Shown: one piece after another, positions 1-64,000 of the stretch
Numbering within the stretch: position 1 is the first letter of the stretch
Layout of the letters: each line of letters opens with the position of its first letter
Assembly: GCF_903645315.1 (NCBI RefSeq)
Contig: NZ_CAHJXL010000001.1
Location: 3,462,841 to 3,526,840, forward strand
DNA from: Victivallis sp. Marseille-Q1083
Lineage (GTDB): Bacteria; Verrucomicrobiota; Lentisphaeria; Victivallales; Victivallaceae
Length of the DNA stretch: 64,000 nucleotides
Direction of reading: 5' to 3'
Notes under the pieces: model-generated
Database searches by the model: none
Seen by the model: the letters and a program-made list of their open reading frames with translations, nothing else
Told to the model about the DNA's origin: nothing
Made by a program: the position numbers and the translations under genes

Positions 1-463
1 GGTGTCCTTTTTTGAGCACGGCGCAGCCCAGGCCGGTACCGATGGCCAGCAGCGCGTTATTGCCGTCCGGTTCGGTCAGGTTGCAATGAACCGCACCGAT
101 CAGCGCCGCATCGGCGTCGTTGATGAGGACGACCGGCAATCGGAATTCCCACTCCAGCGTTTCGCGCCACTGCGGATCACGCAAAGCGGCGAGGTGGTCG
201 GCGGTGCGGGCAAGGCGTTTGCCGGCATAATCGACGATGCCGGCGGTGGAAATGCCGATGGCCGCCACTTCCCGGTTCCGGCAGTCCAATTGCGCGAACG
301 CCGTCCGGATGGCCGACAGCATGTTGTCCGGGCCGGCGGCGCCGGCCAGTTGACTCGGCAGGCGCAGAATGTGTGGCGTGGCCGCTTCGGCCAGTTGCTC
401 CTGGGAATAGAGGACCGCTTTCAAGTAACTTCCGCCCAGATCGAGCGCCAGAAAATGTTTCAA
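1..463 (-). CDS. ROK family protein (sugar kinase/regulator), C-terminus off window
   Basis: Translating the minus strand from a TTG at 463 gives 154 codons that run off the window edge. The N-terminal phosphate-binding motif (LALDLGGSYLKA, residues 4-15), a central NDADAALIGA block and AIGTGLGCAV near the cut end are the landmarks of ROK (repressor/ORF/kinase) proteins. The start is TTG 463 because a GGAG lies 7 nt upstream and no ATG is available. No N-terminal HTH is present, so a sugar kinase is more likely than a NagC-type repressor. It lies 48 nt behind the AraC gene and is probably the third gene of that minus-strand operon. Substrate unknown; the catalytic Asp is probably the one in the NDAD block. 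Confidence 0.85.
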   Translation of the reverse strand, partial: MKHFLALDLGGSYLKAVLYSQEQLAEAATPHILRLPSQLAGAAGPDNMLSAIRTAFAQLDCRNREVAAIGISTAGIVDYAGKRLARTADHLAALRDPQWRETLEWEFRLPVVLINDADAALIGAVHCNLTEPDGNNALLAIGTGLGCAVLKKGH

Positions 464-511
464 TTTCAAACTCCTGTGGATTTTAGATCGTTCCGGCTGC
501 CGTTCCCGCTA

Positions 512-1441
512 TCAGATCCGCTTGCCGGCGGAATAAAGCTGCCGGAATCTGGCCGGCGACAGACCGTATTGTTTTTTGAACAGATGATAAAAACGGCTGA
601 GGCTTTGAAAACGGAGCCGTTCGGCGATGACGACGATGTCGTCACGGGTATCGGTCAGCCAGCGGGCCGCCTGGGCGATGCGCAGCTCATTGATGAAATC
701 GGTCGGCGTTTTTTCCAGATAGCGGCGGAAACTCTTGCAGAGGTGTTCCGGCGTCCGGCAGGCCAGCCGCTGCATCCGGCCCAGTCCGGCGATGAAATTT
801 TCCGGCTTGCGCATTTTGGCGCAGAGTTCCTCGAGCCAGTCCGGCACCTGCGCCTCGGAAAGGCGGTTGGCCTCGTCGAGGAAATAGTGCGTCATCAGCT
901 CGGCCAGCAGGATTTTCAGTTTGACCTTGCGCAACTGCGGCAGCGCGTAATGGGAATTGATGCGCAGCAGATTGCCGTACAGCTCGGCGGTGGCCGCCGC
1001 GTCCAGCCGAAACGTCGGCGGCAGCACCGGCGCGGTCAACTGCTGCAGAAAAGCGTCATTTTCCAGATAGCGGCTCAGGGTCAGAAAGAGTTCCAGCCGG
1101 AAATCCAGCAGTACGAATTCGCATTTCTCCGCCTGGCCGGCCGGTTCGAAATAGTGCAGGTCGTTCGGCCGGATGAAGAGCAGGTGGCCGGTTTGCAGGA
1201 ATTGGCGTTCGGCGTTGACCCGGTGGACCAGCGCGCCGTCGGTCACCAGCAGAATTTCGGCGAAATCATGGGTGTGCGGCGAAGTGCCGCTATGCGGCAG
1301 TACGTGGAAATTCAGATCGCCGCCGGTCCGGATGGATTCCGGTTTCCGGCTGTCGCTCCAGGTGATTTCGTGGCAGGATATCCGCGCTTCCAGCGTCGGG
1401 TCGAGCCAGTCCGCACTCTCCTGGAGGACGGCGGAGATCAT
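512..1441 (-). CDS. AraC family transcriptional regulator
   Basis: 309 aa. The N-terminal half is a cupin-like sensing domain (HTHDFAEILLVTDG around residues 55-70, then IRPNDLHYFEP). The C-terminal ~100 residues are the double HTH of the AraC/XylS family, ending in FYHLFKKQYGLSPARFRQL. An ORF starting upstream at 1501 exists, but ATG 1441 overlaps the stop of the preceding gene as ATGA, which fits translational coupling. It probably controls the divergent corrinoid methyltransferase operon and/or the ROK gene. The ligand is unknown; its position suggests a methylated or sugar-derived compound. Confidence 0.9.
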   Translation of the reverse strand: MISAVLQESADWLDPTLEARISCHEITWSDSRKPESIRTGGDLNFHVLPHSGTSPHTHDFAEILLVTDGALVHRVNAERQFLQTGHLLFIRPNDLHYFEPAGQAEKCEFVLLDFRLELFLTLSRYLENDAFLQQLTAPVLPPTFRLDAAATAELYGNLLRINSHYALPQLRKVKLKILLAELMTHYFLDEANRLSEAQVPDWLEELCAKMRKPENFIAGLGRMQRLACRTPEHLCKSFRRYLEKTPTDFINELRIAQAARWLTDTRDDIVVIAERLRFQSLSRFYHLFKKQYGLSPARFRQLYSAGKRI

Positions 1442-2097
1442 ACATGGGCCCCCTGCAGCGGGCTGTTCGGACAGCGGTTTTGCAGTTTGCAGTAATGGCA
1501 AGGGCAGAAATCGGCATCGGCTGCCTGAAAATAGACGCCGGCCCGGCTTTTGTTCGGCAGCATGTAGAGATTGTCGGTCAATTCGATGGCGAGAAATTGC
1601 CGCATCGGCTCCGGCATCGCCCGGAAGAGATCCCGCAGGCCGCTCAACGGCCAGATGCCTTCGTCGGTCGGTTCGATCGCCTTCAGATTGTCCACGGCCG
1701 GCAGCCGGTGGCGCAGCTCTTCGGAAACCTGGCGCAGCGCCTCGAATTTCAGGACGTCGAGCCAGTAATCGCGCAGCACGTCATCGCCGTCGCGGTGCAG
1801 TTTGTCCAACCGGTTGCCGCAACTGGCGGCAAATAGATACAGCGTATCGCCGGCGCACTGCCTGGCCAGCAGCGGTGAAACGAATACGGCGCCGGGCACG
1901 CTCAGACTTTGATGGCGGCGTTCGAGAATCGGCAGCGGCAGAAATGCCGCCCGCGGATCGGCGGCGGCGCCGGCCTGCTCCAGCAGTTTGGCAAATTCTT
2001 CATATTCCGGCAGATCGGCGGTCAGCTTCAATTGCTCCGACAGCGTCGGCAGGTCGTAGCGGACGGTAAACCCGTCCAAATAGTGTATGGCGTTCAT
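1438..2097 (-). CDS. MetH-activation-domain-like protein (corrinoid methyltransferase associated)
   Basis: 219 aa from ATG 2097, preceded by GGAGA. The middle (SPLLARQCAGDTLYLFAASCG, then a long helix KFEALRQVSEELRHRLPAV) resembles the small proteins related to the SAM-binding activation domain of B12-dependent methionine synthase that occur in anaerobic corrinoid methyltransferase operons. The C-terminus has a cysteine cluster (CPCHYCKLQNRC) that could hold an Fe-S centre or metal. It is divergent from the methyltransferase operon and translationally coupled to the AraC gene. Role inferred: reductive or methyl reactivation of, or methyl acceptance from, the corrinoid protein. The assignment is from motif memory and context, not a full alignment. 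Confidence 0.6.
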   Translation of the reverse strand: MNAIHYLDGFTVRYDLPTLSEQLKLTADLPEYEEFAKLLEQAGAAADPRAAFLPLPILERRHQSLSVPGAVFVSPLLARQCAGDTLYLFAASCGNRLDKLHRDGDDVLRDYWLDVLKFEALRQVSEELRHRLPAVDNLKAIEPTDEGIWPLSGLRDLFRAMPEPMRQFLAIELTDNLYMLPNKSRAGVYFQAADADFCPCHYCKLQNRCPNSPLQGAHV

Positions 2098-2154
2098 CGA
2101 AATCTTTCTCCGGTTGATTTTCGCATTAATATAGGGAACTGCCGCCGAATTTTC

Positions 2155-2219
2155 TTGCTCTATATTATCATTTGCTTGCCGATGGTTGTCTTTGTCGTCA
2201 TAAAGATAAAATAGAGCAA
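2155..2219. promoter_or_regulatory. Divergent promoter region with long-spaced 9-bp inverted repeat
   Basis: The 243-bp gap between the divergent operons (2098-2340) contains TTGCTCTAT at 2155-2163 and its exact complement ATAGAGCAA at 2211-2219, centres 56 bp apart. A TATAAT (2262-2267) lies 74 bp before the methyltransferase start without a good -35, as expected for an activator-dependent promoter. The two half-sites are plausible AraC-type operators. A strong SD (GGAGAGG) precedes ATG 2341. Confidence 0.4.
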
Positions 2220-2340
2220 AAAAAAGCAAAAAACAAGGAAGATGGTTCGAGTTTTTCGACTTATAATGAGAGGCGACAATCGAAACGTGGTGTAAAGTAA
2301 ATCAATCCGGTTCATGTAATCACGAAGGAGAGGTAACGAT

Positions 2341-3429
2341 ATGGGGCAATTGACCGGGGTGGAACGCATTTCCGGGATTCTGAGCGGCAAACCGGTGGAT
2401 CGCATCGGTTTTTGCGAACATTTCTGGAATGATACGCTGCGGCAATGGCGGCGGGACGGCAAACTCGGCCCTTCCGAGGAGTTGCCCGGCCATTTCGGCT
2501 ACGACCTCGAGGAGGCCTGGGTGTTCGACTTGCGGCTGCGCCGTGGCTTTCAGGATGTCGTCATCGCCGAGGACGAGGAGACGGTGACGCTGGAGGACGG
2601 CAATTTCGCCTGGCTTCGCCGTCATAAGAATCACGATACGACGCCGGAACATATCAAATTCGCCGTCGCCTGCCGCGAAGACTGGGAGACGCTGGCCAAG
2701 CCGCGCTTACAGGCGGCGCCGGAGCGCATCAATCTGGCCGCTTACCGTGATTTGAAAGCGGCGGCGGCGGCGGCGAACCGCTTTTTCTGCTGGTCCGGCG
2801 TCAATGTGTTCGAATCGATCCATCCGATCTGCGGCCATGAAAACCTGTTGATGGGAATGGGGCTGGATCCGGAGTGGATCGCCGACATGGCCGATACTTA
2901 TGCCGAGCTCTGGATTCAACTGATGGAAATCCTGCTGGCCGAAGGCGGCAAACCGGACGGCGTCTGGTTCTACGAGGACATGGGATTCAAGGAGCGGCCG
3001 TTCATGTCGCCGGCGATGTACCGGGAACTGATTTTTCCGGCCCACCGGCGGACGATCGATTTTGCCCACGCCAACGGCTTGCCGGTGATCATGCACTCCT
3101 GCGGTTTTGTCGAACCGCTGCTGCCGGGCATGATCGAGGCGGGCATCGATTGCCTGCAGGCGATCGAAGTGAAGGCCGGGATGGATGTCCTGCGCATTCA
3201 TCGCGAATTCGGCGACCGCATCGCGCTGTGCGGCGGCCTGGACACCCGCAACCTGGTGGCCAACGACTGGCCGGCGATCGACCGGGAGCTGGAGGAAAAA
3301 ATTCCGGTGCTGAAAGGCGGAAAGGGTTATATCCTGCACTCCGATCATTCGATTCCGGAGACCTGCAGTTATGATACTTACCGGCATTTCGCCGAAAAAG
3401 GGCTGGCGCTGGGGCGGTATGGGAAGTAA
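2341..3429 (+). CDS. Uroporphyrinogen decarboxylase-like corrinoid methyltransferase (MtaA/CmuA type)
   Basis: 362 aa, the usual length of the UroD/MtaA superfamily. The fold is recognisable from GVERISGILSGKPVDRIGF at the N-terminus, the zinc-ligand H-x-C motif (HSCG, H252/C254) and the C-terminal GKGYILHSDHSIPETCSY segment. These proteins transfer methyl groups between a substrate or coenzyme and a corrinoid protein, with Zn activating the acceptor. The next two genes encode the corrinoid protein and its reactivase, so this is a methyltransferase and not haem-pathway HemE. Substrate unknown; no separate MtaB/MtvB-type first methyltransferase is seen nearby. A strong SD precedes the ATG. Confidence 0.85.
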   Translation: MGQLTGVERISGILSGKPVDRIGFCEHFWNDTLRQWRRDGKLGPSEELPGHFGYDLEEAWVFDLRLRRGFQDVVIAEDEETVTLEDGNFAWLRRHKNHDTTPEHIKFAVACREDWETLAKPRLQAAPERINLAAYRDLKAAAAAANRFFCWSGVNVFESIHPICGHENLLMGMGLDPEWIADMADTYAELWIQLMEILLAEGGKPDGVWFYEDMGFKERPFMSPAMYRELIFPAHRRTIDFAHANGLPVIMHSCGFVEPLLPGMIEAGIDCLQAIEVKAGMDVLRIHREFGDRIALCGGLDTRNLVANDWPAIDRELEEKIPVLKGGKGYILHSDHSIPETCSYDTYRHFAEKGLALGRYGK

Positions 3430-3494
3430 AGTGTAAGAGGAATGTTCCGGAATAAGAATCAAACGGTAAATTGATAGTTGGGAGAATCAAAAAA

Positions 3495-4115
3495 ATGACT
3501 GATTTTGAGGCGTTGAAAAATGCGGTGATGAGCGGTAAGCGCAACGAGGTGACCGCCCTGGTCCAAAGCGCGATTGATGCCGGCGAGGATTTGAACAACG
3601 TGCTGGACCTCGGCATGATTCCGGCGATGCGGGAGATCGGCGACAAATTTTCCCGCAACGAAGCCTATGTGCCGGAGCTGCTGATCGCCGCCCGGGCGAT
3701 GCAGGCCGGGTTGGCGCTGATTGAGCCGTTGTTGGCCAACACCGGCCGCAAACCGCTCGGCAAAGTCGCCATCGGCACGGTCAAAGGCGATTTGCACGAC
3801 ATCGGCAAGAACCTGGTGGCGATCATGCTGAAGGGCGCCGGCTATGAGGTGATCGATCTGGGGGTCAATTGCGATACCGCCAAATACGAGAGCGCGGTGG
3901 CCCAGGGCGCTCAGGTGATCGGCTGCAGTTCGCTGCTGACGACGACGATGCCGTATATGAAAGAGGTGGTCGAGCATTTCAAGGGAAAGAAGGTCAAAGT
4001 GATCATCGGCGGCGCGCCGGTGACCCAGCAGTATGCCGATGAGATCGGCGCCGACGGTTACAGTTCCGATGCCAACGGCGCGGTGAAGCTGGTCGACCGG
4101 CTGCTGGCCTGTTGA
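3495..4115 (+). CDS. Corrinoid (cobalamin-binding) methyl-carrier protein
   Basis: 206 aa from ATG 3495, with GGGAG 8 nt upstream; the in-frame start at 3471 lacks an SD. Residues 1-85 form the helical cap domain. The Rossmann B12-binding domain begins near residue 88 and carries the signature GDLHDIGKN, with D99-x-H101-x-x-G104 supplying the lower-axial His ligand. SSLLTTTM and GGAPVTQQYADEIGADGY are the later nucleotide-loop motifs. Closest in architecture to MtaC/MtbC/MtvC proteins. Together with the flanking genes it forms a three-gene methyl-transfer operon. Confidence 0.93.
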   Translation: MTDFEALKNAVMSGKRNEVTALVQSAIDAGEDLNNVLDLGMIPAMREIGDKFSRNEAYVPELLIAARAMQAGLALIEPLLANTGRKPLGKVAIGTVKGDLHDIGKNLVAIMLKGAGYEVIDLGVNCDTAKYESAVAQGAQVIGCSSLLTTTMPYMKEVVEHFKGKKVKVIIGGAPVTQQYADEIGADGYSSDANGAVKLVDRLLAC

Positions 4116-4140
4116 ACTCCGGTCGGAGTAACGCTCTGAG

Positions 4141-5616
4141 ATGAATCTGACGGTTGCAAGCCCGGCCGGACCGCGGTTGATTGCCGCTGCGGCGGGGGAA
4201 GAGTTGGCGGCGGTTCTGCGGCGGGCGGGACTGGGGTTGGATACCCGTTGCGGCGGGTTGGGAACCTGCGGCCGCTGCCGGGTCCGGCTGGTTGCCGGTT
4301 GTTGCTCGGTCGACGGCCGGGAAGTTGCCGCACCGGCCTGGGTCAACGCCTGTCGCGCCAGGCTGCTCGGCGGCGATGCTGGAATTGTCGTGCCGGCGGA
4401 AAGTTTCCTGCCGGCGACCGGTCAGATTGCATTTGATCTTGCCATTTTGCCGCAAAGAACCGAAACGGTATTGGCGATCGATCTGGGGACGACGACGGTG
4501 GCGGCGGCGCTGATCGCCGATGGACAGTTGTTGGCATCCGGCGGCGCTTTCAATTTGCAGAACCGGTATGGCGACAATATCGCCAGCCGGATTAGCGGTG
4601 CCGCCGCCGCGCTGCCGCAGTTGCGGCAGGCGGCGATCGACACGGTGCGCGGCATTCTCGGATCGTTTCCAAAGGAGGCGCTGGCACGGGTGTCCCGGGT
4701 GGCGCTGGCCGGCAATACGGTGATGAGCTGTTTGTGGCACGGCATTGATCCGGCGCCGATCGGGGTGCTGCCGTTCACGCCGCCGCTGCGGGTTTTTCCG
4801 GAAACGACGGCGGAAATGCTCGGACTGACGGTGCCGCTGCTGACCGTCCCGGCGATCTCCGGATATGTCGGCGGCGATTTGGCCGGCGGCGTCGGCATCG
4901 TCGGGCTCCGGCCGGGGGAATTGCTGGTCGATATCGGTACCAATTGTGAAATTGTCCTGGCCGGCGCGGAACGGATGTGGTGCGCGGCGGCGGCGGCCGG
5001 CCCGGCCTTTGAAGGCGCCGGGGTGCGTTGCGGCAGCCGGGCGGTGCCGGGTGCGATCGAACATCTGTGGTTGGAAGGAGGCAAGCCGGTCTTTTCGACG
5101 GTCGGCGGTTTGCCGCCGGCGGGTATTTGCGGTTCGGCTTTCATTGACTTTCTGGCGGCGGGAAGGGCGGGCGGACTGCTGACGGAATTCGGCCGGCTGA
5201 CGGAATTCGAATCGGACGGCAATTGTCGCTTTTACCGGCTGGCCGGGGAGGTGGTGATTACCGAAGCGGATATCGAACAGTTGTTGAAAGCCAAAGCGGC
5301 GGTGTACGCTGGTATCGGTTCGCTGCTGAAGCATGCCGGCCTGGAGCTTGCGGCGGTGAAACGGATTTATCTGGCCGGCGGATTTGCCCGCTATCTGAAT
5401 CTGGACGCGGCGGTGGCGGTCGGCATGCTGCCGGCTTTGCCGCAGGGAGAATATCGCGTCGTCGGCAATACGGCGTTGACGGCGGCCGCCAGGCTGGCGG
5501 CGGAGCCGGAATGGCTGGAAGAGTTGGAGCGGCTGATCGATTTGCCGCAGGAGGTGCCGCTGAACAGCATTGCCTCCTTTGAATCTGATTATATTGATGC
5601 TCTATTATTGATGTGA
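4141..5616 (+). CDS. [2Fe-2S]/ASKHA reductive activator of corrinoid enzymes (RACE, DUF4445 type)
   Basis: 491 aa. The N-terminal ferredoxin-like domain has C37-x5-C43-x2-C46 and a likely fourth Cys at 71. A large ASKHA ATPase domain follows ([39 protein letters not shown]). RACE proteins use ATP to reduce adventitiously oxidised Co(II) corrinoid to Co(I). This fits its position 25 nt after the corrinoid protein. It is shorter than RACE proteins of ~600 aa because the N-terminal linker is compact. Its TGA (5614-5616) overlaps the first base pairs of the downstream cobalamin riboswitch. Confidence 0.9.
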
Positions 5617-5706
5617 CGTCAGCGGTGAATCCGGTGAAAGGCCGGAGCTGTCGCGCAACCGTGTGAAGCGGCTCAATGCCGTCTCAAGCCGGGACCCGGG
5701 ACGTCA
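5612..5706 (+). promoter_or_regulatory. Cobalamin riboswitch
   Basis: The + strand carries the core of the cobalamin riboswitch: GAATCCGGTGAAAGGCCGGA (5627-5646), then GCTGTCGCGCAACCGTGTGA, and a B12-box-like AGCCGGGACCCGG (5687-5699). The closing P1 helix can form between GACGTC at 5615-5620 and GACGTC at 5700-5705. The layout is compact, with a short variable arm. It lies 62 nt upstream of a pseudopilin ATG and overlaps the stop codon of the RACE gene. The spacer (5706-5767) has a GGTCGACC palindrome flanked by GGCGG/CCGCC that could serve as expression platform. Confidence 0.85.
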
Positions 5707-5767
5707 GTGGAAAGGCGGGCGAAAGAACGGTCGACCGCCGGAAGTGCGCGCAACACAAAGGTTTATC

Positions 5768-6499
5768 ATGAAGCGTTTTTCTTTTACCCTCATTGAATTG
5801 CTGGTGGTGATCGGCATCATCGCTGTCCTGTCCGGCATGCTGCTGCCGGCGCTGTCCCGGGCCAAAGCCCGGGCGCAGGCGATCCGTTGCGTCAGCAATT
5901 TGAAGCAGATCGGTCTGGCGCTGGCGCTTTATGCCGGCGACAGCGACGACTATTTCGTCCTGTGCGCCAACGGCGACAATTCGCAACTCTGGTGCGGCCG
6001 CAGCGACAACGGCGTCTATCGGCCGGAAGGCGGCCTGATGGGATATCTCGGCGAAAGCGACGGCCTCCGGCGCTGTCCGGTTCTGGGCGCTTTGGCCGCC
6101 GGCTACAATACCGGCAGCGGCGGTTACGGCTACAATGTGCAATATCTCGGCCCGATGAATTATTCGATATACCCGTTTGCCTCCGCCCAGGCGAAAGTTT
6201 CCCGGGTGCGCAAGCCGGCCGAGACGGTGGCTTTCGCCGATTCCGCCGATTTCACCGCCTCCGGCGCTCAGGTCGAAACCTATCAGATCAACGGGCCGCA
6301 GGCGCCGTACGTGTCGCCGAACATCCACTTCCGCCATCGAAACAAGACCAACGTCAATTGGGTGGACGGGCATGTCTCGGCGGAAGCGATCGTCTTTTCC
6401 AAACCGCATTATACCGGTTTTTCCGCCACGGAGTGCCTGAACGTCTACCGGATCGGCTGGTGGGGCAGCGATACCAACGAACTGTTCGACCTGGACTGA
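5768..6499 (+). CDS. Pseudopilin-like secreted protein (prepilin N-methylation signal), riboswitch-linked
   Basis: 243 aa from ATG 5768 (AAAGG 6 nt upstream). The N-terminus [20 protein letters not shown] is a type IV prepilin/type II pseudopilin signal with the conserved Glu after cleavage. It is followed by [21 protein letters not shown] and a C-terminal globular domain ending in [13 protein letters not shown] (H-x-DG-type motif). It is one of six such genes in the window and the only one behind a cobalamin riboswitch. Presumed surface or periplasmic protein processed by prepilin peptidase. Function unknown. It ends 28 bp from the convergent esterase gene. Confidence 0.88.
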
Positions 6500-6527
6500 C
6501 GATCGCTCCGGCCTTTCATCGGCGGTA

Positions 6528-8465
6528 TCAGCAAGGTGCCCGGAAGGGCACCATCGGCAGTCCGGCGCCGTTATAACAATTCGCCTCCCGGGCGTTTTCG
6601 CTCCAGGCATAGCGCACCCGGCAGGGCCGGTTGCCGTCCGGAAACGACAGCAATACCCGGTTGCCGGCGATCCGGGCGGCGGCTTGCCGGAATGTTCCGT
6701 CGGCTCCGGCCAATTCAAATCCGGCCGGTTCGCCGCGGGCGAAAAGGCCGGCGGCATGACTGAAAAGCAGTTCCACGGCATTCTCCGTCAAGTGAACTTC
6801 GGCCAGGGTCGGGCCTTCCCCTTCCACCGGGCAACCGTAGGTATCGGCCAGTGCCCGCAGCGCCAGCCGTTCCCCGATAGTCCGCTTATCCAGCGGGTGA
6901 ATGTCGGTTTCATCGCCGGTATCCACCGCGCTGGCATAACCGGTGCCGGTGGCCTCCGCGGCCTGAATCTGCGCTTCCCGGATCAAAGGCCAGGCCGGAT
7001 TGCCGGTGCGGCGGAAGGAGGCCAGCAATACCTGGTAAAAGGCCAGATGAGGGTTGCCCCAGGCCCGCCGCCAATCCCCGATCAGGTCGGTCATCAAACG
7101 CGCATATAATTCCGGGTGTTCCTCGTTGGATTCGCCCTGATACCAGATCACGCCCCGCATCGCGCAGGGCAGCAGCGGATGGATCATGCTGTCGTAAAGG
7201 ATGGAGTAGCTGTTCGGACAGCCGGTTCCCACAAGGTTCCGCCGGGGGCCGCCCAGATTGAGTTCGGTCCGGTAGCGCCACGCGCCGGCCAGCGGAATCG
7301 CCGGTTCCGGCGACTCGGCGCAATAGAGTTTCATCTCCGAAGCTGGACCGACCAGACCGCCGCCGAACAGGAAGGAATAAGCGCGTACCGCGATGACCGC
7401 CCGGCCCGGCCTGACCAGCTCCGGCGCGACCGGATAATGACGCGGCACGTTCCAATGGCCGGTTTCCAAGCCGGTCCCGGTGGCGCCTACTTCAACTCCG
7501 TTGAAATAAGTGACATCGTGCTTGTCCACCGCGCCGGGAGCCAGAATCAGGCGGCGGCCCGCCCAGGCGGCCGGAATTTCCACCTCGCGGCGGAACCATA
7601 CCACGCCGGAAAAGTCCATATCCTTCTGGGTTTGCCAGCAATCCGGCACTTTCATCTCCGGCCAGTCCCGGTCATCGCAATCCGTTGCCGCCCAGCCGGC
7701 GGCCACGCCCCGGTTCGGCGGGTATGTCGGAACCTGGCTCGAAACCAGCCGGGCCATCCGGTCCTCCGGGGAAAGCGTCGCGAATTCCGGTGAGTCGACT
7801 CCGGCTTTTTCGACGATTTCCCGATAAGCGGGACTTGAAACGAACAATTCATATTCGGTCACTTTGGCAGCGGTGTCGGGATTGGCCAGCAGGGTTTCCC
7901 GGCTGATCCAGGCTTCGGCAATGGTTCCGCCCCAGTTGGATGCCACGATTCCCACCGGGATTTTCAGTTCGCGGGAAAGCCGTGACGCGAAATACGCTCC
8001 CGCCGCACTCCAGCGCAACAGCGTTTCCCGATTTTCCGGACGCGTCCACCGGGCCCGCACCCGGGTTGTCCGGCTGAGTTCGGCTACCCGCGGCAGCGTG
8101 ATCATACGTACCGGCGCGCCGAATTCAATGGCTTCCGCTTCCGGGATCGGCGTCTGGAAACCGCCCAGCGGCATCTCCATATTCGATTGACCGCCGGCCA
8201 GCCAGACTTCACCGATGTAAAGGTCCTGCAATTCGATGCGTTCCCGGCCCTGCTTCACTTCCAGCTTCCACGGGCCGCCGGCCGGTTGCGGCGCCAGACG
8301 GATCAGAAACTTGCCGTCGTCGCCGGTCCGGCCGAATCCGACCGCCCGGCCTTCTCCGAGGTTTGCTTCAACTGTCGTGCCGGGCGCCGCCCAGCCCCAG
8401 ATTGCGATCGGCATTTCCCGCTGCAACACCGCGTGATCGGAAAACAGTCCGGATAATTCCAACAT
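6528..8465 (-). CDS. Sialate O-acetylesterase family protein
   Basis: 645 aa. The SGNH/SASA nucleophile block is clear (VWLAGGQSNMEMPLGGF, about residue 100), followed by a jelly-roll insert (WFRREVEIPAAWAGRRLIL) and the second SASA half (GVIWYQGESNEEHPELY and DIHPLDKRTIGERLALRAL with the catalytic Asp/His region). The start is ATG 8465 (GGAGG 9 nt upstream); the longer ATG 8495 would place this SD inside the coding sequence. No signal peptide is obvious in this start. It would remove O-acetyl groups from sialic acids or other glycans. An IS110 element sits immediately upstream and may separate it from its native promoter. Confidence 0.9.
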   Translation of the reverse strand: MLELSGLFSDHAVLQREMPIAIWGWAAPGTTVEANLGEGRAVGFGRTGDDGKFLIRLAPQPAGGPWKLEVKQGRERIELQDLYIGEVWLAGGQSNMEMPLGGFQTPIPEAEAIEFGAPVRMITLPRVAELSRTTRVRARWTRPENRETLLRWSAAGAYFASRLSRELKIPVGIVASNWGGTIAEAWISRETLLANPDTAAKVTEYELFVSSPAYREIVEKAGVDSPEFATLSPEDRMARLVSSQVPTYPPNRGVAAGWAATDCDDRDWPEMKVPDCWQTQKDMDFSGVVWFRREVEIPAAWAGRRLILAPGAVDKHDVTYFNGVEVGATGTGLETGHWNVPRHYPVAPELVRPGRAVIAVRAYSFLFGGGLVGPASEMKLYCAESPEPAIPLAGAWRYRTELNLGGPRRNLVGTGCPNSYSILYDSMIHPLLPCAMRGVIWYQGESNEEHPELYARLMTDLIGDWRRAWGNPHLAFYQVLLASFRRTGNPAWPLIREAQIQAAEATGTGYASAVDTGDETDIHPLDKRTIGERLALRALADTYGCPVEGEGPTLAEVHLTENAVELLFSHAAGLFARGEPAGFELAGADGTFRQAAARIAGNRVLLSFPDGNRPCRVRYAWSENAREANCYNGAGLPMVPFRAPC

Positions 8466-8513
8466 ATAATACCGCCTCCCATGATAAATTTCCACTTCGA
8501 TGTCGAGAAAAAC

Positions 8514-9533
8514 TCAATTTTTTACGAGCTTGAATTGAGTAAAATTCTCAAACATCCAATTGTTTTTTAATGTTCTATACACGATATCGAGGAATTTGCG
8601 AGCCAAGGCGATATTGGCTTTCGCACCTCCCCGCCGACTTTTTACCGATTCATGAAAGGCATTGAGATACGGGCTGTAGCGTTTGGCGATCAAAGCGCAT
8701 TGCACCAAAGCGGTTCTGGCGATCTTGCTGCCGCTCTTCGTGATTCTTCCGTGGCAAACCGTGTCATTTGAATTGCTCACTCTGGGGACGATTCCGATAT
8801 AAGCGGCCAACTGCTTTGCCGATCGGAAATCAGCGATATTGCCGATGGTTGCCAACAGGATCGCCGCACCTTTCGAGCCGATTCCCTTGATGGATTTCAG
8901 GTTGTCGAAGCCGTCCATCTTGCTGCCGTGATCCTCAATCGCCTTATCCAGTTTTTCAATGCTTTTGTTCAGACTGCGAATCTGTTCGACAACCACCAGC
9001 ATTTCCGTGTCGGTGATCGGGTCGAAGTGATAACTCAATGCTTTCAAAAGCCCTTTCTCCGTGGACAGTTCTTCCCGTTTCAGCACGATGAAGTTAGCTG
9101 CTAACAGATTGTTGACTTTGTTTTTCAATACGGTACGCAACTGAACCAGTTTTTCCCTGGTCTGCGTCAGACTTGAAATTTTCGCCTGCAAATCGTCTTT
9201 CACTCTTACCTCCGGAAGCATATCCTTTTCCAGGAACTCCGCCAACACTTTTGCGTCATGTTTGTCCGTCTTTTTGGTGGACATGCTGATGACTTTGAAC
9301 TGTGATGGATTCACCACCACCAGTCGCCCGACATGAGCTTTCAGCGAGCTGCAAAACATGAACGTATTTCCGGTCGCCTCCACCGCCATCGCCGTGTTCG
9401 GACCGAGCATTGCGGCAAAGCCCTTCAGTTCGGTAATCTCACACTTGCCGATTTTCCGTTCTTCCCCATTTACCCGGATGCAATAAGTAAAATTGTTCCG
9501 GTGCAAATCCACTCCAACAAAACTTGTCATCAT
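8514..9533 (-). CDS. IS110 family transposase (RuvC-like DEDD recombinase)
   Basis: 339 aa from ATG 9533 (GGAGG 6 nt upstream). The N-terminal DEDD_Tnp_IS110 domain starts FVGVDLHRNNFTYCI, with a later KTDKHDAKVLAEF block supplying the other acidic residues. The C-terminal Transposase_20 domain has IKGIGSKGAAILLATIG, AAYIGIVPRVSNSN and GRITKSGSKIARTALVQ with its conserved Ser. The reading frame is intact, so the element may be active. IS110 recombinases are guided by a bridge RNA from the element's non-coding end. Confidence 0.93.
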   Translation of the reverse strand: MMTSFVGVDLHRNNFTYCIRVNGEERKIGKCEITELKGFAAMLGPNTAMAVEATGNTFMFCSSLKAHVGRLVVVNPSQFKVISMSTKKTDKHDAKVLAEFLEKDMLPEVRVKDDLQAKISSLTQTREKLVQLRTVLKNKVNNLLAANFIVLKREELSTEKGLLKALSYHFDPITDTEMLVVVEQIRSLNKSIEKLDKAIEDHGSKMDGFDNLKSIKGIGSKGAAILLATIGNIADFRSAKQLAAYIGIVPRVSNSNDTVCHGRITKSGSKIARTALVQCALIAKRYSPYLNAFHESVKSRRGGAKANIALARKFLDIVYRTLKNNWMFENFTQFKLVKN

Positions 9534-9690
9534 TCTCTGCCTCCATTCGTTTTTCACGAATCGAAGCGGAACTGCTGTCACGGCCTCACCATCCTCCCAT
9601 ACAGAGTAGTCGATTAATCAGTCGCTCTCTACGGTGGCGCTCTGGTTTACAGATCTGACTAATCTCCTTTCCGGGGTCGTCATCGTTTCT
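9534..9690 (-). ncRNA. Candidate IS110 bridge RNA region
   Basis: The ~155 nt upstream of the IS110 transposase is non-coding and can fold. CTGACTAATC (9655-9664) pairs with GATTAATCAG (9612-9621) with one mismatch around a ~33-nt loop. ATTCGT (9545-9550) pairs with ACGAAT (9556-9561) just before the SD. In the IS110 group this 5' non-coding end encodes the bridge RNA whose internal loops pair with target and donor DNA. The assignment comes from position and folding only; loop-to-target pairing was not established. Confidence 0.45.
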
Positions 9691-9970
9691 GATGCGCCTC
9701 ATTGAAACATTCAGTCTGCAACCTGTCCGCTTCCAAACGTGTAAGTTAATCGCCATAAATTACACGCAGAAAGCTGATTCCGCGAACGTCAGTTATTTAT
9801 CATACCATCTCCTTTCTTTTTGCCTTTCCGGAATGACTTCTCCGGAATACATTGGCCGGCAATTTCCCGCGGCTGTCTGCGGTGAAATTGCCGGAAGTAA
9901 TTTTTCGGCAATTATTTTAATTTCTGTCGCCAGATTTTGCAAACCGATTGTCTGAAAATATATTTTTCTT
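9691..9970. other. Intergenic, AT-richer, with hairpin
   Basis: No credible gene is seen. It contains an inverted repeat CCGGCAATTTC (9856-9866) / GAAATTGCCGG (9884-9894) followed by TAATTTTT, which could terminate a + strand transcript now lost to IS insertion. The rest is low-complexity AT-rich sequence up to the IS4 terminus. Confidence 0.5.
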
Positions 9971-11339
9971 CACACCTGTCCTAACAATTTTCAAAATGGC
10001 GTAATTTTCTGATTACGCCCCCTCATTTTCATCTATTTCACACCAATTCTCAAAAGTAGCCCCCCTTTGTTGTAAATCTGCTGTCCTAAAAAGCGAACTC
10101 TGGTTGAAATGATTCCGGCTCCGGTGGTTTGGTAAATGGTTGATCCAGCCATTGGCGCAAGTCGCGGTAAACAAATAGATTCCATTTCAGGAAAGTGACC
10201 AGGGTTGAAAAATGCCATTGCGCTTTCGACAAAAACTTCAGGTACTTGGTCAGCAAAATAGCGATAAGCGCTGTCCAAACTTGAATCCGAACCGCATTTT
10301 CGCTGGTGCCGATAAACGTTTTGATCTTGAAGTTCTGCTTGAGCATCTTGAAAAAGCTTTCGATTTGCCAGCGAGCCTTATAGATGTCGCCGATCGTTTG
10401 TGCGTCCAGCTCAAAATTGTTGGTTAGCAAGGTCAATGTCCGATGGTTTTCCACATCGCAGACGACCACTTTGCGGAGACGTTCCGGATATTTGTCTTGC
10501 GAACCACGCAGAAAAATGACTTCATCGCTCAAAACGGTTCCGGGATATTGCTTGACATCGTATTCCGGGATGTCGTAGGTCGTATTGGTCTTGAGGCGCG
10601 TGACAAAATCCACACCGGAGAGATTCCATTTATACAGCATGGAAAAATCAACGTATCCGCGATCACAAACCACCATGCTGTCACGCGGGAGTTCCATTCG
10701 TCTGGCGCTGTTTACCTCATGAACATCTCCATTGGTGAAATCAACGAACACGGGAAGATGACCATCGTGATCCAACAGCATATTGAGCTTGATTGCCCCT
10801 TTGGTTTGCCGATAGGTTGCCCATGGAAAAACTTTAACGCAAAGCTCAATCAGCGTTGCGTCGAGACTGTAAAGTTTCTTGGGAAACGAAAACTCATGCC
10901 GTGGCGCAATTGCATGGCAGTGTCCCAGAAGCATATGGAAAATATCGCCGAACATTTTCGGAGAGCGATGGGCATTGGCGTACGACAAGTTGGATTTGGT
11001 TGGAGCGGATTCCACTCCAAGATGATTCAATTTGCCTCCACAGGTTTTCAAACCTCCGCAAATCTCTCGCAGACTATTGGCCTGCGCCAACTGGCAGAAG
11101 ATCATCGACACAAAATGTGCCCAACTGTCAAAGGACTGTTTTCGCTTGTCTCCATTGTGTTTCATGACTATTTCTTCAAATTCTCGCTTCGGTATCAAAT
11201 CCAACACTTGACGAAAAAGACTGACTGATGTATTCTTCATTACGGAGCCTCCTTGTGGTTTAGGCAACCGTAATATACTATTACGGACAAGTTGGCTCCA
11301 CTTTTTTCACCCTTTCAAAAGTTTGTTAGGACAGGCGTG
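9971..11339 (-). mobile_element. IS4-type element, copy A
   Basis: A 1369-bp element with imperfect terminal inverted repeats that both begin CAC(A/G)CCTGTCCTAACAA: one at 9971 reading in, the other ending at 11339. The sequence of copy B (12635-14003) is the same length and gives an identical transposase, in opposite orientation. No matching target-site duplication is visible at either copy, which fits later recombination between copies. Confidence 0.9.
10086..11240 (-). CDS. IS4 family transposase (copy A)
   Basis: 384 aa from ATG 11240 (AAGGAGG upstream; the track-length TTG at 11267 precedes the SD). The N-terminal DUF4372-like domain covers about residues 1-75 (KREFEEIVMKHNGDKR, SWAHFVSMIFCQLA). 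The DDE transposase domain follows: SLDATLIEL (D1), VVCDRGYVDF (D2) and the YREK-type signature YKARWQIESFFKMLKQ (E). The protein is identical to copy B and intact, so both copies are probably recent and potentially active. Confidence 0.95.
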   Translation of the reverse strand: MKNTSVSLFRQVLDLIPKREFEEIVMKHNGDKRKQSFDSWAHFVSMIFCQLAQANSLREICGGLKTCGGKLNHLGVESAPTKSNLSYANAHRSPKMFGDIFHMLLGHCHAIAPRHEFSFPKKLYSLDATLIELCVKVFPWATYRQTKGAIKLNMLLDHDGHLPVFVDFTNGDVHEVNSARRMELPRDSMVVCDRGYVDFSMLYKWNLSGVDFVTRLKTNTTYDIPEYDVKQYPGTVLSDEVIFLRGSQDKYPERLRKVVVCDVENHRTLTLLTNNFELDAQTIGDIYKARWQIESFFKMLKQNFKIKTFIGTSENAVRIQVWTALIAILLTKYLKFLSKAQWHFSTLVTFLKWNLFVYRDLRQWLDQPFTKPPEPESFQPEFAF

Positions 11340-11717
11340 CTCGTCACCAATCTTGACGATGACGGACAATATCTTTATGAAAAAGTCTATTGCGCCCGCG
11401 GAGAGATGGAAAACCGGATCAAGGAGCAACAACTTGACCTTTTTGCCGATCGGACGAGTTGTCATGATTTTATGACAAACCAGTTCCGGCTTCTGCTTTC
11501 AAGTCCGGCCTATATTCTCATGGAGCATTTTCGGGCATTGTTGCTGACTGAAACTGAATTTGCCGAGACTGCCTGCGGCAGTATTCGGTTATACCTGGTG
11601 AAAATCGGCGCCATTGTTCGACGGAATACCAGAAAAATTTATGTTGCTCTTTCAAGTACTTATCCAAATCAGGAACTCCTGCACTTGATTGCTGTGAAAA
11701 TCATCGTTAGGGAATAA
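11340..11717 (+). pseudogene. IS1380 family transposase, C-terminal fragment
   Basis: Directly after the IS4 copy A end the + strand reads VLVTNLDDDG, then YCARGEMENRIKEQQLDLFAD and RTSCHDFMTNQFRLLLSSPAY, the conserved C-terminal part of IS1380 transposases (YxRGxMENRIKE-type glutamate region). The N-terminal two-thirds lies on the other strand at 14004-14727. About 80-90 residues between the two fragments are missing relative to the family. The element continues non-coding to a terminal repeat ending GCAATATTCAGG at 11875. Confidence 0.85.
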
Positions 11718-11875
11718 CCGCTTGGAGAACTGTCCCCGGCTTGCCGAACAACAACGGGGGTAAGGAGGAATCGGCTCAAATTACGGAAAAAACGGTAACA
11801 TGCGACTCGGAAATAAAAACTTTCGAATCGCTACAACATTTCTCGACGATTCGAACATTTCATGCAATATTCAGG
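11718..11875 (+). repeat. IS1380 right end
   Basis: Non-coding tail of the IS1380 fragment. Its last bases, GCAATATTCAGG (11864-11875), match the outer bases of the other IS1380 end (14816-14827) when both are read outward, as expected of terminal inverted repeats beginning CCTG. Confidence 0.65.
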
Positions 11876-11876
11876 A

Positions 11877-11930
11877 TTAATGATATTCATTGATTTTTCC
11901 TTTGGAAGTTTTCCTCTTGAATACAGGCAT
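11877..11930 (-). pseudogene. 5' stub of a tyrosine-integrase-like gene
   Basis: On the minus strand a strong SD (AAAGGAGGG) lies 9 nt before ATG 11930. The reading frame MPVFKRKTSKGKINEYH stops at the IS1380 boundary. This opening closely resembles the first residues of phage/ICE tyrosine integrases (M-x-VFKRKTKxGKxxEYHY). The gene lies ~390 nt downstream of the tRNA-Val on the same strand, the usual place of an integrase in a tRNA-integrated island. The rest of the gene is absent from the window. Identity rests on 17 residues plus context. Confidence 0.5.
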
Positions 11931-11960
11931 TATACAATGCCCTCCTTTGTTAAGTGGGTT

Positions 11961-11979
11961 GCCGGCAGGCCTTGCCGGC
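11961..11979. repeat. Short perfect-stem palindrome
   Basis: GCCGGCA and TGCCGGC flank a 5-nt loop between the integrase stub and the tRNA. There is no following T-run, so a terminator is unlikely. It may be an attachment-site arm or a remnant REP-like hairpin. Confidence 0.35.
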
Positions 11980-12319
11980 ACATTCCTGGTTTCCTTCGTA
12001 TTTGGCAATTTATCTTGCAAATACGTAGAAACCAGACCACCCAGACCATATTGGTTCCGCGGTAATGTCAAAATAACATTTTTTTCACGAGTATAGTCAA
12101 AAAATGCTATTTGTTGAGAAATGATAAATCACTTAATTTTACAAAGTTAGACGGGAAAATTATGACTAAAAATTGGCCTGAAAAATGTAGGGAAAATGTA
12201 GGGATTGAATTCCAGAATGCAGGAAAAATCGGGTTTTTGCAGGTTGTTTCAACGAAAATTTTCAAAAGAAAAAACCAATGGCAACTTATTCATTGCCAAT
12301 GACTTATTGAGTTAAAATC

Positions 12320-12396
12320 TGGTGGGCGTAGTAGAACTCGAATCTACGACCTCTACGATGTCAACGTAGCGCTCTAACCAACTGAGCTATACGCCC
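12320..12396 (-). tRNA. tRNA-Val(GAC)
   Basis: The minus strand folds as a complete tRNA: acceptor GGGCGTA/TACGCCC, D-arm GCTCAGTTGGTTAGAGC, anticodon stem CTACG/CGTAG around loop TTGACAT (anticodon GAC), T-arm with GGTCGTAGATTCGAGTTCTAC-type sequence, discriminator A and encoded CCA (12320-12322). It sits between the two inverted IS4 copies. Confidence 0.95.
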
Positions 12397-12416
12397 CTCT
12401 GTTTCATTGTGCTAAT

Positions 12417-12444
12417 ACTATAGTGCAAATTCAACGCTTGTCAA
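12417..12444 (-). promoter_or_regulatory. Sigma70-type promoter of tRNA-Val
   Basis: On the minus strand TTGACA (12439-12444) and TATAGT (12417-12422) are separated by 16 bp and lie 20 bp upstream of the tRNA 5' end. The region 12445-12634 beyond it is AT-rich with no gene seen. Confidence 0.8.
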
Positions 12445-12634
12445 ATTGACTTTGAACGTTTTTTCCGCTTTTCACTGGAAAAACTTTGCTTCAATTAATA
12501 AAAGATAGTGTGTCAAAAGTTAAACGGCATCTGACGTAAAGTTGGAAAATTTTTTATTATAGGGTCATTCAGGTGACTGTTGAATATAGATTCGGCAATT
12601 AACTAACTTACGTACAATATTTGCTTGAAGGAGT

Positions 12635-14003
12635 CACGCCTGTCCTAACAAACTTTTGAAAGGGTGAAAAAAGTGGAGCCAACTTGTCCGTAATAGTATA
12701 TTACGGTTGCCTAAACCACAAGGAGGCTCCGTAATGAAGAATACATCAGTCAGTCTTTTTCGTCAAGTGTTGGATTTGATACCGAAGCGAGAATTTGAAG
12801 AAATAGTCATGAAACACAATGGAGACAAGCGAAAACAGTCCTTTGACAGTTGGGCACATTTTGTGTCGATGATCTTCTGCCAGTTGGCGCAGGCCAATAG
12901 TCTGCGAGAGATTTGCGGAGGTTTGAAAACCTGTGGAGGCAAATTGAATCATCTTGGAGTGGAATCCGCTCCAACCAAATCCAACTTGTCGTACGCCAAT
13001 GCCCATCGCTCTCCGAAAATGTTCGGCGATATTTTCCATATGCTTCTGGGACACTGCCATGCAATTGCGCCACGGCATGAGTTTTCGTTTCCCAAGAAAC
13101 TTTACAGTCTCGACGCAACGCTGATTGAGCTTTGCGTTAAAGTTTTTCCATGGGCAACCTATCGGCAAACCAAAGGGGCAATCAAGCTCAATATGCTGTT
13201 GGATCACGATGGTCATCTTCCCGTGTTCGTTGATTTCACCAATGGAGATGTTCATGAGGTAAACAGCGCCAGACGAATGGAACTCCCGCGTGACAGCATG
13301 GTGGTTTGTGATCGCGGATACGTTGATTTTTCCATGCTGTATAAATGGAATCTCTCCGGTGTGGATTTTGTCACGCGCCTCAAGACCAATACGACCTACG
13401 ACATCCCGGAATACGATGTCAAGCAATATCCCGGAACCGTTTTGAGCGATGAAGTCATTTTTCTGCGTGGTTCGCAAGACAAATATCCGGAACGTCTCCG
13501 CAAAGTGGTCGTCTGCGATGTGGAAAACCATCGGACATTGACCTTGCTAACCAACAATTTTGAGCTGGACGCACAAACGATCGGCGACATCTATAAGGCT
13601 CGCTGGCAAATCGAAAGCTTTTTCAAGATGCTCAAGCAGAACTTCAAGATCAAAACGTTTATCGGCACCAGCGAAAATGCGGTTCGGATTCAAGTTTGGA
13701 CAGCGCTTATCGCTATTTTGCTGACCAAGTACCTGAAGTTTTTGTCGAAAGCGCAATGGCATTTTTCAACCCTGGTCACTTTCCTGAAATGGAATCTATT
13801 TGTTTACCGCGACTTGCGCCAATGGCTGGATCAACCATTTACCAAACCACCGGAGCCGGAATCATTTCAACCAGAGTTCGCTTTTTAGGACAGCAGATTT
13901 ACAACAAAGGGGGGCTACTTTTGAGAATTGGTGTGAAATAGATGAAAATGAGGGGGCGTAATCAGAAAATTACGCCATTTTGAAAATTGTTAGGACAGGT
14001 GTG
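12635..14003 (+). mobile_element. IS4-type element, copy B
   Basis: A 1369-bp element, inverted relative to copy A, with the same terminal repeats (CACGCCTGTCCTAACAA at 12635; complement of CACACCTGTCCTAACAA ending at 14003). Its right end interrupts the IS1380 transposase N-terminal fragment. The 1295-bp spacer between copies (11340-12634) contains the tRNA-Val. Confidence 0.9.
12734..13888 (+). CDS. IS4 family transposase (copy B)
   Basis: 384 aa, identical in sequence to the copy A product, from ATG 12734 preceded by AAGGAGG. The DDE residues lie in SLDATLIEL, VVCDRGYVDF and YKARWQIESFFKMLKQ. The antisense ORFs across it are shadows. Confidence 0.95.
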   Translation: MKNTSVSLFRQVLDLIPKREFEEIVMKHNGDKRKQSFDSWAHFVSMIFCQLAQANSLREICGGLKTCGGKLNHLGVESAPTKSNLSYANAHRSPKMFGDIFHMLLGHCHAIAPRHEFSFPKKLYSLDATLIELCVKVFPWATYRQTKGAIKLNMLLDHDGHLPVFVDFTNGDVHEVNSARRMELPRDSMVVCDRGYVDFSMLYKWNLSGVDFVTRLKTNTTYDIPEYDVKQYPGTVLSDEVIFLRGSQDKYPERLRKVVVCDVENHRTLTLLTNNFELDAQTIGDIYKARWQIESFFKMLKQNFKIKTFIGTSENAVRIQVWTALIAILLTKYLKFLSKAQWHFSTLVTFLKWNLFVYRDLRQWLDQPFTKPPEPESFQPEFAF

Positions 14004-14727
14004 ACCAGTTCAGCATTTTCTGCCGGCAAAAGCCACTGTCTCCCCGGAAAATAATCTTAACCTTCGGCCATTTCTGCCGAAAGCGCTTTACCAGTAGCGA
14101 GAGAATCGCCCAGGCATGCTTGGCCGCATCAATTTTTGATGGACGCAAATAAGCCACAAGTAATTGATCCCCGCAGAAAACATACAACGGCAAAAAGCAA
14201 TAGTGGTCATAATAGCCATGAAAAAAGCGATTTTCCTGCATCCCGTAAGTGAGGTCATCGGTAGCATCGAAATCAAGAATCAATTCTCGAGGCGGCGTGG
14301 AGAAACTTTCGATAAAGAATTCGACAAACAATCGGCTCAAATCTACGCAAGCACGACGATCGATTCCATTTTCGAATCGACATAAAGTGCTTGGAGTGGC
14401 GAGTTGACGATCACGACCGACAACAGTTTGAATCAGCGGATCAGTTCGCAATTCATGATGGTCATTGAGATCTTCATGGCCGGCAACCAAACCAAAAACT
14501 CGTTGACGAAGCATGCTCAGATAGGAATGCTCAACTTTTCCGGGCTGTCGAATATCAAAAGAATCCAGCAGGTTACCGGCGCGCCGGGTAAAACCGAGTT
14601 TGCGGTCGAATTCTTTCACAAAAAGCAACCCGCCGTCACTGCTGATATCTCCACCGGCGAAATTGAATTCAATTTTTCTGCTTTTCGGACCTTGAAAGAC
14701 CGGAATCGAAACATTACATTTTGTCAT
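14004..14727 (-). pseudogene. IS1380 family transposase, N-terminal fragment
   Basis: About 241 codons from ATG 14727, cut by IS4 copy B at 14003 (the frame ends in IS4 sequence). Family landmarks are FAGGDISSDGGLLFVKEFD, a GRDRQLATPSTLCRFEN block, LILDFDATDD with the first catalytic Asp, and IIFRGDSGFCRQKML with the second. The C-terminal part with the catalytic Glu is at 11340-11717 on the opposite strand. The reading frames of both fragments are otherwise undamaged, so the disruption looks recent. Confidence 0.88.
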
Positions 14728-14827
14728 TGGCAGACCTCGGCGTTATATTGTGATGTAAGATATTACAATATAATACGTTAGTCGAGAATCTGCCTCTTTG
14801 TTTTTGAAAATTTACGCAATATTCAGG
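14728..14827 (-). repeat. IS1380 left end
   Basis: Upstream non-coding end of the IS1380 element. It contains a dyad TATATTGT/ACAATATA around 14745-14775 (probable transposase promoter region) and ends in GCAATATTCAGG (14816-14827), the mirror of the end at 11875. The next gene's frame is fused across this boundary. Confidence 0.6.
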
Positions 14828-15820
14828 TTAGTTGCCGATGCGTCAAAAGAGGTTGGAAAAGTAATCTTTCTGGTCGGGCGCGAGATTCCGTTTATTTATT
14901 CATGGTCCTGTTTGGACAAGGACGACAAGATATTAATGGGGATATTTTTTGATACGGTCGACTTTACGGCTTCTATTTCTCCTGATTTGTTTGTGGTAAA
15001 AAAAAGTGCACCACAAAAGGGCACCGTTATTTTGGAAAAAGCACTTGAGACAACCCAGAAGACCTCATTTATTGCGGTTTCCAGAAATAAGTTTTGGGGG
15101 GAAGATGTAATTTGCGTATATTCACAGAAATACTCTTCTGCAGAGGACTTTGCATATAAAAAATTTGATATTTACCAATATGATCCGCAGGCTTCGCAAG
15201 GTATCGGTAAATTTTTACAGTCCGAATTTGTCAACCGAGACGGTATCTATGGCTTCAATGAAATCACGGTGGTAAAAGAAGATTATAAGATTATTAATTG
15301 GCCTCCGCGTGGTAGTATTGATCCTTTGGTGCCAATCGATGTCAAGGAGATATCTTTTCGCGGCAAGGCTTGTTGGGAGCTGACTGAGCGTTATCCCTTG
15401 GATTATCCTCCTGAAAAATATCGTACTGCGCAATGGCCTTACACCAGAGTTTTTATCGTCGGAAAGGAGAATTTTTTTATCTATGATTGGAAGTATTATA
15501 ACGCATCAAAACTTGAAATCACTCATTATGACTTTTCGGATGTAAAATTTACTTCTTCGTTTTCAAAAGAATGGTTTGAAGTTCCGCCAGGTTTTAAGGT
15601 GAAAATTGCCTCTTCCGCCAGTGAAGCCCGAGAAATTTATATCAGTGATGTAGAAGCCGCAAGACCATCGTGGATAAACCGATTTTCTGCGCGGATCGGC
15701 TCTGTATTGGGAAACGTCTTCTCGTGGAATTGGATATTTCAATATGGTGCTTATCTTGCTATTTCGATTGGGATTTTGTGTATTGCGGGCATTGTGGTAA
15801 TCAAGCGGAAGAAACGGTAA
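14798..15820 (+). pseudogene. 5'-truncated membrane-anchored protein of unknown function
   Basis: The frame is open for 340 codons from a TTG at 14798, but the first ten codons lie inside the IS1380 terminus. Native sequence starts at about 14828, so the true N-terminus was lost to the insertion. The remaining protein is hydrophilic, rich in aromatic and Lys residues, and ends with one transmembrane helix (AYLAISIGILCIAGIVVI) and a basic KRKKR tail. The likely topology is a large extracytoplasmic domain anchored by a C-terminal helix. Base composition is markedly AT-richer than flanking housekeeping genes, consistent with horizontal origin. Family not recognised. Confidence 0.6.
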
Positions 15821-15940
15821 AAGTTCGGAGAATTTATGAATGTCAGGGCGGATAATTCGTTATTCATTGCTGTCGTGTCTGCTGAATTATGAATTCCGTT
15901 GCCAGCCGTTTACCAAGAGGGTGAAAGTAAGTCGGTTTGG

Positions 15941-15995
15941 GTAGAGGGTCATTCTTAAGCCGTTTAAAACTTAAGAGAACCTCTACCTCTTTTTC
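15941..15995 (+). terminator. Rho-independent terminator
   Basis: Nested stems GTAGAGG (15941-15947)/CCTCTAC (15980-15986) and TCTTAAG (15953-15959)/CTTAAGA (15970-15976) are followed by CTCTTTTT. It ends transcription of the truncated + strand gene before the convergent glycosidase. Confidence 0.75.
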
Positions 15996-16025
15996 AGATC
16001 TCCAAATACAAAATTTCAAAAAAAT

Positions 16026-17408
16026 TCATTTATCTTGAATGAATTCACGGTAAACGGCGATCGGCGCTAAAGCGCCCCAACCGCAGAAATCGCTGCCGGC
16101 CGCCTGTTTGGGCTGATCGCACTGTTCCGGCGAGATGTTTTCCCAGATCGTATCGGTTTTCAGGTAAAGATTCAAACAGGCGTTATAATAACGCCGGGCA
16201 TATTGCCGAGCCAGGGCTTCTTCACCGACTGCCTGCAGTCCGCGCAATGCCATGTAAGTCGTACAGGGCCAGGAAGAACCGAGCCAGTAGCCGTTTTCCG
16301 GATCGTATTCCGGCTCATCGGCGGCGAGGCAGGGGAAGGGGACCGGCCGGTTGAATTTGGCCGGGTCGTTGATGACGGCGAGGACGCCGGGCAGCCGTTC
16401 CGGCGGCACCACTTCGGCGATCAAGGTCCACAACGCGCCGATGTGGTAACGCGGGATGACTTCCCCGTCGTAGTAATCGAAGTAGAAGCTGCGTTCCGGA
16501 TCGTAACATTTGTCGTTGATCGCCTCCGCCAGCGCGGCATGTTCCTGCCGGAACGCTGCGGCGTCGGCCGTTTCGCCGATCGCTTCGGCGATTTTGCTCA
16601 GATTGAGGGCGTTCAGCGCCATCTGGCTGCTGGTGTCGATCCAGCCCATCTGCTTGTTCCAATTGTAAAGAGGAATATCTTCCAGGCTTTTGGCCCAGTC
16701 CTGGAATCCTTCGCAGGCGTATTCCTGTTTGAAACGGATGCCGGCGTCGAGGTCGTACGGTTTGCCGATCGGCAGCCGCGGCAGGTTGTCCATGCCGCCG
16801 CCCAACGCGTCGCTGAAATAGAGACCGTCCGGCCGCCGGTAGGTTTTCCGGCAGAATTCATGATTTTTCTTCAAAGCCGGATAAACTTTTTTCAACCGTC
16901 CGGCATCGGTGACGCCGCTTTGGAACAACTCCCATTCCGCCCAGGCCAGGATTGGCGGATTCCATGACATCGGATGTTCGGACCCCCAGCACGGCGTGCC
17001 GTCGGCCTGAAATTCCCGGCAGATGAAACCGTCGTCCCGCTGCAGCCTGTAGAAATTGTCCAGCGAAGTGGTCACCGGCAATTCGTCGGCGTCGTATTTG
17101 GCCCACAGGACACAGAATGCGGTGTCCCAGACGAACAGGCCGCCGAAACCGCCGCCGGTCGCCAAACGGGGCAGAATTTTCGCGGCGGTTTCCGGATGGC
17201 TGCGCCGGAATTCTTCACCTTCGGCAATTTTCTTCCTGGCGATGGCGAGTGCGCCGTCGTAGAATTGTTTTTCCAATTCCTCGGAAAAAACACCGTTAAC
17301 GGCAATTTCAGTTGCTTCCGGGGCGGTCAACGGGTCTGGTTGGGAGGCGTTTGCCCAGCAGCCGAAAGAAGCGGCTGCCAGTGTGGTTAAACCGGTCAAA
17401 AATCTCAT
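16026..17408 (-). CDS. GH63-like glycoside hydrolase, secreted
   Basis: 460 aa from ATG 17408 (AGGAGGG upstream). A signal peptide is evident (MRFLTGLTTLAAASFGCWA). The (alpha/alpha)6-barrel of trehalase/GH63-type enzymes is indicated by GLFVWDTAFCVLWAKYD, HPMSWNPPILAW, the catalytic-Asp block GGGMDNLPR, a WIDTSSQMALNALNL helix, and a C-terminal ENGYWLGSSWPCTTYMAL / TIWENISPEQ block that should carry the second acid. Specificity (glucoside or mannosylglycerate) cannot be told from this. It follows a methyltransferase and nadE on the same strand and may be independently expressed. Confidence 0.85.
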   Translation of the reverse strand: MRFLTGLTTLAAASFGCWANASQPDPLTAPEATEIAVNGVFSEELEKQFYDGALAIARKKIAEGEEFRRSHPETAAKILPRLATGGGFGGLFVWDTAFCVLWAKYDADELPVTTSLDNFYRLQRDDGFICREFQADGTPCWGSEHPMSWNPPILAWAEWELFQSGVTDAGRLKKVYPALKKNHEFCRKTYRRPDGLYFSDALGGGMDNLPRLPIGKPYDLDAGIRFKQEYACEGFQDWAKSLEDIPLYNWNKQMGWIDTSSQMALNALNLSKIAEAIGETADAAAFRQEHAALAEAINDKCYDPERSFYFDYYDGEVIPRYHIGALWTLIAEVVPPERLPGVLAVINDPAKFNRPVPFPCLAADEPEYDPENGYWLGSSWPCTTYMALRGLQAVGEEALARQYARRYYNACLNLYLKTDTIWENISPEQCDQPKQAAGSDFCGWGALAPIAVYREFIQDK

Positions 17409-17458
17409 CTTTGGTTCCCTCCTGGTTGAATATGGTTGTTTTTTCGGACCTGGAACGT

Positions 17459-18088
17459 TCAGTCGATTTTCCGGCCGGCCAGGTGCACCCCGTTGGAGGT
17501 GTGGCCGTTCATCGTCCGGTGGGTGGTCAATTCCGGCGCCGAACAGCGGAAGCGGCTGGTCAGTGCCAGCAGGTAGTCCAGCCGGTGGTGGCGCAGCCTG
17601 GCGCCGTCCGGCAGCGTGAAAACGCCGTACGGTTCGCCGCCGGCGGCATAACGGGCCCGGTTGCGCTCATCGTCGTTCAGCAGGAAATCGCTCAGGTAAA
17701 GCATGCCGCCCGGCTTCAAAACCCGGTCGATTTCCGCCATTAATTGCGCCTGGGTGGCGTCTTCCGGGATGGCGGTCAGTACCGCCAGCAGCAGTACAAC
17801 GTCGAATGACGCATCCGGAAAGGGGATGTTGCCGCCGGTGTTTTGCCGGAGCTCCGCCTGCGGCAGGGCCCGGCCGGCCAGTTTCAGCATTTCGCCGGAA
17901 CAATCGCAGCCGGCCAGCCGGTGAAAGCCGAGCGCCGCCAGCTCCAGCAGCGTCCGGCCGTAGCCGCAGCCGAAATCCAGGATTGCGGCATCCGATTGAA
18001 AATGCGATTGAAAGAAGGCCGGATCGAAAGCGATCGTGAATTGTTTACTGCCGGCGACGGAATCCCAATAAGCGGTTTGGTCGGTCAT
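17459..18088 (-). CDS. Class I SAM-dependent methyltransferase
   Basis: 209 aa from ATG 18088, 2 nt after the nadE stop with the SD GGAG inside nadE. Motif I is ILDFGCGYGRTLLEL (SAM binding), motif II-like LAGCDCSGEML, then NIPFPDASFDVVLLLAVL and VLKPGGMLYLSDFL. This is the Methyltransf_11 type; the acceptor substrate is unknown. Close spacing implies cotranscription with nadE. Longer in-frame starts would overlap nadE. Confidence 0.9.
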   Translation of the reverse strand: MTDQTAYWDSVAGSKQFTIAFDPAFFQSHFQSDAAILDFGCGYGRTLLELAALGFHRLAGCDCSGEMLKLAGRALPQAELRQNTGGNIPFPDASFDVVLLLAVLTAIPEDATQAQLMAEIDRVLKPGGMLYLSDFLLNDDERNRARYAAGGEPYGVFTLPDGARLRHHRLDYLLALTSRFRCSAPELTTHRTMNGHTSNGVHLAGRKID

Positions 18089-18090
18089 GG

Positions 18091-20010
18091 TCACTGCTCC
18101 AGTCCGGCCAGCCAGGCATCGGGCGACGCGTCGGAAGGCATTTTGTAACCGGCCCGCGGCGACAGCGAAATGCTGCCGGCTTTCGGTCCGTCCGGTGAAC
18201 AACTGCGTTTGAACTGCTGGCGAAAGAAACGCTGCAGAAACAGTTTCAGACTGCGACGGATTTGGCCGGCCGGGTAAATGCCGTCGAACGCCTGGCGCGC
18301 CAGCGCTTCGAGTTTGGCCGGCTCGGCATTGAAATTGATGAAATGGTACAGGAAGAAGTCATGCAGCTCATACGGCCCGATCAGCTCTTCGGTTTTCTGC
18401 TGCAGGTTGCCGTCGCCGTCGGTCGGCAGCAGCTCCGGACTGACCGGCGTGTCGATGATATCCCGCAGGATGGCGGCGACGGCTTCTCCTCCGCTGCCGC
18501 CCAGGTGAGTCAGCAGCGCCGGAATCAGCGTCTTCGGGATCGAAGCGTTGACGGCGTACATCGACATGTGATCGCCGTTGTAGGTTGACCAGCCCAGCGC
18601 AATTTCCGACAGATCGCCGGTGCCGAGCAGCAGACCGTTTTGCTGGTTGGCCACATCCATCAGAATCTGGGTGCGTTCCCGCGCCTGGGCGTTTTCATAG
18701 GTGGTATCGGTCAAGGCCGGATCATGGCCGATGTCCCGGAAATGCTGCAGGCAGGCGTCCCTGATCGAAATTTCCCGCAGTTCGACGCCGAGTTGGCGGC
18801 AGAGCGCGGTGGCGTTGTGGTAGGTCCGGCTGCTGGTGCCGAAACCGGGCAGGGTCAACGCCAGCAGCCGGTCGTTCGGCAGTTCGAGCAGTTGGAGCGT
18901 TTGGCAGCCGATCAGCAGCGCCAGCGTGGAATCGAGGCCGCCGGAAACGCCCAGAATCAGACGTTCGGCGCGGGTATGGAGGAAGCGCTTGGCCAGCCCG
19001 GCGCACTGGATTGCGACGATATCCTGCAGTTGCTCCGTTTGGGCGGGACCGGGCGGCGGGACGAACGGCTGCCGGACGAGGGATGCGTAGTGCCAGTCCG
19101 GCGCTTCCGGCACGCTGCCGAGCATGATCCGGCGGCAGCCGGTCCCGGCCGGTTGATCGTTGAACGACGTGTCGCTCAACCGGATGTTGTTCAAACGGTC
19201 GACATCGATGTCCGCGTAGATGAGCGATCCGGACCGCTGGAAGCGGTCGTTCTCGGCCAGCAGTTCGCCGTTGGCGGCGATCAGGGCGTGGCCGGCGTGG
19301 ACGGTGTCGGTGCTCGATTCGTCGATGCCGGCGGAGGCGAAGAGGTAACCGGCGCTGCAGCGCCGGCTCTGCTGGACGACGCGCTCCCGCCGTCCGGCGG
19401 CTTTGCCGGGCGCTTCGGTACAGGCGGCGAGGTTGAAGAGCAGTTTGGCCCCGTTGAGCGCCTGGCGGCAGCTCGGCGGTACGACGCACCAGAGGTCCTC
19501 GCAGAGTTCGACGCCGAACTGAAAGTTGCCGCCGCCGTCGAATAACAAATCGGTGCCGGCCGGGATGTCGTAATCGAAGGCGTCGAGCCGGACGGTTCGG
19601 CCGTCCAGCGAGGCGCCGGCCGAAAAATAACGTTTTTCGGCAAATTCGCGGTAATTGGGCAGTTGCGTTTTCGGCACCAGCGCCTGCACCCGGCCGTTCT
19701 GCAGCACGGCCGCGACATTGTAGAGTCTGCTGCCGATCAGCACCGGCAGGCCGACGATGGCGATGACGGGGTGTTCCACGGTGGCGCGGGCAAGGCTGGC
19801 CAGCTCCTGCGCCGCGGCTTTCTGCAGCGCGGTCTGAAAAAACAGATCGCCGCAACTGTAACCGGTGACGGACAACTCCGGAAAGACGACGGTGCCCGCT
19901 CCGGCCGCGGCTGCCTCGGCAAGCTGGCCGATGATTTGGCGGGCATTGAATGCCGGATCGGCGACCCGCAGGTTGGGGACCGCGGCGGCGAGACGATAAT
20001 AGCCGAACAT
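18091..20010 (-). CDS. nadE: Glutamine-dependent NAD+ synthetase
   Basis: 639 aa. The N-terminal nitrilase-type glutaminase domain has its Glu in FPELSVTGYSCGDLFF, its Lys in VPKTQLPNYREFAEKRYF and its Cys in GVELCEDLW. The C-terminal synthetase domain has the P-loop GVSGGLDSTLALL (about residue 345) and GTGDLSEIALGW. It makes NAD+ from deamido-NAD+, ATP and glutamine. ATG 20010 is chosen because an AGGAG lies upstream and FGYYRLAAAVPNLRVAD is the family start; the longer frame to 20082 contains the promoter area. It is divergent from ispH. Confidence 0.95.
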   Translation of the reverse strand: MFGYYRLAAAVPNLRVADPAFNARQIIGQLAEAAAAGAGTVVFPELSVTGYSCGDLFFQTALQKAAAQELASLARATVEHPVIAIVGLPVLIGSRLYNVAAVLQNGRVQALVPKTQLPNYREFAEKRYFSAGASLDGRTVRLDAFDYDIPAGTDLLFDGGGNFQFGVELCEDLWCVVPPSCRQALNGAKLLFNLAACTEAPGKAAGRRERVVQQSRRCSAGYLFASAGIDESSTDTVHAGHALIAANGELLAENDRFQRSGSLIYADIDVDRLNNIRLSDTSFNDQPAGTGCRRIMLGSVPEAPDWHYASLVRQPFVPPPGPAQTEQLQDIVAIQCAGLAKRFLHTRAERLILGVSGGLDSTLALLIGCQTLQLLELPNDRLLALTLPGFGTSSRTYHNATALCRQLGVELREISIRDACLQHFRDIGHDPALTDTTYENAQARERTQILMDVANQQNGLLLGTGDLSEIALGWSTYNGDHMSMYAVNASIPKTLIPALLTHLGGSGGEAVAAILRDIIDTPVSPELLPTDGDGNLQQKTEELIGPYELHDFFLYHFINFNAEPAKLEALARQAFDGIYPAGQIRRSLKLFLQRFFRQQFKRSCSPDGPKAGSISLSPRAGYKMPSDASPDAWLAGLEQ

Positions 20011-20152
20011 GATGGTGCTTCGCTCCTGAAATAAAAAAAGTTTTCGTGCCGTTAAAATAACCGGCAAAAGCGCTTTTTTCAATGGGTTGTCATCTGGTAA
20101 TTCCCCGGAAGTGTTATAAATTATCAGGATAACACCGGAAGAAGCGGAAGGA

Positions 20153-21076
20153 TTGGTCGGATTGTTGCGAAAGATTTATCTGGCGGAGCCGCGCGGGTTT
20201 TGCGCCGGCGTCCGGCGGGCGTTGGAATGCGTCGATTCGGTATTGGCGCGAAATTCCTCCCGGCCGCTGTATGTCCTGCATGAAATCGTTCACAATGATA
20301 TCATCGTCGGGGAGTTGAAGCGGCGCGGCGTCGAATTTGTCGAATCGCCGGAATTGTTGCCGGACGGTTCGACGCTGATTTACAGCGCCCACGGCGTCAG
20401 CCTGGCTATAGAACAGGCCGCCGCCCGGCGCCATTTGCAGGTGATTGATGCGAGCTGCCCGTTGGTCAAATCGATTCACCGCAAGGCCCGCCGCTGGCAG
20501 GCGGCCGGCGTTCAGGTCATCCTGATCGGCCATGCCGGTCATCCGGAAGTGATCGGCACGCTGGGACAGGCGCCCGGCATCTGGCTGGCGAACTCGGCTG
20601 CGGCGGTTGCGAAGCTGCCGGCGGCGCCGGACAAACCGGTGCGTTACCTGACCCAGAGCACGCTGAGTGCGGAAGAGGTTGCGCCGGTGCTGGCGGCGTT
20701 GCGGCGGCGTTATCCGGCGCTTGCCGGCGGCGGCGACATTTGCTATGCCACCCGCAACCGGCAGCGGGCGGTTCGGCAGCTTTGCGAGATGGTCGAGGCG
20801 GTGGTGGTCATCGGATCTGCCCACAGTTCCAATTCGACCCGGTTGAAGCAACTGGTGGAAATCTGCGGCCGGCACGGATATCTGGTCAACTGTGCGGCGG
20901 AGCTGCCGTTGGCGGAGCTGGCCGATTTTGAGACGGTGGGTATCAGCGCCGGAGCGTCGGCGCCGGAATATCTGGTCGCCGAGACGGTCGAACTGTTGCG
21001 GCGGGAATTTCAGGTGGAAGTGGCCACTGTGGTTACGGCAGCGGAGCGGGTGGAGTTTCCGCTGCCGGATTTTTAA
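20153..21076 (+). CDS. ispH: 4-hydroxy-3-methylbut-2-enyl diphosphate reductase
   Basis: About 305 aa. The three Fe-S cysteines are in PRGFCAGVRRA, IDASCPLVKSIHRKA and GDICYATRNRQRAV; the SAHGVS and SAHSSNSTRL blocks complete the active site. It performs the last step of the MEP isoprenoid pathway. No ATG is available. TTG codons at 20153, 20162 and 20165 compete, and the SD GGAAGGA (20145-20151) best suits 20162 or 20165, so the true start is probably 3-4 codons inside the given limit. Confidence 0.95.
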   Translation: MVGLLRKIYLAEPRGFCAGVRRALECVDSVLARNSSRPLYVLHEIVHNDIIVGELKRRGVEFVESPELLPDGSTLIYSAHGVSLAIEQAAARRHLQVIDASCPLVKSIHRKARRWQAAGVQVILIGHAGHPEVIGTLGQAPGIWLANSAAAVAKLPAAPDKPVRYLTQSTLSAEEVAPVLAALRRRYPALAGGGDICYATRNRQRAVRQLCEMVEAVVVIGSAHSSNSTRLKQLVEICGRHGYLVNCAAELPLAELADFETVGISAGASAPEYLVAETVELLRREFQVEVATVVTAAERVEFPLPDF

Positions 21077-21102
21077 GGAATTGGAGTGAAAAAGAAAAAC
21101 GC

Positions 21103-22569
21103 ATGAAAGAAGAGAGTTTACCGGAAGGCCTGTTATGGCAGATTTTTTCGTTGATCGCCTTGATTCCGCATCCGTCCGGCGAAGAGGCCGAATTGCGGGC
21201 GCGTTTGCAGGATTTTGCTGAAATTCACGATTTGAAGGTTGAAACCGACGCGGTCGGCAATCTGCGGCTGGAGCGGGCGCCGTCTCCGGGATTGGAGCAG
21301 GCGCCGTCGATCGTTCTGCAGGGCCATCTGGACATGGTGCCGCAGCGCCGCAGCGGTTCCGATTTCCGTTTTTCCGAAGATTCGATCAACCTGGTCCGCA
21401 GCGGCGACTGGGTGCATACCGGTGATGAAACCACGCTGGGCGCGGACAACGGCATCGGCGTGGCGGCCGCGCTGGCGGTGCTGCTGGACCGGACGAAGCA
21501 AGTCGGGCCGTTGTCGGCGGTTTTCACCGTCGAGGAGGAAACCGGGCTGCGCGGCGCACTTCAGTTGCCGCCGCAGTGGCTGCAGGCCGATTATCTGCTG
21601 AATCTGGACAGCGAGGACGAGGGCGAACTGTATATCGGCTGTGCCGGCGGAGCCCGCTTGAACAGCATTTTTCAACTGCATCCGACCGTGCCGTCGGCCG
21701 GGCAGGGCATGAAAATCACGCTGAGCGGGCTGCCGGGCGGCCACTCCGGCTGCGACATCGACCGCAACCGGGGCAATGCCAACCAGTTGCTTGCGCAATT
21801 TCTGCATCTTTTCCCGGCTTTGCAGTTGGCGTCGTTCGACGGCGGTTCGCTGGACAATGCCATTCCGCGCGAATGCGAAGCGACGGCGGTGGTCTCCGAC
21901 GAGCTGAAAGCGGCGCTGCTGTCGGCGGCTTCGGCTTTCGTCGGTTCGGTCAGGGAGGAACTGGGCGAAAACGGTCGGAATCTGTCGCTGCAACTGGTGG
22001 AGATCCCGCGGCCGGAGTGGGTATGGAGTCCGGAGGAGCAGCAGACGATTCTGATTCATCTGACGCACTGTCCGAATGGGGTGCAACGCTATGACGACGC
22101 GTTCAAGGTCGTGGCGCTGTCCAGCAATCTGGCTTCGGTCAAGACCGAACCGACTGCCCGGCAGTTGATCGTCCGCAGTTCGCAGCGCGGCTTCGATGAA
22201 GAGGAACGGAGCGCCTTGACCCGCAAAATTGCCGGTTACATGACGGAGGCCGGAGCGGAAGCGACGGTCGACAACAGTTATCCGGGCTGGAAGCCGCAAG
22301 GCGATTCCGCGCTGCTGCGGACGGCCAACGCGGTTTATGAAGAGTTGTTCGGCGTCAAGCCGGCCAATACGGTCATCCATGCCGGCTTGGAGTGCGGTAT
22401 TCTGCACGCCAAGAATCCGGACTTGGCGATGATCTCCTTCGGCCCGGAAATTCAAAATCCGCATTCGCCGTCGGAACGGGTCAGTATCGCCAGCGTCGAA
22501 CGTTTTGAACAGTTCCTTGATGCGTTGATCGGTCGTTTGGTGAAGAAAGGCAAGGTTTCAGCATGTTGA
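21103..22569 (+). CDS. pepD: Aminoacyl-histidine dipeptidase (M20 family)
   Basis: 488 aa. Metal-binding landmarks of the M20C dipeptidases are IVLQGHLDMVPQR, TTLGADNGIGVAAALAVL, FTVEEETGLRGALQL and LLNLDSEDEGELYIGCAGG. The lid domain region has GLPGGHSGCDIDRNRGNANQLL, and the C-terminal VIHAGLECGIL supplies a late ligand. Cytosolic nonspecific dipeptidase, two Zn2+. It starts 26 nt after ispH and overlaps the next gene by 7 nt, so the three form an operon. Confidence 0.94.
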   Translation: MKEESLPEGLLWQIFSLIALIPHPSGEEAELRARLQDFAEIHDLKVETDAVGNLRLERAPSPGLEQAPSIVLQGHLDMVPQRRSGSDFRFSEDSINLVRSGDWVHTGDETTLGADNGIGVAAALAVLLDRTKQVGPLSAVFTVEEETGLRGALQLPPQWLQADYLLNLDSEDEGELYIGCAGGARLNSIFQLHPTVPSAGQGMKITLSGLPGGHSGCDIDRNRGNANQLLAQFLHLFPALQLASFDGGSLDNAIPRECEATAVVSDELKAALLSAASAFVGSVREELGENGRNLSLQLVEIPRPEWVWSPEEQQTILIHLTHCPNGVQRYDDAFKVVALSSNLASVKTEPTARQLIVRSSQRGFDEEERSALTRKIAGYMTEAGAEATVDNSYPGWKPQGDSALLRTANAVYEELFGVKPANTVIHAGLECGILHAKNPDLAMISFGPEIQNPHSPSERVSIASVERFEQFLDALIGRLVKKGKVSAC

Positions 22570-23684
22570 ACGGGAGCCGGCTTCGGAAGCGCAAGCTGCT
22601 GGCGGCGGCGATTTTGTCGGTGACGGCCGGTTGCGCGGTAAACCCGCCTCCGGAAGGTGGCCGGCTGTATGTGACCGGTTGCGGCGATGACATCGGCATG
22701 CAACAGGGGGTCCGGCAGTTGGAGTGGGATGCCGCCGGCAATTTGCGGCCGGGCTGGTTTGTCAAGTGCGCGGAAGTCAATTATCTGGTTCATTCTGCGG
22801 ATGGCCAATTGGCCTATGCGACCGCCAACGACGGCGATCTGGTGACCTTCCGGTGTGAGCCGGCCGGCTGGCGGGTGCTTGAGCGGCAGCCGACCGGCGG
22901 GAAAGTCAGTTGCCATCTGGCATTGTCGCCGGAAGGCCGTTATCTCTATACGGCCAATTACGGCGACGGTTCCGTCAGTGAGTTTGAGTTGCGGCAGGGC
23001 CGTCCGGCATTTCGCCGGCTGTTCCGGACGGAGGACATCCATCCGGCGGCCCGCGATGGCGCCCATGCCCATTTCGTCGGCTTTACGCCGGACGGCAAGT
23101 TTCTGGCGGTGGTGGATTTGGGAATTGATGCGGTGCTGCTTTATCCCTACACGCCGGAACGCGGCATCGGGCCGGAGGCGTCGGCGGTAAAGTTTGCGCC
23201 GGGCGCCGGGCCGCGCCACCTGGTGTGGAGCGCGGACGGCAAATATGCTTATGTGGCCAATGAATTGAACAGTACGGTGAGCGTCTTGCGTTATGAGTGC
23301 GGCCGTTTTGAACTGTTGAATTCGGTTGCCACCGTGCCGGCTGATTTTCAGGGAGATAATTATCCGGCGGCCATCCGCCTCAGCCCGGACGGACGCTGGC
23401 TGCTGGTGTCCAACCGCGGCATGGATACGCTGGCGGTCCTGGCGCTGGATGGAATCGGCGGCATGAAAGAATTGCGGTGTTGCCCGATTGCAGTGGCCGA
23501 TTGGCCGTCGAAGGTGAAAAATGCCTGGCCGCGGGATTTCGATTTCACGCCGGACGGAGAAAAAATCATCGTCGCCAACGAGAGGACCGGCCAGATCGGC
23601 TGTTTCGCTTTCAATCCGGCGACGGGAGAAGTGAAGGTGTTGTCCGCTATTTCCCTGCCGGGGGCGATGAGCGTGCTTTTTTAA
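22563..23684 (+). CDS. Lactonase-family seven-bladed beta-propeller lipoprotein
   Basis: 373 aa. The N-terminus is a lipoprotein signal (KLLAAAILSVTAGC lipobox, Cys about residue 23). Repeated blades follow with the motif (L)SPEGRYLYTANYGDGSVSEF, TPDGKFLAVVDLGIDAVLLY and SPDGRWLLVSNRGMDTLAVL, as in 6-phosphogluconolactonase (YbhE)-type lactonases. Unlike YbhE it is exported and lipid-anchored, so the substrate may be extracytoplasmic. It overlaps pepD by 7 nt. Confidence 0.85.
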   Translation: MLNGSRLRKRKLLAAAILSVTAGCAVNPPPEGGRLYVTGCGDDIGMQQGVRQLEWDAAGNLRPGWFVKCAEVNYLVHSADGQLAYATANDGDLVTFRCEPAGWRVLERQPTGGKVSCHLALSPEGRYLYTANYGDGSVSEFELRQGRPAFRRLFRTEDIHPAARDGAHAHFVGFTPDGKFLAVVDLGIDAVLLYPYTPERGIGPEASAVKFAPGAGPRHLVWSADGKYAYVANELNSTVSVLRYECGRFELLNSVATVPADFQGDNYPAAIRLSPDGRWLLVSNRGMDTLAVLALDGIGGMKELRCCPIAVADWPSKVKNAWPRDFDFTPDGEKIIVANERTGQIGCFAFNPATGEVKVLSAISLPGAMSVLF

Positions 23685-23903
23685 GATTCCGATGCAATTC
23701 CGGGAGGTTGACAGATTGATGGCGGTGAACGATCCCGGACCATTTGCCCGGAGATCGCTTGTCGATATCGAAAGCAGTGTCAACTCGGAGGAGAAGAGAG
23801 GGTACGGCAGTTTGATGGCTGTTCCGGTGCGGATTTTGCTGGGATCGGCGGTTGCCGGACGCGGGAAGACGGAATTTGCCGCCCGCATCCGGCGCAGAGC
23901 CGC

Positions 23904-25661
23904 TTATTTTTTCGGCGGCGGTTCCAGTTTTACCTGGGTGCAGTTCAGGTAGTTCCGGCCGTCGACGGTGGTCATGGCGCCGGAAAAGTATAACGTGCCC
24001 GGCTGTTTGTCCAGCGCCGTCGCCGCCGGTTGACTGTCTTTCGGCAGGTAAGCGTAAACGGCCGGCGATTCTTCCGGCGCGTTGACTGCCGTCAGGATCA
24101 AACAGAGATGCTCTTCCGGGGAAACTCCGGCCAGTTGGAACGGTTCGCCGGCCTGCCGGGCGACTGCCGCCGGGAAGGTGACCAGTTTGTTTTCGAAGGA
24201 TTGTTCGCCGACGGCGACGGCCCGGTTGAAGCTGATCTGGGCGTAACGGTCCGGCATGAACGGCGTCAGCAGCGCCAGAGCGCCCCAGGCGACCAGCATT
24301 GCCAGCAGCGCCGCCGCCGCGCCGACCTTGAACCATTGGAAAAAGCCCATATGGACATGCGAGCGTTTCTCCAGCATGCCCAGGGCGACGATATTCGCCG
24401 TACTGCCGATCATCGTGATATTGCCGCCGAAACAGGCGCCGAACAGCAATGCCCACCACAACGGCAAATCTTTGATGCTGGCGGACAATTGCTCGATGAC
24501 CGGGCAGAAGGCCGCCACGAAAATCACATTGTCGATGAATGCCGACCCGATGGCGCTGACGATCAGGATGAACGGCACGAGGACCTGGTGGCTGGTGCCG
24601 CAGACGCTGGAGAAATAATCGGCCATCACCAGGTCGACGTGAGTGTGGGCCAGGGTACCGGCGATGGCGAAGAGCAGCATGAAGAAAATCAGCGTCCACC
24701 AATCGACTTCGTGTTCGACGTAATGCCGCGCCCGGTCACGCCGCCAGATCATCACCACGCCGGAACAGATCAACGGCGCAATCAGCAGAATGCTATTTTT
24801 CTTGAGGTCGAACCAGTTTTCCAGTTGGTGATGCGAAGCGATTATCGCAATTGTCGCCACCAGCAGGATCAGGCCCTGCTTGTAAGGCACGTCGACGACC
24901 GGCACCAGGCTCAGGTTGCGGGCCAGCCGTTCCTTGAGATTGATATCGAACTGCCGGAGATCCCGGCGGTAATAGAACAGCGTGAAGGCGACGGTGACCG
25001 CCAGTGCCGCCAGCATGATCGGGAAGGCCCACTGGATGAAATCGCCGAAGGTCAAACCGGCTTTGGTGCCGATGAAAATTCCGACCGGATTGCCCATCAT
25101 CGTGCCGGCGCTGCCGACGTTGGTGCACAGCACGCAGATCAGGATATACGGCACCGGATTGAGCTTGAGCCGGTCGCAGACCTGGAAGACCAGCGTCGAG
25201 ATGAAAATGATCGAGGTCACTTCATCGACGGCGCAGGCCAGCAGCGCCGAAGAGACGGCGGTCATCGTGATGAATTTGGTCCCGGTGATGTTCGGCATCG
25301 AAACCAGCAACTGGACAATCCAGGTGAAAAAGCCCAGATCGCGCAAGGCGCCGACGACGATCATCATGCCGACCAGGAACAGGATGACTTCCAGCGACGA
25401 CGATTCGACGAAGGTCGGGATATCCATCGAATTGGTGAAAATCAGCACCGAGAGGCCGATGAAGGCGATGGCCAGCCGGAAGCCCCAGAAGAACAGCGTG
25501 CCGAGAATGATCGCCAGAAAGACGGAGCAGGCGATCGCCTGGTGCGCTTCCAGCACGGTATTGGCGGCGACAATTCCGAGCAGTGAACTGCCGAGCACCA
25601 TGATGGCGAACCGGAACAGCATGGCGGGGGTGCTCATGGCCGACGAAACATCTTCTTCCAT
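23904..25661 (-). CDS. SLC13/NhaD-ArsB superfamily ion permease (module 1)
   Basis: 585 aa from ATG 25661 (GGAGTAACG upstream). About 11-12 transmembrane segments of the ion-transporter superfamily are seen, with the repeated conserved loops AVDEVTSIIFISTLVF and GNPVGIFIG in the first half and GSAFIDNVIFVAAFCPV and GGNITMIGSTANIVALGML in the second. A C-terminal hydrophilic extension of ~120 residues follows the last helix (from about residue 465). It sits 28 nt behind an EIIA-CBS gene and is paralogous to the pair at 52668-55046. Likely a Na+-coupled antiporter or anion permease; substrate unknown. Confidence 0.85.
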   Translation of the reverse strand: MEEDVSSAMSTPAMLFRFAIMVLGSSLLGIVAANTVLEAHQAIACSVFLAIILGTLFFWGFRLAIAFIGLSVLIFTNSMDIPTFVESSSLEVILFLVGMMIVVGALRDLGFFTWIVQLLVSMPNITGTKFITMTAVSSALLACAVDEVTSIIFISTLVFQVCDRLKLNPVPYILICVLCTNVGSAGTMMGNPVGIFIGTKAGLTFGDFIQWAFPIMLAALAVTVAFTLFYYRRDLRQFDINLKERLARNLSLVPVVDVPYKQGLILLVATIAIIASHHQLENWFDLKKNSILLIAPLICSGVVMIWRRDRARHYVEHEVDWWTLIFFMLLFAIAGTLAHTHVDLVMADYFSSVCGTSHQVLVPFILIVSAIGSAFIDNVIFVAAFCPVIEQLSASIKDLPLWWALLFGACFGGNITMIGSTANIVALGMLEKRSHVHMGFFQWFKVGAAAALLAMLVAWGALALLTPFMPDRYAQISFNRAVAVGEQSFENKLVTFPAAVARQAGEPFQLAGVSPEEHLCLILTAVNAPEESPAVYAYLPKDSQPAATALDKQPGTLYFSGAMTTVDGRNYLNCTQVKLEPPPKK

Positions 25662-25689
25662 AATCGTTACTCCGAATGGTTTTCCCGGG

Positions 25690-26613
25690 TTATTCCCAGA
25701 ACAGTTTGCGGTTGAAATCGTCGAGGTTGACCACGCCGGCATATTTGCCGGCGCTGGAAACGATGATCTGGCCGATTTTTTTCATCAGAAAGAGTTTGGC
25801 CAGTTGAATGGCCGGCAGCTCCTCGTCGACGACGACGGGATCTTCGCGCATGAAATCGGCCAGTTTGGTTTCCTGGTCCGCCTTGAGCATTTCGGCAAAG
25901 GGCTGGAATTGATAGATCGGCGTGAGGTCGTCCATCCAGAGAATGTGCTCCGGCAAACTGAATTTCAGGATATCCGCCTGGGAGATGACGCCGCGCAGGT
26001 CGCCTTCGTCGTCCAGGATCGGAATTTCCTCGGCCCGGCCGCGGGCGAAGGTTTCGATCGCCCGGTGCAGTGTGTCGCTTTCGAGCAGCGTCGGCGCGTC
26101 GCTCTGCATCAGATCTCTGGCCCGCAGATATTTGGGAATTTCGACATCATTGCCGTTGAAATATTCCATGATTCTGCCGGCGTTCGGCAGGGCGGCCAAC
26201 TGGTCGATGGCGCCGGGATCGCGGAAGTCCCGGGCCAGGGCGGCGAGCAGTTGCAGGTGCAGGCCCGGATCGTTGCGCGGCGTCAAAATCAGGACGACTA
26301 CTTTGACCGGCGGCATGTCCGGCACTTGAAAATCGATGCCGTTCCGGCTGGTAGCCAGCGCGATCAGCAGTTGGTCGGCCTGTGCCAGCCGGGCGTGCGG
26401 CACCGCCAGGCCGGAGGCGATGACGGTCGGCAGGATCGCCTCCCGTTCCCGGACTGCCTCGATGATCTCCTCCCGGCGCAGACCGGCGGTGGTGAATGCG
26501 AGCCGGTCGGCCAGTTCGGCGATGACATCATTGCTGGAGGCGGCCGAGGTTTGGCAGACGATATTGCCCTCGGCCAGGAAACGGTGGAATTGCGGACTGG
26601 TACGTTCGTTCAT
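25690..26613 (-). CDS. PTS EIIA (fructose/Ntr type)-CBS domain regulatory protein (module 1)
   Basis: 307 aa. Residues 1-150 are a PTS EIIA-2 domain with the phosphorylatable His in GLAVPHARL (H73). Residues ~165-300 are a CBS pair (ARDLMQSDAPTLLESDTLHRAI, GVISQADILKF, ADFMREDPVVVDEELP, VVNLDDFNRKL). There is no EIIB/EIIC, so a regulatory rather than sugar-transport role is inferred. Its pairing with the downstream permease suggests EIIA phosphorylation and CBS ligand binding tune ion transport. Confidence 0.88.
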   Translation of the reverse strand: MNERTSPQFHRFLAEGNIVCQTSAASSNDVIAELADRLAFTTAGLRREEIIEAVREREAILPTVIASGLAVPHARLAQADQLLIALATSRNGIDFQVPDMPPVKVVVLILTPRNDPGLHLQLLAALARDFRDPGAIDQLAALPNAGRIMEYFNGNDVEIPKYLRARDLMQSDAPTLLESDTLHRAIETFARGRAEEIPILDDEGDLRGVISQADILKFSLPEHILWMDDLTPIYQFQPFAEMLKADQETKLADFMREDPVVVDEELPAIQLAKLFLMKKIGQIIVSSAGKYAGVVNLDDFNRKLFWE

Positions 26614-26994
26614 CGGTTCCCCTTTGTATTTGAATTGGCCCGCCCGGTCTGATGGCCGGCAGGAACGCTGTTGGGAAGTAATCTAGGACCGTTCGGTTTA
26701 TTTTTCAAGTCCGGAAGCATTTTCCGGTGGACCTCTGCCGGAAAAGACCCAAAGGGACGCTTTTCAGGCGAGGGTTTGATTCTCCGGGAAGCGATGAACG
26801 ATTGCATCAGTCACCTTGACCCGCGTGACCTGAGGTTCGTCAGGAATGCTTGGCGGGAGTCATGGACCGTCCGAACTATTTTTCAAATCGTTCAGGGCAC
26901 TGCTTCGCTGATTTTTGCCGTTACAGTCATTCAGATATGATTCTTGGTGATGGAAAACAGTCCGGCCCGGTACCGCACCGGTCCGGACATCGGG
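26614..26994 (-). terminator. Intergenic region with terminator at 26960-26988
   Basis: A 12-bp stem with one mismatch (GTCCGGCCCGGT at 26960-26971, ACCGGTCCGGAC at 26977-26988) is followed on the minus strand by TTTT. It would end the BlaI/M56 operon. The rest (26614-26959) shows no convincing gene; a short + frame at 26671-26940 lacks an SD or recognisable features. Confidence 0.6.
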
Positions 26995-27954
26995 TCAATT
27001 GATTGTTGTCGGCGTATTGTTTGGTCGCTTTTCTGTCACGATTGCCGCGAGGGAAAGCAACTGCTTTTTGTCGATTGCCCAGTGGAAGAGATAGTCGTAA
27101 CTGTCCTTGACATACAACTTGAAATGCGGCAGTTTCGTACCGAGTTGTTGTTCCAGCCGGGTGCGGTCATTGGCGATTTCCTTGCTGATTTGACGGTGTT
27201 CGAGAGGATCGGCGACATGGGCGGAGAACTCTAATTTATTCCGCAGACAAACATTGATATTGTAGAGGGCGTCGAACCCCGGCATCGTATTGGTCATGAT
27301 CAGGAAAAACACGGCATCCGGCGGCACGTCATCCAATTGCCCGGCCAATTCCTTACGGGCAGTGAAGCCGACCGCCAATTCGTCCCGATAGGCTTTCAGT
27401 AAAGATTTCTCCACTAATGCGAAAGAGCCGGAGTCACTCAGCGGCCAGAGTATGAAAACATTGCTGGCTGTGGTTCCATCGGGATTTTGCGGCGTGATTT
27501 CCAGGGTCGTCAAACCGTTGATGGAAATTTCCCTGGCCTGCGGATTACAGTCCGCTATTTTTTGCCGCAGCGTTGCCCACGGCATGCCACACCGAATTAC
27601 AAATCCGCCGTAAAAATTGGGGGTATCCAGAGCTTTCACAAAAGCTAATATTTCCTGAAAGCCGGCCTCTTCCCATACCTTCGGGTAGAGTAATAGGGAA
27701 AATATTTTTTGCACTCTGCCGATCATTCCGTTGTTTTGGCCGATGTGGGATAGCTCCGGATAGAATTCACTGGCCAGCAGTTTTTCGACATCGAGGTAAC
27801 AGGCCAACCTGGCAAAACTCGGCACTTGGTTTCGAACTTCGGTGTGAGTCGCAATGGTCGTGATTCCCGGTGCCAGCCAAACGGTTGTCATCACGGCCAG
27901 AATGGCCAGCAGTATGACGCCGTAACTCCAACAGCGGTTTCGTTTTTTATTCAT
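26995..27954 (-). CDS. Membrane-anchored protein of unknown function, third gene of BlaI/M56 operon
   Basis: 319 aa. One N-terminal transmembrane helix (VILLAILAVMTTVWLA, residues ~13-28) is preceded by a basic KKRNR segment, so the bulk is extracytoplasmic. The body has alternating hydrophobic strands (GGFVIRCGMPWATL, AVFFLIMTNTMPGF), vaguely like the DUF3352-type or pilot proteins of Planctomycetes/Verrucomicrobia, but no family is assigned. ATG 27954 overlaps the M56 gene stop by 8 nt, so it is coupled. It may be the effector or the proteolytic/sensory partner of the M56 peptidase. Confidence 0.7.
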   Translation of the reverse strand: MNKKRNRCWSYGVILLAILAVMTTVWLAPGITTIATHTEVRNQVPSFARLACYLDVEKLLASEFYPELSHIGQNNGMIGRVQKIFSLLLYPKVWEEAGFQEILAFVKALDTPNFYGGFVIRCGMPWATLRQKIADCNPQAREISINGLTTLEITPQNPDGTTASNVFILWPLSDSGSFALVEKSLLKAYRDELAVGFTARKELAGQLDDVPPDAVFFLIMTNTMPGFDALYNINVCLRNKLEFSAHVADPLEHRQISKEIANDRTRLEQQLGTKLPHFKLYVKDSYDYLFHWAIDKKQLLSLAAIVTEKRPNNTPTTIN

Positions 27955-28891
27955 CAGTATGTCCTGTATTCGTTTTTTTTAATTCTCGGCCGTGGAAACT
28001 CAGGCCCGACAACGCGGGAGTATTGCCGGACGGGGTGTGAAATGCCAACAGCATCCGGGCATAATCTGCCGCCTGGTCCCGGCCGGCGGCAGCCGTTGCC
28101 AGGACTCGTCGGTCGACTTCCAGTTCCGTCGCCGCCGTTAACCGGTATTCCGCCCAGCGGACGAACGGATTGAACCACCACATGGCACTGGACAGCCCGG
28201 CGAGCAGTTTCCACCAGTGGTCGCGGCGTTTCAAATGTATCAATTCGTGCAGAAACAGCAGTTCCAATTCATGCGCGCTGAATTGTTGCGCTGCTTGCCG
28301 GGGGAGAATGATATGAAATCCGTCCCATCCGAAACTGGCCGGTACCGGCAGACGCGTTCCGCCGTCCAACAGCCGGACGGCAGCCGGCTCCATATCGCAC
28401 TTGACGCAGGCGAGTTCGAACTGTCGCCGGACAAATGCATCATTCAACTCCGGCAACTGCCGGAGCCGGCGTCGCCAGAAGCGATATTGTCCCACCTGAC
28501 GGCCAATCAGCAGGATCGCGACTATCAGATAAACCGTCGGCAGCCAGTCGATCAAGCCGGCTGTCGCGGGAAATTTCATCCGGATGGATGGCGTGGCGGC
28601 GGAAACCGGCCGAACGAAATCGCCGGCCTGCCATTCCAGCCAGTTTCGGCACTCGGACCGTTTGAGCAATTTCGGCGTCGATGCCGGAGCGTGGCCGGTC
28701 GGAGAAGAGGCCGGCCGCAGGGCAAGCCAGTTGCCGGGCATCAGCATCAGCAGCATGACCAGTGCGAAAAAGTCACGCCGCTGCCAATGGAAACGCTGCC
28801 GCCTTGCCCAGTAATCCACCAACTGAACGATGCCGAACAGTACTGCGCTGCGCAGCAGGGTGCTGCAGCCGTAATCCCAGAATTCATTCAT
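27947..28891 (-). CDS. BlaR1/MecR1-type M56 membrane metallopeptidase
   Basis: 314 aa from ATG 28891 (GAGG 12 nt upstream; an alternative ATG at 28903 has no spacing to it). N-terminal transmembrane segments (LLRSAVLFGIVQLVDY, FFALVMLLMLMPGNWLAL, LIDWLPTVYLIVAILLIG) lead to the cytosolic gluzincin domain with H215-E-L-I-H219 and a downstream AATELEVDRRVL block supplying the third ligand. There is no C-terminal penicillin-binding sensor domain, so this is not a beta-lactam sensor. It overlaps blaI (8 bp) and the third gene. Expected role: cleaving the BlaI repressor on an envelope signal. Confidence 0.88.
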   Translation of the reverse strand: MNEFWDYGCSTLLRSAVLFGIVQLVDYWARRQRFHWQRRDFFALVMLLMLMPGNWLALRPASSPTGHAPASTPKLLKRSECRNWLEWQAGDFVRPVSAATPSIRMKFPATAGLIDWLPTVYLIVAILLIGRQVGQYRFWRRRLRQLPELNDAFVRRQFELACVKCDMEPAAVRLLDGGTRLPVPASFGWDGFHIILPRQAAQQFSAHELELLFLHELIHLKRRDHWWKLLAGLSSAMWWFNPFVRWAEYRLTAATELEVDRRVLATAAAGRDQAADYARMLLAFHTPSGNTPALSGLSFHGRELKKTNTGHTDE

Positions 28892-29261
28892 GCTTGCCGG
28901 CATCCTCGATCAATTCCTGCAGCAACTTTAAATCATTGGCCGACAACTTGTTTTTTTCAACGAAAAATGACAGCATACGTTGCGGCGCCCCGCCAAAAAA
29001 TTTGTCCAGAAAGTCGACACTCTGTCGTTCGGTATATGTCTCATAATCCACCAGCGGCCGATATTGGAAACACCGGCCTTCGCCGCTTTGCAGCACCGCA
29101 CCTTTTTTCACCAGCCGGACCAGCAGCGATTTGATGGTCGGAGCCGCCCAGTCGGTGGTTTGCTGCAACGTTTTTACCAATTCCGCCGACGTGCGCGGCG
29201 ATTGTTGCCACAGCACTTTCATCACTTCCAGCTCCGCATCTGAAATTTGCAGGTCCGACAT
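28884..29261 (-). CDS. BlaI/MecI/CopY family transcriptional repressor
   Basis: 125 aa, typical length. The winged helix is ISDAELEVMKVLWQQSPRTSAELV, then WAAPTIKSLLVRLVKKGAV and FQYRPLVDYETY. A C-terminal helix pair (LSANDLKLLQELIED) mediates dimerisation. A matching TACA-N2-TGTA dyad lies 39 bp upstream of the start, so autorepression of the three-gene operon is likely. Confidence 0.92.
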   Translation of the reverse strand: MSDLQISDAELEVMKVLWQQSPRTSAELVKTLQQTTDWAAPTIKSLLVRLVKKGAVLQSGEGRCFQYRPLVDYETYTERQSVDFLDKFFGGAPQRMLSFFVEKNKLSANDLKLLQELIEDAGKHE

Positions 29262-29299
29262 TCAAAATTCTCCGGGTCAACTTGAGGGTTTGTATAACA

Positions 29300-29313
29300 A
29301 TTACATTTGTAAT
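29300..29313. promoter_or_regulatory. BlaI-type operator
   Basis: ATTACATTTGTAAT, a perfect 14-bp dyad containing TACA-N2-TGTA, the core of known Bla/Mec operators. It lies between the blaI start (29261) and the AT-rich promoter area to its right. Confidence 0.75.
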
Positions 29314-29397
29314 CGTTGTTTGCAAATCCTACTTTCAATTTTTTTTGAAATTTTTTCCCGACGGAATTTTTTACGCGGGAAATGAACAAAAAAATTA

Positions 29398-29430
29398 GGG
29401 GTTGCAACCGCCCGCAGCGGCTGCAGCCCC
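29398..29430 (-). terminator. Terminator facing the BlaI operon
   Basis: GGGGTTGCAACCG (29398-29410) pairs with CGGCTGCAGCCCC (29418-29430) with two wobble/mismatch positions. On the minus strand it is followed by TAATTTTTTTG, suiting termination of the flavodoxin/DUF3793 transcript. Confidence 0.7.
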
Positions 29431-29476
29431 CGAGGTAATGGGAACTTGGGAGAATCTATTCGTGCCTGATGAAAAA

Positions 29477-29974
29477 TCAGGACGCGCTTTCCTGTTTCAA
29501 TTGTTCCACCCAGGCGGCGATCCGGGCGTCGGTTTTATCCGGCTCATTGTCGTTGTCGAGCGCCAGGCCGCAAAATTCACCGTTCTCCTCGGCTGTGGAG
29601 GCGGAGTGGCCGTAGCCCTGGGCGGAAGTTTTGCCGATGACTTTGGCGCCGCGTTCGATCGCTTTGGCGTACAGCGTCCCCATGCCGTCGACGAAACTGT
29701 CGGCAAAACCGGATTGATCGCCGAAGCCGAACAACGCCACCAGTTGCCCGTTCAAATCGAGCCGGTCCAGCAGCGAGATGCCGACGCTCCAGTCGTCCTG
29801 CAAATCCCCCAGTCCCCAGGTCGAGGTGCCGAGAATCAACAATTTGGCGTCGAAGTCGTTAGCGTCGGCGTCGGCGACGTTATGCGTCTGGCCGTTGAGA
29901 AGTCGGGCGATTTGGTTGGCGGCCGCTTCGGTATTGCCGGTACTGCTGCCGTAAATAATGCTCACATCGGACAT
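29477..29974 (-). CDS. fldA: Flavodoxin
   Basis: 165 aa. The FMN phosphate loop is IIYGSSTGNTEAAA (residues 6-19). TSTWGLGDLQDDWSV supplies the 50s loop and the ring-stacking Trp, and LFGFGDQSGFADSFVDGMG is the 90s loop, so this is a long-chain flavodoxin. It carries low-potential electrons and may replace ferredoxin under iron limitation. Four nt separate it from the DUF3793 gene, whose end carries its SD. Confidence 0.94.
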   Translation of the reverse strand: MSDVSIIYGSSTGNTEAAANQIARLLNGQTHNVADADANDFDAKLLILGTSTWGLGDLQDDWSVGISLLDRLDLNGQLVALFGFGDQSGFADSFVDGMGTLYAKAIERGAKVIGKTSAQGYGHSASTAEENGEFCGLALDNDNEPDKTDARIAAWVEQLKQESAS

Positions 29975-29978
29975 TTTT

Positions 29979-30620
29979 TCAGATTCCTGGCATTGAGTTA
30001 AGATTTAAATTGGTGATTTTTTCCAGGCATTTTTCCAGATCCTGATATTTTTCCAGAATCTTTCCGGCCAGAAATTCGACGAAACGGTACTGTTTCATCA
30101 GCCGGAGCGATTTTTCCGGCGATCCGAAAACCTGCCAGCCGCTGCGGTGTACCGGCTGTTTCGTCGTCCGGTGGATGAAACCGGCGACATCCTTCAGCGG
30201 GTAGCCGATGAAAATACCGACTTCATGCGGAAATTCATCTCCGGCGAACCGCTGCTGCAGGCAATGGAGATGTTCCGCCAGATCCGCCGTGGCCGGATAA
30301 CCGTGCTTGCGGTTCAGGTACAATCGGACCGCCTTATCCTGCAACGTTTGGCGGAGCAGGTCCGAATCGTAAAACAGCACCATTGCCTGTTCGGCATCCG
30401 TTCTCAAAATTTTGAAACTCAATTGCAGCTCCCGCAGAATTTCACATTGATACAAGCAGATCGTTTCCCGGTTCGATGGATCGGCGAGCCGATAGCAACT
30501 GTTCACCCGCAGCAATTCCGCCGGTTTGATCCGGCGCCGGACTGCGGCGGTCTTGATCAGCAGGAAACGCAGCAATTCTTTGCGATGCGCCTCGCAGGAA
30601 GGAGAATCGATTTGTTTCAT
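29979..30620 (-). CDS. DUF3793 family protein
   Basis: 213 aa. The arrangement matches DUF3793: RIKPAELLRVN near the N-terminus, a central VLFYDSDLLRQTL, then DEFPHEVGIFIGYPLKDVAGFIH and a GWQVFGSPEKS motif. Biochemical role unknown; these genes often stand next to flavodoxin or iron-transport genes in anaerobes. The ATG (30620) directly abuts an ATTAG-N6-CTAAT box and has only a weak SD overlapping it, so occupancy of the box could block both transcription and initiation. Confidence 0.85.
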   Translation of the reverse strand: MKQIDSPSCEAHRKELLRFLLIKTAAVRRRIKPAELLRVNSCYRLADPSNRETICLYQCEILRELQLSFKILRTDAEQAMVLFYDSDLLRQTLQDKAVRLYLNRKHGYPATADLAEHLHCLQQRFAGDEFPHEVGIFIGYPLKDVAGFIHRTTKQPVHRSGWQVFGSPEKSLRLMKQYRFVEFLAGKILEKYQDLEKCLEKITNLNLNSMPGI

Positions 30621-30636
30621 ATTAGTCTCATCTAAT
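30621..30636. promoter_or_regulatory. Operator-like box 1 (ATTAG-N6-CTAAT)
   Basis: A 16-bp dyad, ATTAG TCTCAT CTAAT, immediately before the DUF3793 start codon. A second copy with the same spacing is 132 bp upstream. It resembles binding sites of Fur/DtxR-type metalloregulators in symmetry but is not assigned to one. Confidence 0.5.
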
Positions 30637-30752
30637 TTATAGATTAAAATTTTTTCTCCCCCGGCTCGATTGCCGCTGGAGACCTCTTCGTTGGAAAGAC
30701 AACCGGAAAAGGCTTTCTGTTGCTTATCATAGCAGTGATTTGCCGTTTGTCA

Positions 30753-30768
30753 ATTAGTTTTATCTAAT
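30753..30768. promoter_or_regulatory. Operator-like box 2 (ATTAG-N6-CTAAT)
   Basis: ATTAG TTTTAT CTAAT, same arms and spacing as box 1, extended by one base pair to AATTAG/CTAATT. It lies in the 314-bp gap (30621-30934) that otherwise holds AT-rich promoter sequence and no gene. Confidence 0.5.
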
Positions 30769-30934
30769 TATTGATGCGTTTTTCTTTTTTCTCTGACATC
30801 ATTGGGTGATTGGAACGTCAGGGACAAAGAAATTGCTCAAAGGCGCAGAATTGACCGATCTCTAATATTGTCCTCATCATGCCGAAACAATGATCGGCTA
30901 TACTATATATTGAAAATCAAAAACGGGAGGGCGA

Positions 30935-31669
30935 ATGATCAGTTTGATCGTCTTTTTGATCGTTGGAATTGCGGCGGGAACGCTGCTGGTCTTGCGGCGG
31001 CGGCAACCGACGCCGGCATTGAAGGCGACGGCCGTTGTGCTGACCTTGATCGTGGTGGCCGGGGCGTCGGCGTTGGCGCTGCAGTGGAGCGGCTACTTGA
31101 CGCCGGACGGCATGAGCGAGTCGGACCGCCGTATCCTGGCAATCGGCCACGGTCTGACCGTCGGACGCCGGATCGGAGCGGCCGGTCACGGCGGCGGCAA
31201 AATATTCATCGTCTGTGCGGCCGACGAAACGGAGTCGGAAACGATTGCCGGGCTTCGGACCGGTTTGGCGATGGAGCTGGACAATGAAATTGAATTGTTG
31301 CCGGTGGCGTTGAAAAAGACGGTCAGATTGGACGAGGATGCCGATATGGCATTGCGCAATCTGCTGCGGGCCGGTGATTTCGATTCGGCATTGGCCGGCG
31401 CGATGCAGGCGGAGGCGCTCGTTTTTGCCGTCGACCTGCCGCCGGATGCCGCGCGGTTGAAACTTTGGAAGAAGCGGGAGCGGCCGGGGATTTATCTGGT
31501 GGATGCGGCCGATGCGGCCATCTACCGGTCGGCGTTGATTCAGGGCCTGATTCAGGGCCTGACAGCCGTCGATGCCCGGGCGGACCTGAAAGAGGTCCGG
31601 CTCTCCGGCGATCCGGAAAAAGCCTTTGCCAGCCGTTGCGTTTACTGGGATGCCGAAACCGTTCAATAA
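30935..31669 (+). CDS. Membrane protein of unknown function
   Basis: 244 aa. Two transmembrane helices at the N-terminus (ISLIVFLIVGIAAGTLLVL; TAVVLTLIVVAGASALAL) frame a short basic loop. The remaining ~190 residues are soluble with alternating alpha/beta character (KIFIVCAADETE, ALVFAVDLPPD, GIYLVDAADAAIYRSAL). A 12-bp tandem duplication near 31540 gives the repeated QGLIQGL. SD GGGAGG precedes the ATG. It lies 48 nt before a pseudopilin gene on the same strand and may be cotranscribed. Family not recognised. Confidence 0.65.
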   Translation: MISLIVFLIVGIAAGTLLVLRRRQPTPALKATAVVLTLIVVAGASALALQWSGYLTPDGMSESDRRILAIGHGLTVGRRIGAAGHGGGKIFIVCAADETESETIAGLRTGLAMELDNEIELLPVALKKTVRLDEDADMALRNLLRAGDFDSALAGAMQAEALVFAVDLPPDAARLKLWKKRERPGIYLVDAADAAIYRSALIQGLIQGLTAVDARADLKEVRLSGDPEKAFASRCVYWDAETVQ

Positions 31670-31716
31670 CCGGAAAAACCGGCGAATAGAAACCACAAAA
31701 AGAAGGAAGAACAAAC

Positions 31717-32604
31717 ATGAAGAGTCACGAGAAATTCACACTGATTGAGCTGCTGGTTGTGATTGCCATCATCGCCATCCTGGCCAGCATGCTGCTGCCG
31801 GCACTCGGCCGGGCCAAGGGGTCGGCGCAGTCGATCAAATGCCTGAACAACATGAAACAGCAGGGAACGATGGTGGTGATGTACACGACCGATTCCGGTT
31901 ACTATCCGACTTCGTACTTCTACAAAAACGGTGCGTCCAGCGGCAACGGTTACGTCCATTGGAGCGGCCTGGTTTCCGGCCGCTGGGACGGCGATCAGAA
32001 TACCGGCTGGTTCGACGACGAATCGTTCAGTTGTCCGTCGATGAGCGTTTCCGGCGGCGCGGGCGAGGGAGGCGGCTGGTATCCGAGTAAAAAAGAGCAG
32101 GATTGCCAGGCCAGGAAAACCGCTTATTGCGGCAATGCCATTTTCATGCCGCGGCGCAAATTTGCCGACAATGCGGCCAATGGCAATATGCAACTGGTCA
32201 GGGATACCGTGGTCGAAGCGCCCTCTTCGGAGATCCTGATCGCGGAGTACACCGACGACGCCCAGCGGATTCAGGGCACTTCCGCTTCCGGCGGCGATGC
32301 GATCAAATCGCACCGGCCGACCAATGCGATCCTGGACGGTTCCGGCGCCTGGGCCGGCGGTGAAGTCGGCGATTGCGGTTCGCCGCGCAAGATCTCTTAT
32401 GCGACCGCCAAGGCGAAGATCGATGCGCGCGACAGCAATTTCCACATCGCCTATGTCGCGGTCGACCGGCACAACGGCAAAGCAAATTACACTTTTGCCG
32501 ACGGCCACGCTGCGGCGCACTCCTTGCAGGAGACGCTGGACCCGAACAATTTCCTCTGGGGGCGGCGGCTCTATTCGCAGTCCGGCATGCCGACGATCGA
32601 CTGA
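31717..32604 (+). CDS. Pseudopilin-like secreted protein
   Basis: 295 aa, the longest of the six. The N-terminus reads [19 protein letters not shown] after a 5-residue leader, followed by [20 protein letters not shown]. The large C-terminal domain includes [14 protein letters not shown] and ends [30 protein letters not shown]. Presumed prepilin-peptidase substrate exported to the envelope or surface; function unknown. Confidence 0.88.
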
Positions 32605-32635
32605 TGCCGTTTCACTTTTGAGCGCCGATTGAAAA

Positions 32636-32672
32636 AATTCAAAACCACCGGCGGAACCGGTGGTTTTGAATT
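32636..32672. terminator. Bidirectional terminator
   Basis: A perfect 16-bp stem, AATTCAAAACCACCGG / CCGGTGGTTTTGAATT, with a CGGAA loop sits between two convergent genes. The stem foot provides T-tracts in both directions. Confidence 0.85.
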
Positions 32673-32697
32673 GTGCCGGTTTCAGGAGGATTCGGTG

Positions 32698-33474
32698 CTA
32701 TGGTGTCGCCGTCGGCTCGGCCGGATAGGCATATTCCAGTTCGACGCCGAAGGGTTGGGTGACGATGAAATTGATCTGGTCCGAGGTGATGACCTGTTGC
32801 AATTGATAGAGCAACTGCAAAGAGACGATCTGCAGGCTGCCGCGACGGCGCCTGACAAGCCGTACTTCGGAAAGGGAAGGCGTAATCCGGCAGACGATCC
32901 GGGAAATTCGCACTTCGTCGGCCGGAACACTGCCGTCGGCCGGTTCCAGAATCAGATCGAAGGGATTGCTGTCGAGCTGATACGCGGTAACGATGGAGAG
33001 TCCCTGATAGAAGGAACCGCTGGCGGCCGGAATGACGGACGGCATGATTTCATAGCTCACTTGACGATTTCCCGCCGGAACTTCCGTTTTGATCCGATAA
33101 GATTTTCCGTCCCTTTCCTGCAGATAATTCATTATCGACTGCGCCAGATCGCACTGGTAAAGTCTCCGGGCGGCGAAAGGACCGATCGGTTTGTTCAGGG
33201 TTGGCAGGAAACGGTCGTCGCGCGAGAACACTTCGATTGGAAGCGGTTCCTGGCTGTTTTGTTTGAATTGCGGCACCGACGGCAGGGTGGCGAGCAATTC
33301 CAGCTCGATGCCGTCCGGATTCGGTTCGGGGAGCGGTTGCGGTTGGAATCTTTTGACCGCAGCGTTGGAGGCCAGAAAGAAATCATCGATCGGCTGAATT
33401 TTGCTGGCACAGCCGGAAAGGCAGAACAACAGCGGCAGTCCGAGAAAAATGGCGAAACGGCGGAGCGGTTTCAT
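32698..33474 (-). CDS. Lipoprotein of unknown function
   Basis: 258 aa from ATG 33474 (GGGAG upstream). A type II signal peptide is clear (RFAIFLGLPLLFCLSGC, Cys about residue 22). The mature part is beta-rich with Pro-rich linker NQEPLP-type segments (PQPLPEPNPDG). No family recognised. It resembles the small outer-membrane ABC-type auxiliary lipoproteins in size only. Monocistronic, convergent with a pseudopilin gene. Confidence 0.7.
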   Translation of the reverse strand: MKPLRRFAIFLGLPLLFCLSGCASKIQPIDDFFLASNAAVKRFQPQPLPEPNPDGIELELLATLPSVPQFKQNSQEPLPIEVFSRDDRFLPTLNKPIGPFAARRLYQCDLAQSIMNYLQERDGKSYRIKTEVPAGNRQVSYEIMPSVIPAASGSFYQGLSIVTAYQLDSNPFDLILEPADGSVPADEVRISRIVCRITPSLSEVRLVRRRRGSLQIVSLQLLYQLQQVITSDQINFIVTQPFGVELEYAYPAEPTATP

Positions 33475-33740
33475 AAAAATTCTCCCATTGGCTTACATTT
33501 GCACTCTTTTACCCTGGTTTTATAACAATAGCAGAAAAGATTGGTCAGTACAAATGCAATCCGGTTTTCCTGCAAAAATTTCTCCTGTCGTTCAAATGCC
33601 GCCGGCGGCCGGTCCGGTTCAGGATTTTTTCGGGATATTTCTGCCGCTCCGCTTAGGCGAAATGTAAAATATTGTCGCTTTTGTGATCGGGCAGCCGGTT
33701 GAAACCCGATGAAAACTTTCGTCCGGAGACGAGAAGCGTC

Positions 33741-33768
33741 TTGCATTTGGCCGGGACGATGCTAAACT
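33741..33768 (+). promoter_or_regulatory. Sigma70-like promoter of SanA-like gene
   Basis: TTGCAT (33741-33746) and TAAACT (33763-33768) with a 16-bp spacer, 30 bp before the ATG. The rest of the 33475-33798 gap shows no gene. Confidence 0.5.
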
Positions 33769-33798
33769 GTGCAGTTGGAATTGGAAAGGGGCGCAGGG

Positions 33799-34584
33799 AT
33801 GATTGGGCGGAAGTTTCGGCAAAGTGAAAAATGTGGACGAATGAAGTTTCGCTGCCGGGCCGGCCTTGCCGGAAAAGGGCTGCCCGCATTGCTCGGAAAC
33901 TGCCGGCGGGAGATCGGACGAATCTGGAAGGTATGGCGGCGTTCGCCGCGCCGCCGGTGGTGGCGGTGGAGTTTGCTGGCGGCGGCGGTCGCCGTTCTGC
34001 TGGTGTTCGGCTGCTGCCAGTGGGTGAATTCCTACCGCCGCTGGATTTATGACGATATCGCGGCGGTGCCGGCCTACCGCTATGGGTTGCTGCTGGGTAC
34101 CGGGATCGGCAATCTCTATTACCGGCACCGGATCGCGGCGGCGGCGGAACTCTATCGGGCCGGCAAGGTCAGGCACATCCTGGTTTCCGGGGACAATTCG
34201 CGCCGGGAATACGATGAAACCACCGCGATGCGCGACGATCTGGTCCGGGCCGGCGTGGCGGCCGAAGATATCCATCTGGATTTCGCCGGTTTCCGGACGC
34301 TGGATTCGGTGCTGCGGGCGAAGCGCGTATTCGGATTGAAGCGGTTTTTGATCATTTCGCAGGAGTTCCATTGCGAGCGGGCGTTGTATATTGCCCGGCG
34401 GCATGGAATTGATGCCGAAGGATTTGCCGCGGCGGATGCCGGAAGCGGCACCAGCCGCCGGCTGATGTGGCTGCGGGAAATTCCGGCCCGGCTGCTGGCG
34501 GTGCTGGACGTGGAAATCTGCCGGACCGCTCCCCGGTTTGCCGGGCCGCCCGAACCGTTGCCGGAGGACGGCGGCGCGGAGTGA
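33799..34584 (+). CDS. SanA/YdcF-like DUF218 envelope protein
   Basis: 261 aa from ATG 33799. A strongly basic N-terminus (RRSPRRRWWRW) precedes one transmembrane helix (SLLAAAVAVLLVFGCC). The DUF218 domain then shows YGLLLGTGIGNLYYRHRIAAAAELY, HILVSGDNSRREYDETTAMRDDL and HLDFAGFRTLDSVLRA, which match SanA. SanA-type proteins affect envelope permeability and vancomycin sensitivity; the reaction is not known. ATG 33841 is an alternative start. Confidence 0.88.
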   Translation: MIGRKFRQSEKCGRMKFRCRAGLAGKGLPALLGNCRREIGRIWKVWRRSPRRRWWRWSLLAAAVAVLLVFGCCQWVNSYRRWIYDDIAAVPAYRYGLLLGTGIGNLYYRHRIAAAAELYRAGKVRHILVSGDNSRREYDETTAMRDDLVRAGVAAEDIHLDFAGFRTLDSVLRAKRVFGLKRFLIISQEFHCERALYIARRHGIDAEGFAAADAGSGTSRRLMWLREIPARLLAVLDVEICRTAPRFAGPPEPLPEDGGAE

Positions 34585-34705
34585 GGCGCCGGACAACTTT
34601 GCCGTGAATTTCCAACTTCGAAAGGTTGAATAACCGGGGTTGGCCGGTTATTTTATCAGTCAAACCGGAAAATGCGAAATTCAATTTCCAAGTATGGAGT
34701 ACAAA

Positions 34706-36121
34706 ATGTATCAGCAACTCTATGACAAACTCGCGCCGTATGGGCAGACGCAGTTGTTGCGCTTTTTCAACCAGCTCAACGCGATGGAGCAGGCGCACCT
34801 GGCGGCCCAGATTCAGGCGCTCGATCTGCCCGAGCTGGATCGGCTGATCAGGGAATACGTGCTGCAACGCAAACCGATCACGATTCCGGAGGATTTGAAA
34901 CCGGCGGAATTTTTTCCGCTGCATCCCGTGGATGCCGATCAGGCGGCGTGGTACGAGCGGGCGCGCGCCAGAGGGGAAGCGCTGCTGAAGGAGGGCAAAG
35001 TCTCCGCGTTGACGGTGGCCGGCGGGCAGGGGACGCGGCTCGGGTTCGACGGTCCGAAAGGGACCTATCCGATCGCGCCGTTGTCGCACAAGACGCTGTT
35101 TCAGTATTTCGCCGAATCGCTGTTGCGGGCCGGCGAGAAATACGGTCATCCGCTGACCTGGTATATCATGACCAGCGTCATCAACAATCAGGCGACGCAG
35201 GAATTTTTCGAGAAGCACGATTATTTCGGCATGGAGCCGAAACGGGTGGTCTTTTTCATCCAGGGGACGATGCCGGCGGTCGGCTACGACGGCAAATTGC
35301 TGCTCGGCGCCAAGGACAGTCTGTCGCTGTCGCCGGACGGGCACGGCGGGACGCTGCTGGCGTTGCGCAAGAGCGGCTGTCTGGATCGGATGAAAGCGGA
35401 ACGGGTCGAATACCTCTCCTATTTTCAGGTCGACAATCCGCTGGTGTCGGTGGTCAATCCGCTGCTGCTCGGCTTGCATGCGCTGGAAGATTCCGAGATG
35501 AGCGCGATCATGCTGTCCAAGACCGGACCGTTTGAAAAACTCGGCAACTTCTGCACCAGTCATGGCCGGCTCTGGATCATCGAATACAGCGATTTGCCGG
35601 AAGCGCTGGCGACCAGCCGCAATGCCGACGGCTCGCTGTGTTTCGTGGCCGGCAGTCCGGCCATCCATGTGCTCAACCGCTCCTTCATCGAGCGGCTGAC
35701 CGCCGACGGGCAGCTTTCGCTGCCGTGGCACCGGGCGGACAAAAAAGTGCCGTTCGTCAATGAGGCCGGGCTGCTGGTCAAGCCGGAGGAACCGAATGCG
35801 GTGAAGCTGGAATCGTTCATCTTCGACGCATTGCCGCTGGCTGAACGAACGATGATCCTGGAGGCCGACCGCCGGGAGGAATTTGCGCCGACCAAGAATC
35901 AGACCGGCGTCGATTCAGTGGAGAGCTGCCGCCAGATGCTGATCGCCCGCGACGCGCGCCGGCTGATGGCTGCCGGAGTGAAGCTGCCGCTGACGCCGGA
36001 AGGCGACCCGGCGGTGCAGGTGGAAATTTCGCCGCGGGCGGTGCTGGACGACGAGGATGCGGCCGCTTACTGCCGGTCGCGGAAATTGACGGAGATCAAA
36101 CAGGATACTTATCTGGAGTAA
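34706..36121 (+). CDS. UDPGP type 1 family UDP-sugar pyrophosphorylase (UAP1-like)
   Basis: 471 aa from ATG 34706 (GGAG 7 nt upstream). The nucleotide-binding signature is TVAGGQGTRLGFDGPKGTY (residues ~106-124), followed by IMTSVINNQATQEFF, the Lys-containing DGHGGTLLAL and the Asp of YFQVDNPLVSV. This resembles eukaryote-type UDP-GlcNAc pyrophosphorylases rather than GlmU. It probably forms UDP-GlcNAc or UDP-Glc from UTP and the sugar 1-phosphate, upstream in function of the adjacent MurG. Confidence 0.9.
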   Translation: MYQQLYDKLAPYGQTQLLRFFNQLNAMEQAHLAAQIQALDLPELDRLIREYVLQRKPITIPEDLKPAEFFPLHPVDADQAAWYERARARGEALLKEGKVSALTVAGGQGTRLGFDGPKGTYPIAPLSHKTLFQYFAESLLRAGEKYGHPLTWYIMTSVINNQATQEFFEKHDYFGMEPKRVVFFIQGTMPAVGYDGKLLLGAKDSLSLSPDGHGGTLLALRKSGCLDRMKAERVEYLSYFQVDNPLVSVVNPLLLGLHALEDSEMSAIMLSKTGPFEKLGNFCTSHGRLWIIEYSDLPEALATSRNADGSLCFVAGSPAIHVLNRSFIERLTADGQLSLPWHRADKKVPFVNEAGLLVKPEEPNAVKLESFIFDALPLAERTMILEADRREEFAPTKNQTGVDSVESCRQMLIARDARRLMAAGVKLPLTPEGDPAVQVEISPRAVLDDEDAAAYCRSRKLTEIKQDTYLE

Positions 36122-36209
36122 GCCGGGTGCGGCGGCGCGGAGCCCGGACGGCCGAAGTTGCAATGAGCTGCCGGCGGTGTTGGAGCCGGCTGCCGGAATG
36201 GGTTGAGTT

Positions 36210-36536
36210 GTGTTTAGAATAATTGAATTGGCGATCGATGACATCGTCTGGGATCCGGCCGGCTGCTCCGCCGTGGTGACGGAGGCGTGCGCCGGGCGCA
36301 ACCGGCGCTGCTGGACGGTGACCGGGGCGGTGACGGAGGATGCCGCGCTGCTGGTGTTGTTGGCGGAATTGCCGGCCGGCCAGGAGCCGGCGGAGTACCG
36401 TTTCGCGCCGTTGTCGGAGCGTAACGGCGATATTCTGGTGGCCGAACTCAAACGGCGTTATTACGCCGGGTTCGACACCGTTGGCGCGTTCGGTTACGGC
36501 GATGAGCTCTGGGCGCTGTTCCGGAGGGCGCGGTGA
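36210..36536 (+). CDS. Small protein of unknown function coupled to ftsW
   Basis: 108 aa from GTG 36210. Predicted soluble alpha/beta (IIELAIDDIVWDPAGCSAVV; ILVAELKRRYYAGFDTVGAFGYGDELWALFRRA). Its TGA overlaps the ftsW ATG (TGATG), which implies translational coupling with ftsW and murG. No recognised family and no signal peptide. The frame lacks stops over its length and keeps the GC-rich codon bias, so it is probably real. Confidence 0.65.
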   Translation: MFRIIELAIDDIVWDPAGCSAVVTEACAGRNRRCWTVTGAVTEDAALLVLLAELPAGQEPAEYRFAPLSERNGDILVAELKRRYYAGFDTVGAFGYGDELWALFRRAR

Positions 36537-37795
36537 TGGCGCTCGACAGAAGCGATCCGGAGCCGCTGCGGCTGCGCAATCTGGAGTTGGACGAAGGCTC
36601 TTCCGAACTGCAGGGCATCGGCGCCGAAGAGCGTTCGATCAATTACGCTTACGGCTTGATCATCATCGTTGCGGCGATTGTGCTGTTCGGCCTGACGATG
36701 CTGTATTCGACTTCGTACGGCACTGCCGGGACCAAATATTTTTACAAGCAATTGTTTTGGGCCGGCGTCGGTCTGGGCGCCGGAACCTTCTGCTTTCTGG
36801 CCGGTTACCAGAAATTGTCCAGATATGCCGTGCCGATCATCCTCGGCATCTGCGTGCTGCTCTGCATTGCCGATTTTCTGATGCCGGATGTCAAGGGGGC
36901 GCACCGCTGGATTTTTTTGAGGCTGGGGCCGTTCGAAGCCAGTTTGCAGCCGTCGGAGCTGGCCAAACCGGCGTTGGTGTTGTACCTGTCCAAGTATCTG
37001 GCCGAGAATCTGCGCTCCGTCAACGATCTTTTTCAGCGCCGCGGGCCGTTGCCGGCGCTGATGTTGTGCGGGTTGATGATGGTGCTGGTGCTGCAGGGAA
37101 AGGATTTGGGGACGACGCTGCTGCTGCTTATGACGGCGGCGGTCATGTTGTTCGCCGCCGGTTTGAAGCTGCGTTATTTTCTGTTGCCGGCGTCGTTGCT
37201 GCCGGCCGGTTATTTTTACATCAAACATTTCGACCCGATGCGCTGGGCCCGGATCACCTCCTTTACCCAGCCGGAGCTCTATCTGCAGGATGACGGCTAT
37301 CAACTGTGGAATTCCCTGCTGGCTCTGGGGTCCGGCAAATGGTTCGGCATCGGCTTCATGGAGAGCCGGCTGAAAGCCCGCTACCTGCCGGAAGCGCATA
37401 CCGACTTCATTTTGTCGATCGTCGGCGAGGAGTTGGGCTGGGTGTCGCTGGTGGCGGTGATGGCCGCCTATCTGGTTTTCGCCTATTTTGCCCTGTCCAT
37501 CAGTCTGCAGGCGCGGACGCGGCAGGGCATGCTGCTGGGGTTCGGCATTACCGCGGTGATCGTGCTGCAGGCGATCATCAATATCGGGGTGGTGTCCGGC
37601 GCCTTTCCGACCAAGGGGATGCCGGCGCCGATGATCAGTTACGGCGGCAGTAATCTGTTGATGAGTTTGATTTGCGTCGGGCTGCTGCTGAGCGTGGCGG
37701 CGGAAAATGCTTCGCCGGGCTTTCATGACGAGCTTCATGCGGCCCTTGGGAAAATGTTTCATTGGCGTCGCCGGAAAGCGGAGGAGGAGTTGTAG
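36536..37795 (+). CDS. ftsW: FtsW/RodA/SpoVE family peptidoglycan glycosyltransferase
   Basis: 419 aa, about 10 transmembrane helices. SEDS landmarks are LYSTSYGTAGTKYFYKQLFWAG, HRWIFLRLGPFEASLQPSELAKPALVLYL (the catalytic-loop region), GKDLGTTLLLLMTA, LPEAHTDFILSIVGEELGW and FPTKGMPAPMISYGGSNLLM. It polymerises lipid II at the septum (FtsW) or sidewall (RodA); the murG neighbour favours FtsW. A soluble ~40-residue N-terminal extension precedes the first helix. SD GGAGGG lies in the previous gene. Confidence 0.93.
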   Translation: MALDRSDPEPLRLRNLELDEGSSELQGIGAEERSINYAYGLIIIVAAIVLFGLTMLYSTSYGTAGTKYFYKQLFWAGVGLGAGTFCFLAGYQKLSRYAVPIILGICVLLCIADFLMPDVKGAHRWIFLRLGPFEASLQPSELAKPALVLYLSKYLAENLRSVNDLFQRRGPLPALMLCGLMMVLVLQGKDLGTTLLLLMTAAVMLFAAGLKLRYFLLPASLLPAGYFYIKHFDPMRWARITSFTQPELYLQDDGYQLWNSLLALGSGKWFGIGFMESRLKARYLPEAHTDFILSIVGEELGWVSLVAVMAAYLVFAYFALSISLQARTRQGMLLGFGITAVIVLQAIINIGVVSGAFPTKGMPAPMISYGGSNLLMSLICVGLLLSVAAENASPGFHDELHAALGKMFHWRRRKAEEEL

Positions 37796-37797
37796 CG

Positions 37798-38931
37798 ATG
37801 ATGGAGAATCTTCACCGACTGGTGATCAGTTGCGGCGGAACCGGAGGGCATTTTTATCCGGGTTTGAGTTTGGCCAGGACGTTTCAGCGCGACGGCGGCG
37901 ACGTGCGGCTGTTGCTGGGTGGCAAACACGTGGAGTCGCAGGCGAAAATCGCCGAATCGCTCGGGATCGGAGTGGAGAAACTCGGCCCGATGCCGTCGCC
38001 GGGCCACCTGGCCAACGCGGTGCCGTTCGCGCGTGGCTGCTGGCACGGGTGCGCAGCGGCGATGGCTTTGCTGCGGATGTTTCGTCCGGAGGCGGTGCTG
38101 GGGATGGGCAGCTTTGCTTCGCTGCCGCTGACCTGGGCAGCATATCGCTGCCGGGTGCCGCTTTTTCTGCACGACGGCAACGCCAGAATCGGCAAAGCCA
38201 ACCGGTGGTTCAGTCGCTTGGCGGTGCGGTTGGATACCGCCTTTCCGGCGGTCAACGCCGCTGCGGCGCATTGCCCGGTCGGCTGTGTCGGCATGCCGCT
38301 GCGGCCGGAATTGCGTTTGCCGGCGCCCGGCAAGGCGGCGGCGGTTGCCGAATTGAACCGGCTTTACCACAGTGAATTGCGGGCGGAACGGCCAACGGTA
38401 TTGGTGTTCGGCGGCAGCCAGGGCGCTTTGGCGATCAACCGGGCGCTGCCGCAGGGCTTGGCGTTGCAGCCGAACCGCGATTTTCAGGTCATCCATCTCG
38501 CTGGAGAGGCGATGGCCGGCGAAGTGCGTGCCGCCTATGAACAGGCCGGCATTGCCGCGCTGGTGCTGGCCGGCTGCGACCGGATGGAGTTGTGCTATGC
38601 TGCCGCCGGTCTGGTGGTGGCCCGTGCCGGCGGCAGTACGGTGGCGGAATTGATTTGGTTCGGCAAATTTGCGATCCTGGTGCCTTACCCTTACGCGGCC
38701 GAACTGCACCAGGACGACAACGCCGCCTATCTGCGGTCGCTCGGCGCGGCGGAAATCTGGCGCAATGCCGAATGTACGCCGGAACGGGTGCGGGATTTTT
38801 TCACCGCTTTTCTGGCCGCGCCGGATTCCTGGCAGCGGCGGGGCGCCGAGGCGAAAAAGGCGGCGCTTCCGGATGCCGCCGAGCAGGAACTGGCGTTGAT
38901 CGACAGCTGGTTGGGCCGGAAGCGGGCGTAG
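37798..38931 (+). CDS. murG: UDP-GlcNAc:lipid I N-acetylglucosaminyltransferase
   Basis: 377 aa from ATG 37798, 2 nt after the ftsW stop. The N-terminal GT28 domain starts LVISCGGTGGHFYPGLSLA. The C-terminal domain has VFGGSQGALAINRALPQGL, YAAAGLVVARAGGSTVAEL and PYPYAAELHQDDNA, which bind UDP-GlcNAc and membrane. It makes lipid II on the cytoplasmic face. The pyrophosphorylase, FtsW and MurG genes form a coherent cell-wall cluster. Confidence 0.94.
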   Translation: MMENLHRLVISCGGTGGHFYPGLSLARTFQRDGGDVRLLLGGKHVESQAKIAESLGIGVEKLGPMPSPGHLANAVPFARGCWHGCAAAMALLRMFRPEAVLGMGSFASLPLTWAAYRCRVPLFLHDGNARIGKANRWFSRLAVRLDTAFPAVNAAAAHCPVGCVGMPLRPELRLPAPGKAAAVAELNRLYHSELRAERPTVLVFGGSQGALAINRALPQGLALQPNRDFQVIHLAGEAMAGEVRAAYEQAGIAALVLAGCDRMELCYAAAGLVVARAGGSTVAELIWFGKFAILVPYPYAAELHQDDNAAYLRSLGAAEIWRNAECTPERVRDFFTAFLAAPDSWQRRGAEAKKAALPDAAEQELALIDSWLGRKRA

Positions 38932-38941
38932 GAGTTCGGTC

Positions 38942-39823
38942 ATGCGGTCGGAGAAGAAGCCGGGTGAAAGTCTGGTGCGGAGCCATTTGGAGAACCACAG
39001 TATTTTTTTTCCGGAGCGCACTGTGCCGCTGCACGCGATGCTGGTCAATTGCGGCCATCAGTTGATCCGGGAACATTCTTACTGCTGGGATGGGATGAAA
39101 CGCGGCAGCCGGGAGTTGGCGATCTGGCAGTATACGCTGCGCGGGCGCGGCGCGTTGCGGCAGCCGGACCGGGTGGTGCCGTTGACGCCGGGCCGGGCGA
39201 TGCTGGTGCTGGTGCCGGACGACCATTGTTATTATCTGCCGGAGGATTCCGACTGCTGGGAAGTGCTGTTCGTCACGCTGTACGGCCGGGAAGCGATCCG
39301 GCTGGTGCGGGAGGCGATTTCCCGCCAGGGCGCGGTTCTGGAGCACGACGGGAGCGAGTCGGAAACGGTCCTGCTGGCCTGGCAGATCTTCAATCTCTGC
39401 GAACAGGGCAGCCTGAATGACAAATTCCGCTCCAGCAAGCTGGCCTATGAGTTTGCGCTGACATTGCTGGGCGAATTGGAACAAAGCGATACTTACCGGG
39501 AGAGCCGGCCGGCTTTTCTGGCGCAGGTGACGCAGTACTGTCTGGAACATCTGGAAGAGGCGGTCACGGTGGATGAACTGGCGGCACTGGCCGGTTACAG
39601 CCGGTATCATTTTTCGCGGCAGTTCCGGCGTTATCAGGGAATGTCGCCGCAGCAGTATGTGACGGAGCTGCGGTTGAAGCTGGCGTTGCGGATGCTGCAG
39701 ACCGAACCGTTGAGCATCAAGGAAATCGCGGCGCGCTGCGGCTTCGAGGATGTCAGTTATTTCTGCAAGGTGTTCAAGAAACACCAGTTGGTCAGTCCCG
39801 ACCGTTTTCGCAACCGGCGTTGA
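38942..39823 (+). CDS. AraC family transcriptional regulator
   Basis: 293 aa. An N-terminal cupin-like domain (ELAIWQYTLRGRGALRQPDR, LTPGRAMLVLVPDDHCYYLP) is followed by the AraC DNA-binding domain (TVDELAALAGYSRYHFSRQFRRY and IKEIAARCGFEDVSYFCKVFKKH). SD GGAG lies 8 nt upstream. It stands 10 nt behind murG but is functionally unrelated. The next gene, 463 bp away, is a pseudopilin with its own strong promoter, a possible target. Confidence 0.92.
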   Translation: MRSEKKPGESLVRSHLENHSIFFPERTVPLHAMLVNCGHQLIREHSYCWDGMKRGSRELAIWQYTLRGRGALRQPDRVVPLTPGRAMLVLVPDDHCYYLPEDSDCWEVLFVTLYGREAIRLVREAISRQGAVLEHDGSESETVLLAWQIFNLCEQGSLNDKFRSSKLAYEFALTLLGELEQSDTYRESRPAFLAQVTQYCLEHLEEAVTVDELAALAGYSRYHFSRQFRRYQGMSPQQYVTELRLKLALRMLQTEPLSIKEIAARCGFEDVSYFCKVFKKHQLVSPDRFRNRR

Positions 39824-40286
39824 AAATCGGACGGCGAAAGAGACTGGAGTTTTCAATTTCAAAATAAAAAAATACTGTGATCAAGGGAACTTGAAGTCAT
39901 ATTTACCGGTCTCTTCATATGGATTAAAGCAATAAAAATGAATGCCCTTTTAAGCCGTTGCAGTGTAGAGGTGACATTGGACGGTGAATTCTGAGGGTTT
40001 TGGGGGGAGCCGGAAAAAAAGATGCCATTTTTTGTGAAATTTATTTTGACTTTCCGAAATAATTCCCATATAATAAATATGGTGCCGCTTTTTTAGGCGT
40101 TCCCATTAACAAAATCGAGGGTTGACAATGAAAGCAGTGTTAAGAGGACCATCAGGATAATCTGGTGGCGGACGGAACGGCCTGAAAAGTGTTTTTTTCC
40201 AGGTCGCAGTTATTTTATGGATGATGTGAATAATCCACAGAACCGAAGCAATTTCGGAAACTTTTCTACAACAAAACGAGGATAAT
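39824..40286 (+). promoter_or_regulatory. Promoter and long leader of pseudopilin gene
   Basis: A textbook promoter, TTGACT (40046-40051), 17-bp spacer, TATAAT (40069-40074), gives an untranslated leader of ~205 nt before ATG 40287. Within it, 40128-40160 encodes a ten-codon frame (ATG to TAA) with GAGG upstream. An imperfect hairpin CCATCAG/CTGGTGG (40149-40168) overlaps its end. 39824-40045 holds no gene that I can support. Confidence 0.6.
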
Positions 40287-40997
40287 ATGAAAAGAAATTT
40301 CACATTGATTGAACTGTTGGTTGTGATCGCGATCATCGCCATTCTCGCCAGTATGCTGTTGCCGGCGTTGGGCAAGGCGAAGGCGGCGGCGCAGGCGATC
40401 AAATGTACCAGCAATCTGAAACAGGTTGGTTTGGGTACGACGATGTATGCGGACGACAACGGTGATACGATGGTTCCCGCTTATATGAATAATGCGGTAA
40501 TCAACAATAACGTACAGACGCTGGTTTATTATCCGGGATTGCTTTTGGACTATCTTGCCCGGGATTTGTGGGTGGATCCGAGTGCAAGCGGTTGGGATAA
40601 GAGCACGAATATCTTCTCTAATCCGGAATCCGGCAACGATATGCAGGATAATTCCAAATGGACAATCAATTATAGTATCAGTCAGTCCGGCAAGGCTTCT
40701 GACATGACGACCTTTCGTTTTGACAAAGGAATTAAAATTACTTCAATCACCAATCCGTCCGGTACAATCGGTTTTTCATGTGATGAAAACTTTTTTGGAG
40801 GTCCGTATGGTGGCACTTATACCAATTTGGATGATCAAGTGCCGATCGATAAAAGTAATTTGAATGGCCGTGGTACGGATAACACTACTACTCGTGTTTC
40901 GTATGCTCATAACAATCAGTGTAATCATTTGTGGGCCGACGGACACGTTGACCGTCAGAAAGAGACGACGTATCGCGATTGGTCGACGACCGACTGA
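40287..40997 (+). CDS. Pseudopilin-like secreted protein (paralogue of 60872-61582)
   Basis: 236 aa. [20 protein letters not shown] at the N-terminus, then [20 protein letters not shown]. The globular domain is rich in Asn/Asp/Thr and ends [18 protein letters not shown] and YRDWSTTD. It is the same length as the protein at 60872-61582 and shares its [10 protein letters not shown] block and C-terminal octapeptide, so the two are duplicates. It has its own strong promoter and terminator, hence monocistronic and probably abundant. Confidence 0.9.
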
Positions 40998-41026
40998 TTG
41001 CTTGGCAGAATTTTCTGCGGTTATTA

Positions 41027-41061
41027 CCGTCCCGGTTAAAAGCCGGGACGGTTTTTTTTTT
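41027..41061 (+). terminator. Rho-independent terminator
   Basis: CCGTCCCGG (41027-41035) / CCGGGACGG (41043-41051) with a 7-nt loop and a run of ten T. It ends the pseudopilin transcript. Confidence 0.92.
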
Positions 41062-41109
41062 GTCTGGAGGGGCATTGCGCGCATGAATGGCGAATGCGCC
41101 GGGCGTGTA

Positions 41110-42789
41110 TTATTTCCGGCCAGGATTGCTGCCGGCACCGGCGAGCAGTTCGGCCGCGTGGCGTTCGGCGGCCGGACCGCCGCCGAGCATCCGGCTCAAT
41201 TCCCGGATTCTTCCGGCCTGGTCCAGCAGCTTGATGTGGGAGAAGGTGCGGTCCTGCTGCAGTTCTTTGCTGACCGCGTAGTGACGGTCGCCGCAGGCGG
41301 CCACCTGGGCTAGGTGGGAGATCGACAGTATCTGCCGTTTGGCGGCCAGCGCCGCCAGCGAGCGGCCGACCTGATTGGCCGTTTCGCCGCCGATGTTGAC
41401 ATCGATTTCATCGAAGATGACCACCGGTACGGCGTCGGCGTCGGCCAGCACGGTTTTCAGTGCCAGCATCACCCGCGACAATTCGCCGCTGCTGGCGATC
41501 TGGCGCAGCGGGTGGGGCATTTCGCCCGGATTGGCGGAAAAGATGAAATCGATCTGGTCGCCGCCGTTTTCGCCCGGTTCGACCGCCTGAAATGCAATCG
41601 CCAGATGACTGCGTTGAAAACCGAGCGTCGCCAACTGGGTCCGGACCGCCGCGCAGAGCGTATCGGCCGCCTGGCGGCGTTTGGCGGACAAATCGGCGGC
41701 CAGGGCGGCCAGGCGGTCGCGGAGCTGCTGCTCCTGTGCCGCGAATTGCGCGCGCAATTTGGCGCTGTCCTGGTAAAGACTCAACCGGTGTCTGGCGTCC
41801 TCGAGGATGACGAATACCTGTTCCAGCGTCGGACCGTAATGCCGTTTCAGAGTTTGCAGTTCCGACAACCGCTGCTCCAGCTCCTGAAAGGTTTCCTCAT
41901 CCAGTTCCACTTTGCCGGCATAATGCTCCAGCAGGCCGGCCAGTTCCCGTGTTCCTTCGATCAACAGGTCGCAGCGGGTCAGCAGCTCCCGGCTGCCTTG
42001 CGGATCGAGACGCTCCAGTTCCAGCAGGTGACGGTAAACCGCCGACAACTGCTCGGTGACCGCCGTCTCCGCTTCACAGAGCATCTGGCCGGACTGGCCG
42101 GTCAGTTCCAGCACCTGTCTGGCGTTGGCGGCCAGTTGGTGCTGGGCGGAAATCCGCTCGTCTTCGCCGGGTTCCGGCGAAACTTTTTCGATGTCGTAAA
42201 CAACCGCTTCCAACTGTCTGGCTTCGGCGGCCGACGGCATCGCTGCGAACGCTTCGCTTCTGGCCTGTTCCAGTTGCTTCAATTCCAGGCAGCACTGCCG
42301 GCAGGCCGCTTTTTCCGCCTTCAAATTGGCATAGCGGTCGAGGATCGCCAACTGCCGGGCCCGGCTCAGCAGCGACTGGTGTTCATTGGCGCCGTGAATG
42401 TCGATCAACTGTTCGCCGAGCAGCTTCAACGTCTGGATGGTGACTGGCGTGTCGTTGACGAAATTGCGGTTCTGGGTTTTGGTGATGACCCGGCGCAGTT
42501 GGATTTCCGGGTGTTCCGGCTCCCACGGGATGCCGCAGTCGTTCAGCAGCCGGGCGAGCTCCTCCTGGTCCTCGGCGGAAAAGCTGATGCCGGCGCTGAT
42601 TTCACAGCGTTCCTGGCCGGTGCGGATCAGGCTTTTGTCGGCGCGTTCGCCGAGCAGCAGGCCGACCGTCCCGAGCAGGATGCTTTTGCCGGCGCCGGTC
42701 TCGCCGGTGATGACGTTGAACCGGCTGCCGAATTCGACGTCGGCGCTTTCAATCAAAGCCAGATTGACGATTTTTAACCAATTGAGCAT
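41110..42789 (-). CDS. recN: DNA repair protein RecN
   Basis: 559 aa. The N-terminal ABC-ATPase head has VITGETGAGKSILLGTVGLLLG (Walker A, residues ~29-38). Long coiled-coil arms fill the middle (~150-360). The C-terminal half carries IASSGELSRVMLALKTVL (signature) and VVIFDEIDVNIGGETANQVG (Walker B). SMC-like protein of double-strand-break repair. The length is typical and the gene is monocistronic. Confidence 0.95.
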   Translation of the reverse strand: MLNWLKIVNLALIESADVEFGSRFNVITGETGAGKSILLGTVGLLLGERADKSLIRTGQERCEISAGISFSAEDQEELARLLNDCGIPWEPEHPEIQLRRVITKTQNRNFVNDTPVTIQTLKLLGEQLIDIHGANEHQSLLSRARQLAILDRYANLKAEKAACRQCCLELKQLEQARSEAFAAMPSAAEARQLEAVVYDIEKVSPEPGEDERISAQHQLAANARQVLELTGQSGQMLCEAETAVTEQLSAVYRHLLELERLDPQGSRELLTRCDLLIEGTRELAGLLEHYAGKVELDEETFQELEQRLSELQTLKRHYGPTLEQVFVILEDARHRLSLYQDSAKLRAQFAAQEQQLRDRLAALAADLSAKRRQAADTLCAAVRTQLATLGFQRSHLAIAFQAVEPGENGGDQIDFIFSANPGEMPHPLRQIASSGELSRVMLALKTVLADADAVPVVIFDEIDVNIGGETANQVGRSLAALAAKRQILSISHLAQVAACGDRHYAVSKELQQDRTFSHIKLLDQAGRIRELSRMLGGGPAAERHAAELLAGAGSNPGRK

Positions 42790-42892
42790 ATTTTTATCAT
42801 AAGGCGATTGCGTTGCGTTTTTTCAACGCTAAATTTACTTGAACAATGGATCAATACAAGTCCGTGAACGGAAGAATTGGGGGGGAATCGTC

Positions 42893-43423
42893 ATGCGGAA
42901 TACACCGGTGCAGTATCGCTGGACGACCGGCAAGGAACCGAAAATCGTGGAAATCCGGCTGGGGGTTGTCGCCGGAACTCCGCCGCCTCCGGCGCTGGCC
43001 GGCGCCGGCCGGAGTCTGGAGCGGCGGCTGGCGGGAGAGCTGCCGGCGTGGGATATGGCGCAGTTTGCCCTGGCCGGCGTCGGCGATTGGGCGCGGAAGG
43101 TGTTGACGCTGTTGTTCGCCCTGGTGCCGGCCGGCCGGGTGGTCGGCTATGGACAGTTGGCGGCGCTGGCCGGTCGGCCCGGCGGGGCGCGGGCGGTTGG
43201 CGGAGTGATGCGTTCCAACCCGTTGCCGCTGGTCTATCCGTGTCACCGGGTGGTGGCGGCCGACGGCAAATTGAACGGTTTCATGTGCAGCTCCGATGCG
43301 GCCGGAGCGGCGTTGCGGTTGAAGCGGTGGCTGTTGGAAACCGAAGGGGTGGAGTTCGATGCGGCCGGTCGGGTGAAAAAAGCGTTTTTTTTAACGGATC
43401 CGGTTGACATTTTGCCGGAATGA
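42893..43423 (+). CDS. ogt: Methylated-DNA--protein-cysteine methyltransferase
   Basis: 176 aa from ATG 42893. The active-site motif is LVYPCHRVVAADG with the acceptor Cys at residue 117. GRVVGYGQLAALAGRPGGARAVG is the DNA-recognition helix with its Arg finger. The N-terminal domain is short and Pro-rich and keeps no Ada metal site. It repairs O6-alkylguanine by suicidal transfer. Its position next to recN gives a small DNA-repair neighbourhood on opposite strands. Confidence 0.9.
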   Translation: MRNTPVQYRWTTGKEPKIVEIRLGVVAGTPPPPALAGAGRSLERRLAGELPAWDMAQFALAGVGDWARKVLTLLFALVPAGRVVGYGQLAALAGRPGGARAVGGVMRSNPLPLVYPCHRVVAADGKLNGFMCSSDAAGAALRLKRWLLETEGVEFDAAGRVKKAFFLTDPVDILPE

Positions 43424-43477
43424 GGGAAGTTTATCAGATTGAATTTTTTATTTTATATTTGGAAGGAGAAATGAAAA

Positions 43478-44551
43478 ATGTTGAAACAGGATAGTTTGCA
43501 GTTTCTGGAAGAGCTGCTGCGCAGCGCCAGTCCGTCCGGTTATGAGATGGAAGCCGCCGCGGTCTATCGCGAATACCTCGGCCGTTTTTGTCCGGAGGTG
43601 AAAACCGATGTGATGGGCAACACCATCGGCGTGCTCAATGCGGGTGCTCCGCTGCGGGTGATGCTGGCCGGCCATTACGACGAAATCGGCTTCCAGATCG
43701 TCTATATTTCCGACGAGGGATTGTTGTATTTCCGGCCGAACGGCGGTATTGACAAGCTCAATGTGCCGTCATCGGAAGTGGACATTCTGACCGCGGCCGG
43801 CCGGGTGCGCGGCGTGATCGGCAAAAAGCCGATTCACCTTTTGAAACCGGCCGAGCGCGATGTGCCGCCGGAATTGTCGGACATGTGGATCGACATCGGC
43901 GCCGAAGACCGCGAGGCGGCGGAAAAGCTGGTGGCGGTCGGCGATCCGGTGGTGATGCGGGCCAACTTCCGGCGTTTGAACGAGAACCGGGTGATGTCGA
44001 AGGGGATGGATGACAAGATCGGCGCTTTCGTCGTCGCCGAGACGATGCGGGAGTTGTCGGCGCGCCGGCTCAAGGTGGCGGTTTACGGGGTTGGAACGGT
44101 GCAGGAGGAGCTCGGCTTGCGCGGTGCGCATACCAGTTGTTTCGGTATTGATCCGGCAATCGGTTTTGCGGTCGACGTCGGTTTCACCACCGACATTCCG
44201 GATGTGGCGAAGAAAATCTGCGGCGATATCAAGCTGGGGAAGGGGCCGGAAATTACCCGCAGCGCCGACAACAATATTGTCCTGGGCCGCTTGATGCGCA
44301 AAGTTGCCGCCGAAAAGGAGATCGCCTGCCAGGAGTCGGTCGGGCACCGGGCGACCGGCGGGACCGATACGGCGCAGATGCAGATGACCCGCGCCGGAGT
44401 GGCGACCGCGCTGGTCAGCATTCCGAACCGCTATATGCACTCGGCGGTCGAAATCTGCGACCTGCGCGATGTCGAGGGTGCGGTGAGGTTGTTGACCGAG
44501 ACGATCGCCGCCTTGCAGGGCAATGAAACATTTATTCCCGGAATCGATTGA
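43478..44551 (+). CDS. M42 family metallopeptidase (glutamyl/deblocking aminopeptidase type)
   Basis: 357 aa. M42 landmarks are SASPSGYEMEAAAVYREYL, VMLAGHYDEIGFQIVYI (first metal His/Asp), MSKGMDDKIGAFVVAE (bridging Asp), VGTVQEELGLRGAHTSCF (Glu-Glu), AVDVGFTTDIPD and a late IPNRYMHSAVEICDLRD His. Cytosolic tetrahedral aminopeptidase (TET) family. SD GGAGG-type upstream. Monocistronic as far as visible. Confidence 0.93.
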   Translation: MLKQDSLQFLEELLRSASPSGYEMEAAAVYREYLGRFCPEVKTDVMGNTIGVLNAGAPLRVMLAGHYDEIGFQIVYISDEGLLYFRPNGGIDKLNVPSSEVDILTAAGRVRGVIGKKPIHLLKPAERDVPPELSDMWIDIGAEDREAAEKLVAVGDPVVMRANFRRLNENRVMSKGMDDKIGAFVVAETMRELSARRLKVAVYGVGTVQEELGLRGAHTSCFGIDPAIGFAVDVGFTTDIPDVAKKICGDIKLGKGPEITRSADNNIVLGRLMRKVAAEKEIACQESVGHRATGGTDTAQMQMTRAGVATALVSIPNRYMHSAVEICDLRDVEGAVRLLTETIAALQGNETFIPGID

Positions 44552-44713
44552 TAAAAACGGCGTTTTGTTTTTGCAATCGTCGATAGTGAGTGTTATATTT
44601 CTCCGGTCCCGGATTGCGCGGAAAAGTTGTACAGTCGGGCGCCGGGATTCCGGAGATGGGGTTTATTCATAATATTGAGAAAGTGATAACATCATAAGAG
44701 GGCGGCGGGTAAA

Positions 44714-45247
44714 ATGGCAGGAAATCCGAAACTTATTGTACTGTCGGAGAAATTACGCGGCAAGAGCTTTGAGTTGACCAAGGAGGTCATGAGTGCGGGA
44801 CGCAACGAACAGCGGGATATCTGCATCAAAGATCCGACTTTGAGTTCGCATCATTGCGACTTTGTCAAAACGGAACACAGCTATCTGGTGCGCGACAACG
44901 ACAGTACGAACGGTACGCGGGTCAACAATGTGCCGATTACCGAGCAGGAACTGAAAAACTTCGATGTCATTCAACTGGGCGGTGTGGAAATCCTGTTCGA
45001 TTTCGACGACGGGACGAATACCGCGGTCGGCTCCCGGACTGAAACCGGCATCGATCTGGATTCGACGACGAATACCGGATTGGCGACGGTGAAGCATTTT
45101 ACGAATTATTCCCCCTTTGCCGAGCGGGATACGAAGCGTCAACTGCGCAATCAGAAGATGGTTTTGGTTTTGGTCGGCGTTCTTGGGATTGCGGTTCTGG
45201 CATTGTTGATTGCGCTGGTGGTCATGGCCATGAACAAAATGTCTTGA
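44714..45247 (+). CDS. FHA-domain protein with C-terminal membrane anchor
   Basis: 177 aa. Residues ~20-100 are an FHA domain: MSAGRNEQRDICIKDPTLSS-type GR/SxxH region, HSYLVRDNDSTNGTRVNN and a following LGGVEILFDF strand. A linker of Thr/Asp leads to one C-terminal transmembrane helix (MVLVLVGVLGIAVLALLIALVV). It should bind phosphothreonine partners at the cytoplasmic face of the membrane. An imperfect inverted repeat (CTCCGG at 44601, CCGGAG at 44650) lies in the upstream region. The kinase partner is not in the window. Confidence 0.88.
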   Translation: MAGNPKLIVLSEKLRGKSFELTKEVMSAGRNEQRDICIKDPTLSSHHCDFVKTEHSYLVRDNDSTNGTRVNNVPITEQELKNFDVIQLGGVEILFDFDDGTNTAVGSRTETGIDLDSTTNTGLATVKHFTNYSPFAERDTKRQLRNQKMVLVLVGVLGIAVLALLIALVVMAMNKMS

Positions 45248-45376
45248 TTTTTTGCCCGGACCGCGCCGGGCGGTGCGGAATCGATAGAGCAATATTGGGA
45301 ACGAAGATGGGGAAAATGCAGCGGCATGTTCCATTTTCGTTCCGTTATTTTTTAATCTTGAATGAGGAGTCGTCTA

Positions 45377-47452
45377 TTGAGTATGGATCAGAATGATAAA
45401 AAATCTTCGCCGGAGCAGAAAAAGCGTGGACCGGCCCTGCCGCCCGGCGGCCTGGGCGGGCCGCGGCGGGTGAACCGGGCTTCTTTGGTCTGGCTGGCGC
45501 TGTTTGCGCTGATGGCGGTGGCCGTCTGGATCAAGTTTGCGGAGCCAGCCGTCCAGCAGGAGTGGAACCAGACGGAATTCGAACAGCGTCTGGTGGCCGG
45601 ACAGGTGCAATCCGCCGAAGCGATTCCCGATCCGGAAGGCGTCCTGAACATTACCGGCAAATTCGTTTTGCAGCCGGAGGACCTGCACAAATTGCCGGCC
45701 AAAAAGCGGCAGCAGAATGACGTCGGCTATTACAAGACCCGGGTGTTGAAGACGGAGCGGCTGGACGCGCTGCTGCAGGACAACCTGAAGGATTTCAAGG
45801 TGGAGCAGCAGAGCATGCTCGGCAGTTTCATCTGGATGGTGCTGCCGATGTTGCTGATCGTCGGGGTCATCTATTTCATGATTTCCCGGCAGTATAAAAT
45901 GGCCGGCAAAGGGGCGATGCAGTTCGGCAAGAGCCGGGCGCGGATGATCCCTCCGGATGAGTTGAATGTGTCGTTCGACGACATCGCCGGCGCGGATGAG
46001 GCCAAGGAGGAAATCACCGAGGTGGTGGATTTCCTCAAGGATCCGTTGAAGTTCAAGCTGTTGGGCGGCAAGATTCCCAAAGGCTGCCTGCTGACCGGAC
46101 CGCCGGGAACCGGCAAGACGCTGCTGGCCAAGGCGGTGGCCTGTGAGGCCAACGTGCCGTTTTTCTCGATCAGCGGTTCCGATTTCGTCGAAATGTTCGT
46201 CGGCGTCGGCGCCAGCCGGGTGCGCGATATGTTCGAACAGGCGCGCCGCTGTGCGCCCTGTCTGATTTTTATCGATGAAATCGACGCGGTCGGCCGTTCG
46301 CGTTTTTCCGGCATGGGCGGCGGCCACGATGAGCGGGAACAGACTTTGAATGCGATGCTGGTGGAAATGGACGGGCTGGAAAGCAGCCGCTCCAATGTCA
46401 TCGTGCTGGCGGCGACCAACCGGCCGGATGTGTTGGATCCGGCTTTGCTGCGGCCGGGCCGTTTCGACCGTCAGATCGTCATGGATCTGCCGGATATCGC
46501 CGGCCGCAAACGGATTCTCGAAGTGCATGTCAAGAATATCAAGGTGGACGATAGCGTCAATTTGGAGGTTATCGCCAAAGGGACGCCGGGATTCAGCGGC
46601 GCGGACCTGGCCAATTTGTGCAATGAGGCTGCGCTGCTGGCCGCCCGCAACAATCAGGAAGTGGTGACCCAGGCCGATATGGAAGAAGCGCGCGACAAGG
46701 TTTGCTGGGGGCGGGAACGCCGCAGCCGCAAGATGAGCGAACACGAACGCAAATTGACCGCCTATCACGAAGCCGGCCATACGCTGGTGGCGCTGCACAG
46801 CGACAAGGCGGATGAATTGCACAAAGTGACGATCGTGCCGCGCGGCCGCGCGCTCGGCTTGACCTTCCTGCTGCCGGAGTCCGACGGCTATTCGATCAGC
46901 AAGCTGGAATTGCTCGACGACATGGCGCTCTGCATGGGCGGCCGGGTGGCGGAGGAGTTGACGATGGGCGACATCACCAGCGGTGCGGCGCAGGATATCG
47001 AGCAGGCGACCCGGCAGGCGAGGTTGCTGGTCTGTGTTTTCGGCATGGATGACAATATCGGACCGATCAAGTACGGCAGTTACGGTCCGGTCCATGTGCG
47101 CTACGATGCGCCGCCGGCCGACAGCTACAGTCCGGAGACCGCTCGGGAGATCGACTTGGCGATCAAGCATTATCTGCAGCAGGCGATGGATCGCGCCCGG
47201 CAGATTTTGAGCGACCACCGCGACGAATTGGAAAAACTGGCGCAGGCTTTGCTCGAACGTGAAACGCTGAGCGTTCAGGATATTTATGAGTTGTTCGGCT
47301 GGAAAGACGGCAAACCGGCGGCTTCGGCTTCCGCGGCCGCGGAAGCTGGAACGATCCGGAACGACGGCGACGCGGAAACGCCGCTGGAACAGCCGGCGGA
47401 GACGCCGAAACCGCTTGAAATCGTCAAGGAGCCGGAATCCGGCAGCTTATAA
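45377..47452 (+). CDS. ftsH: ATP-dependent zinc metalloprotease FtsH
   Basis: 691 aa. Two N-terminal transmembrane helices ([38 protein letters not shown]) flank a periplasmic domain. The AAA domain has GPPGTGKT (241-248), [13 protein letters not shown] (Walker B) and the Arg-finger block RPGRFDRQI. The protease domain has HEAGH at 464-468. The N-terminus has a Pro/Lys-rich cytosolic extension of ~35 residues and the C-terminus an Ala/Glu/Pro-rich tail. TTG 45377 fits GGAG spacing best; ATG 45383 and 45362 are alternatives. Confidence 0.95.
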
Positions 47453-47467
47453 CCGGGTTGTGGCAGG

Positions 47468-47779
47468 ATGGCGGATTGGCGAACGGTGTTGCGGCCGGAT
47501 GGCGCGGGCGGCTGTGTGGTGAAATGCCATGTGCAGCCGCGTTCCTCGCGCAGCCGGCCGGTGGGTCTTTATGAGGAAAGCCTCAAAGTGGCGCTGACGG
47601 CGCCGCCGGTGGACGGGAAGGCCAATGCGGAACTGATCGCCTGTCTGGCCAAATTTTTCGGCCTGCCCAAAGGACGGGTGTCGCTGTGGAAGGGCGCCGC
47701 CGCCAGGGACAAGCTGGTGGTGCTGGCCGGGCTGGCGCCGGAAGAGGCTGGCCGGCGGCTGGAAGAGAAGTTGAACTGA
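47468..47779 (+). CDS. YggU/DUF167 family protein
   Basis: 103 aa, typical length. The family core is KCHVQPRSSRSRPVGLYEESLKVALTAPPVDGKANAELI and RVSLWKGAAARDKLVVLAG. Small conserved alpha/beta protein of unknown biochemical role. It lies 15 nt after ftsH, so it is cotranscribed. Confidence 0.9.
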   Translation: MADWRTVLRPDGAGGCVVKCHVQPRSSRSRPVGLYEESLKVALTAPPVDGKANAELIACLAKFFGLPKGRVSLWKGAAARDKLVVLAGLAPEEAGRRLEEKLN

Positions 47780-47815
47780 AATTTTGATGAAAATAAGGTT
47801 GATGGATTTTTTCCG

Positions 47816-49024
47816 ATGAAAAGTATCATTTTCCTGGCGGACGGGATGGCCGACGAGCCATTGGAGGAGCTGGGCGGCAGGACGCCGCTCGAGGCGGTGG
47901 AAACGCCGGCGATGGACCGCATCGCCCGGCTTGGCGCGAACGGCACCTTTCTGTCGTTGCCGCCCGGCTTGCCGACCTCTTCCGATGTCGCCAACATGTC
48001 GGTGCTCGGCTTTTATCCGGAACGGAATTATCCGGGCCGCGGACCGATCGAGGCGGTCAGCCAGGGAATTGCCCTGGCCGATGATGATGTCGCCTGGCGC
48101 TGCAATCTGGTGACGGTGTCGCCGGACGGGATTTTGCTCGACTACTCGGCCGGCCACATCGACAATGCGGTTTCCGCCGAATTGATCGCCGCGCTGCAGC
48201 GGGAATTCGGTTCCGGGCGGGTGAGTTTTCATCCCGGCGTCAGCTACCGCAATCTGCTGGTGCTGCACGGCCGGGAATTTTCGGCGGACATCGGTTATCA
48301 GAAGCCGGATTCCTCGCAGGGCATCCCGGTCGATCAATTGCAGCTGACCGCGCTGGACGATTCGCCGGAAGCGCGTCATACGGTGCGGTTTCTGCAGGAT
48401 TTGTCGCGGCGGGCCGCCGCTTTTCTGGCGGCGCATCCGCTGAACCGGGGCAAGACTTCGCCGGCCAATGAAATCTGGCCGTGGAGTCCCGGCCGCCGGC
48501 CGAATCTGCAGCCGTTCAGCCGGCGTTATGCCGGCCGGACCGGCGCGATCATCAGCGCCGTCGATGTCATCCGCGGCATCGGCAAGGCGGCGGGGATGAC
48601 CGTCGTCGAGGTGCCGGGAGCGACCGGTTTTATCGATACCAATTACGAAGGCAAGGTCGCCGCGGCGCTGAAAGCATTGGAAGACCACGATTTCGTTTAT
48701 ATCCACGTCGAGGCGATCGACGAGTGTTCCCACATGGGTGATTTGGCGTTGAAAATGCGGGCGATCAGGGATTTCGACTGCCGGATCGTCGCGCCGGTGC
48801 TGGAGGCGCTGCGAGATCGGGAAGTGCTTTATGCGGTATTGCCGGACCATCCGGTCCCGTTGAAATTGCGCAAGCATACCCGTACGCCGGTTCCGGTGGC
48901 GGTCTGCGGTCCCGGCATCCCGGCCGACGCGGTCGGGGCCTACAGCGAGCGCCTGGCGCCACAGGGTGCGCTGGGGGCGCTCCGCGGCGACCAGTTGATG
49001 AAAATCATGTTGCAACTCGACTGA
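47816..49024 (+). CDS. apgM: Cofactor-independent phosphoglycerate mutase (ApgM type)
   Basis: 402 aa. The alkaline-phosphatase-superfamily start KSIIFLADGMADEPLEEL carries the metal Asp, and LPTSSDVANMSVLGFYPE carries the phospho-Ser (TSSDVAN). IHVEAIDECSHMGDLALKMRAI and AVLPDHPVPLKLRKHT supply the C-terminal metal ligands. It interconverts 3- and 2-phosphoglycerate. Archaeal-type aPGAM is also found in anaerobic bacteria; some family members act as phosphonopyruvate decarboxylase-like proteins, less likely here. Confidence 0.88.
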   Translation: MKSIIFLADGMADEPLEELGGRTPLEAVETPAMDRIARLGANGTFLSLPPGLPTSSDVANMSVLGFYPERNYPGRGPIEAVSQGIALADDDVAWRCNLVTVSPDGILLDYSAGHIDNAVSAELIAALQREFGSGRVSFHPGVSYRNLLVLHGREFSADIGYQKPDSSQGIPVDQLQLTALDDSPEARHTVRFLQDLSRRAAAFLAAHPLNRGKTSPANEIWPWSPGRRPNLQPFSRRYAGRTGAIISAVDVIRGIGKAAGMTVVEVPGATGFIDTNYEGKVAAALKALEDHDFVYIHVEAIDECSHMGDLALKMRAIRDFDCRIVAPVLEALRDREVLYAVLPDHPVPLKLRKHTRTPVPVAVCGPGIPADAVGAYSERLAPQGALGALRGDQLMKIMLQLD

Positions 49025-49035
49025 CGCAGGCAGCG

Positions 49036-50490
49036 ATGACCGCCGGGGAACAAGCAAGAAAACGTTGGGTGCTGCCGGTATTGTTGCTGGCGGCGCTTTT
49101 TTTCCTGCGTGGCGCCTTGTATCGCGATCTGTGGTTTGACGAGGCGTTGACAGTTTTGAATTTCATGCTGCCGTTGCCGGACGCCTGGGCGGTATACCGT
49201 TCCTATTTCATTCCCAACAATCAAATTCTTTATACGATTTTTCTGCAGAACTGGCACCACTTGGCGCCGGATTGGCTGCCGGTGGAATTGTTCTGGCGGC
49301 TCGGCAGCGTTGGTTTGGCGCTGCTGACGGTGAGTGTCCTGTTCCTGACCTTCCGGAAACGGCTGGGAAGCTGGCTCTGGGGCGGCGTGCTGGCGTTTTA
49401 TGTCGCCTCGGTGCCGCTGGCGATCTACGGCACGGCGGTTCGCGGTTACATGCTCAGTTCACTGGCGCTCGCTCTGGCGCTGGCGGCCGGGCAGTCGCTC
49501 TGCTGCCGGTTGCGGCCGGCCAATCTGCTGGGCTATTTTGCCGCCTCGCTGCTGGCGGTGGGAACCATTCCGACCAATCTGGTGGCGCTGGGCGGCGTGG
49601 CGCTTTATTTCCTGCCGTATTGTCGGAAGAGGTTCTGGCGGGATGGCCGTTTTTACGCTTTGGTTTTGCTGCCGCCGGCGGCTGCCGCGCTGTTTTATCT
49701 GCCGATTGCCGGGGCGGTGCAGAAGGCGATGGCGCTGCAGGAGGGCTGGACGCAGCAGGGACGGGCGTTGCTCTACTTATATTGCGCGTTCGGATTCGCT
49801 TTCCTGCCGGTGCTGTTGCCGGCCTTGTGGGGCGGTTGGCGGTTCTGGCGCCGGAAGGCTTGCCGGCGGCGCTGGTGCTGGCGCCTTTTCATTCCGTTGC
49901 TGCCGTTGCCGTTGTGCCTGGGGTTGGCGGTGGCGCCGTTTCCGCGGATATTTTTCAATTTCTGGCCGTTGGGATTGTTGCTGCTGGCCGGGGGCATGCG
50001 TCATCTGACTGCCGCCAGACGGAAATCGTCCGACGGCCTGGCGCTTTTTCTGGCCGGCGTCGTGCTGGCCGGCGGCTGGGGTATGCTCCAGCGGGAGGCC
50101 GGCGGCTGGCTGGCCGGCCGGTTGAAGGCGTCCGGCCAGATGGACGATCTTTTTGAACCCTATTATATGCAGGATTCCTTTGCCGTCCAGCCGACGCTGG
50201 CGGAATTGCGCCGGCTGTTTCCGGAGCGTCTGCCGGTCACTTTCCTGACCTTCCGGGCGGATCCGTGGCCGGTGATGTTTTACGGTTCGTGGTATTACGG
50301 ATTCGGCGAGGAATGGCGTTTCGACGGACCGCGGGGGCCGGTGGCCGCCCTGCCGAAGGACGCGCTGGTGATCATGCAGCGGCAGGAGGACCCGGTGGCG
50401 GTGCTGGACGAGCTGGACCGCCGTTTCGGCCGGCGTCACTGGGTGGAATTGTTCGAGAACGATTTTCACCGGGTTTACCGGAGTCGCTGA
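49036..50490 (+). CDS. GT-C type membrane glycosyltransferase (PMT_2/GT39-like)
   Basis: 484 aa with about ten transmembrane helices. The first extracytoplasmic loop holds LYRDLWFDEALTVLNFML, the D-E motif of GT-C enzymes that use polyprenyl-phosphate sugars. A C-terminal soluble domain (~380-484, PTLAELRRLFPERLPVTFLTF) follows the helices. It starts 11 nt after apgM. Acceptor unknown; lipid A or protein modification is possible. Confidence 0.75.
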   Translation: MTAGEQARKRWVLPVLLLAALFFLRGALYRDLWFDEALTVLNFMLPLPDAWAVYRSYFIPNNQILYTIFLQNWHHLAPDWLPVELFWRLGSVGLALLTVSVLFLTFRKRLGSWLWGGVLAFYVASVPLAIYGTAVRGYMLSSLALALALAAGQSLCCRLRPANLLGYFAASLLAVGTIPTNLVALGGVALYFLPYCRKRFWRDGRFYALVLLPPAAAALFYLPIAGAVQKAMALQEGWTQQGRALLYLYCAFGFAFLPVLLPALWGGWRFWRRKACRRRWCWRLFIPLLPLPLCLGLAVAPFPRIFFNFWPLGLLLLAGGMRHLTAARRKSSDGLALFLAGVVLAGGWGMLQREAGGWLAGRLKASGQMDDLFEPYYMQDSFAVQPTLAELRRLFPERLPVTFLTFRADPWPVMFYGSWYYGFGEEWRFDGPRGPVAALPKDALVIMQRQEDPVAVLDELDRRFGRRHWVELFENDFHRVYRSR

Positions 50491-50500
50491 AGGGCTGGCC

Positions 50501-51262
50501 ATGGCGGAAGAAAAAATGCCGGCGGATCCGGAAATGAGGGAGCCCGACAGATTGCTGTCGGCGGCCGGTCCGGCGGCGGTGTGCGCCTGGTTGTTCTTCT
50601 ATCTACTGCTGCCGCTTCTGGTGGCCGGTTACGGTAGGGCTGAATTGGGTTGGGAGCGTCTGCCGGTCGGCTGGCAGGTCGGGTTGACGCTGGGGATGCC
50701 CTGCTGTACGCTGTTGACGGTGATGGCTTTTCTCCGGTGGCGGGCTGGCCGGCCGGTCGATTGGCTGGTTTTGTTCGGGCTGGCCGGCCGGAAAGACGAC
50801 AATGTTTTATTCCGGGCGCTGCTGGCGGTCATCATCTGGCTGCCCTGGGTGGAATTGATCACCGGACTCTGGCAGGCGGTGTTGAATCAATTGCACTGGA
50901 GCTACGAATCGCAGCAGCAGATGGTCGCTTTGCTAAACGAGGTGGAAACGCGGCCGCTGCTGCTGGCGCTGCTGATTCTGGCAACCGTGGTGGTGGCGCC
51001 GGTAACGGAGGAGATTATTTTCCGGCGCTTGCTGTTCGAATGGCTGGCGCCCGGCTTCGGTCGGGCCCCGGCGGTGGTGCTGACCAGTCTATTGTTCGGT
51101 ATCGTCCATTGGGCGCTGCTGCCGGCTCCCGGGTTGATTTTGCTGGCAATTGGATTCCAGTTGGGTTATCTCTGGCGGCGGTCGCTGCGGTTGCCGGTGA
51201 TCTGGCATATGCTGCATAACGGTATCGCGCTGTTGGCGTATTATTGCTGGGATCTGGCCTGA
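50501..51262 (+). CDS. CPBP family intramembrane metalloprotease (Abi type)
   Basis: 253 aa, multi-spanning. The three CPBP motifs are visible: VTEEIIFRRLLFEWL (EExxxR), LLFGIVHWALL (FxxxH) and WHMLHNGIALL (HxxxN/H). These are membrane proteases related to Rce1, with roles in prenyl-protein processing, bacteriocin self-immunity or stress. It follows the glycosyltransferase by 10 nt on the same strand. Confidence 0.88.
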   Translation: MAEEKMPADPEMREPDRLLSAAGPAAVCAWLFFYLLLPLLVAGYGRAELGWERLPVGWQVGLTLGMPCCTLLTVMAFLRWRAGRPVDWLVLFGLAGRKDDNVLFRALLAVIIWLPWVELITGLWQAVLNQLHWSYESQQQMVALLNEVETRPLLLALLILATVVVAPVTEEIIFRRLLFEWLAPGFGRAPAVVLTSLLFGIVHWALLPAPGLILLAIGFQLGYLWRRSLRLPVIWHMLHNGIALLAYYCWDLA

Positions 51263-51395
51263 ATCTTGCAGATATCGCGCCGATTGACAGTACGGAAGCC
51301 GGAATGTTTCTGGTAAAAAGCCGGAAACGGTGGTATATTATCAGCGATATTGTTTGGGAATTTTGGATTATAACATAGAAAGGACGACGCGGGCC

Positions 51396-52649
51396 ATGGC
51401 GACATTCGACAAGATCAACATTCCTTCCGGTGATAAAATTACTGTGAATGCAGCCGGGGAATTGAACGTGCCGGATCGGCCGGTTATCGCCTATATCGAA
51501 GGCGACGGCATCGGACCGGACATCACCCGGGCGAGCAGGTATATCTGGGACAGCGCAGTGGAAAAAGCCTATGGCGGCAAGCGCAGAATCGCCTGGATGG
51601 AGGTGTTTGCCGGCGAAAAGGCCAATGCCGTCTATGGGGAGAACACCTGGCTGCCGGAAGAGACGGTGCAGGCGATCAGCGAATATCTGGTGGCGATCAA
51701 AGGACCGTTGACCACACCGGTCGGCGGCGGAATCCGTTCGCTGAACGTCGCTTTGCGCCAGAAGCTGGATCTCTATGTCTGCCTGCGGCCGGTGCAGTAT
51801 TTTCAGGGGGTGCCTTCGCCGGTGAAAGCGCCGGAAAAGACCGACATGGTCATCTTTCGGGAAAATTCTGAGGATATTTATGCCGGCATCGAATGGAACG
51901 CCGGGACGCCGGAGGCGCGGAAGGTCATCGAATTTCTGCAGCGGGAAATGAAAGTCGACAAAATCCGTTTCCCGGAAACCTCCAGCATCGGCATCAAGCC
52001 GATTTCCCGGGAAGGTTCCGAACGGCTGGTGCGGGCGGCGATGCGTTACGCGATCGCCAATAAGCGCCGCAATGTGACGCTGGTGCACAAGGGCAACATC
52101 ATGAAATTCACCGAAGGCGGTTTCAAGAACTGGGGCTATGAGCTGGTGCGGCGGGAGTTCGCCGACGTGGCGGTGCCGGCGCCGGATTGCGACTGGCAGG
52201 CCCCGGCCGGCAAAATCCTGGTCAAGGATTGCATCTGCGACGCTTTCCTGCAGCAGATTCTGACCCGGCCGGAAGATTACGACGTCATCGCGACGATGAA
52301 TCTGAACGGCGATTACGTTTCCGATGCGTTGGCGGCCTGCGTCGGCGGCATCGGCATCGCGCCGGGAGCGAACATCAATTACGTCACCGGCCATGCGCTT
52401 TTCGAAGCGACGCACGGGACGGCGCCGAAGTATGCCGGGCAGGACAAAGTCAATCCTTCTTCACTGGCGCTGTCCGGGGAGATGCTGTTGCGTTACATCG
52501 GTTACACTGAAGCGGCCGATTTGGTGCTGCGCGGCATTCAGCGGGCGATCGGCGACCGGGTGGTGACTTACGATTTCGCCCGCCTGATGGAAAATCCGAC
52601 CGAAGTTTCCTGTTCCGGTTTTGCCCGGGCCGTGGTTGAACGGATGTAA
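51396..52649 (+). CDS. icd: NADP-dependent isocitrate dehydrogenase
   Basis: 417 aa from ATG 51396, with AAAGGA upstream. Substrate and phosphate residues are in [14 protein letters not shown], the [21 protein letters not shown] Arg cluster, the [14 protein letters not shown] Ser and [13 protein letters not shown] Lys. Metal Asp residues lie in [47 protein letters not shown] is the cofactor block with NADP-type residues. TCA-cycle enzyme. The following EIIA-CBS gene starts 18 nt later. Confidence 0.95.
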
Positions 52650-52667
52650 TATGGAAAGGTACGACAA

Positions 52668-53579
52668 ATGAAACTGGTATCGTTGTTGAATGAGGAATTG
52701 ATCTTCTGCGGGCTTACCGCGCCGGACCGTCGTTCGCTTTATCAAAAGATGGTGTCGGAGGCGTGCCGCCGGCTGGAAGACGTTTCCTGGGAAGTGCCGG
52801 CGCTGGTCGATTCGCTGATCGAACGCGAGGACAGTCTCGGCATGGCCTATGAAGGTGTGGCGCTGCCGCATACCCGGGTGGAGGAGTTGGACGATTTGTA
52901 TATCATCATCGGCGTGCTCGAGGAGCCGATGACGATCAAGTCGGGAGACCTGAAACCCTGCCAACTGGTGATCATGTCGCTGATTTCCGGCAATACCTCG
53001 GCGACTTACTTGAAGATGCTTTCGGCGTTCACCCGCTATCTGAGCGATCCGGTCAATCTGCACAAGTTGACGGCAGTCGGCGACGCCGAAGAATTTCTGA
53101 CGGTGCTGCGTGACGACGACGTCAAGGTCAAGCGCAACATCACCGCCGAGGATATGATGACGCGGGATTGCGCCCGGGTGCAGCCGGACGACAGTTTGTC
53201 GGTGGCGCTGGATATTTTCAACCGCGACAGCAGCGAGGTGCTGCCGGTGGTCGACGTGCACGGCAAGCTGGTCGGCGTGCTGGACGCGACCGAGGTGATC
53301 AAGAGTTTTATCCCCGATTACATTTTCATGATGGACCACCTGAAATTTCTGTCCAGTTTCGAGGTGTTCGAAAAGATTTTCAAGGAAGAGAATCGGCTGG
53401 CGGTCAAGGATTACATGCTGCCGGTCAAGGCGACGCTGGCACCGGAAACGCCGCTGATCCAATTCACCGTCGGGCTGGCGCGGCGCGAATGCTGGACCTA
53501 TTATGTGGTGGATGCGTCGAATACGCTGCTGGGAGAAATTTCCGTACACAACATCATTCACAAAGTTTTGCGCGGTTGA
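52668..53579 (+). CDS. PTS EIIA (fructose/Ntr type)-CBS domain regulatory protein (module 2)
   Basis: 303 aa. EIIA-2 domain with the phospho-His in GVALPHTRVEEL (H68), then a CBS pair (AEDMMTRDCARVQPDDSLSVAL, GKLVGVLDATEVIK, VKDYMLPVKATLAPETPLIQF, LGEISVHNIIHKVL). Same domain order and length as the module 1 protein at 25690-26613, also directly upstream of a permease. SD GGAAAGG. A regulatory EIIA without EIIB/EIIC. Confidence 0.88.
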   Translation: MKLVSLLNEELIFCGLTAPDRRSLYQKMVSEACRRLEDVSWEVPALVDSLIEREDSLGMAYEGVALPHTRVEELDDLYIIIGVLEEPMTIKSGDLKPCQLVIMSLISGNTSATYLKMLSAFTRYLSDPVNLHKLTAVGDAEEFLTVLRDDDVKVKRNITAEDMMTRDCARVQPDDSLSVALDIFNRDSSEVLPVVDVHGKLVGVLDATEVIKSFIPDYIFMMDHLKFLSSFEVFEKIFKEENRLAVKDYMLPVKATLAPETPLIQFTVGLARRECWTYYVVDASNTLLGEISVHNIIHKVLRG

Positions 53580-53594
53580 TCGAAGGATAGAAAA

Positions 53595-55046
53595 ATGGCT
53601 TTTTGGTTTGCAACAATTGTTTTTTTCGGCACCTATATTTTGATCGCGTCGGAAAAAGTTCATAAAACGACGGCGGCATTGATCGGTTCTTCGCTGATGC
53701 TGCTTTTCATCCTGCAGGGGCCGCACCACGAGGCGGAACAGCATGCCGACCCGGTGCCGGCGGTGATCGAGCAGAGTATGGAGTCGACCGGCGGTGCGCC
53801 GACATTCGACCGGCAGACTGCGGAAGAGGGCGTGACGCCGGCGGCGACGGAACTGCGGCAGAAGTCCGGCCGTTACGACAAGCTGGACAGTTATGCGCGT
53901 TATGTCAATTTCGACGTTATTTTCACATTGGCCGGCATGATGGTGCTGGTCAACGTGCTCAGCGGGACCGGTATTTTCCAGTATATCGCCATCTGGTGCG
54001 CCAAGAAAGCCAAAGGTTCGCCGATCCGGACGATGATTCTTCTGGTGTTCGCCACCGCGGTGCTTTCCGCCTTCCTGGACAATGTGACGACGGTTCTGCT
54101 GGTGGCGCCGGTCACGCTGCTGGTGGCGTCCGAATTGTCGGTGTCGGCGATTCCGTTCCTGATGGCTGAGACGATGGCCTCCAACATCGGCGGCACGGCG
54201 ACGTTGATCGGCGATCCGCCGAACCTGATCATCGGTTCGGTCGCCGGGCTGGATTTCGCGGCGTTTCTGGTCAATCTGGCGCCGTTCATCCTGGTGATTC
54301 TGGTGGTCTACTGCATCATCCTGAAACTTTATTACGGCAAACGCATGCATGTCACGCTGGAACAGCGGGCCCGCATCATGGAGCTGGACGAAAAAGCGGC
54401 GATCACCGATCCGGTGAACATGTGGCGTGGCGGCATCGTCATTTTGCTGACCATCTTCGGTTTTCTGATCCACGGCGCCGTCGGTCTGCAGCCGTGCGTC
54501 GTGGCGATGGCCGGCGCGGCGGTGGCGTTGGCGATCTGCAAAGTCAACGTCGACCAGGCGCTGGAGAAGATCGAATGGAGCACGCTGTTTTTCTTCATGG
54601 GATTGTTCGTGCTGGTTTGCGGCGCCGAACAGGCCGGCTTGATGAGGGCGTGCGGCAAACTGCTTCAATTTACCGACGGCTGGAATCCGCTGGTGATCGT
54701 GCTGGCGGTGATGTGGATCAGCGGCATTGCCGCCGCGGTGACCAACAATGTGTCGTTTACGGCGGCGATGGTGTCGATCATCGCGGCGTTCCTGGCGGAA
54801 ACGCCGGCCTTCGCCTCCGTGGAACTGCAGCATCTGATGTGGTGGGGCCTGGCGCTGGCGGTCTGCCTCGGCGGCAACGGCACGCTGGTCGGCGCCGCCG
54901 CCAACCTGGTGACGGTCAACATCGCCAACAAAGCGGGAAATCATGTGACGTTCAACGATTTCCTGCGGTTCGGCGTGCCGGTGTCGCTGTGCAGCCTGGT
55001 GGCCGCGTCGGGTTATATCACAATCCGTTACTTCCTCTATTGCTGA
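53595..55046 (+). CDS. SLC13/NhaD-ArsB superfamily ion permease (module 2)
   Basis: 483 aa, ~11 transmembrane helices. An N-terminal helix pair is followed by a hydrophilic insert (EAEQHADPVPAVIEQ-type, residues ~45-95). The core motifs are LSAFLDNVTTVLLVAPVTLLVA, NIGGTATLIGDPPNLIIG, AAVTNNVSFTAAMVSIIAAFL and GGNGTLVGAAANLVTVNIA, closer to the NhaD/ArsB canon than module 1. It starts 15 nt after the EIIA-CBS gene. Transported ion unknown; Na+/H+ antiport is the leading option. Confidence 0.87.
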   Translation: MAFWFATIVFFGTYILIASEKVHKTTAALIGSSLMLLFILQGPHHEAEQHADPVPAVIEQSMESTGGAPTFDRQTAEEGVTPAATELRQKSGRYDKLDSYARYVNFDVIFTLAGMMVLVNVLSGTGIFQYIAIWCAKKAKGSPIRTMILLVFATAVLSAFLDNVTTVLLVAPVTLLVASELSVSAIPFLMAETMASNIGGTATLIGDPPNLIIGSVAGLDFAAFLVNLAPFILVILVVYCIILKLYYGKRMHVTLEQRARIMELDEKAAITDPVNMWRGGIVILLTIFGFLIHGAVGLQPCVVAMAGAAVALAICKVNVDQALEKIEWSTLFFFMGLFVLVCGAEQAGLMRACGKLLQFTDGWNPLVIVLAVMWISGIAAAVTNNVSFTAAMVSIIAAFLAETPAFASVELQHLMWWGLALAVCLGGNGTLVGAAANLVTVNIANKAGNHVTFNDFLRFGVPVSLCSLVAASGYITIRYFLYC

Positions 55047-55050
55047 GAAG

Positions 55051-55482
55051 ATGGACGGCGGCGGAATCATTCAATATCGTCGGTTGACTGCCGCGGCTCC
55101 GGCCGCGGTGGGAAAACTGTATTGCTGTGCCGGCTGGATGAAGCCGGAGGACAATTTTGATTTCGTGCCGGCGATGATCCGCGGTTCATTCCGTTTTCTG
55201 GGGGCCTTCGACGGGGAAGAGCTTGTCGGGATGGCGCGGGCGCTGTCCGACGGCGTCAGCGACGGCTACATCCAGGATGTCGTCGTGTTGCCGGCATATC
55301 GCCATTGCGGCATCGGCCGGGAGTTGGTGCTGCATCTGGTGGCGGAGCTGAAAGCCGCCGGCGTCGATTGGATCGGCTTGATCGGCGCGCCGGGGACGGA
55401 GGCGTTCTATCGGCGCTTGGGGTTTGAACCGATGCGGCAATTTACGCCGTTCCATTGGGTGGAAGAATCCGGACAATCCTGA
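55051..55482 (+). CDS. GNAT family N-acetyltransferase
   Basis: 143 aa. The acetyl-CoA loop region is YIQDVVVLPAYRHCGIGRELVLHL (R-x-x-G-x-G/A), followed by WIGLIGAPGTEAFYRRLGFEPM. Substrate unknown. It starts 4 nt after the permease stop, so it ends this operon before a strong terminator. Confidence 0.9.
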   Translation: MDGGGIIQYRRLTAAAPAAVGKLYCCAGWMKPEDNFDFVPAMIRGSFRFLGAFDGEELVGMARALSDGVSDGYIQDVVVLPAYRHCGIGRELVLHLVAELKAAGVDWIGLIGAPGTEAFYRRLGFEPMRQFTPFHWVEESGQS

Positions 55483-55515
55483 ACCGCTTCGCCACAACGG
55501 TAGAAAACGTTACCC

Positions 55516-55554
55516 GACGCCTCGAAAATTCCGATTTTCGAGGCGTCTTTTTTT
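55516..55554 (+). terminator. Rho-independent terminator
   Basis: A perfect 14-bp stem GACGCCTCGAAAAT / ATTTTCGAGGCGTC (55516-55547) with a TCCG tetraloop and seven T. It terminates the icd-to-GNAT transcript and overlaps the stop of the convergent phosphoesterase gene. Confidence 0.95.
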
Positions 55555-56695
55555 ATTGGCCGGGCGCCGCGCGCAGGACCAGCCGGGTGATTTCCGCCGG
55601 CACTCCCAGCCGAATCGGGAAGCCGTTCCACAAGGCGGTGCCGGGACTGACGTAAAGCGGCATGCCGTCCACCTCGTACCAGCCGGAGACGAGGCCGTCG
55701 TTGAAGAGGGCGACCAGCCGGTCGAACAGCACGATCAAACCGCCGTGGGTATGGCCGGACAACTGCAGGTCGACACCGGCGGCCGCGTTGCGCGCCGCCT
55801 GGCGCGGCTGGTGGGCCAGCAGCAGGACCACCGTTTCCGGCGGCACGCCGTCGAGCGCTTTCCGAATGTCCGGCGGCTCGGCGTTGAAGCGTTCGGCGGC
55901 GTGATCGGCCAGCCCGGCCAGCGCCAGCGTGGCGCCGTTGTCTTCGATGAGAACGTGTTGATTGACCAGCAGCGGCAGGCCGAGTGCCGCGAAGTGCGCC
56001 TGCCATTCGTCAAACCCGGAATAATATTCATGATTGCCCGGCGAGGCGAAAACGCCGCAACGGGCTCTCAAATCCGCCAGCGGGGCGACGTCGGCCAGGC
56101 GGTTTGCCACTTTGCCGTCGACCATATCGCCGTTGAGGACGATCAGGTCCGGCTGCAGGGCGTTGGCTTTGTCGACGATCGCCCGCAGGAATGGTTCGGT
56201 GTTCAGCGCGCTGGCGTGCAGGTCGGCCAGCAGCACGACGGTGAAACCGTCGAGCGCGGCGGGCAGCCGCGGCAGGATGACCTCTTCGGTGCGGACGGCC
56301 GGGACGCGCAGCGCCTCCCAGGTCCCGTCGATGGCGAGCACCAGCGCGAGGATGCAGAGCAGGGCGGCGACCGGCCGGTGTGGGAAGGGGCGTCGCCACC
56401 GCGGCCGGAGCCGGCCGGCCAGCGACCAGACCAGCCGGATCAGGTCCTTGGCGATCAGCAGGAAAAAAAGCAGGATCAGCGCACCGTAGCAGACCGACGC
56501 GAAGATGATGAGCCAGCGCGGCAATTCCGGGGAGAAGAACATGCCGCCACCGATCCACAGAAAGACGGTATTCTTTTGCGCGATGAGCAGCAGCAGAAAG
56601 CCGGCGGACAACTGCCATCGCCATTTCCAGCGCAGCGGCAGGATCAGGCTGTAAAAGACATATCCGAAAAGAACCAGGGAAATCAACCACATCAT
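55553..56695 (-). CDS. Membrane-anchored metallophosphoesterase (YkuE/YaeI-like)
   Basis: 380 aa from ATG 56695 (GAGGAG 8 nt upstream; GTG 56704 is an alternative). Four N-terminal transmembrane helices, then a calcineurin-type domain: VVLLADLHAS (D-x-H), LIVLNGDMVDG (GD), FASPGNHEYYSG (GNHE), LLAHQPRQAAR and LQLSGHTHGGLIVLFD (GHxH). UDP-diacylglucosamine/lipid phosphoesterases have a similar layout, but the substrate is unassigned. Confidence 0.9.
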   Translation of the reverse strand: MMWLISLVLFGYVFYSLILPLRWKWRWQLSAGFLLLLIAQKNTVFLWIGGGMFFSPELPRWLIIFASVCYGALILLFFLLIAKDLIRLVWSLAGRLRPRWRRPFPHRPVAALLCILALVLAIDGTWEALRVPAVRTEEVILPRLPAALDGFTVVLLADLHASALNTEPFLRAIVDKANALQPDLIVLNGDMVDGKVANRLADVAPLADLRARCGVFASPGNHEYYSGFDEWQAHFAALGLPLLVNQHVLIEDNGATLALAGLADHAAERFNAEPPDIRKALDGVPPETVVLLLAHQPRQAARNAAAGVDLQLSGHTHGGLIVLFDRLVALFNDGLVSGWYEVDGMPLYVSPGTALWNGFPIRLGVPAEITRLVLRAAPGQ

Positions 56696-56762
56696 CGGCC
56701 GCACTCCTCTCGCGTTTGGTTGTCCGGCAACCCTGCTACGATAGTACCGTGCGGCCGGTTTG

Positions 56763-57746
56763 TCAAATGGAAATTCGGGATCGCCCGGTTTCCGGTTCCG
56801 GCGGAAGCCGGCCCAGCAGCCGGTCGGTCAGGAACTTTTGAAACGCTTCCCGATCGGTCCAGCTCAGGGCGATGTCGACCGGCGGCGCGGCCGGATCCGG
56901 CCGGGTCCGGCCGTCATCGGCAATGCGGAGTCCCATCGTCCGGAACGCCAGGAATTGGCGGGAGAACGCCAGGAATACCGCGACAGTGTCGAACAGGATC
57001 GAACTGCGCGTTTCCGGCGACCAGTTGAGCTGCTGTTGATGATGCCACAGGCGGTATTGCTGGAACACCGCCGTCAATAACGGATCGCCGGAAGCGCGCA
57101 GGCGCTGATAGCCTTCTCCGCTCAGAACGACCTGGCCGCAGGTGTCGGGCGGGGTGATGACCGCCGAGTTCCAGGCGGCGGCGAAGACGGTCCGGGCGGC
57201 CGCCAGGTCGGCCCGGATGTTCCACTCCGCTTCCGGCGGCATTGCCGGGTCGCTGCCGTGCCGGATGCTGCCTTGCATGCCGACGAAATGAAGTTTGGCG
57301 GCCAGCTCCGGACGGCGCCGCAGCAATTCGCCCAGATTGGTCAGCGGGGCGATGGCGACGACAGTCAGCGGCACCGGCGATCGGTCGATCAGCTCGATCA
57401 GCGCGGCGATGCCGTCGCCGTGAACGGTGCCGGGATAATCGGCCAGGTCATAGCCGGCGACATAATCCCGGGCCGTCGGACGGTCGTCGGGCGTGTCGGT
57501 GGCCGGACCGATGCCGATCGGAATCCCGGTCCGGCCGGCGGCCGTCAAGATTTTGGCGGCAATCCTGGCCCGGTAAGTGGTATCGGCACAGGCGGTCATC
57601 ACCATTTTCAGTTCAATTTCCGGACAGCGGAGCAGAAAAGCCAGCGCCCAGGCATCGTCGATGTCGGTGCCGAGGTCGGTGTCCAGTACGACGGGAATCG
57701 GTGTTTGATGCAGCATTTGATCGGACCGGTGGTTGGAATGGTTCAT
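56763..57746 (-). CDS. Nucleoside hydrolase (IUNH family)
   Basis: 327 aa. The Ca2+-binding Asp cluster is VVLDTDLGTDIDDAWALAFLL (residues ~18-38). Further family features are LTVVAIAPLTNLGELLRRRPEL, FVGMQGSIRHGSDPAMPPEAEWN and a C-terminal SSILFDTVAVFLAF Asp. It cleaves the N-glycosidic bond of ribonucleosides. The start codon lacks an obvious SD; ATG 57716 is an alternative. It is the last gene of a minus-strand cluster led by a GntR-type regulator. Confidence 0.9.
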   Translation of the reverse strand: MNHSNHRSDQMLHQTPIPVVLDTDLGTDIDDAWALAFLLRCPEIELKMVMTACADTTYRARIAAKILTAAGRTGIPIGIGPATDTPDDRPTARDYVAGYDLADYPGTVHGDGIAALIELIDRSPVPLTVVAIAPLTNLGELLRRRPELAAKLHFVGMQGSIRHGSDPAMPPEAEWNIRADLAAARTVFAAAWNSAVITPPDTCGQVVLSGEGYQRLRASGDPLLTAVFQQYRLWHHQQQLNWSPETRSSILFDTVAVFLAFSRQFLAFRTMGLRIADDGRTRPDPAAPPVDIALSWTDREAFQKFLTDRLLGRLPPEPETGRSRISI

Positions 57747-57782
57747 TGGGCGGCCGGCGTTTGGTCCGGCTCGACGGTGAAT

Positions 57783-58663
57783 TCACCGAACAGGTTGATG
57801 CCGCCGTTGTCCTTCGGTATCAGCCAGGAATGTGACGTCGCCGTTGGCGAGCCGGATGGCGTAATCGCTGCGCCGGCGCAGGGAGGGGGCGGCGTCCGGC
57901 AGCCACAGACCCAGTCGGCAGCGGCCCGGCGCGATCGACTCCGGCAGCGGCAGGGCTGCGGAGGCGCGGTGAACGGCCGGCGGCTGTCCCGCTTCCGCCG
58001 GATACCAGCGGCGGGGATCGGTTTCGACCGGAAAGTCGAAACGCCGGCCGGCGGCGTCGATCAGGGTCAGGAAAACCGGCCGCGGATTGATTGGCGGGGC
58101 GAAACCGCGGTTGATCAGGGAGAAGGAGACTTCCAACGTTTCGTCCCGGTCGATCCGGGCTGGAAAGGCGGCCTGCTGCAGTTCCAGCCGGTAACCGAGA
58201 TGATCGCGGATGTATTCATAGGCCGAACGCGGCACCGGCGTGCCGTCGCTGTCCTCGAAGTAACCGTCGGAGACCGGCAGGTTGGCGGCGGCCAGCTCTT
58301 CCGGCGTCAGCATGGCGGTCTGCCAGCGGTCGATGGAGTACGGTTCCCCTTCGAAACGGCTGTAGCTGTGCACCAGGCTGAAGGTGGTGTAATGGTGGTC
58401 GCGCAGCTGGGTGACGGCGGTCATCGCGTCGATTTCGCCGCCCTGATCCTTCCAGAAGAGTTCGCCGTCGACCGGCAGGAAACGGCTCTCGGCGGTCATC
58501 TGGTCGAAATCCGGATTGCCCGGCTGGCTGTAAGGCGGTTCCGGGAAGGTGCCGCCGCAATCCCGTCCGGCCGGATGCCGCGAAAGGTCCTGGTCGTGGC
58601 CGGCTCCGCGGCGATCAGAGCGCAGCAGGCCATGGCCAGCAGAAAGGTGGCTGATTTCAACAT
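57783..58663 (-). pseudogene. DUF4832-type secreted protein, truncated and frameshifted
   Basis: ATG 58663 has a good SD (GGAG) and a convincing signal peptide (KSATFLLAMACCALIAAEPA), but that frame ends at a TGA next to 58499. The DUF4832 sequence is read in another frame (GGTFPEPPYSQPGNPDFDQ, then FLPVDGELFW, LEVSFSLINRGFAPPINPRPVF and a C-terminal beta domain). The family normally has ~170 further residues (DUF4874-like) between signal and this region. The locus therefore looks like an internal deletion with frameshift; a sequencing error could explain the shift but not the missing domain. Confidence 0.65.
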
Positions 58664-58715
58664 AAATTTCAATTCTCCGGGGTTTGATTGTCGATGAAAA
58701 ATTTCAGAGATACGG

Positions 58716-59396
58716 TTAATTGCCGTAACCGCCGCGGTCGAAGAACGGCAGGTGGTCCAGCTTCACTTCCCAGCTTTTACGGGCCATGACATGTCCGTCG
58801 GCATAGAGCAGGTTGCCTTTCCGATTGTGGCGGTCGTCGAAATTCCAGTCGATGCCGTCGTAATTGGGGTAGCCGAACAGATCGGTGTCGGCTTCCTCCC
58901 GCTCGTCGGCGAACACCGGCGTCTCCGAAGCGGAATAGAACGATCCCAATGCCGGATAATGATAAGGCCCGCCGTCGCCGAACCAGTCGGAAAAAGTGGC
59001 CGGCGGCAGATAGATATTGTAAGCGTAGCCGAGTTTGCTCCACCAGCCCGGATCTTTTTCCCACAGCGGGCAGCTCCAGCAGGAAGCGAGCACGCGCCGC
59101 TTGTCTTCGGCGGTGAACGAACTTTGCGACGGCTCCGGCAGTCCGGTATAGGGCATCAACTGTTCGAGCCACATCACCGCGCCGTTCGCATAACGGGCGG
59201 CCGGCAGGCGGTCGCCGCTGTCGTTGGCGTACATGGTGGCCGCCAGGCCGCACTGTTTGAGATTGGACGTGCATTTGATGGCCAGGGCGGCGCTTTTGGC
59301 CCGGGTGAGTGTCGGCAGCAGCATGCTGGCTAGAATTGCGATAATAGCAATCACTATCAGCAATTCAATCAGTGTGAAATGTTTCTCCGTCGTCAT
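58716..59396 (-). CDS. Pseudopilin-like secreted protein
   Basis: 226 aa from ATG 59396 (AAGGAG upstream). [20 protein letters not shown], then [20 protein letters not shown]. The domain contains several Cys ([15 protein letters not shown]) and ends [17 protein letters not shown]. It lies 55 nt behind the GntR/PBP1 regulator gene on the same strand and precedes the broken DUF4832 gene, so this pilin is probably controlled together with that cluster. Confidence 0.88.
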
Positions 59397-59451
59397 TTCG
59401 GATTACTCCTTGGGGTTGAGTGGTTGAGGTTTTCTCTGGGATTTATAGAAT

Positions 59452-60561
59452 TCAACGTTGAATGCTGGATCTGGCCGGAAGTTCGGCATGGAACCGGCCG
59501 CCGCCGTAAATCGCCTGTTGCGGCTGGATCTCCCGCGTCGGCGGCGCCGTCGTCTCCCGGAAGTGGCAAAGCGGCGGAATCGTGATTTTGCGATTTTTTT
59601 CGCCGGCGGCGAGCAGCTTGAACGCTTCTCTGGCGATGGCATCGACGGGATGTTCGATCGAACTGATGATTTCGGTCGTCGCGTCAATGCCGGCGATACT
59701 GATATCCCGGCCGATTTGGTAATTGGCTTTGGTGAAAGCGCCGGCCAGTTGCAGCGCGTAATAGTCGTGCGTGACCAGAACGGCGGTACAGGTGTCGTAG
59801 ATGTCCTGGAGCAGTTCCGGCGAGAAGAAAATGTTGTTTTCCAGATCGGTGCGCAGCAGCGGCCGGGTGACCGCCAGACCGTTGTATTCCATGGTTCGGA
59901 TGAAGGCGGCGATGATCTGCGGACTCATCGCGCCATTTTCATCGAGCAGCATGATGTAGCGGTGTCCGAGTCCGATCAAATGCTCGACCATCCGGGCGAC
60001 GCCCGCTTCGATGTCGGAATTGACGCAATTCAGCGGGCCGCCGTTCAGCCAGAAATCATTGATGATGACCGTATTGATCTGCTGTTGCTGCAGTTGCTGC
60101 CAGATCTGCCGTTCCCGGCTGGCCCAGAACGGCGGCCGGATCAGGTAGCGGCAGCGGGCCGCTTTCAATTCGCGGATGAATTCTTCGGCTTTTTCGCCTT
60201 CGCCGACCAGCAGGTTGGCGCCGATCGCCTTGGCCTGGCGGGAGATGGCGGCGAGCATCGACAGGTGATAAGGGTTGTAAGTCGCATGTACCATATAGCC
60301 CACCATGTCGATGGCCTGCCAGAATTCCCGCTGGGCGACGAAAGTGCCGATGCCGTTCTGGCGGACCAGATGGCCGCTTTCGACCAGTTTGGCCAGCGTC
60401 GCCTGCACGGTCGCCTGGGAAATGCCGTAAGACGCGGCCAGGCTGCGGGCGTTGGCGAGCCGGCCGCCCGGCGGCAGGATGCCGGCCTGGATTTTACGGA
60501 CCAGGTCGCGCCGCATGGCGTCTCCGCGTTTGTTTTTGGCCGTTTGAACGATGGTTGTCAT
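59452..60561 (-). CDS. GntR/LacI-hybrid transcriptional regulator
   Basis: 369 aa. N-terminal GntR winged helix (DLVRKIQAGILPPGGRL, SLAASYGISQATVQATLAKLVESGHL), then a periplasmic-binding-protein-like (PBP1/LacI) effector domain (VGYMVHATYNPYHLSMLAAISRQAK, NTVIINDFWLNGG, LIGLGHRYIMLLDENG, RDISIAGIDATTEII). Proteins with this architecture (AraR type) sense sugars. It heads the minus-strand pilin/DUF4832/nucleoside hydrolase cluster and has a near-perfect promoter. Confidence 0.9.
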   Translation of the reverse strand: MTTIVQTAKNKRGDAMRRDLVRKIQAGILPPGGRLANARSLAASYGISQATVQATLAKLVESGHLVRQNGIGTFVAQREFWQAIDMVGYMVHATYNPYHLSMLAAISRQAKAIGANLLVGEGEKAEEFIRELKAARCRYLIRPPFWASRERQIWQQLQQQQINTVIINDFWLNGGPLNCVNSDIEAGVARMVEHLIGLGHRYIMLLDENGAMSPQIIAAFIRTMEYNGLAVTRPLLRTDLENNIFFSPELLQDIYDTCTAVLVTHDYYALQLAGAFTKANYQIGRDISIAGIDATTEIISSIEHPVDAIAREAFKLLAAGEKNRKITIPPLCHFRETTAPPTREIQPQQAIYGGGRFHAELPARSSIQR

Positions 60562-60812
60562 TTTTATAAGGGTGATGATTGAGCTTTTATTCTGTTTCTA
60601 TTTATTATAGATAATTTTTCAAAAAATGTCAATAACTTTTATTTTTATTTGCCAGCTTTTATTTTTGAGGAGAATAAGCCGCCGCCGGGGTGGTGCCATT
60701 CGGAGGAAGAGAGAGATACGGCTGCGGAGGAGGGAACGCCGAACCGCCGGGACCGTCGCGTCCGGTGGCCTGCGATCGGGAAATGCCGGAAAAGCGGGGG
60801 GCGTAAAAAAAC
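60562..60812 (-). promoter_or_regulatory. Intergenic with promoter at 60604-60632
   Basis: On the minus strand TTGACA (60627-60632), 17-bp spacer and TATAAT (60604-60609) lie 43 bp before the regulator ATG. No gene is seen in 60640-60812, which is GC-rich with purine runs. Confidence 0.8.
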
Positions 60813-60845
60813 GACTCCTCCGGCCGGATTTCGGCCGGAGGAGTC
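60813..60845 (-). terminator. Rho-independent terminator
   Basis: A perfect 14-bp stem GACTCCTCCGGCCG / CGGCCGGAGGAGTC with a 5-nt loop; on the minus strand a seven-T run follows. It ends the pseudopilin gene at 60872-61582. Confidence 0.92.
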
Positions 60846-60871
60846 AGTGTACGGTGTTCCGGTTCGCCGGA

Positions 60872-61582
60872 TCAGTCGGTGGTCGACCAGTCGCGGTATT
60901 TGGTGATCTTCTGGTTGGAAACGTGGCCGTCAACCCAGAGGTGGTTGCATTTGAGGTTGTGGATATAGGCAATCCGGGTGCCTTCGGTCCAACTGTCGGT
61001 ACCGTCCAGCACGGCCGGAATCGGCACCTGATAATCGAGCAGGCTGGTGAAATCGCCGATGGCATAGGGACCGCTCCAGTAGTTGGCGTCGCAGGAGAAC
61101 ATGATCGTCCCGGTCGGATTGGGGATCGAAGTGATTTTGATTCCCTTGTCGAAACGTTTCGTGCTGGCGTTGGCGGTCGAACCGCATTGGTTCATTCCGT
61201 AATTGATGATCCAGTTTTTCTGGCTGTCATTCTGCGGATCGGCGAAAGGCGGGTTCAAGCCGCCCTCCTGGCCGGACGCGCTCGGGCACAGCCAGATGTC
61301 GCGCGGGCAGAAATTGCTCAGCAAGGCCGGATAATAGGAGTTGCCCTTTTGGGTGTAATTGTCGAAAACCGCGTCCGCCATATAGGCCGGACACATCGTG
61401 TCGTCGTTTTCGTCGACATACAGTGCAGTGCCGACGCCGATTTGCTTGAGGTTGCTGACGCATTTGATCGATTGGGCGGCGGCCTTCGCTTTGCCCAGCG
61501 CCGGCAGCAGCATGCTGGCAAGGATGGCGATGATGGCGATCACCACCAGCAGTTCAATCAATGTGAAACCCTTCTTTTCCAT
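60872..61582 (-). CDS. Pseudopilin-like secreted protein (paralogue of 40287-40997)
   Basis: 236 aa from ATG 61582 (AAGGAG). [40 protein letters not shown], a shared [16 protein letters not shown] block, [14 protein letters not shown] and the C-terminal YRDWSTTD. It equals the 40287 protein in length and overall pattern and so is a duplicated gene now 20 kb apart in opposite orientation. It has its own promoter (61652-61680) and terminator. Confidence 0.9.
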
Positions 61583-61651
61583 TTCATCTCCTTGTTGGTT
61601 TTCTCGGAAATTTGAAAAACTTTTTATCCGACATTCATCCTCTCAAAAGAT

Positions 61652-61680
61652 ATTTTAGCAAATTTGAATTCAAAAGTCAA
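61652..61680 (-). promoter_or_regulatory. Promoter of pseudopilin gene
   Basis: TTGACT (61675-61680), 17-bp spacer, TAAAAT (61652-61657) on the minus strand, 70 bp upstream of the ATG. Beyond it, 61741-61776 has an inverted repeat GCCGTTTCGGATA / TATCCGATTCGGAACGGC with two paired arms. Confidence 0.75.
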
Positions 61681-61839
61681 GTCCCTTGGATGGAAAAGTC
61701 GATTTTTACAGCGAAATTTGATTGACTGGACCGGCAAATCGCCGTTTCGGATACATTTTATCCGATTCGGAACGGCAATTGCAATGGGCAATTTTTGAAG
61801 GAAGCGAAAAAACGGCGATTCCCGGTGAACCCGCCAATT

Positions 61840-61872
61840 GGGAAATTTTCGGGAAATTTTCGGGAAATTTCG
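61840..61872. repeat. Three tandem 11-bp repeats
   Basis: GGGAAATTTTC at 61840-61850 and 61851-61861 and a variant GGGAAATTTCG at 61862-61872. Each unit is close to one helical turn and near-palindromic. They end 21 bp before the -35 of the next promoter. Confidence 0.7.
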
Positions 61873-61892
61873 GATTTTTCTCGCCGGGGGTA

Positions 61893-61941
61893 TTGACTTT
61901 CTTGATTTTTTTTGATATAATTATAACTGTGTTACAACAGT
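61893..61941 (+). promoter_or_regulatory. Promoter and candidate operator of GntR-type regulator
   Basis: TTGACT (61893-61898), 17-bp spacer, TATAAT (61916-61921), then a dyad ACTGT-N6-ACAGT (61926-61941) over the expected start of transcription, well placed for autorepression. ATG 61962 follows. Confidence 0.7.
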
Positions 61942-61961
61942 GTAAATCAGGCGTGGGGGAC

Positions 61962-63098
61962 ATGGAAACACTCGAGAAAAATATCGCGACGCCGCTGTCG
62001 CGGCAGCTCTACCGGATTCTGCTGCAGCGGATTGCTTCAGGGCGTTACGCTGCCGGCCGCAAACTCGACAGCATTCGAGTGCTCATCCAGGAATTCAAGG
62101 TCAGCAGCATGGTGGTCAACCAGGCGCTGGAATTGCTGGAGAAAGACCGCCTGATCATCCGGGTGCCGGCCAAAGGCGTTTATGTCAGCAGTTCCGAGTC
62201 GGTGGCGACCAAGCCGCTGCAGTTGCTGATCGCCTTTCCGGAGCTGGCCATTTCGCCGGATCTGCTGCCGCTTTCCGACTGGCATGCCAATTCGGAAATC
62301 TACCGCGGCATCCTCGGCTTCGGTTCCCGCCACAACGTCAATGTCCATCTGGAATATTTTCAGGAAGCTGCCGACGAGTTTGAGCTCAACGGGCAACTGC
62401 GGCGGCTCGATGGCTACGATGCGGTGCTGTTTTACGGAAACCAGCGCCAGCGGCTGCGGGCTCTGGCGCATACCGTGGTGCCGTACGTGTTCGATGTCGG
62501 CTGGGCGGAGTTGCCGCACCGCTTCGGTCATGAGCACATTGTCGGCTTCACGGTGGCGGACAATGCCGAGGTGTTGCTGCGATTCATGCGGCAGCGGAAT
62601 TTCCGCCGTTACGGTTCGATTACGCTTTATCATCCGGAAGAGGAACAGCACTTCCTGCTGCATCGGCTCGAACTGATTCATCAGCGGGCGGCCGGGTTCG
62701 GCGTCGAACCGGACGAGGAGTTTCAATTCGAAACCGCCGAAGCGCCGGCGGAAGCCGTCCGCCAGATAGCCGATCGGCTCCGCCGCGGATGTCCCGATTT
62801 GATTTTCTTCAATTCCGATGAACTTGAGCTGATGTACCGGGCGGCGGCCCGGGCCGGCCTGCTGCCCGGCCGGGATGTCAACTTCCTGTACATGGGGCCG
62901 GGGCCGGTTTGTCCGCAGGCGACCCGGGTGGCCGAACCGTATTTCCAGATCGGCGAAACCGTCGTCCGGAAGCTGGTCGAATGCGCCAGAGGCAATCAGC
63001 CTTGGGCGCCCGGCGTGACGCTGCTGTCCTCCCGGGTGATCGAGGGGGGCTCGACCGGGGCCGGCCGGGAGGAGCTGCCGGCGGCGAAGGTGGTTTGA
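61962..63098 (+). CDS. GntR/LacI-hybrid transcriptional regulator
   Basis: 378 aa from ATG 61962 (GGGGG upstream); the longer frame from 61722 crosses the promoter. N-terminal GntR helix-turn-helix (PLSRQLYRILLQRIASGRYAAG, IQEFKVSSMVVNQALELLEK), then a PBP1-like domain (LLIAFPELAISPDLLPLS, YDAVLFYGNQRQRL, DLIFFNSDELELMYRAAARAG). It shares architecture with the regulator at 59452-60561. It precedes a pseudopilin gene by 63 nt on the same strand, a likely target. Confidence 0.88.
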   Translation: METLEKNIATPLSRQLYRILLQRIASGRYAAGRKLDSIRVLIQEFKVSSMVVNQALELLEKDRLIIRVPAKGVYVSSSESVATKPLQLLIAFPELAISPDLLPLSDWHANSEIYRGILGFGSRHNVNVHLEYFQEAADEFELNGQLRRLDGYDAVLFYGNQRQRLRALAHTVVPYVFDVGWAELPHRFGHEHIVGFTVADNAEVLLRFMRQRNFRRYGSITLYHPEEEQHFLLHRLELIHQRAAGFGVEPDEEFQFETAEAPAEAVRQIADRLRRGCPDLIFFNSDELELMYRAAARAGLLPGRDVNFLYMGPGPVCPQATRVAEPYFQIGETVVRKLVECARGNQPWAPGVTLLSSRVIEGGSTGAGREELPAAKVV

Positions 63099-63161
63099 AT
63101 TGTTCCAGTCGTTTTTCCGTCGAACCGTAAAAATACAACACCAAAAAAAGGGAGGCAGGCG

Positions 63162-63845
63162 ATGAGAAAGAAATTCACATTAATTGAGCTGTTGGTTGTA
63201 ATTGCTATAATAGCAATACTTGCCAGCATGCTGCTGCCGGCTTTGTCCAAGGCCAAGGCGAAGGCACAACAGATCAAATGCACCAGCAATCTCAAGCAAT
63301 TCGGCTTGACGTTCCATCTGTATGCCAACGATTATGACGACTTCATGCCGCCGGCGGGGATCATCACGCCGAAGTACTATCCCGGCTGTTGGTGGGCTTA
63401 CTGGAGTGTGTCGGTCGCACCGTATTTTACCGCGGAACTGCCGTCGCCGCTGCCGGCGGATTGGAAGGCTCCGGACATTTATTTCTGCCCGGCCGGTTCC
63501 GACAATGGCTTTCAGGAGGACGGCTTCGATTATAAACACACCGGCTATTTTTACAATATCTCGATCGGACTGGTCGATATGGCCGGCGGGGCGGTCTGGG
63601 ATACGCCGGTGAAAAAACTCTCCTCCTGCCGGCTGCCGTCCAATTTTGTCGCTCTGGTCGACGCCTTCAATGCGAATGGCTGGCCGCTGTTCAACAATGA
63701 ATGGAAAGATAAATTCATCGGGCCGCACGGCAGCGGCGCCAGCAACATGACCTATGTCGACGGCCATGTCGGCAGCGCGCGGATTTACACCGTCACCGAC
63801 GAGGAATTCTGGCGGGATTTCCGGTTCGGCGATGAAGGCTGGTGA
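63162..63845 (+). CDS. Pseudopilin-like secreted protein
   Basis: 227 aa. [40 protein letters not shown], several aromatic stretches ([18 protein letters not shown]) and a C-terminal [27 protein letters not shown]. Its start is notably AT-richer at the DNA level than that of the other copies despite the same amino acids. Follows a GntR-type regulator. Confidence 0.88.
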
Positions 63846-63879
63846 GTGATTCGAAAACGGAAATAAAATCAGCGCGGGA

Positions 63880-63903
63880 GGTACGGCCTGCTCCGGCCGT
63901 ACC
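63880..63903 (+). terminator. Hairpin, possible weak terminator
   Basis: GGTACGGCC (63880-63888) / GGCCGTACC (63895-63903) with a 6-nt loop after the pseudopilin stop. No T-run follows, so termination would be weak or Rho-dependent. Confidence 0.5.
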
Positions 63904-63947
63904 ATTCCAGCCGTTTTGACGGACTTGCTCTGAACAATGATACAGGT

Positions 63948-64000
63948 ATGCGCATGCTTATGATGAACAGAAAACAGTGGGGATACTTGCTTTTGCTGGC
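63948..64000 (+). CDS. Start of an exported protein, cut by window edge
   Basis: The frame opens MRMLMMNRKQWGYLLLLA and is still open at the last base. A basic-then-hydrophobic start suggests a signal peptide. AGG lies 7 nt before ATG 63954, so that codon may be the true start. Too short to classify. Confidence 0.4.
   Translation, partial: MRMLMMNRKQWGYLLLL

Follow-up and report, generated by a model that had tools for sequence, protein, structure and literature searches.

The regulons known for vitamin B12 uptake in Gram-negative bacteria include those of the BtuB-BtuFCD type, and B12 is too large for ordinary porins. Control through a kissing contact between the loops L5 and L13 is known from cobalamin riboswitches. 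Further points of comparison come from the Planctomycetes, whose phylum is akin to that of the lineage studied here, and from the DUF1559 family, which we take to resemble the pseudopilins described below. The BtuFCD and BtuBFCD systems are mentioned in the accessible part of one report (PMC2667541). Planctomycete pili-like fibres at crateriform structures bind dextran, and the authors speculate that such fibres aid uptake across the outer membrane (PMC5394234); they differ from the system considered here in their polysaccharide substrate, and the accessible part of that paper gives neither a fibre gene nor a riboswitch. The planctomycete DUF1559 proteins form a large paralogous family, with 68 copies in P. 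limnophila, for which the accessible sections of the corresponding publication state no link to B12 (PMC10632474). Among the open-licence papers listed in our searches we found no description of a pseudopilin under a B12 riboswitch, or of a pilin in B12 uptake; the parts are known singly, and an account of the combination of riboswitch and pseudopilin was not found there.

The locus described here lies in a window of 64 kb, by which we mean the whole stretch of DNA that was analyzed. Its riboswitch shares with those of RF00174 and RF01689 the core, the B12 box, covarying helices and a predicted L5-L13 contact near the ribosome binding site, but its target is a pseudopilin, and the copy in the window stays short of the Rfam gathering threshold. 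With the BtuB-BtuFCD regulons the system has in common a B12 riboswitch, genes of the BtuF, BtuC and BtuD types and B12 synthesis genes within the regulon, whereas the first gene here is a pseudopilin, and the lineage has almost no PF00593 receptors. On the basis of sequence comparison we consider it rather likely that the locus holds a translational cobalamin riboswitch together with a pseudopilin for B12 uptake, which perhaps replaces BtuB. The features of the locus are as follows.

2341..3429, + strand: URO-D-type methyltransferase, neighbour only (PF01208, E 1.6e-17)
3471..4115, + strand: corrinoid protein, MtgC/MtbC-like, neighbour only (PF02310, E 4.9e-25; PF02607, E 2.7e-20; NCBIfam below cut-off)
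4141..5616, + strand: RACo-type corrinoid reactivase, neighbour only (PF14574, E 1.1e-62; PF17651, E 5.7e-28)
5590..5608, + strand: possible own promoter, inferred, inside the RACo 3' end (-10-like TATATT at 5590-5595 and TATTAT at 5603-5608)
5602..5712, + strand: cobalamin riboswitch aptamer (model R1, 59.3 bits, E 7.9e-23; RF00174, 26.3 bits at 5581-5719)
5614..5620, + strand: P1 5' arm UGACGUC, read from the sequence, partner 5700-5706
5630-5634/5642-5646, + strand: P4, read from the sequence
5652..5656, + strand: L5 loop CGCGC, conserved core
about 5686-5696, + strand: B12 box, read from the sequence
5700..5706, + strand: P1 3' arm GACGUCA, read from the sequence
5744..5756, + strand: predicted L13 hairpin GUG-CGCGCAA-CAC, with GCGCG at 5746-5750 complementary to L5
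5757..5761, + strand: Shine-Dalgarno-like AAAGG, read from the sequence
5768..6499, + strand: pseudopilin of 243 aa, B12-riboswitch-linked subfamily (PF07963, N_methyl, E 2.6e-5; in the linked tree group)

At the curated Rfam scores, the whole window yields only a tRNA, and no cobalamin family reaches its gathering score. Once the filters are permissive, RF00174 gives the best match, at 5581-5719 on the forward strand (26.3 bits against a gathering score of 31.5; E 6.2e-5 for 401 bases), and two weaker matches of the same clan that overlap it were dropped by the tool. The covariance model R1 was built from 24 pilin-preceding riboswitches of other genomes, both copies of the window's genome being excluded, and its match to the held-out window at 5602-5712 reaches 59.3 bits and an E-value of 7.9e-23, while the one other match in the window is at E 4.5. 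This confirms the cobalamin riboswitch that had been placed upstream of the pseudopilin; a significant cobalamin-model match is missing solely at the Rfam gathering score. Three high-scoring relatives, all from the R1 training set, were scanned against Rfam. With 40.7 and 38.5, two exceed the RF01689 (AdoCbl-II) gathering score of 36.5, and one, with 32.1, exceeds the RF00174 score of 31.5. As all three pass one or the other family, the window element was kept as a cobalamin riboswitch despite its sub-gathering score.

Covariation was assessed with five measures and 500 shuffles, and two of the five are weak. In the R1 helices 95.5% of the cells are paired, as compared to 78.4% in the shuffles and at most 47% with the partners slid, and the covariation score is 0.435 versus 0.129 in shuffled alignments. 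The two weak measures are the two-sided changes, found in 9 of the 15 pairs versus 6.6 when shuffled (10 of 500 shuffles as high), and the number of pair types, 19 versus 17.7 (162 of 500 shuffles as high). The evidence for the riboswitch is homology together with covariation. As the best explanation of the whole, which we hold to be fairly probable, 5602-5761 would be a working cobalamin riboswitch, kin to RF00174 and RF01689. Thermodynamic stability was rejected as evidence, as folding does not single out the region (z -0.70).

The 5' arm of P1, at 5614-5620, overlaps the RACo stop codon TGA at 5614-5616, as the preliminary description had said. At the other end of the element, the predicted L13 hairpin is followed without a gap by AAAGG, and after six further bases by the pilin ATG at 5768. 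Among 52 scored pilin riboswitches, which include both from the window's genome, the L13 5-mer picked between core and pilin is GCGCG or GCGCA in 38. In these automatic picks an L5 loop CGCGC is mostly partnered by GCGCG or GCGCA, and UGCGC by GCGCA in two of three cases. For CCCGC the pick is GCGAA or GCGAG in five of six, and because this pairing is incomplete, the L5-L13 covariation across relatives is suggestive, not complete. Upstream of the aptamer, 17 of the 33 scoreable pilin riboswitches have TATATTA at a distance of 35-115 nt from the L5 core, as compared to 1.1% of random 80-nt stretches from the same loci, and looser -10-like forms occur in 23 of the 33 versus 5.2% of such stretches; the window is among the 33, with the looser forms and without TATATTA itself. 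Owing to this enrichment, the riboswitch may have its own promoter, which at the window would lie within the end of RACo.

We propose that, when a corrinoid is bound, loop L5 would kiss loop L13 beside the Shine-Dalgarno sequence, a mode of control that is deduced here from the anatomy and from other cobalamin riboswitches, and that the pseudopilin would be translated only at corrinoid scarcity. The off state is assigned to the bound form because L13 appears to sit against the Shine-Dalgarno sequence.

The pairing of riboswitch and pilin was followed through 78 genomes of the family. RF00174 gives 66 matches in these genomes, and a pilin lies downstream of 34 of them by a mechanical motif test with a limit of 1,200 bp, or of 40 on a looser look. 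R1 matches are found in 73 of the 78 genomes, in 35 of the 36 good ones and in 19 of 19 genera. Among the 111 family matches listed for R1, nine weaker than E 1e-9 were dropped, none of which was seen before a pilin. Of the remaining 102 matches, 67 are followed within 700 bp by a pilin in the same orientation, where a small gene may intervene in a few cases; six matches near a contig edge or without readable downstream sequence and one before a broken pilin were counted as misses. The R1 training sequences had been chosen for preceding pilins, and as 17 of the 24 come from the family, the count after their removal is also given: 50 of 85. Adjacency of riboswitch and pilin is thus conserved in the family. 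The earlier assignment of the pseudopilin as the target is supported by this pairing and by the L13 hairpin that abuts its Shine-Dalgarno sequence, and we are highly confident that the riboswitch controls the pilin.

The other 35 of the 102 matches comprise the six at a contig edge or without readable sequence and 29 whose targets were read. Some of the 29 belong to B12 transport, namely BtuF (six), another BtuF-like binding protein (four) and BtuC (two), and some to synthesis, namely a CbiK-like protein (four) and a CobD-CobQ fusion (four). The rest are MarC-like proteins (two), a ribonucleotide reductase (one), beta-helix surface proteins (four), the broken pilin (one) and one other. Note that Pfam backs these names in a single example each of BtuF, BtuC, BtuD and the CobD-CobQ fusion, and that the others come from clustering or sequence reading. 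Outside the family, 42 riboswitch matches were picked by hand, 33 of them within the order. Of these 33, 14 precede a pilin in other families of the order, and 11 belong to the genus g47, where they precede beta-helix proteins. Among the picked matches from elsewhere in the class one precedes a pilin (G078), and in G090 and G091 the pilin lies about 930 bp downstream.

Several other products recur in these loci. Very large surface proteins of the beta-helix/RTX type, recognized by eye, stand behind the same kind of riboswitch in G057, G061, G043, G030 and the genus g47 (loci L245, L246, L251 and L123; L207-L212, L214-L216, L218 and L219), and one such protein follows the riboswitch-pilin pair in G009. 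Since some of the riboswitches precede beta-helix surface proteins, the regulon may represent a broader remodelling of the surface. Behind the cobalamin riboswitches of L129, L134, L150 and L233, from other families of the order, the next protein opens with a GYGPxFxxxDIxHxxY-like stretch. In G172 (L203) the riboswitch-pilin pair is followed by what by eye appears to be an anaerobic ribonucleotide reductase activase and the reductase, a B12-independent isozyme that is perhaps under the same switch. A small lipoprotein-like protein of 81-111 aa with two CxxC-like pairs follows the riboswitch-pilin pair in five genomes (L066, L084, L107, L049 and L050); one was checked and has no Pfam match.

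The window pseudopilin carries the prepilin N-terminal motif and hydrophobic helix (PF07963, E 2.6e-5), and its N-terminus matches solved pilins. An AlphaFold2 model, made from a two-row alignment, has a mean pLDDT of 32.9. The subfamily is presumably of the H-X9-DG type. A quick tree was made of 116 pilins. Of the 72 that are linked to a riboswitch or to BtuF, 71 fall into one group of 81 (SH-aLRT 94), and 34 of the 44 control pilins lie outside this group and 10 inside. The controls came from the loci at hand and from high-ranking matches of the genome pilin search, and five pilins first taken as controls were relabelled as linked, as they follow RF00174 matches that R1 had missed. Twelve control pilins from the window's genome group among themselves. 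On this tree the label linked or control needs 9 changes versus 35 in shuffles, and certain residues are commoner in linked than in control pilins (F188, 99% versus 27%; G119, 92% versus 36%). Conserved parts of the linked subfamily also include HFRH and the C-terminal region. The nearest tree row to the window pilin is that of G015, which also has a riboswitch. In G023 and G025 one operon carries two pilins in succession, and these belong to the two subgroups in which the two riboswitch-pilins of the window's genome are placed, as if a pilin pair had been split between two loci there; because the window subgroup is modestly supported, this is what we infer and not more.

The genes behind the pilin bear on its function. 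In many relatives the pilin, of which there are sometimes two, is followed by a Peripla_BP_2 protein, a FecCD permease and an ABC ATPase (e.g. G019 and G014), and in G143 and G159, from other families of the order, lookalikes of binding protein, permease and ATPase were seen by eye after the pilin. BtuF genes were assessed for 69 of the 71 best matches, weaker matches having been dropped. A gene was counted as directly behind a pilin when the pilin ORF ends between 450 bp before and 40 bp after the start of the match, which is the case for 31 of the 69, including those of G029, G058, G059 and G060 with only 7-10 pilin candidates. The other 38 lack such a pilin; a few of these lie at contig edges. 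For the BtuF of G019, the best PDB match is a vitamin B12-binding protein, with haem-binding proteins close behind; in two BtuF proteins that were tested the haem model IsdE scores above BtuF, all scores being below the cut-off. The best NCBIfam model for the G019 permease is BtuC, also below its cut-off. At the window locus co-linear BtuF, BtuC and BtuD genes are absent, and btu genes do not adjoin either of the two riboswitch-pilins of the window's genome. Both riboswitches found in this genome, which is 99.72% complete, precede pilins, and its BtuF (C2:454923) and FecCD permeases (C2:784355 and C1:2273702) are located elsewhere, with no riboswitch detected. The preliminary description had suggested for the pilin either a part in corrinoid scavenging or the exposure of a surface component tied to the methyltransferase pathway. 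The acquisition role is favoured, because the same riboswitch-pilin pair heads operons of the BtuF/BtuC/BtuD type in relatives; a surface component linked to the methyltransferase is unsupported. It had also been considered that homologous riboswitches might precede an unrelated transporter, with the pilin inserted by chance; what the relatives show instead is the pilin in company with a B12-type transporter. Taken together, we think that the pilin probably serves B12 uptake.

How B12 passes the outer membrane in this lineage is a question of its own. The TonB receptor barrel PF00593 is matched in 2 of the 78 family genomes, in none of the 36 good ones and not in the window's genome; of the 59 other genomes in the order, one has a match. 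Outside the order, 47 of the 60 class genomes have a match at E 0.001, and at least 45 of these also exceed the curated cut-off, as do 48 of 50 overall. For this last set 64 riboswitches were listed, and at least 34 of them have a TonB receptor match no more than 1,600 bp downstream; such pairs occur in at least 34 of 50 genomes, both counts being lower bounds that stem from the listed matches and a selection of them. Three of the matching proteins behind riboswitches were read and look like receptors. By these counts the riboswitch often holds a receptor gene in the sister lineages and a pilin here. Exceptions are G058 and G064, where a PF00593 match and a riboswitch-pilin pair are both present. 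The genomes of two deep-sea Lentisphaerae strains are stated to be without ExbB in the accessible part of their description (PMC11361711); the absence of ExbB and the planctomycete fibres are analogies, not proof.

We propose only tentatively, at somewhat less than even chances, that the pilin takes over the part of BtuB in the outer membrane. The pseudopilin would be a B12-uptake component of a dedicated subfamily, which heads btuFCD operons in many relatives. Its most likely place of action would be the outer membrane or the cell surface, in association with a secretin-based pseudopilus, where it might capture the corrinoid or hand it to BtuF; the secretin and T2SSE matches of the window's genome are candidate components for such a pseudopilus. 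The full proposal, that a lineage nearly without TonB receptors imports B12 across the outer membrane by a dedicated riboswitch-switched pseudopilus, is bolder and its odds are correspondingly poorer. It addresses two questions, namely how B12 enters without TonB receptors and what purpose the many pseudopilin paralogues have. As the riboswitch names the ligand, one pseudopilin subfamily obtains a testable substrate. If the proposal is true, pilus-like machinery serves vitamin import, a pilus-based importer of small molecules takes the place of BtuB, and the expanded related pseudopilins could be a family of substrate-specific uptake pilins, readable from their operons.

As alternative to B12 uptake, the pseudopilin could mediate adhesion upon B12 starvation: a cell short of corrinoid would cling to particles or to neighbours that produce B12, and btuFCD would simply be under the same control. 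Adhesion is a frequent role of pilins, and the same riboswitch precedes the beta-helix/RTX-type proteins mentioned above, one of which follows the pilin in G009. However, the operonic coupling of pilin and BtuF (31 of 69), which extends to pilin-poor genomes, and the TonB receptor held by the riboswitch of sister lineages argue against this, and we regard adhesion as unlikely. Similarly improbable is a type II secretion device with the pseudopilin as one of its parts, which would export a corrinoid-binding or corrinoid-releasing protein and thereby scavenge indirectly. The pseudopilin homology, the secretin and T2SSE matches and the surface proteins in the same regulon would agree with such a device, but a regularly linked secreted partner was not seen in the loci that were read, where the recurring partners are BtuF, BtuC and BtuD. 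A direct part in B12 uptake is our preferred reading.

The operon upstream of the riboswitch (2341-5616) is ordinary in its gene content. Its conservation was examined with tblastn in 200 loci. RACo was matched there in the window's own genome only; the URO-D protein has a weak match in one further locus (L095), and the corrinoid protein is matched in four others. Only in G058 (L056, 9723-10322) does such a corrinoid-protein gene lie directly 5' of a riboswitch-pilin-BtuF operon. As operon adjacency is not kept among the 200 loci, the tie between the pilin and the methyltransferase pathway that had been suggested earlier finds no support. Another view is that the window riboswitch controls the methyltransferase operon or is a leftover, with the pilin as bystander. 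The aptamer indeed overlaps the RACo stop codon, and G058 repeats the neighbourhood in part, but the riboswitch lies 3' of the operon, the L13 hairpin abuts the Shine-Dalgarno sequence of the pilin, and it is the riboswitch-pilin pairing, not the methyltransferase adjacency, that is kept throughout the family; we consider this view very improbable. Regulation of the methyltransferase operon by the riboswitch was rejected, being on the wrong side of it and in an adjacency that is not conserved. The operon beside the riboswitch may still signal a high corrinoid demand in this cell.

Mere chance, by which abundant pilins often land downstream of riboswitches, was rejected and has a negligible probability: although pilin candidates reach 282 per genome, they make up about 3.1% of the genes in the 78 genomes (assuming 0.9 genes per kb) and at most about 6% in any of them, versus 34 of 66 and 50 of 85 behind the riboswitches, a background as high as 10% would still give 50 of 85 a binomial P below 1e-27, and the linked pilins cluster in the tree.

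The window contains five more pilin-like ORFs, at 31735, 40299, 59378, 61567 and 63174, at which R1 detected no riboswitch. A transposase-like ORF of 393 aa occurs twice in the window in opposite orientations, at 10086-11267 on the - strand and at 12707-13888 on the + strand, and the same ORF adjoins, and apparently truncates, a paralogue of the window pilin elsewhere in the genome (L089).
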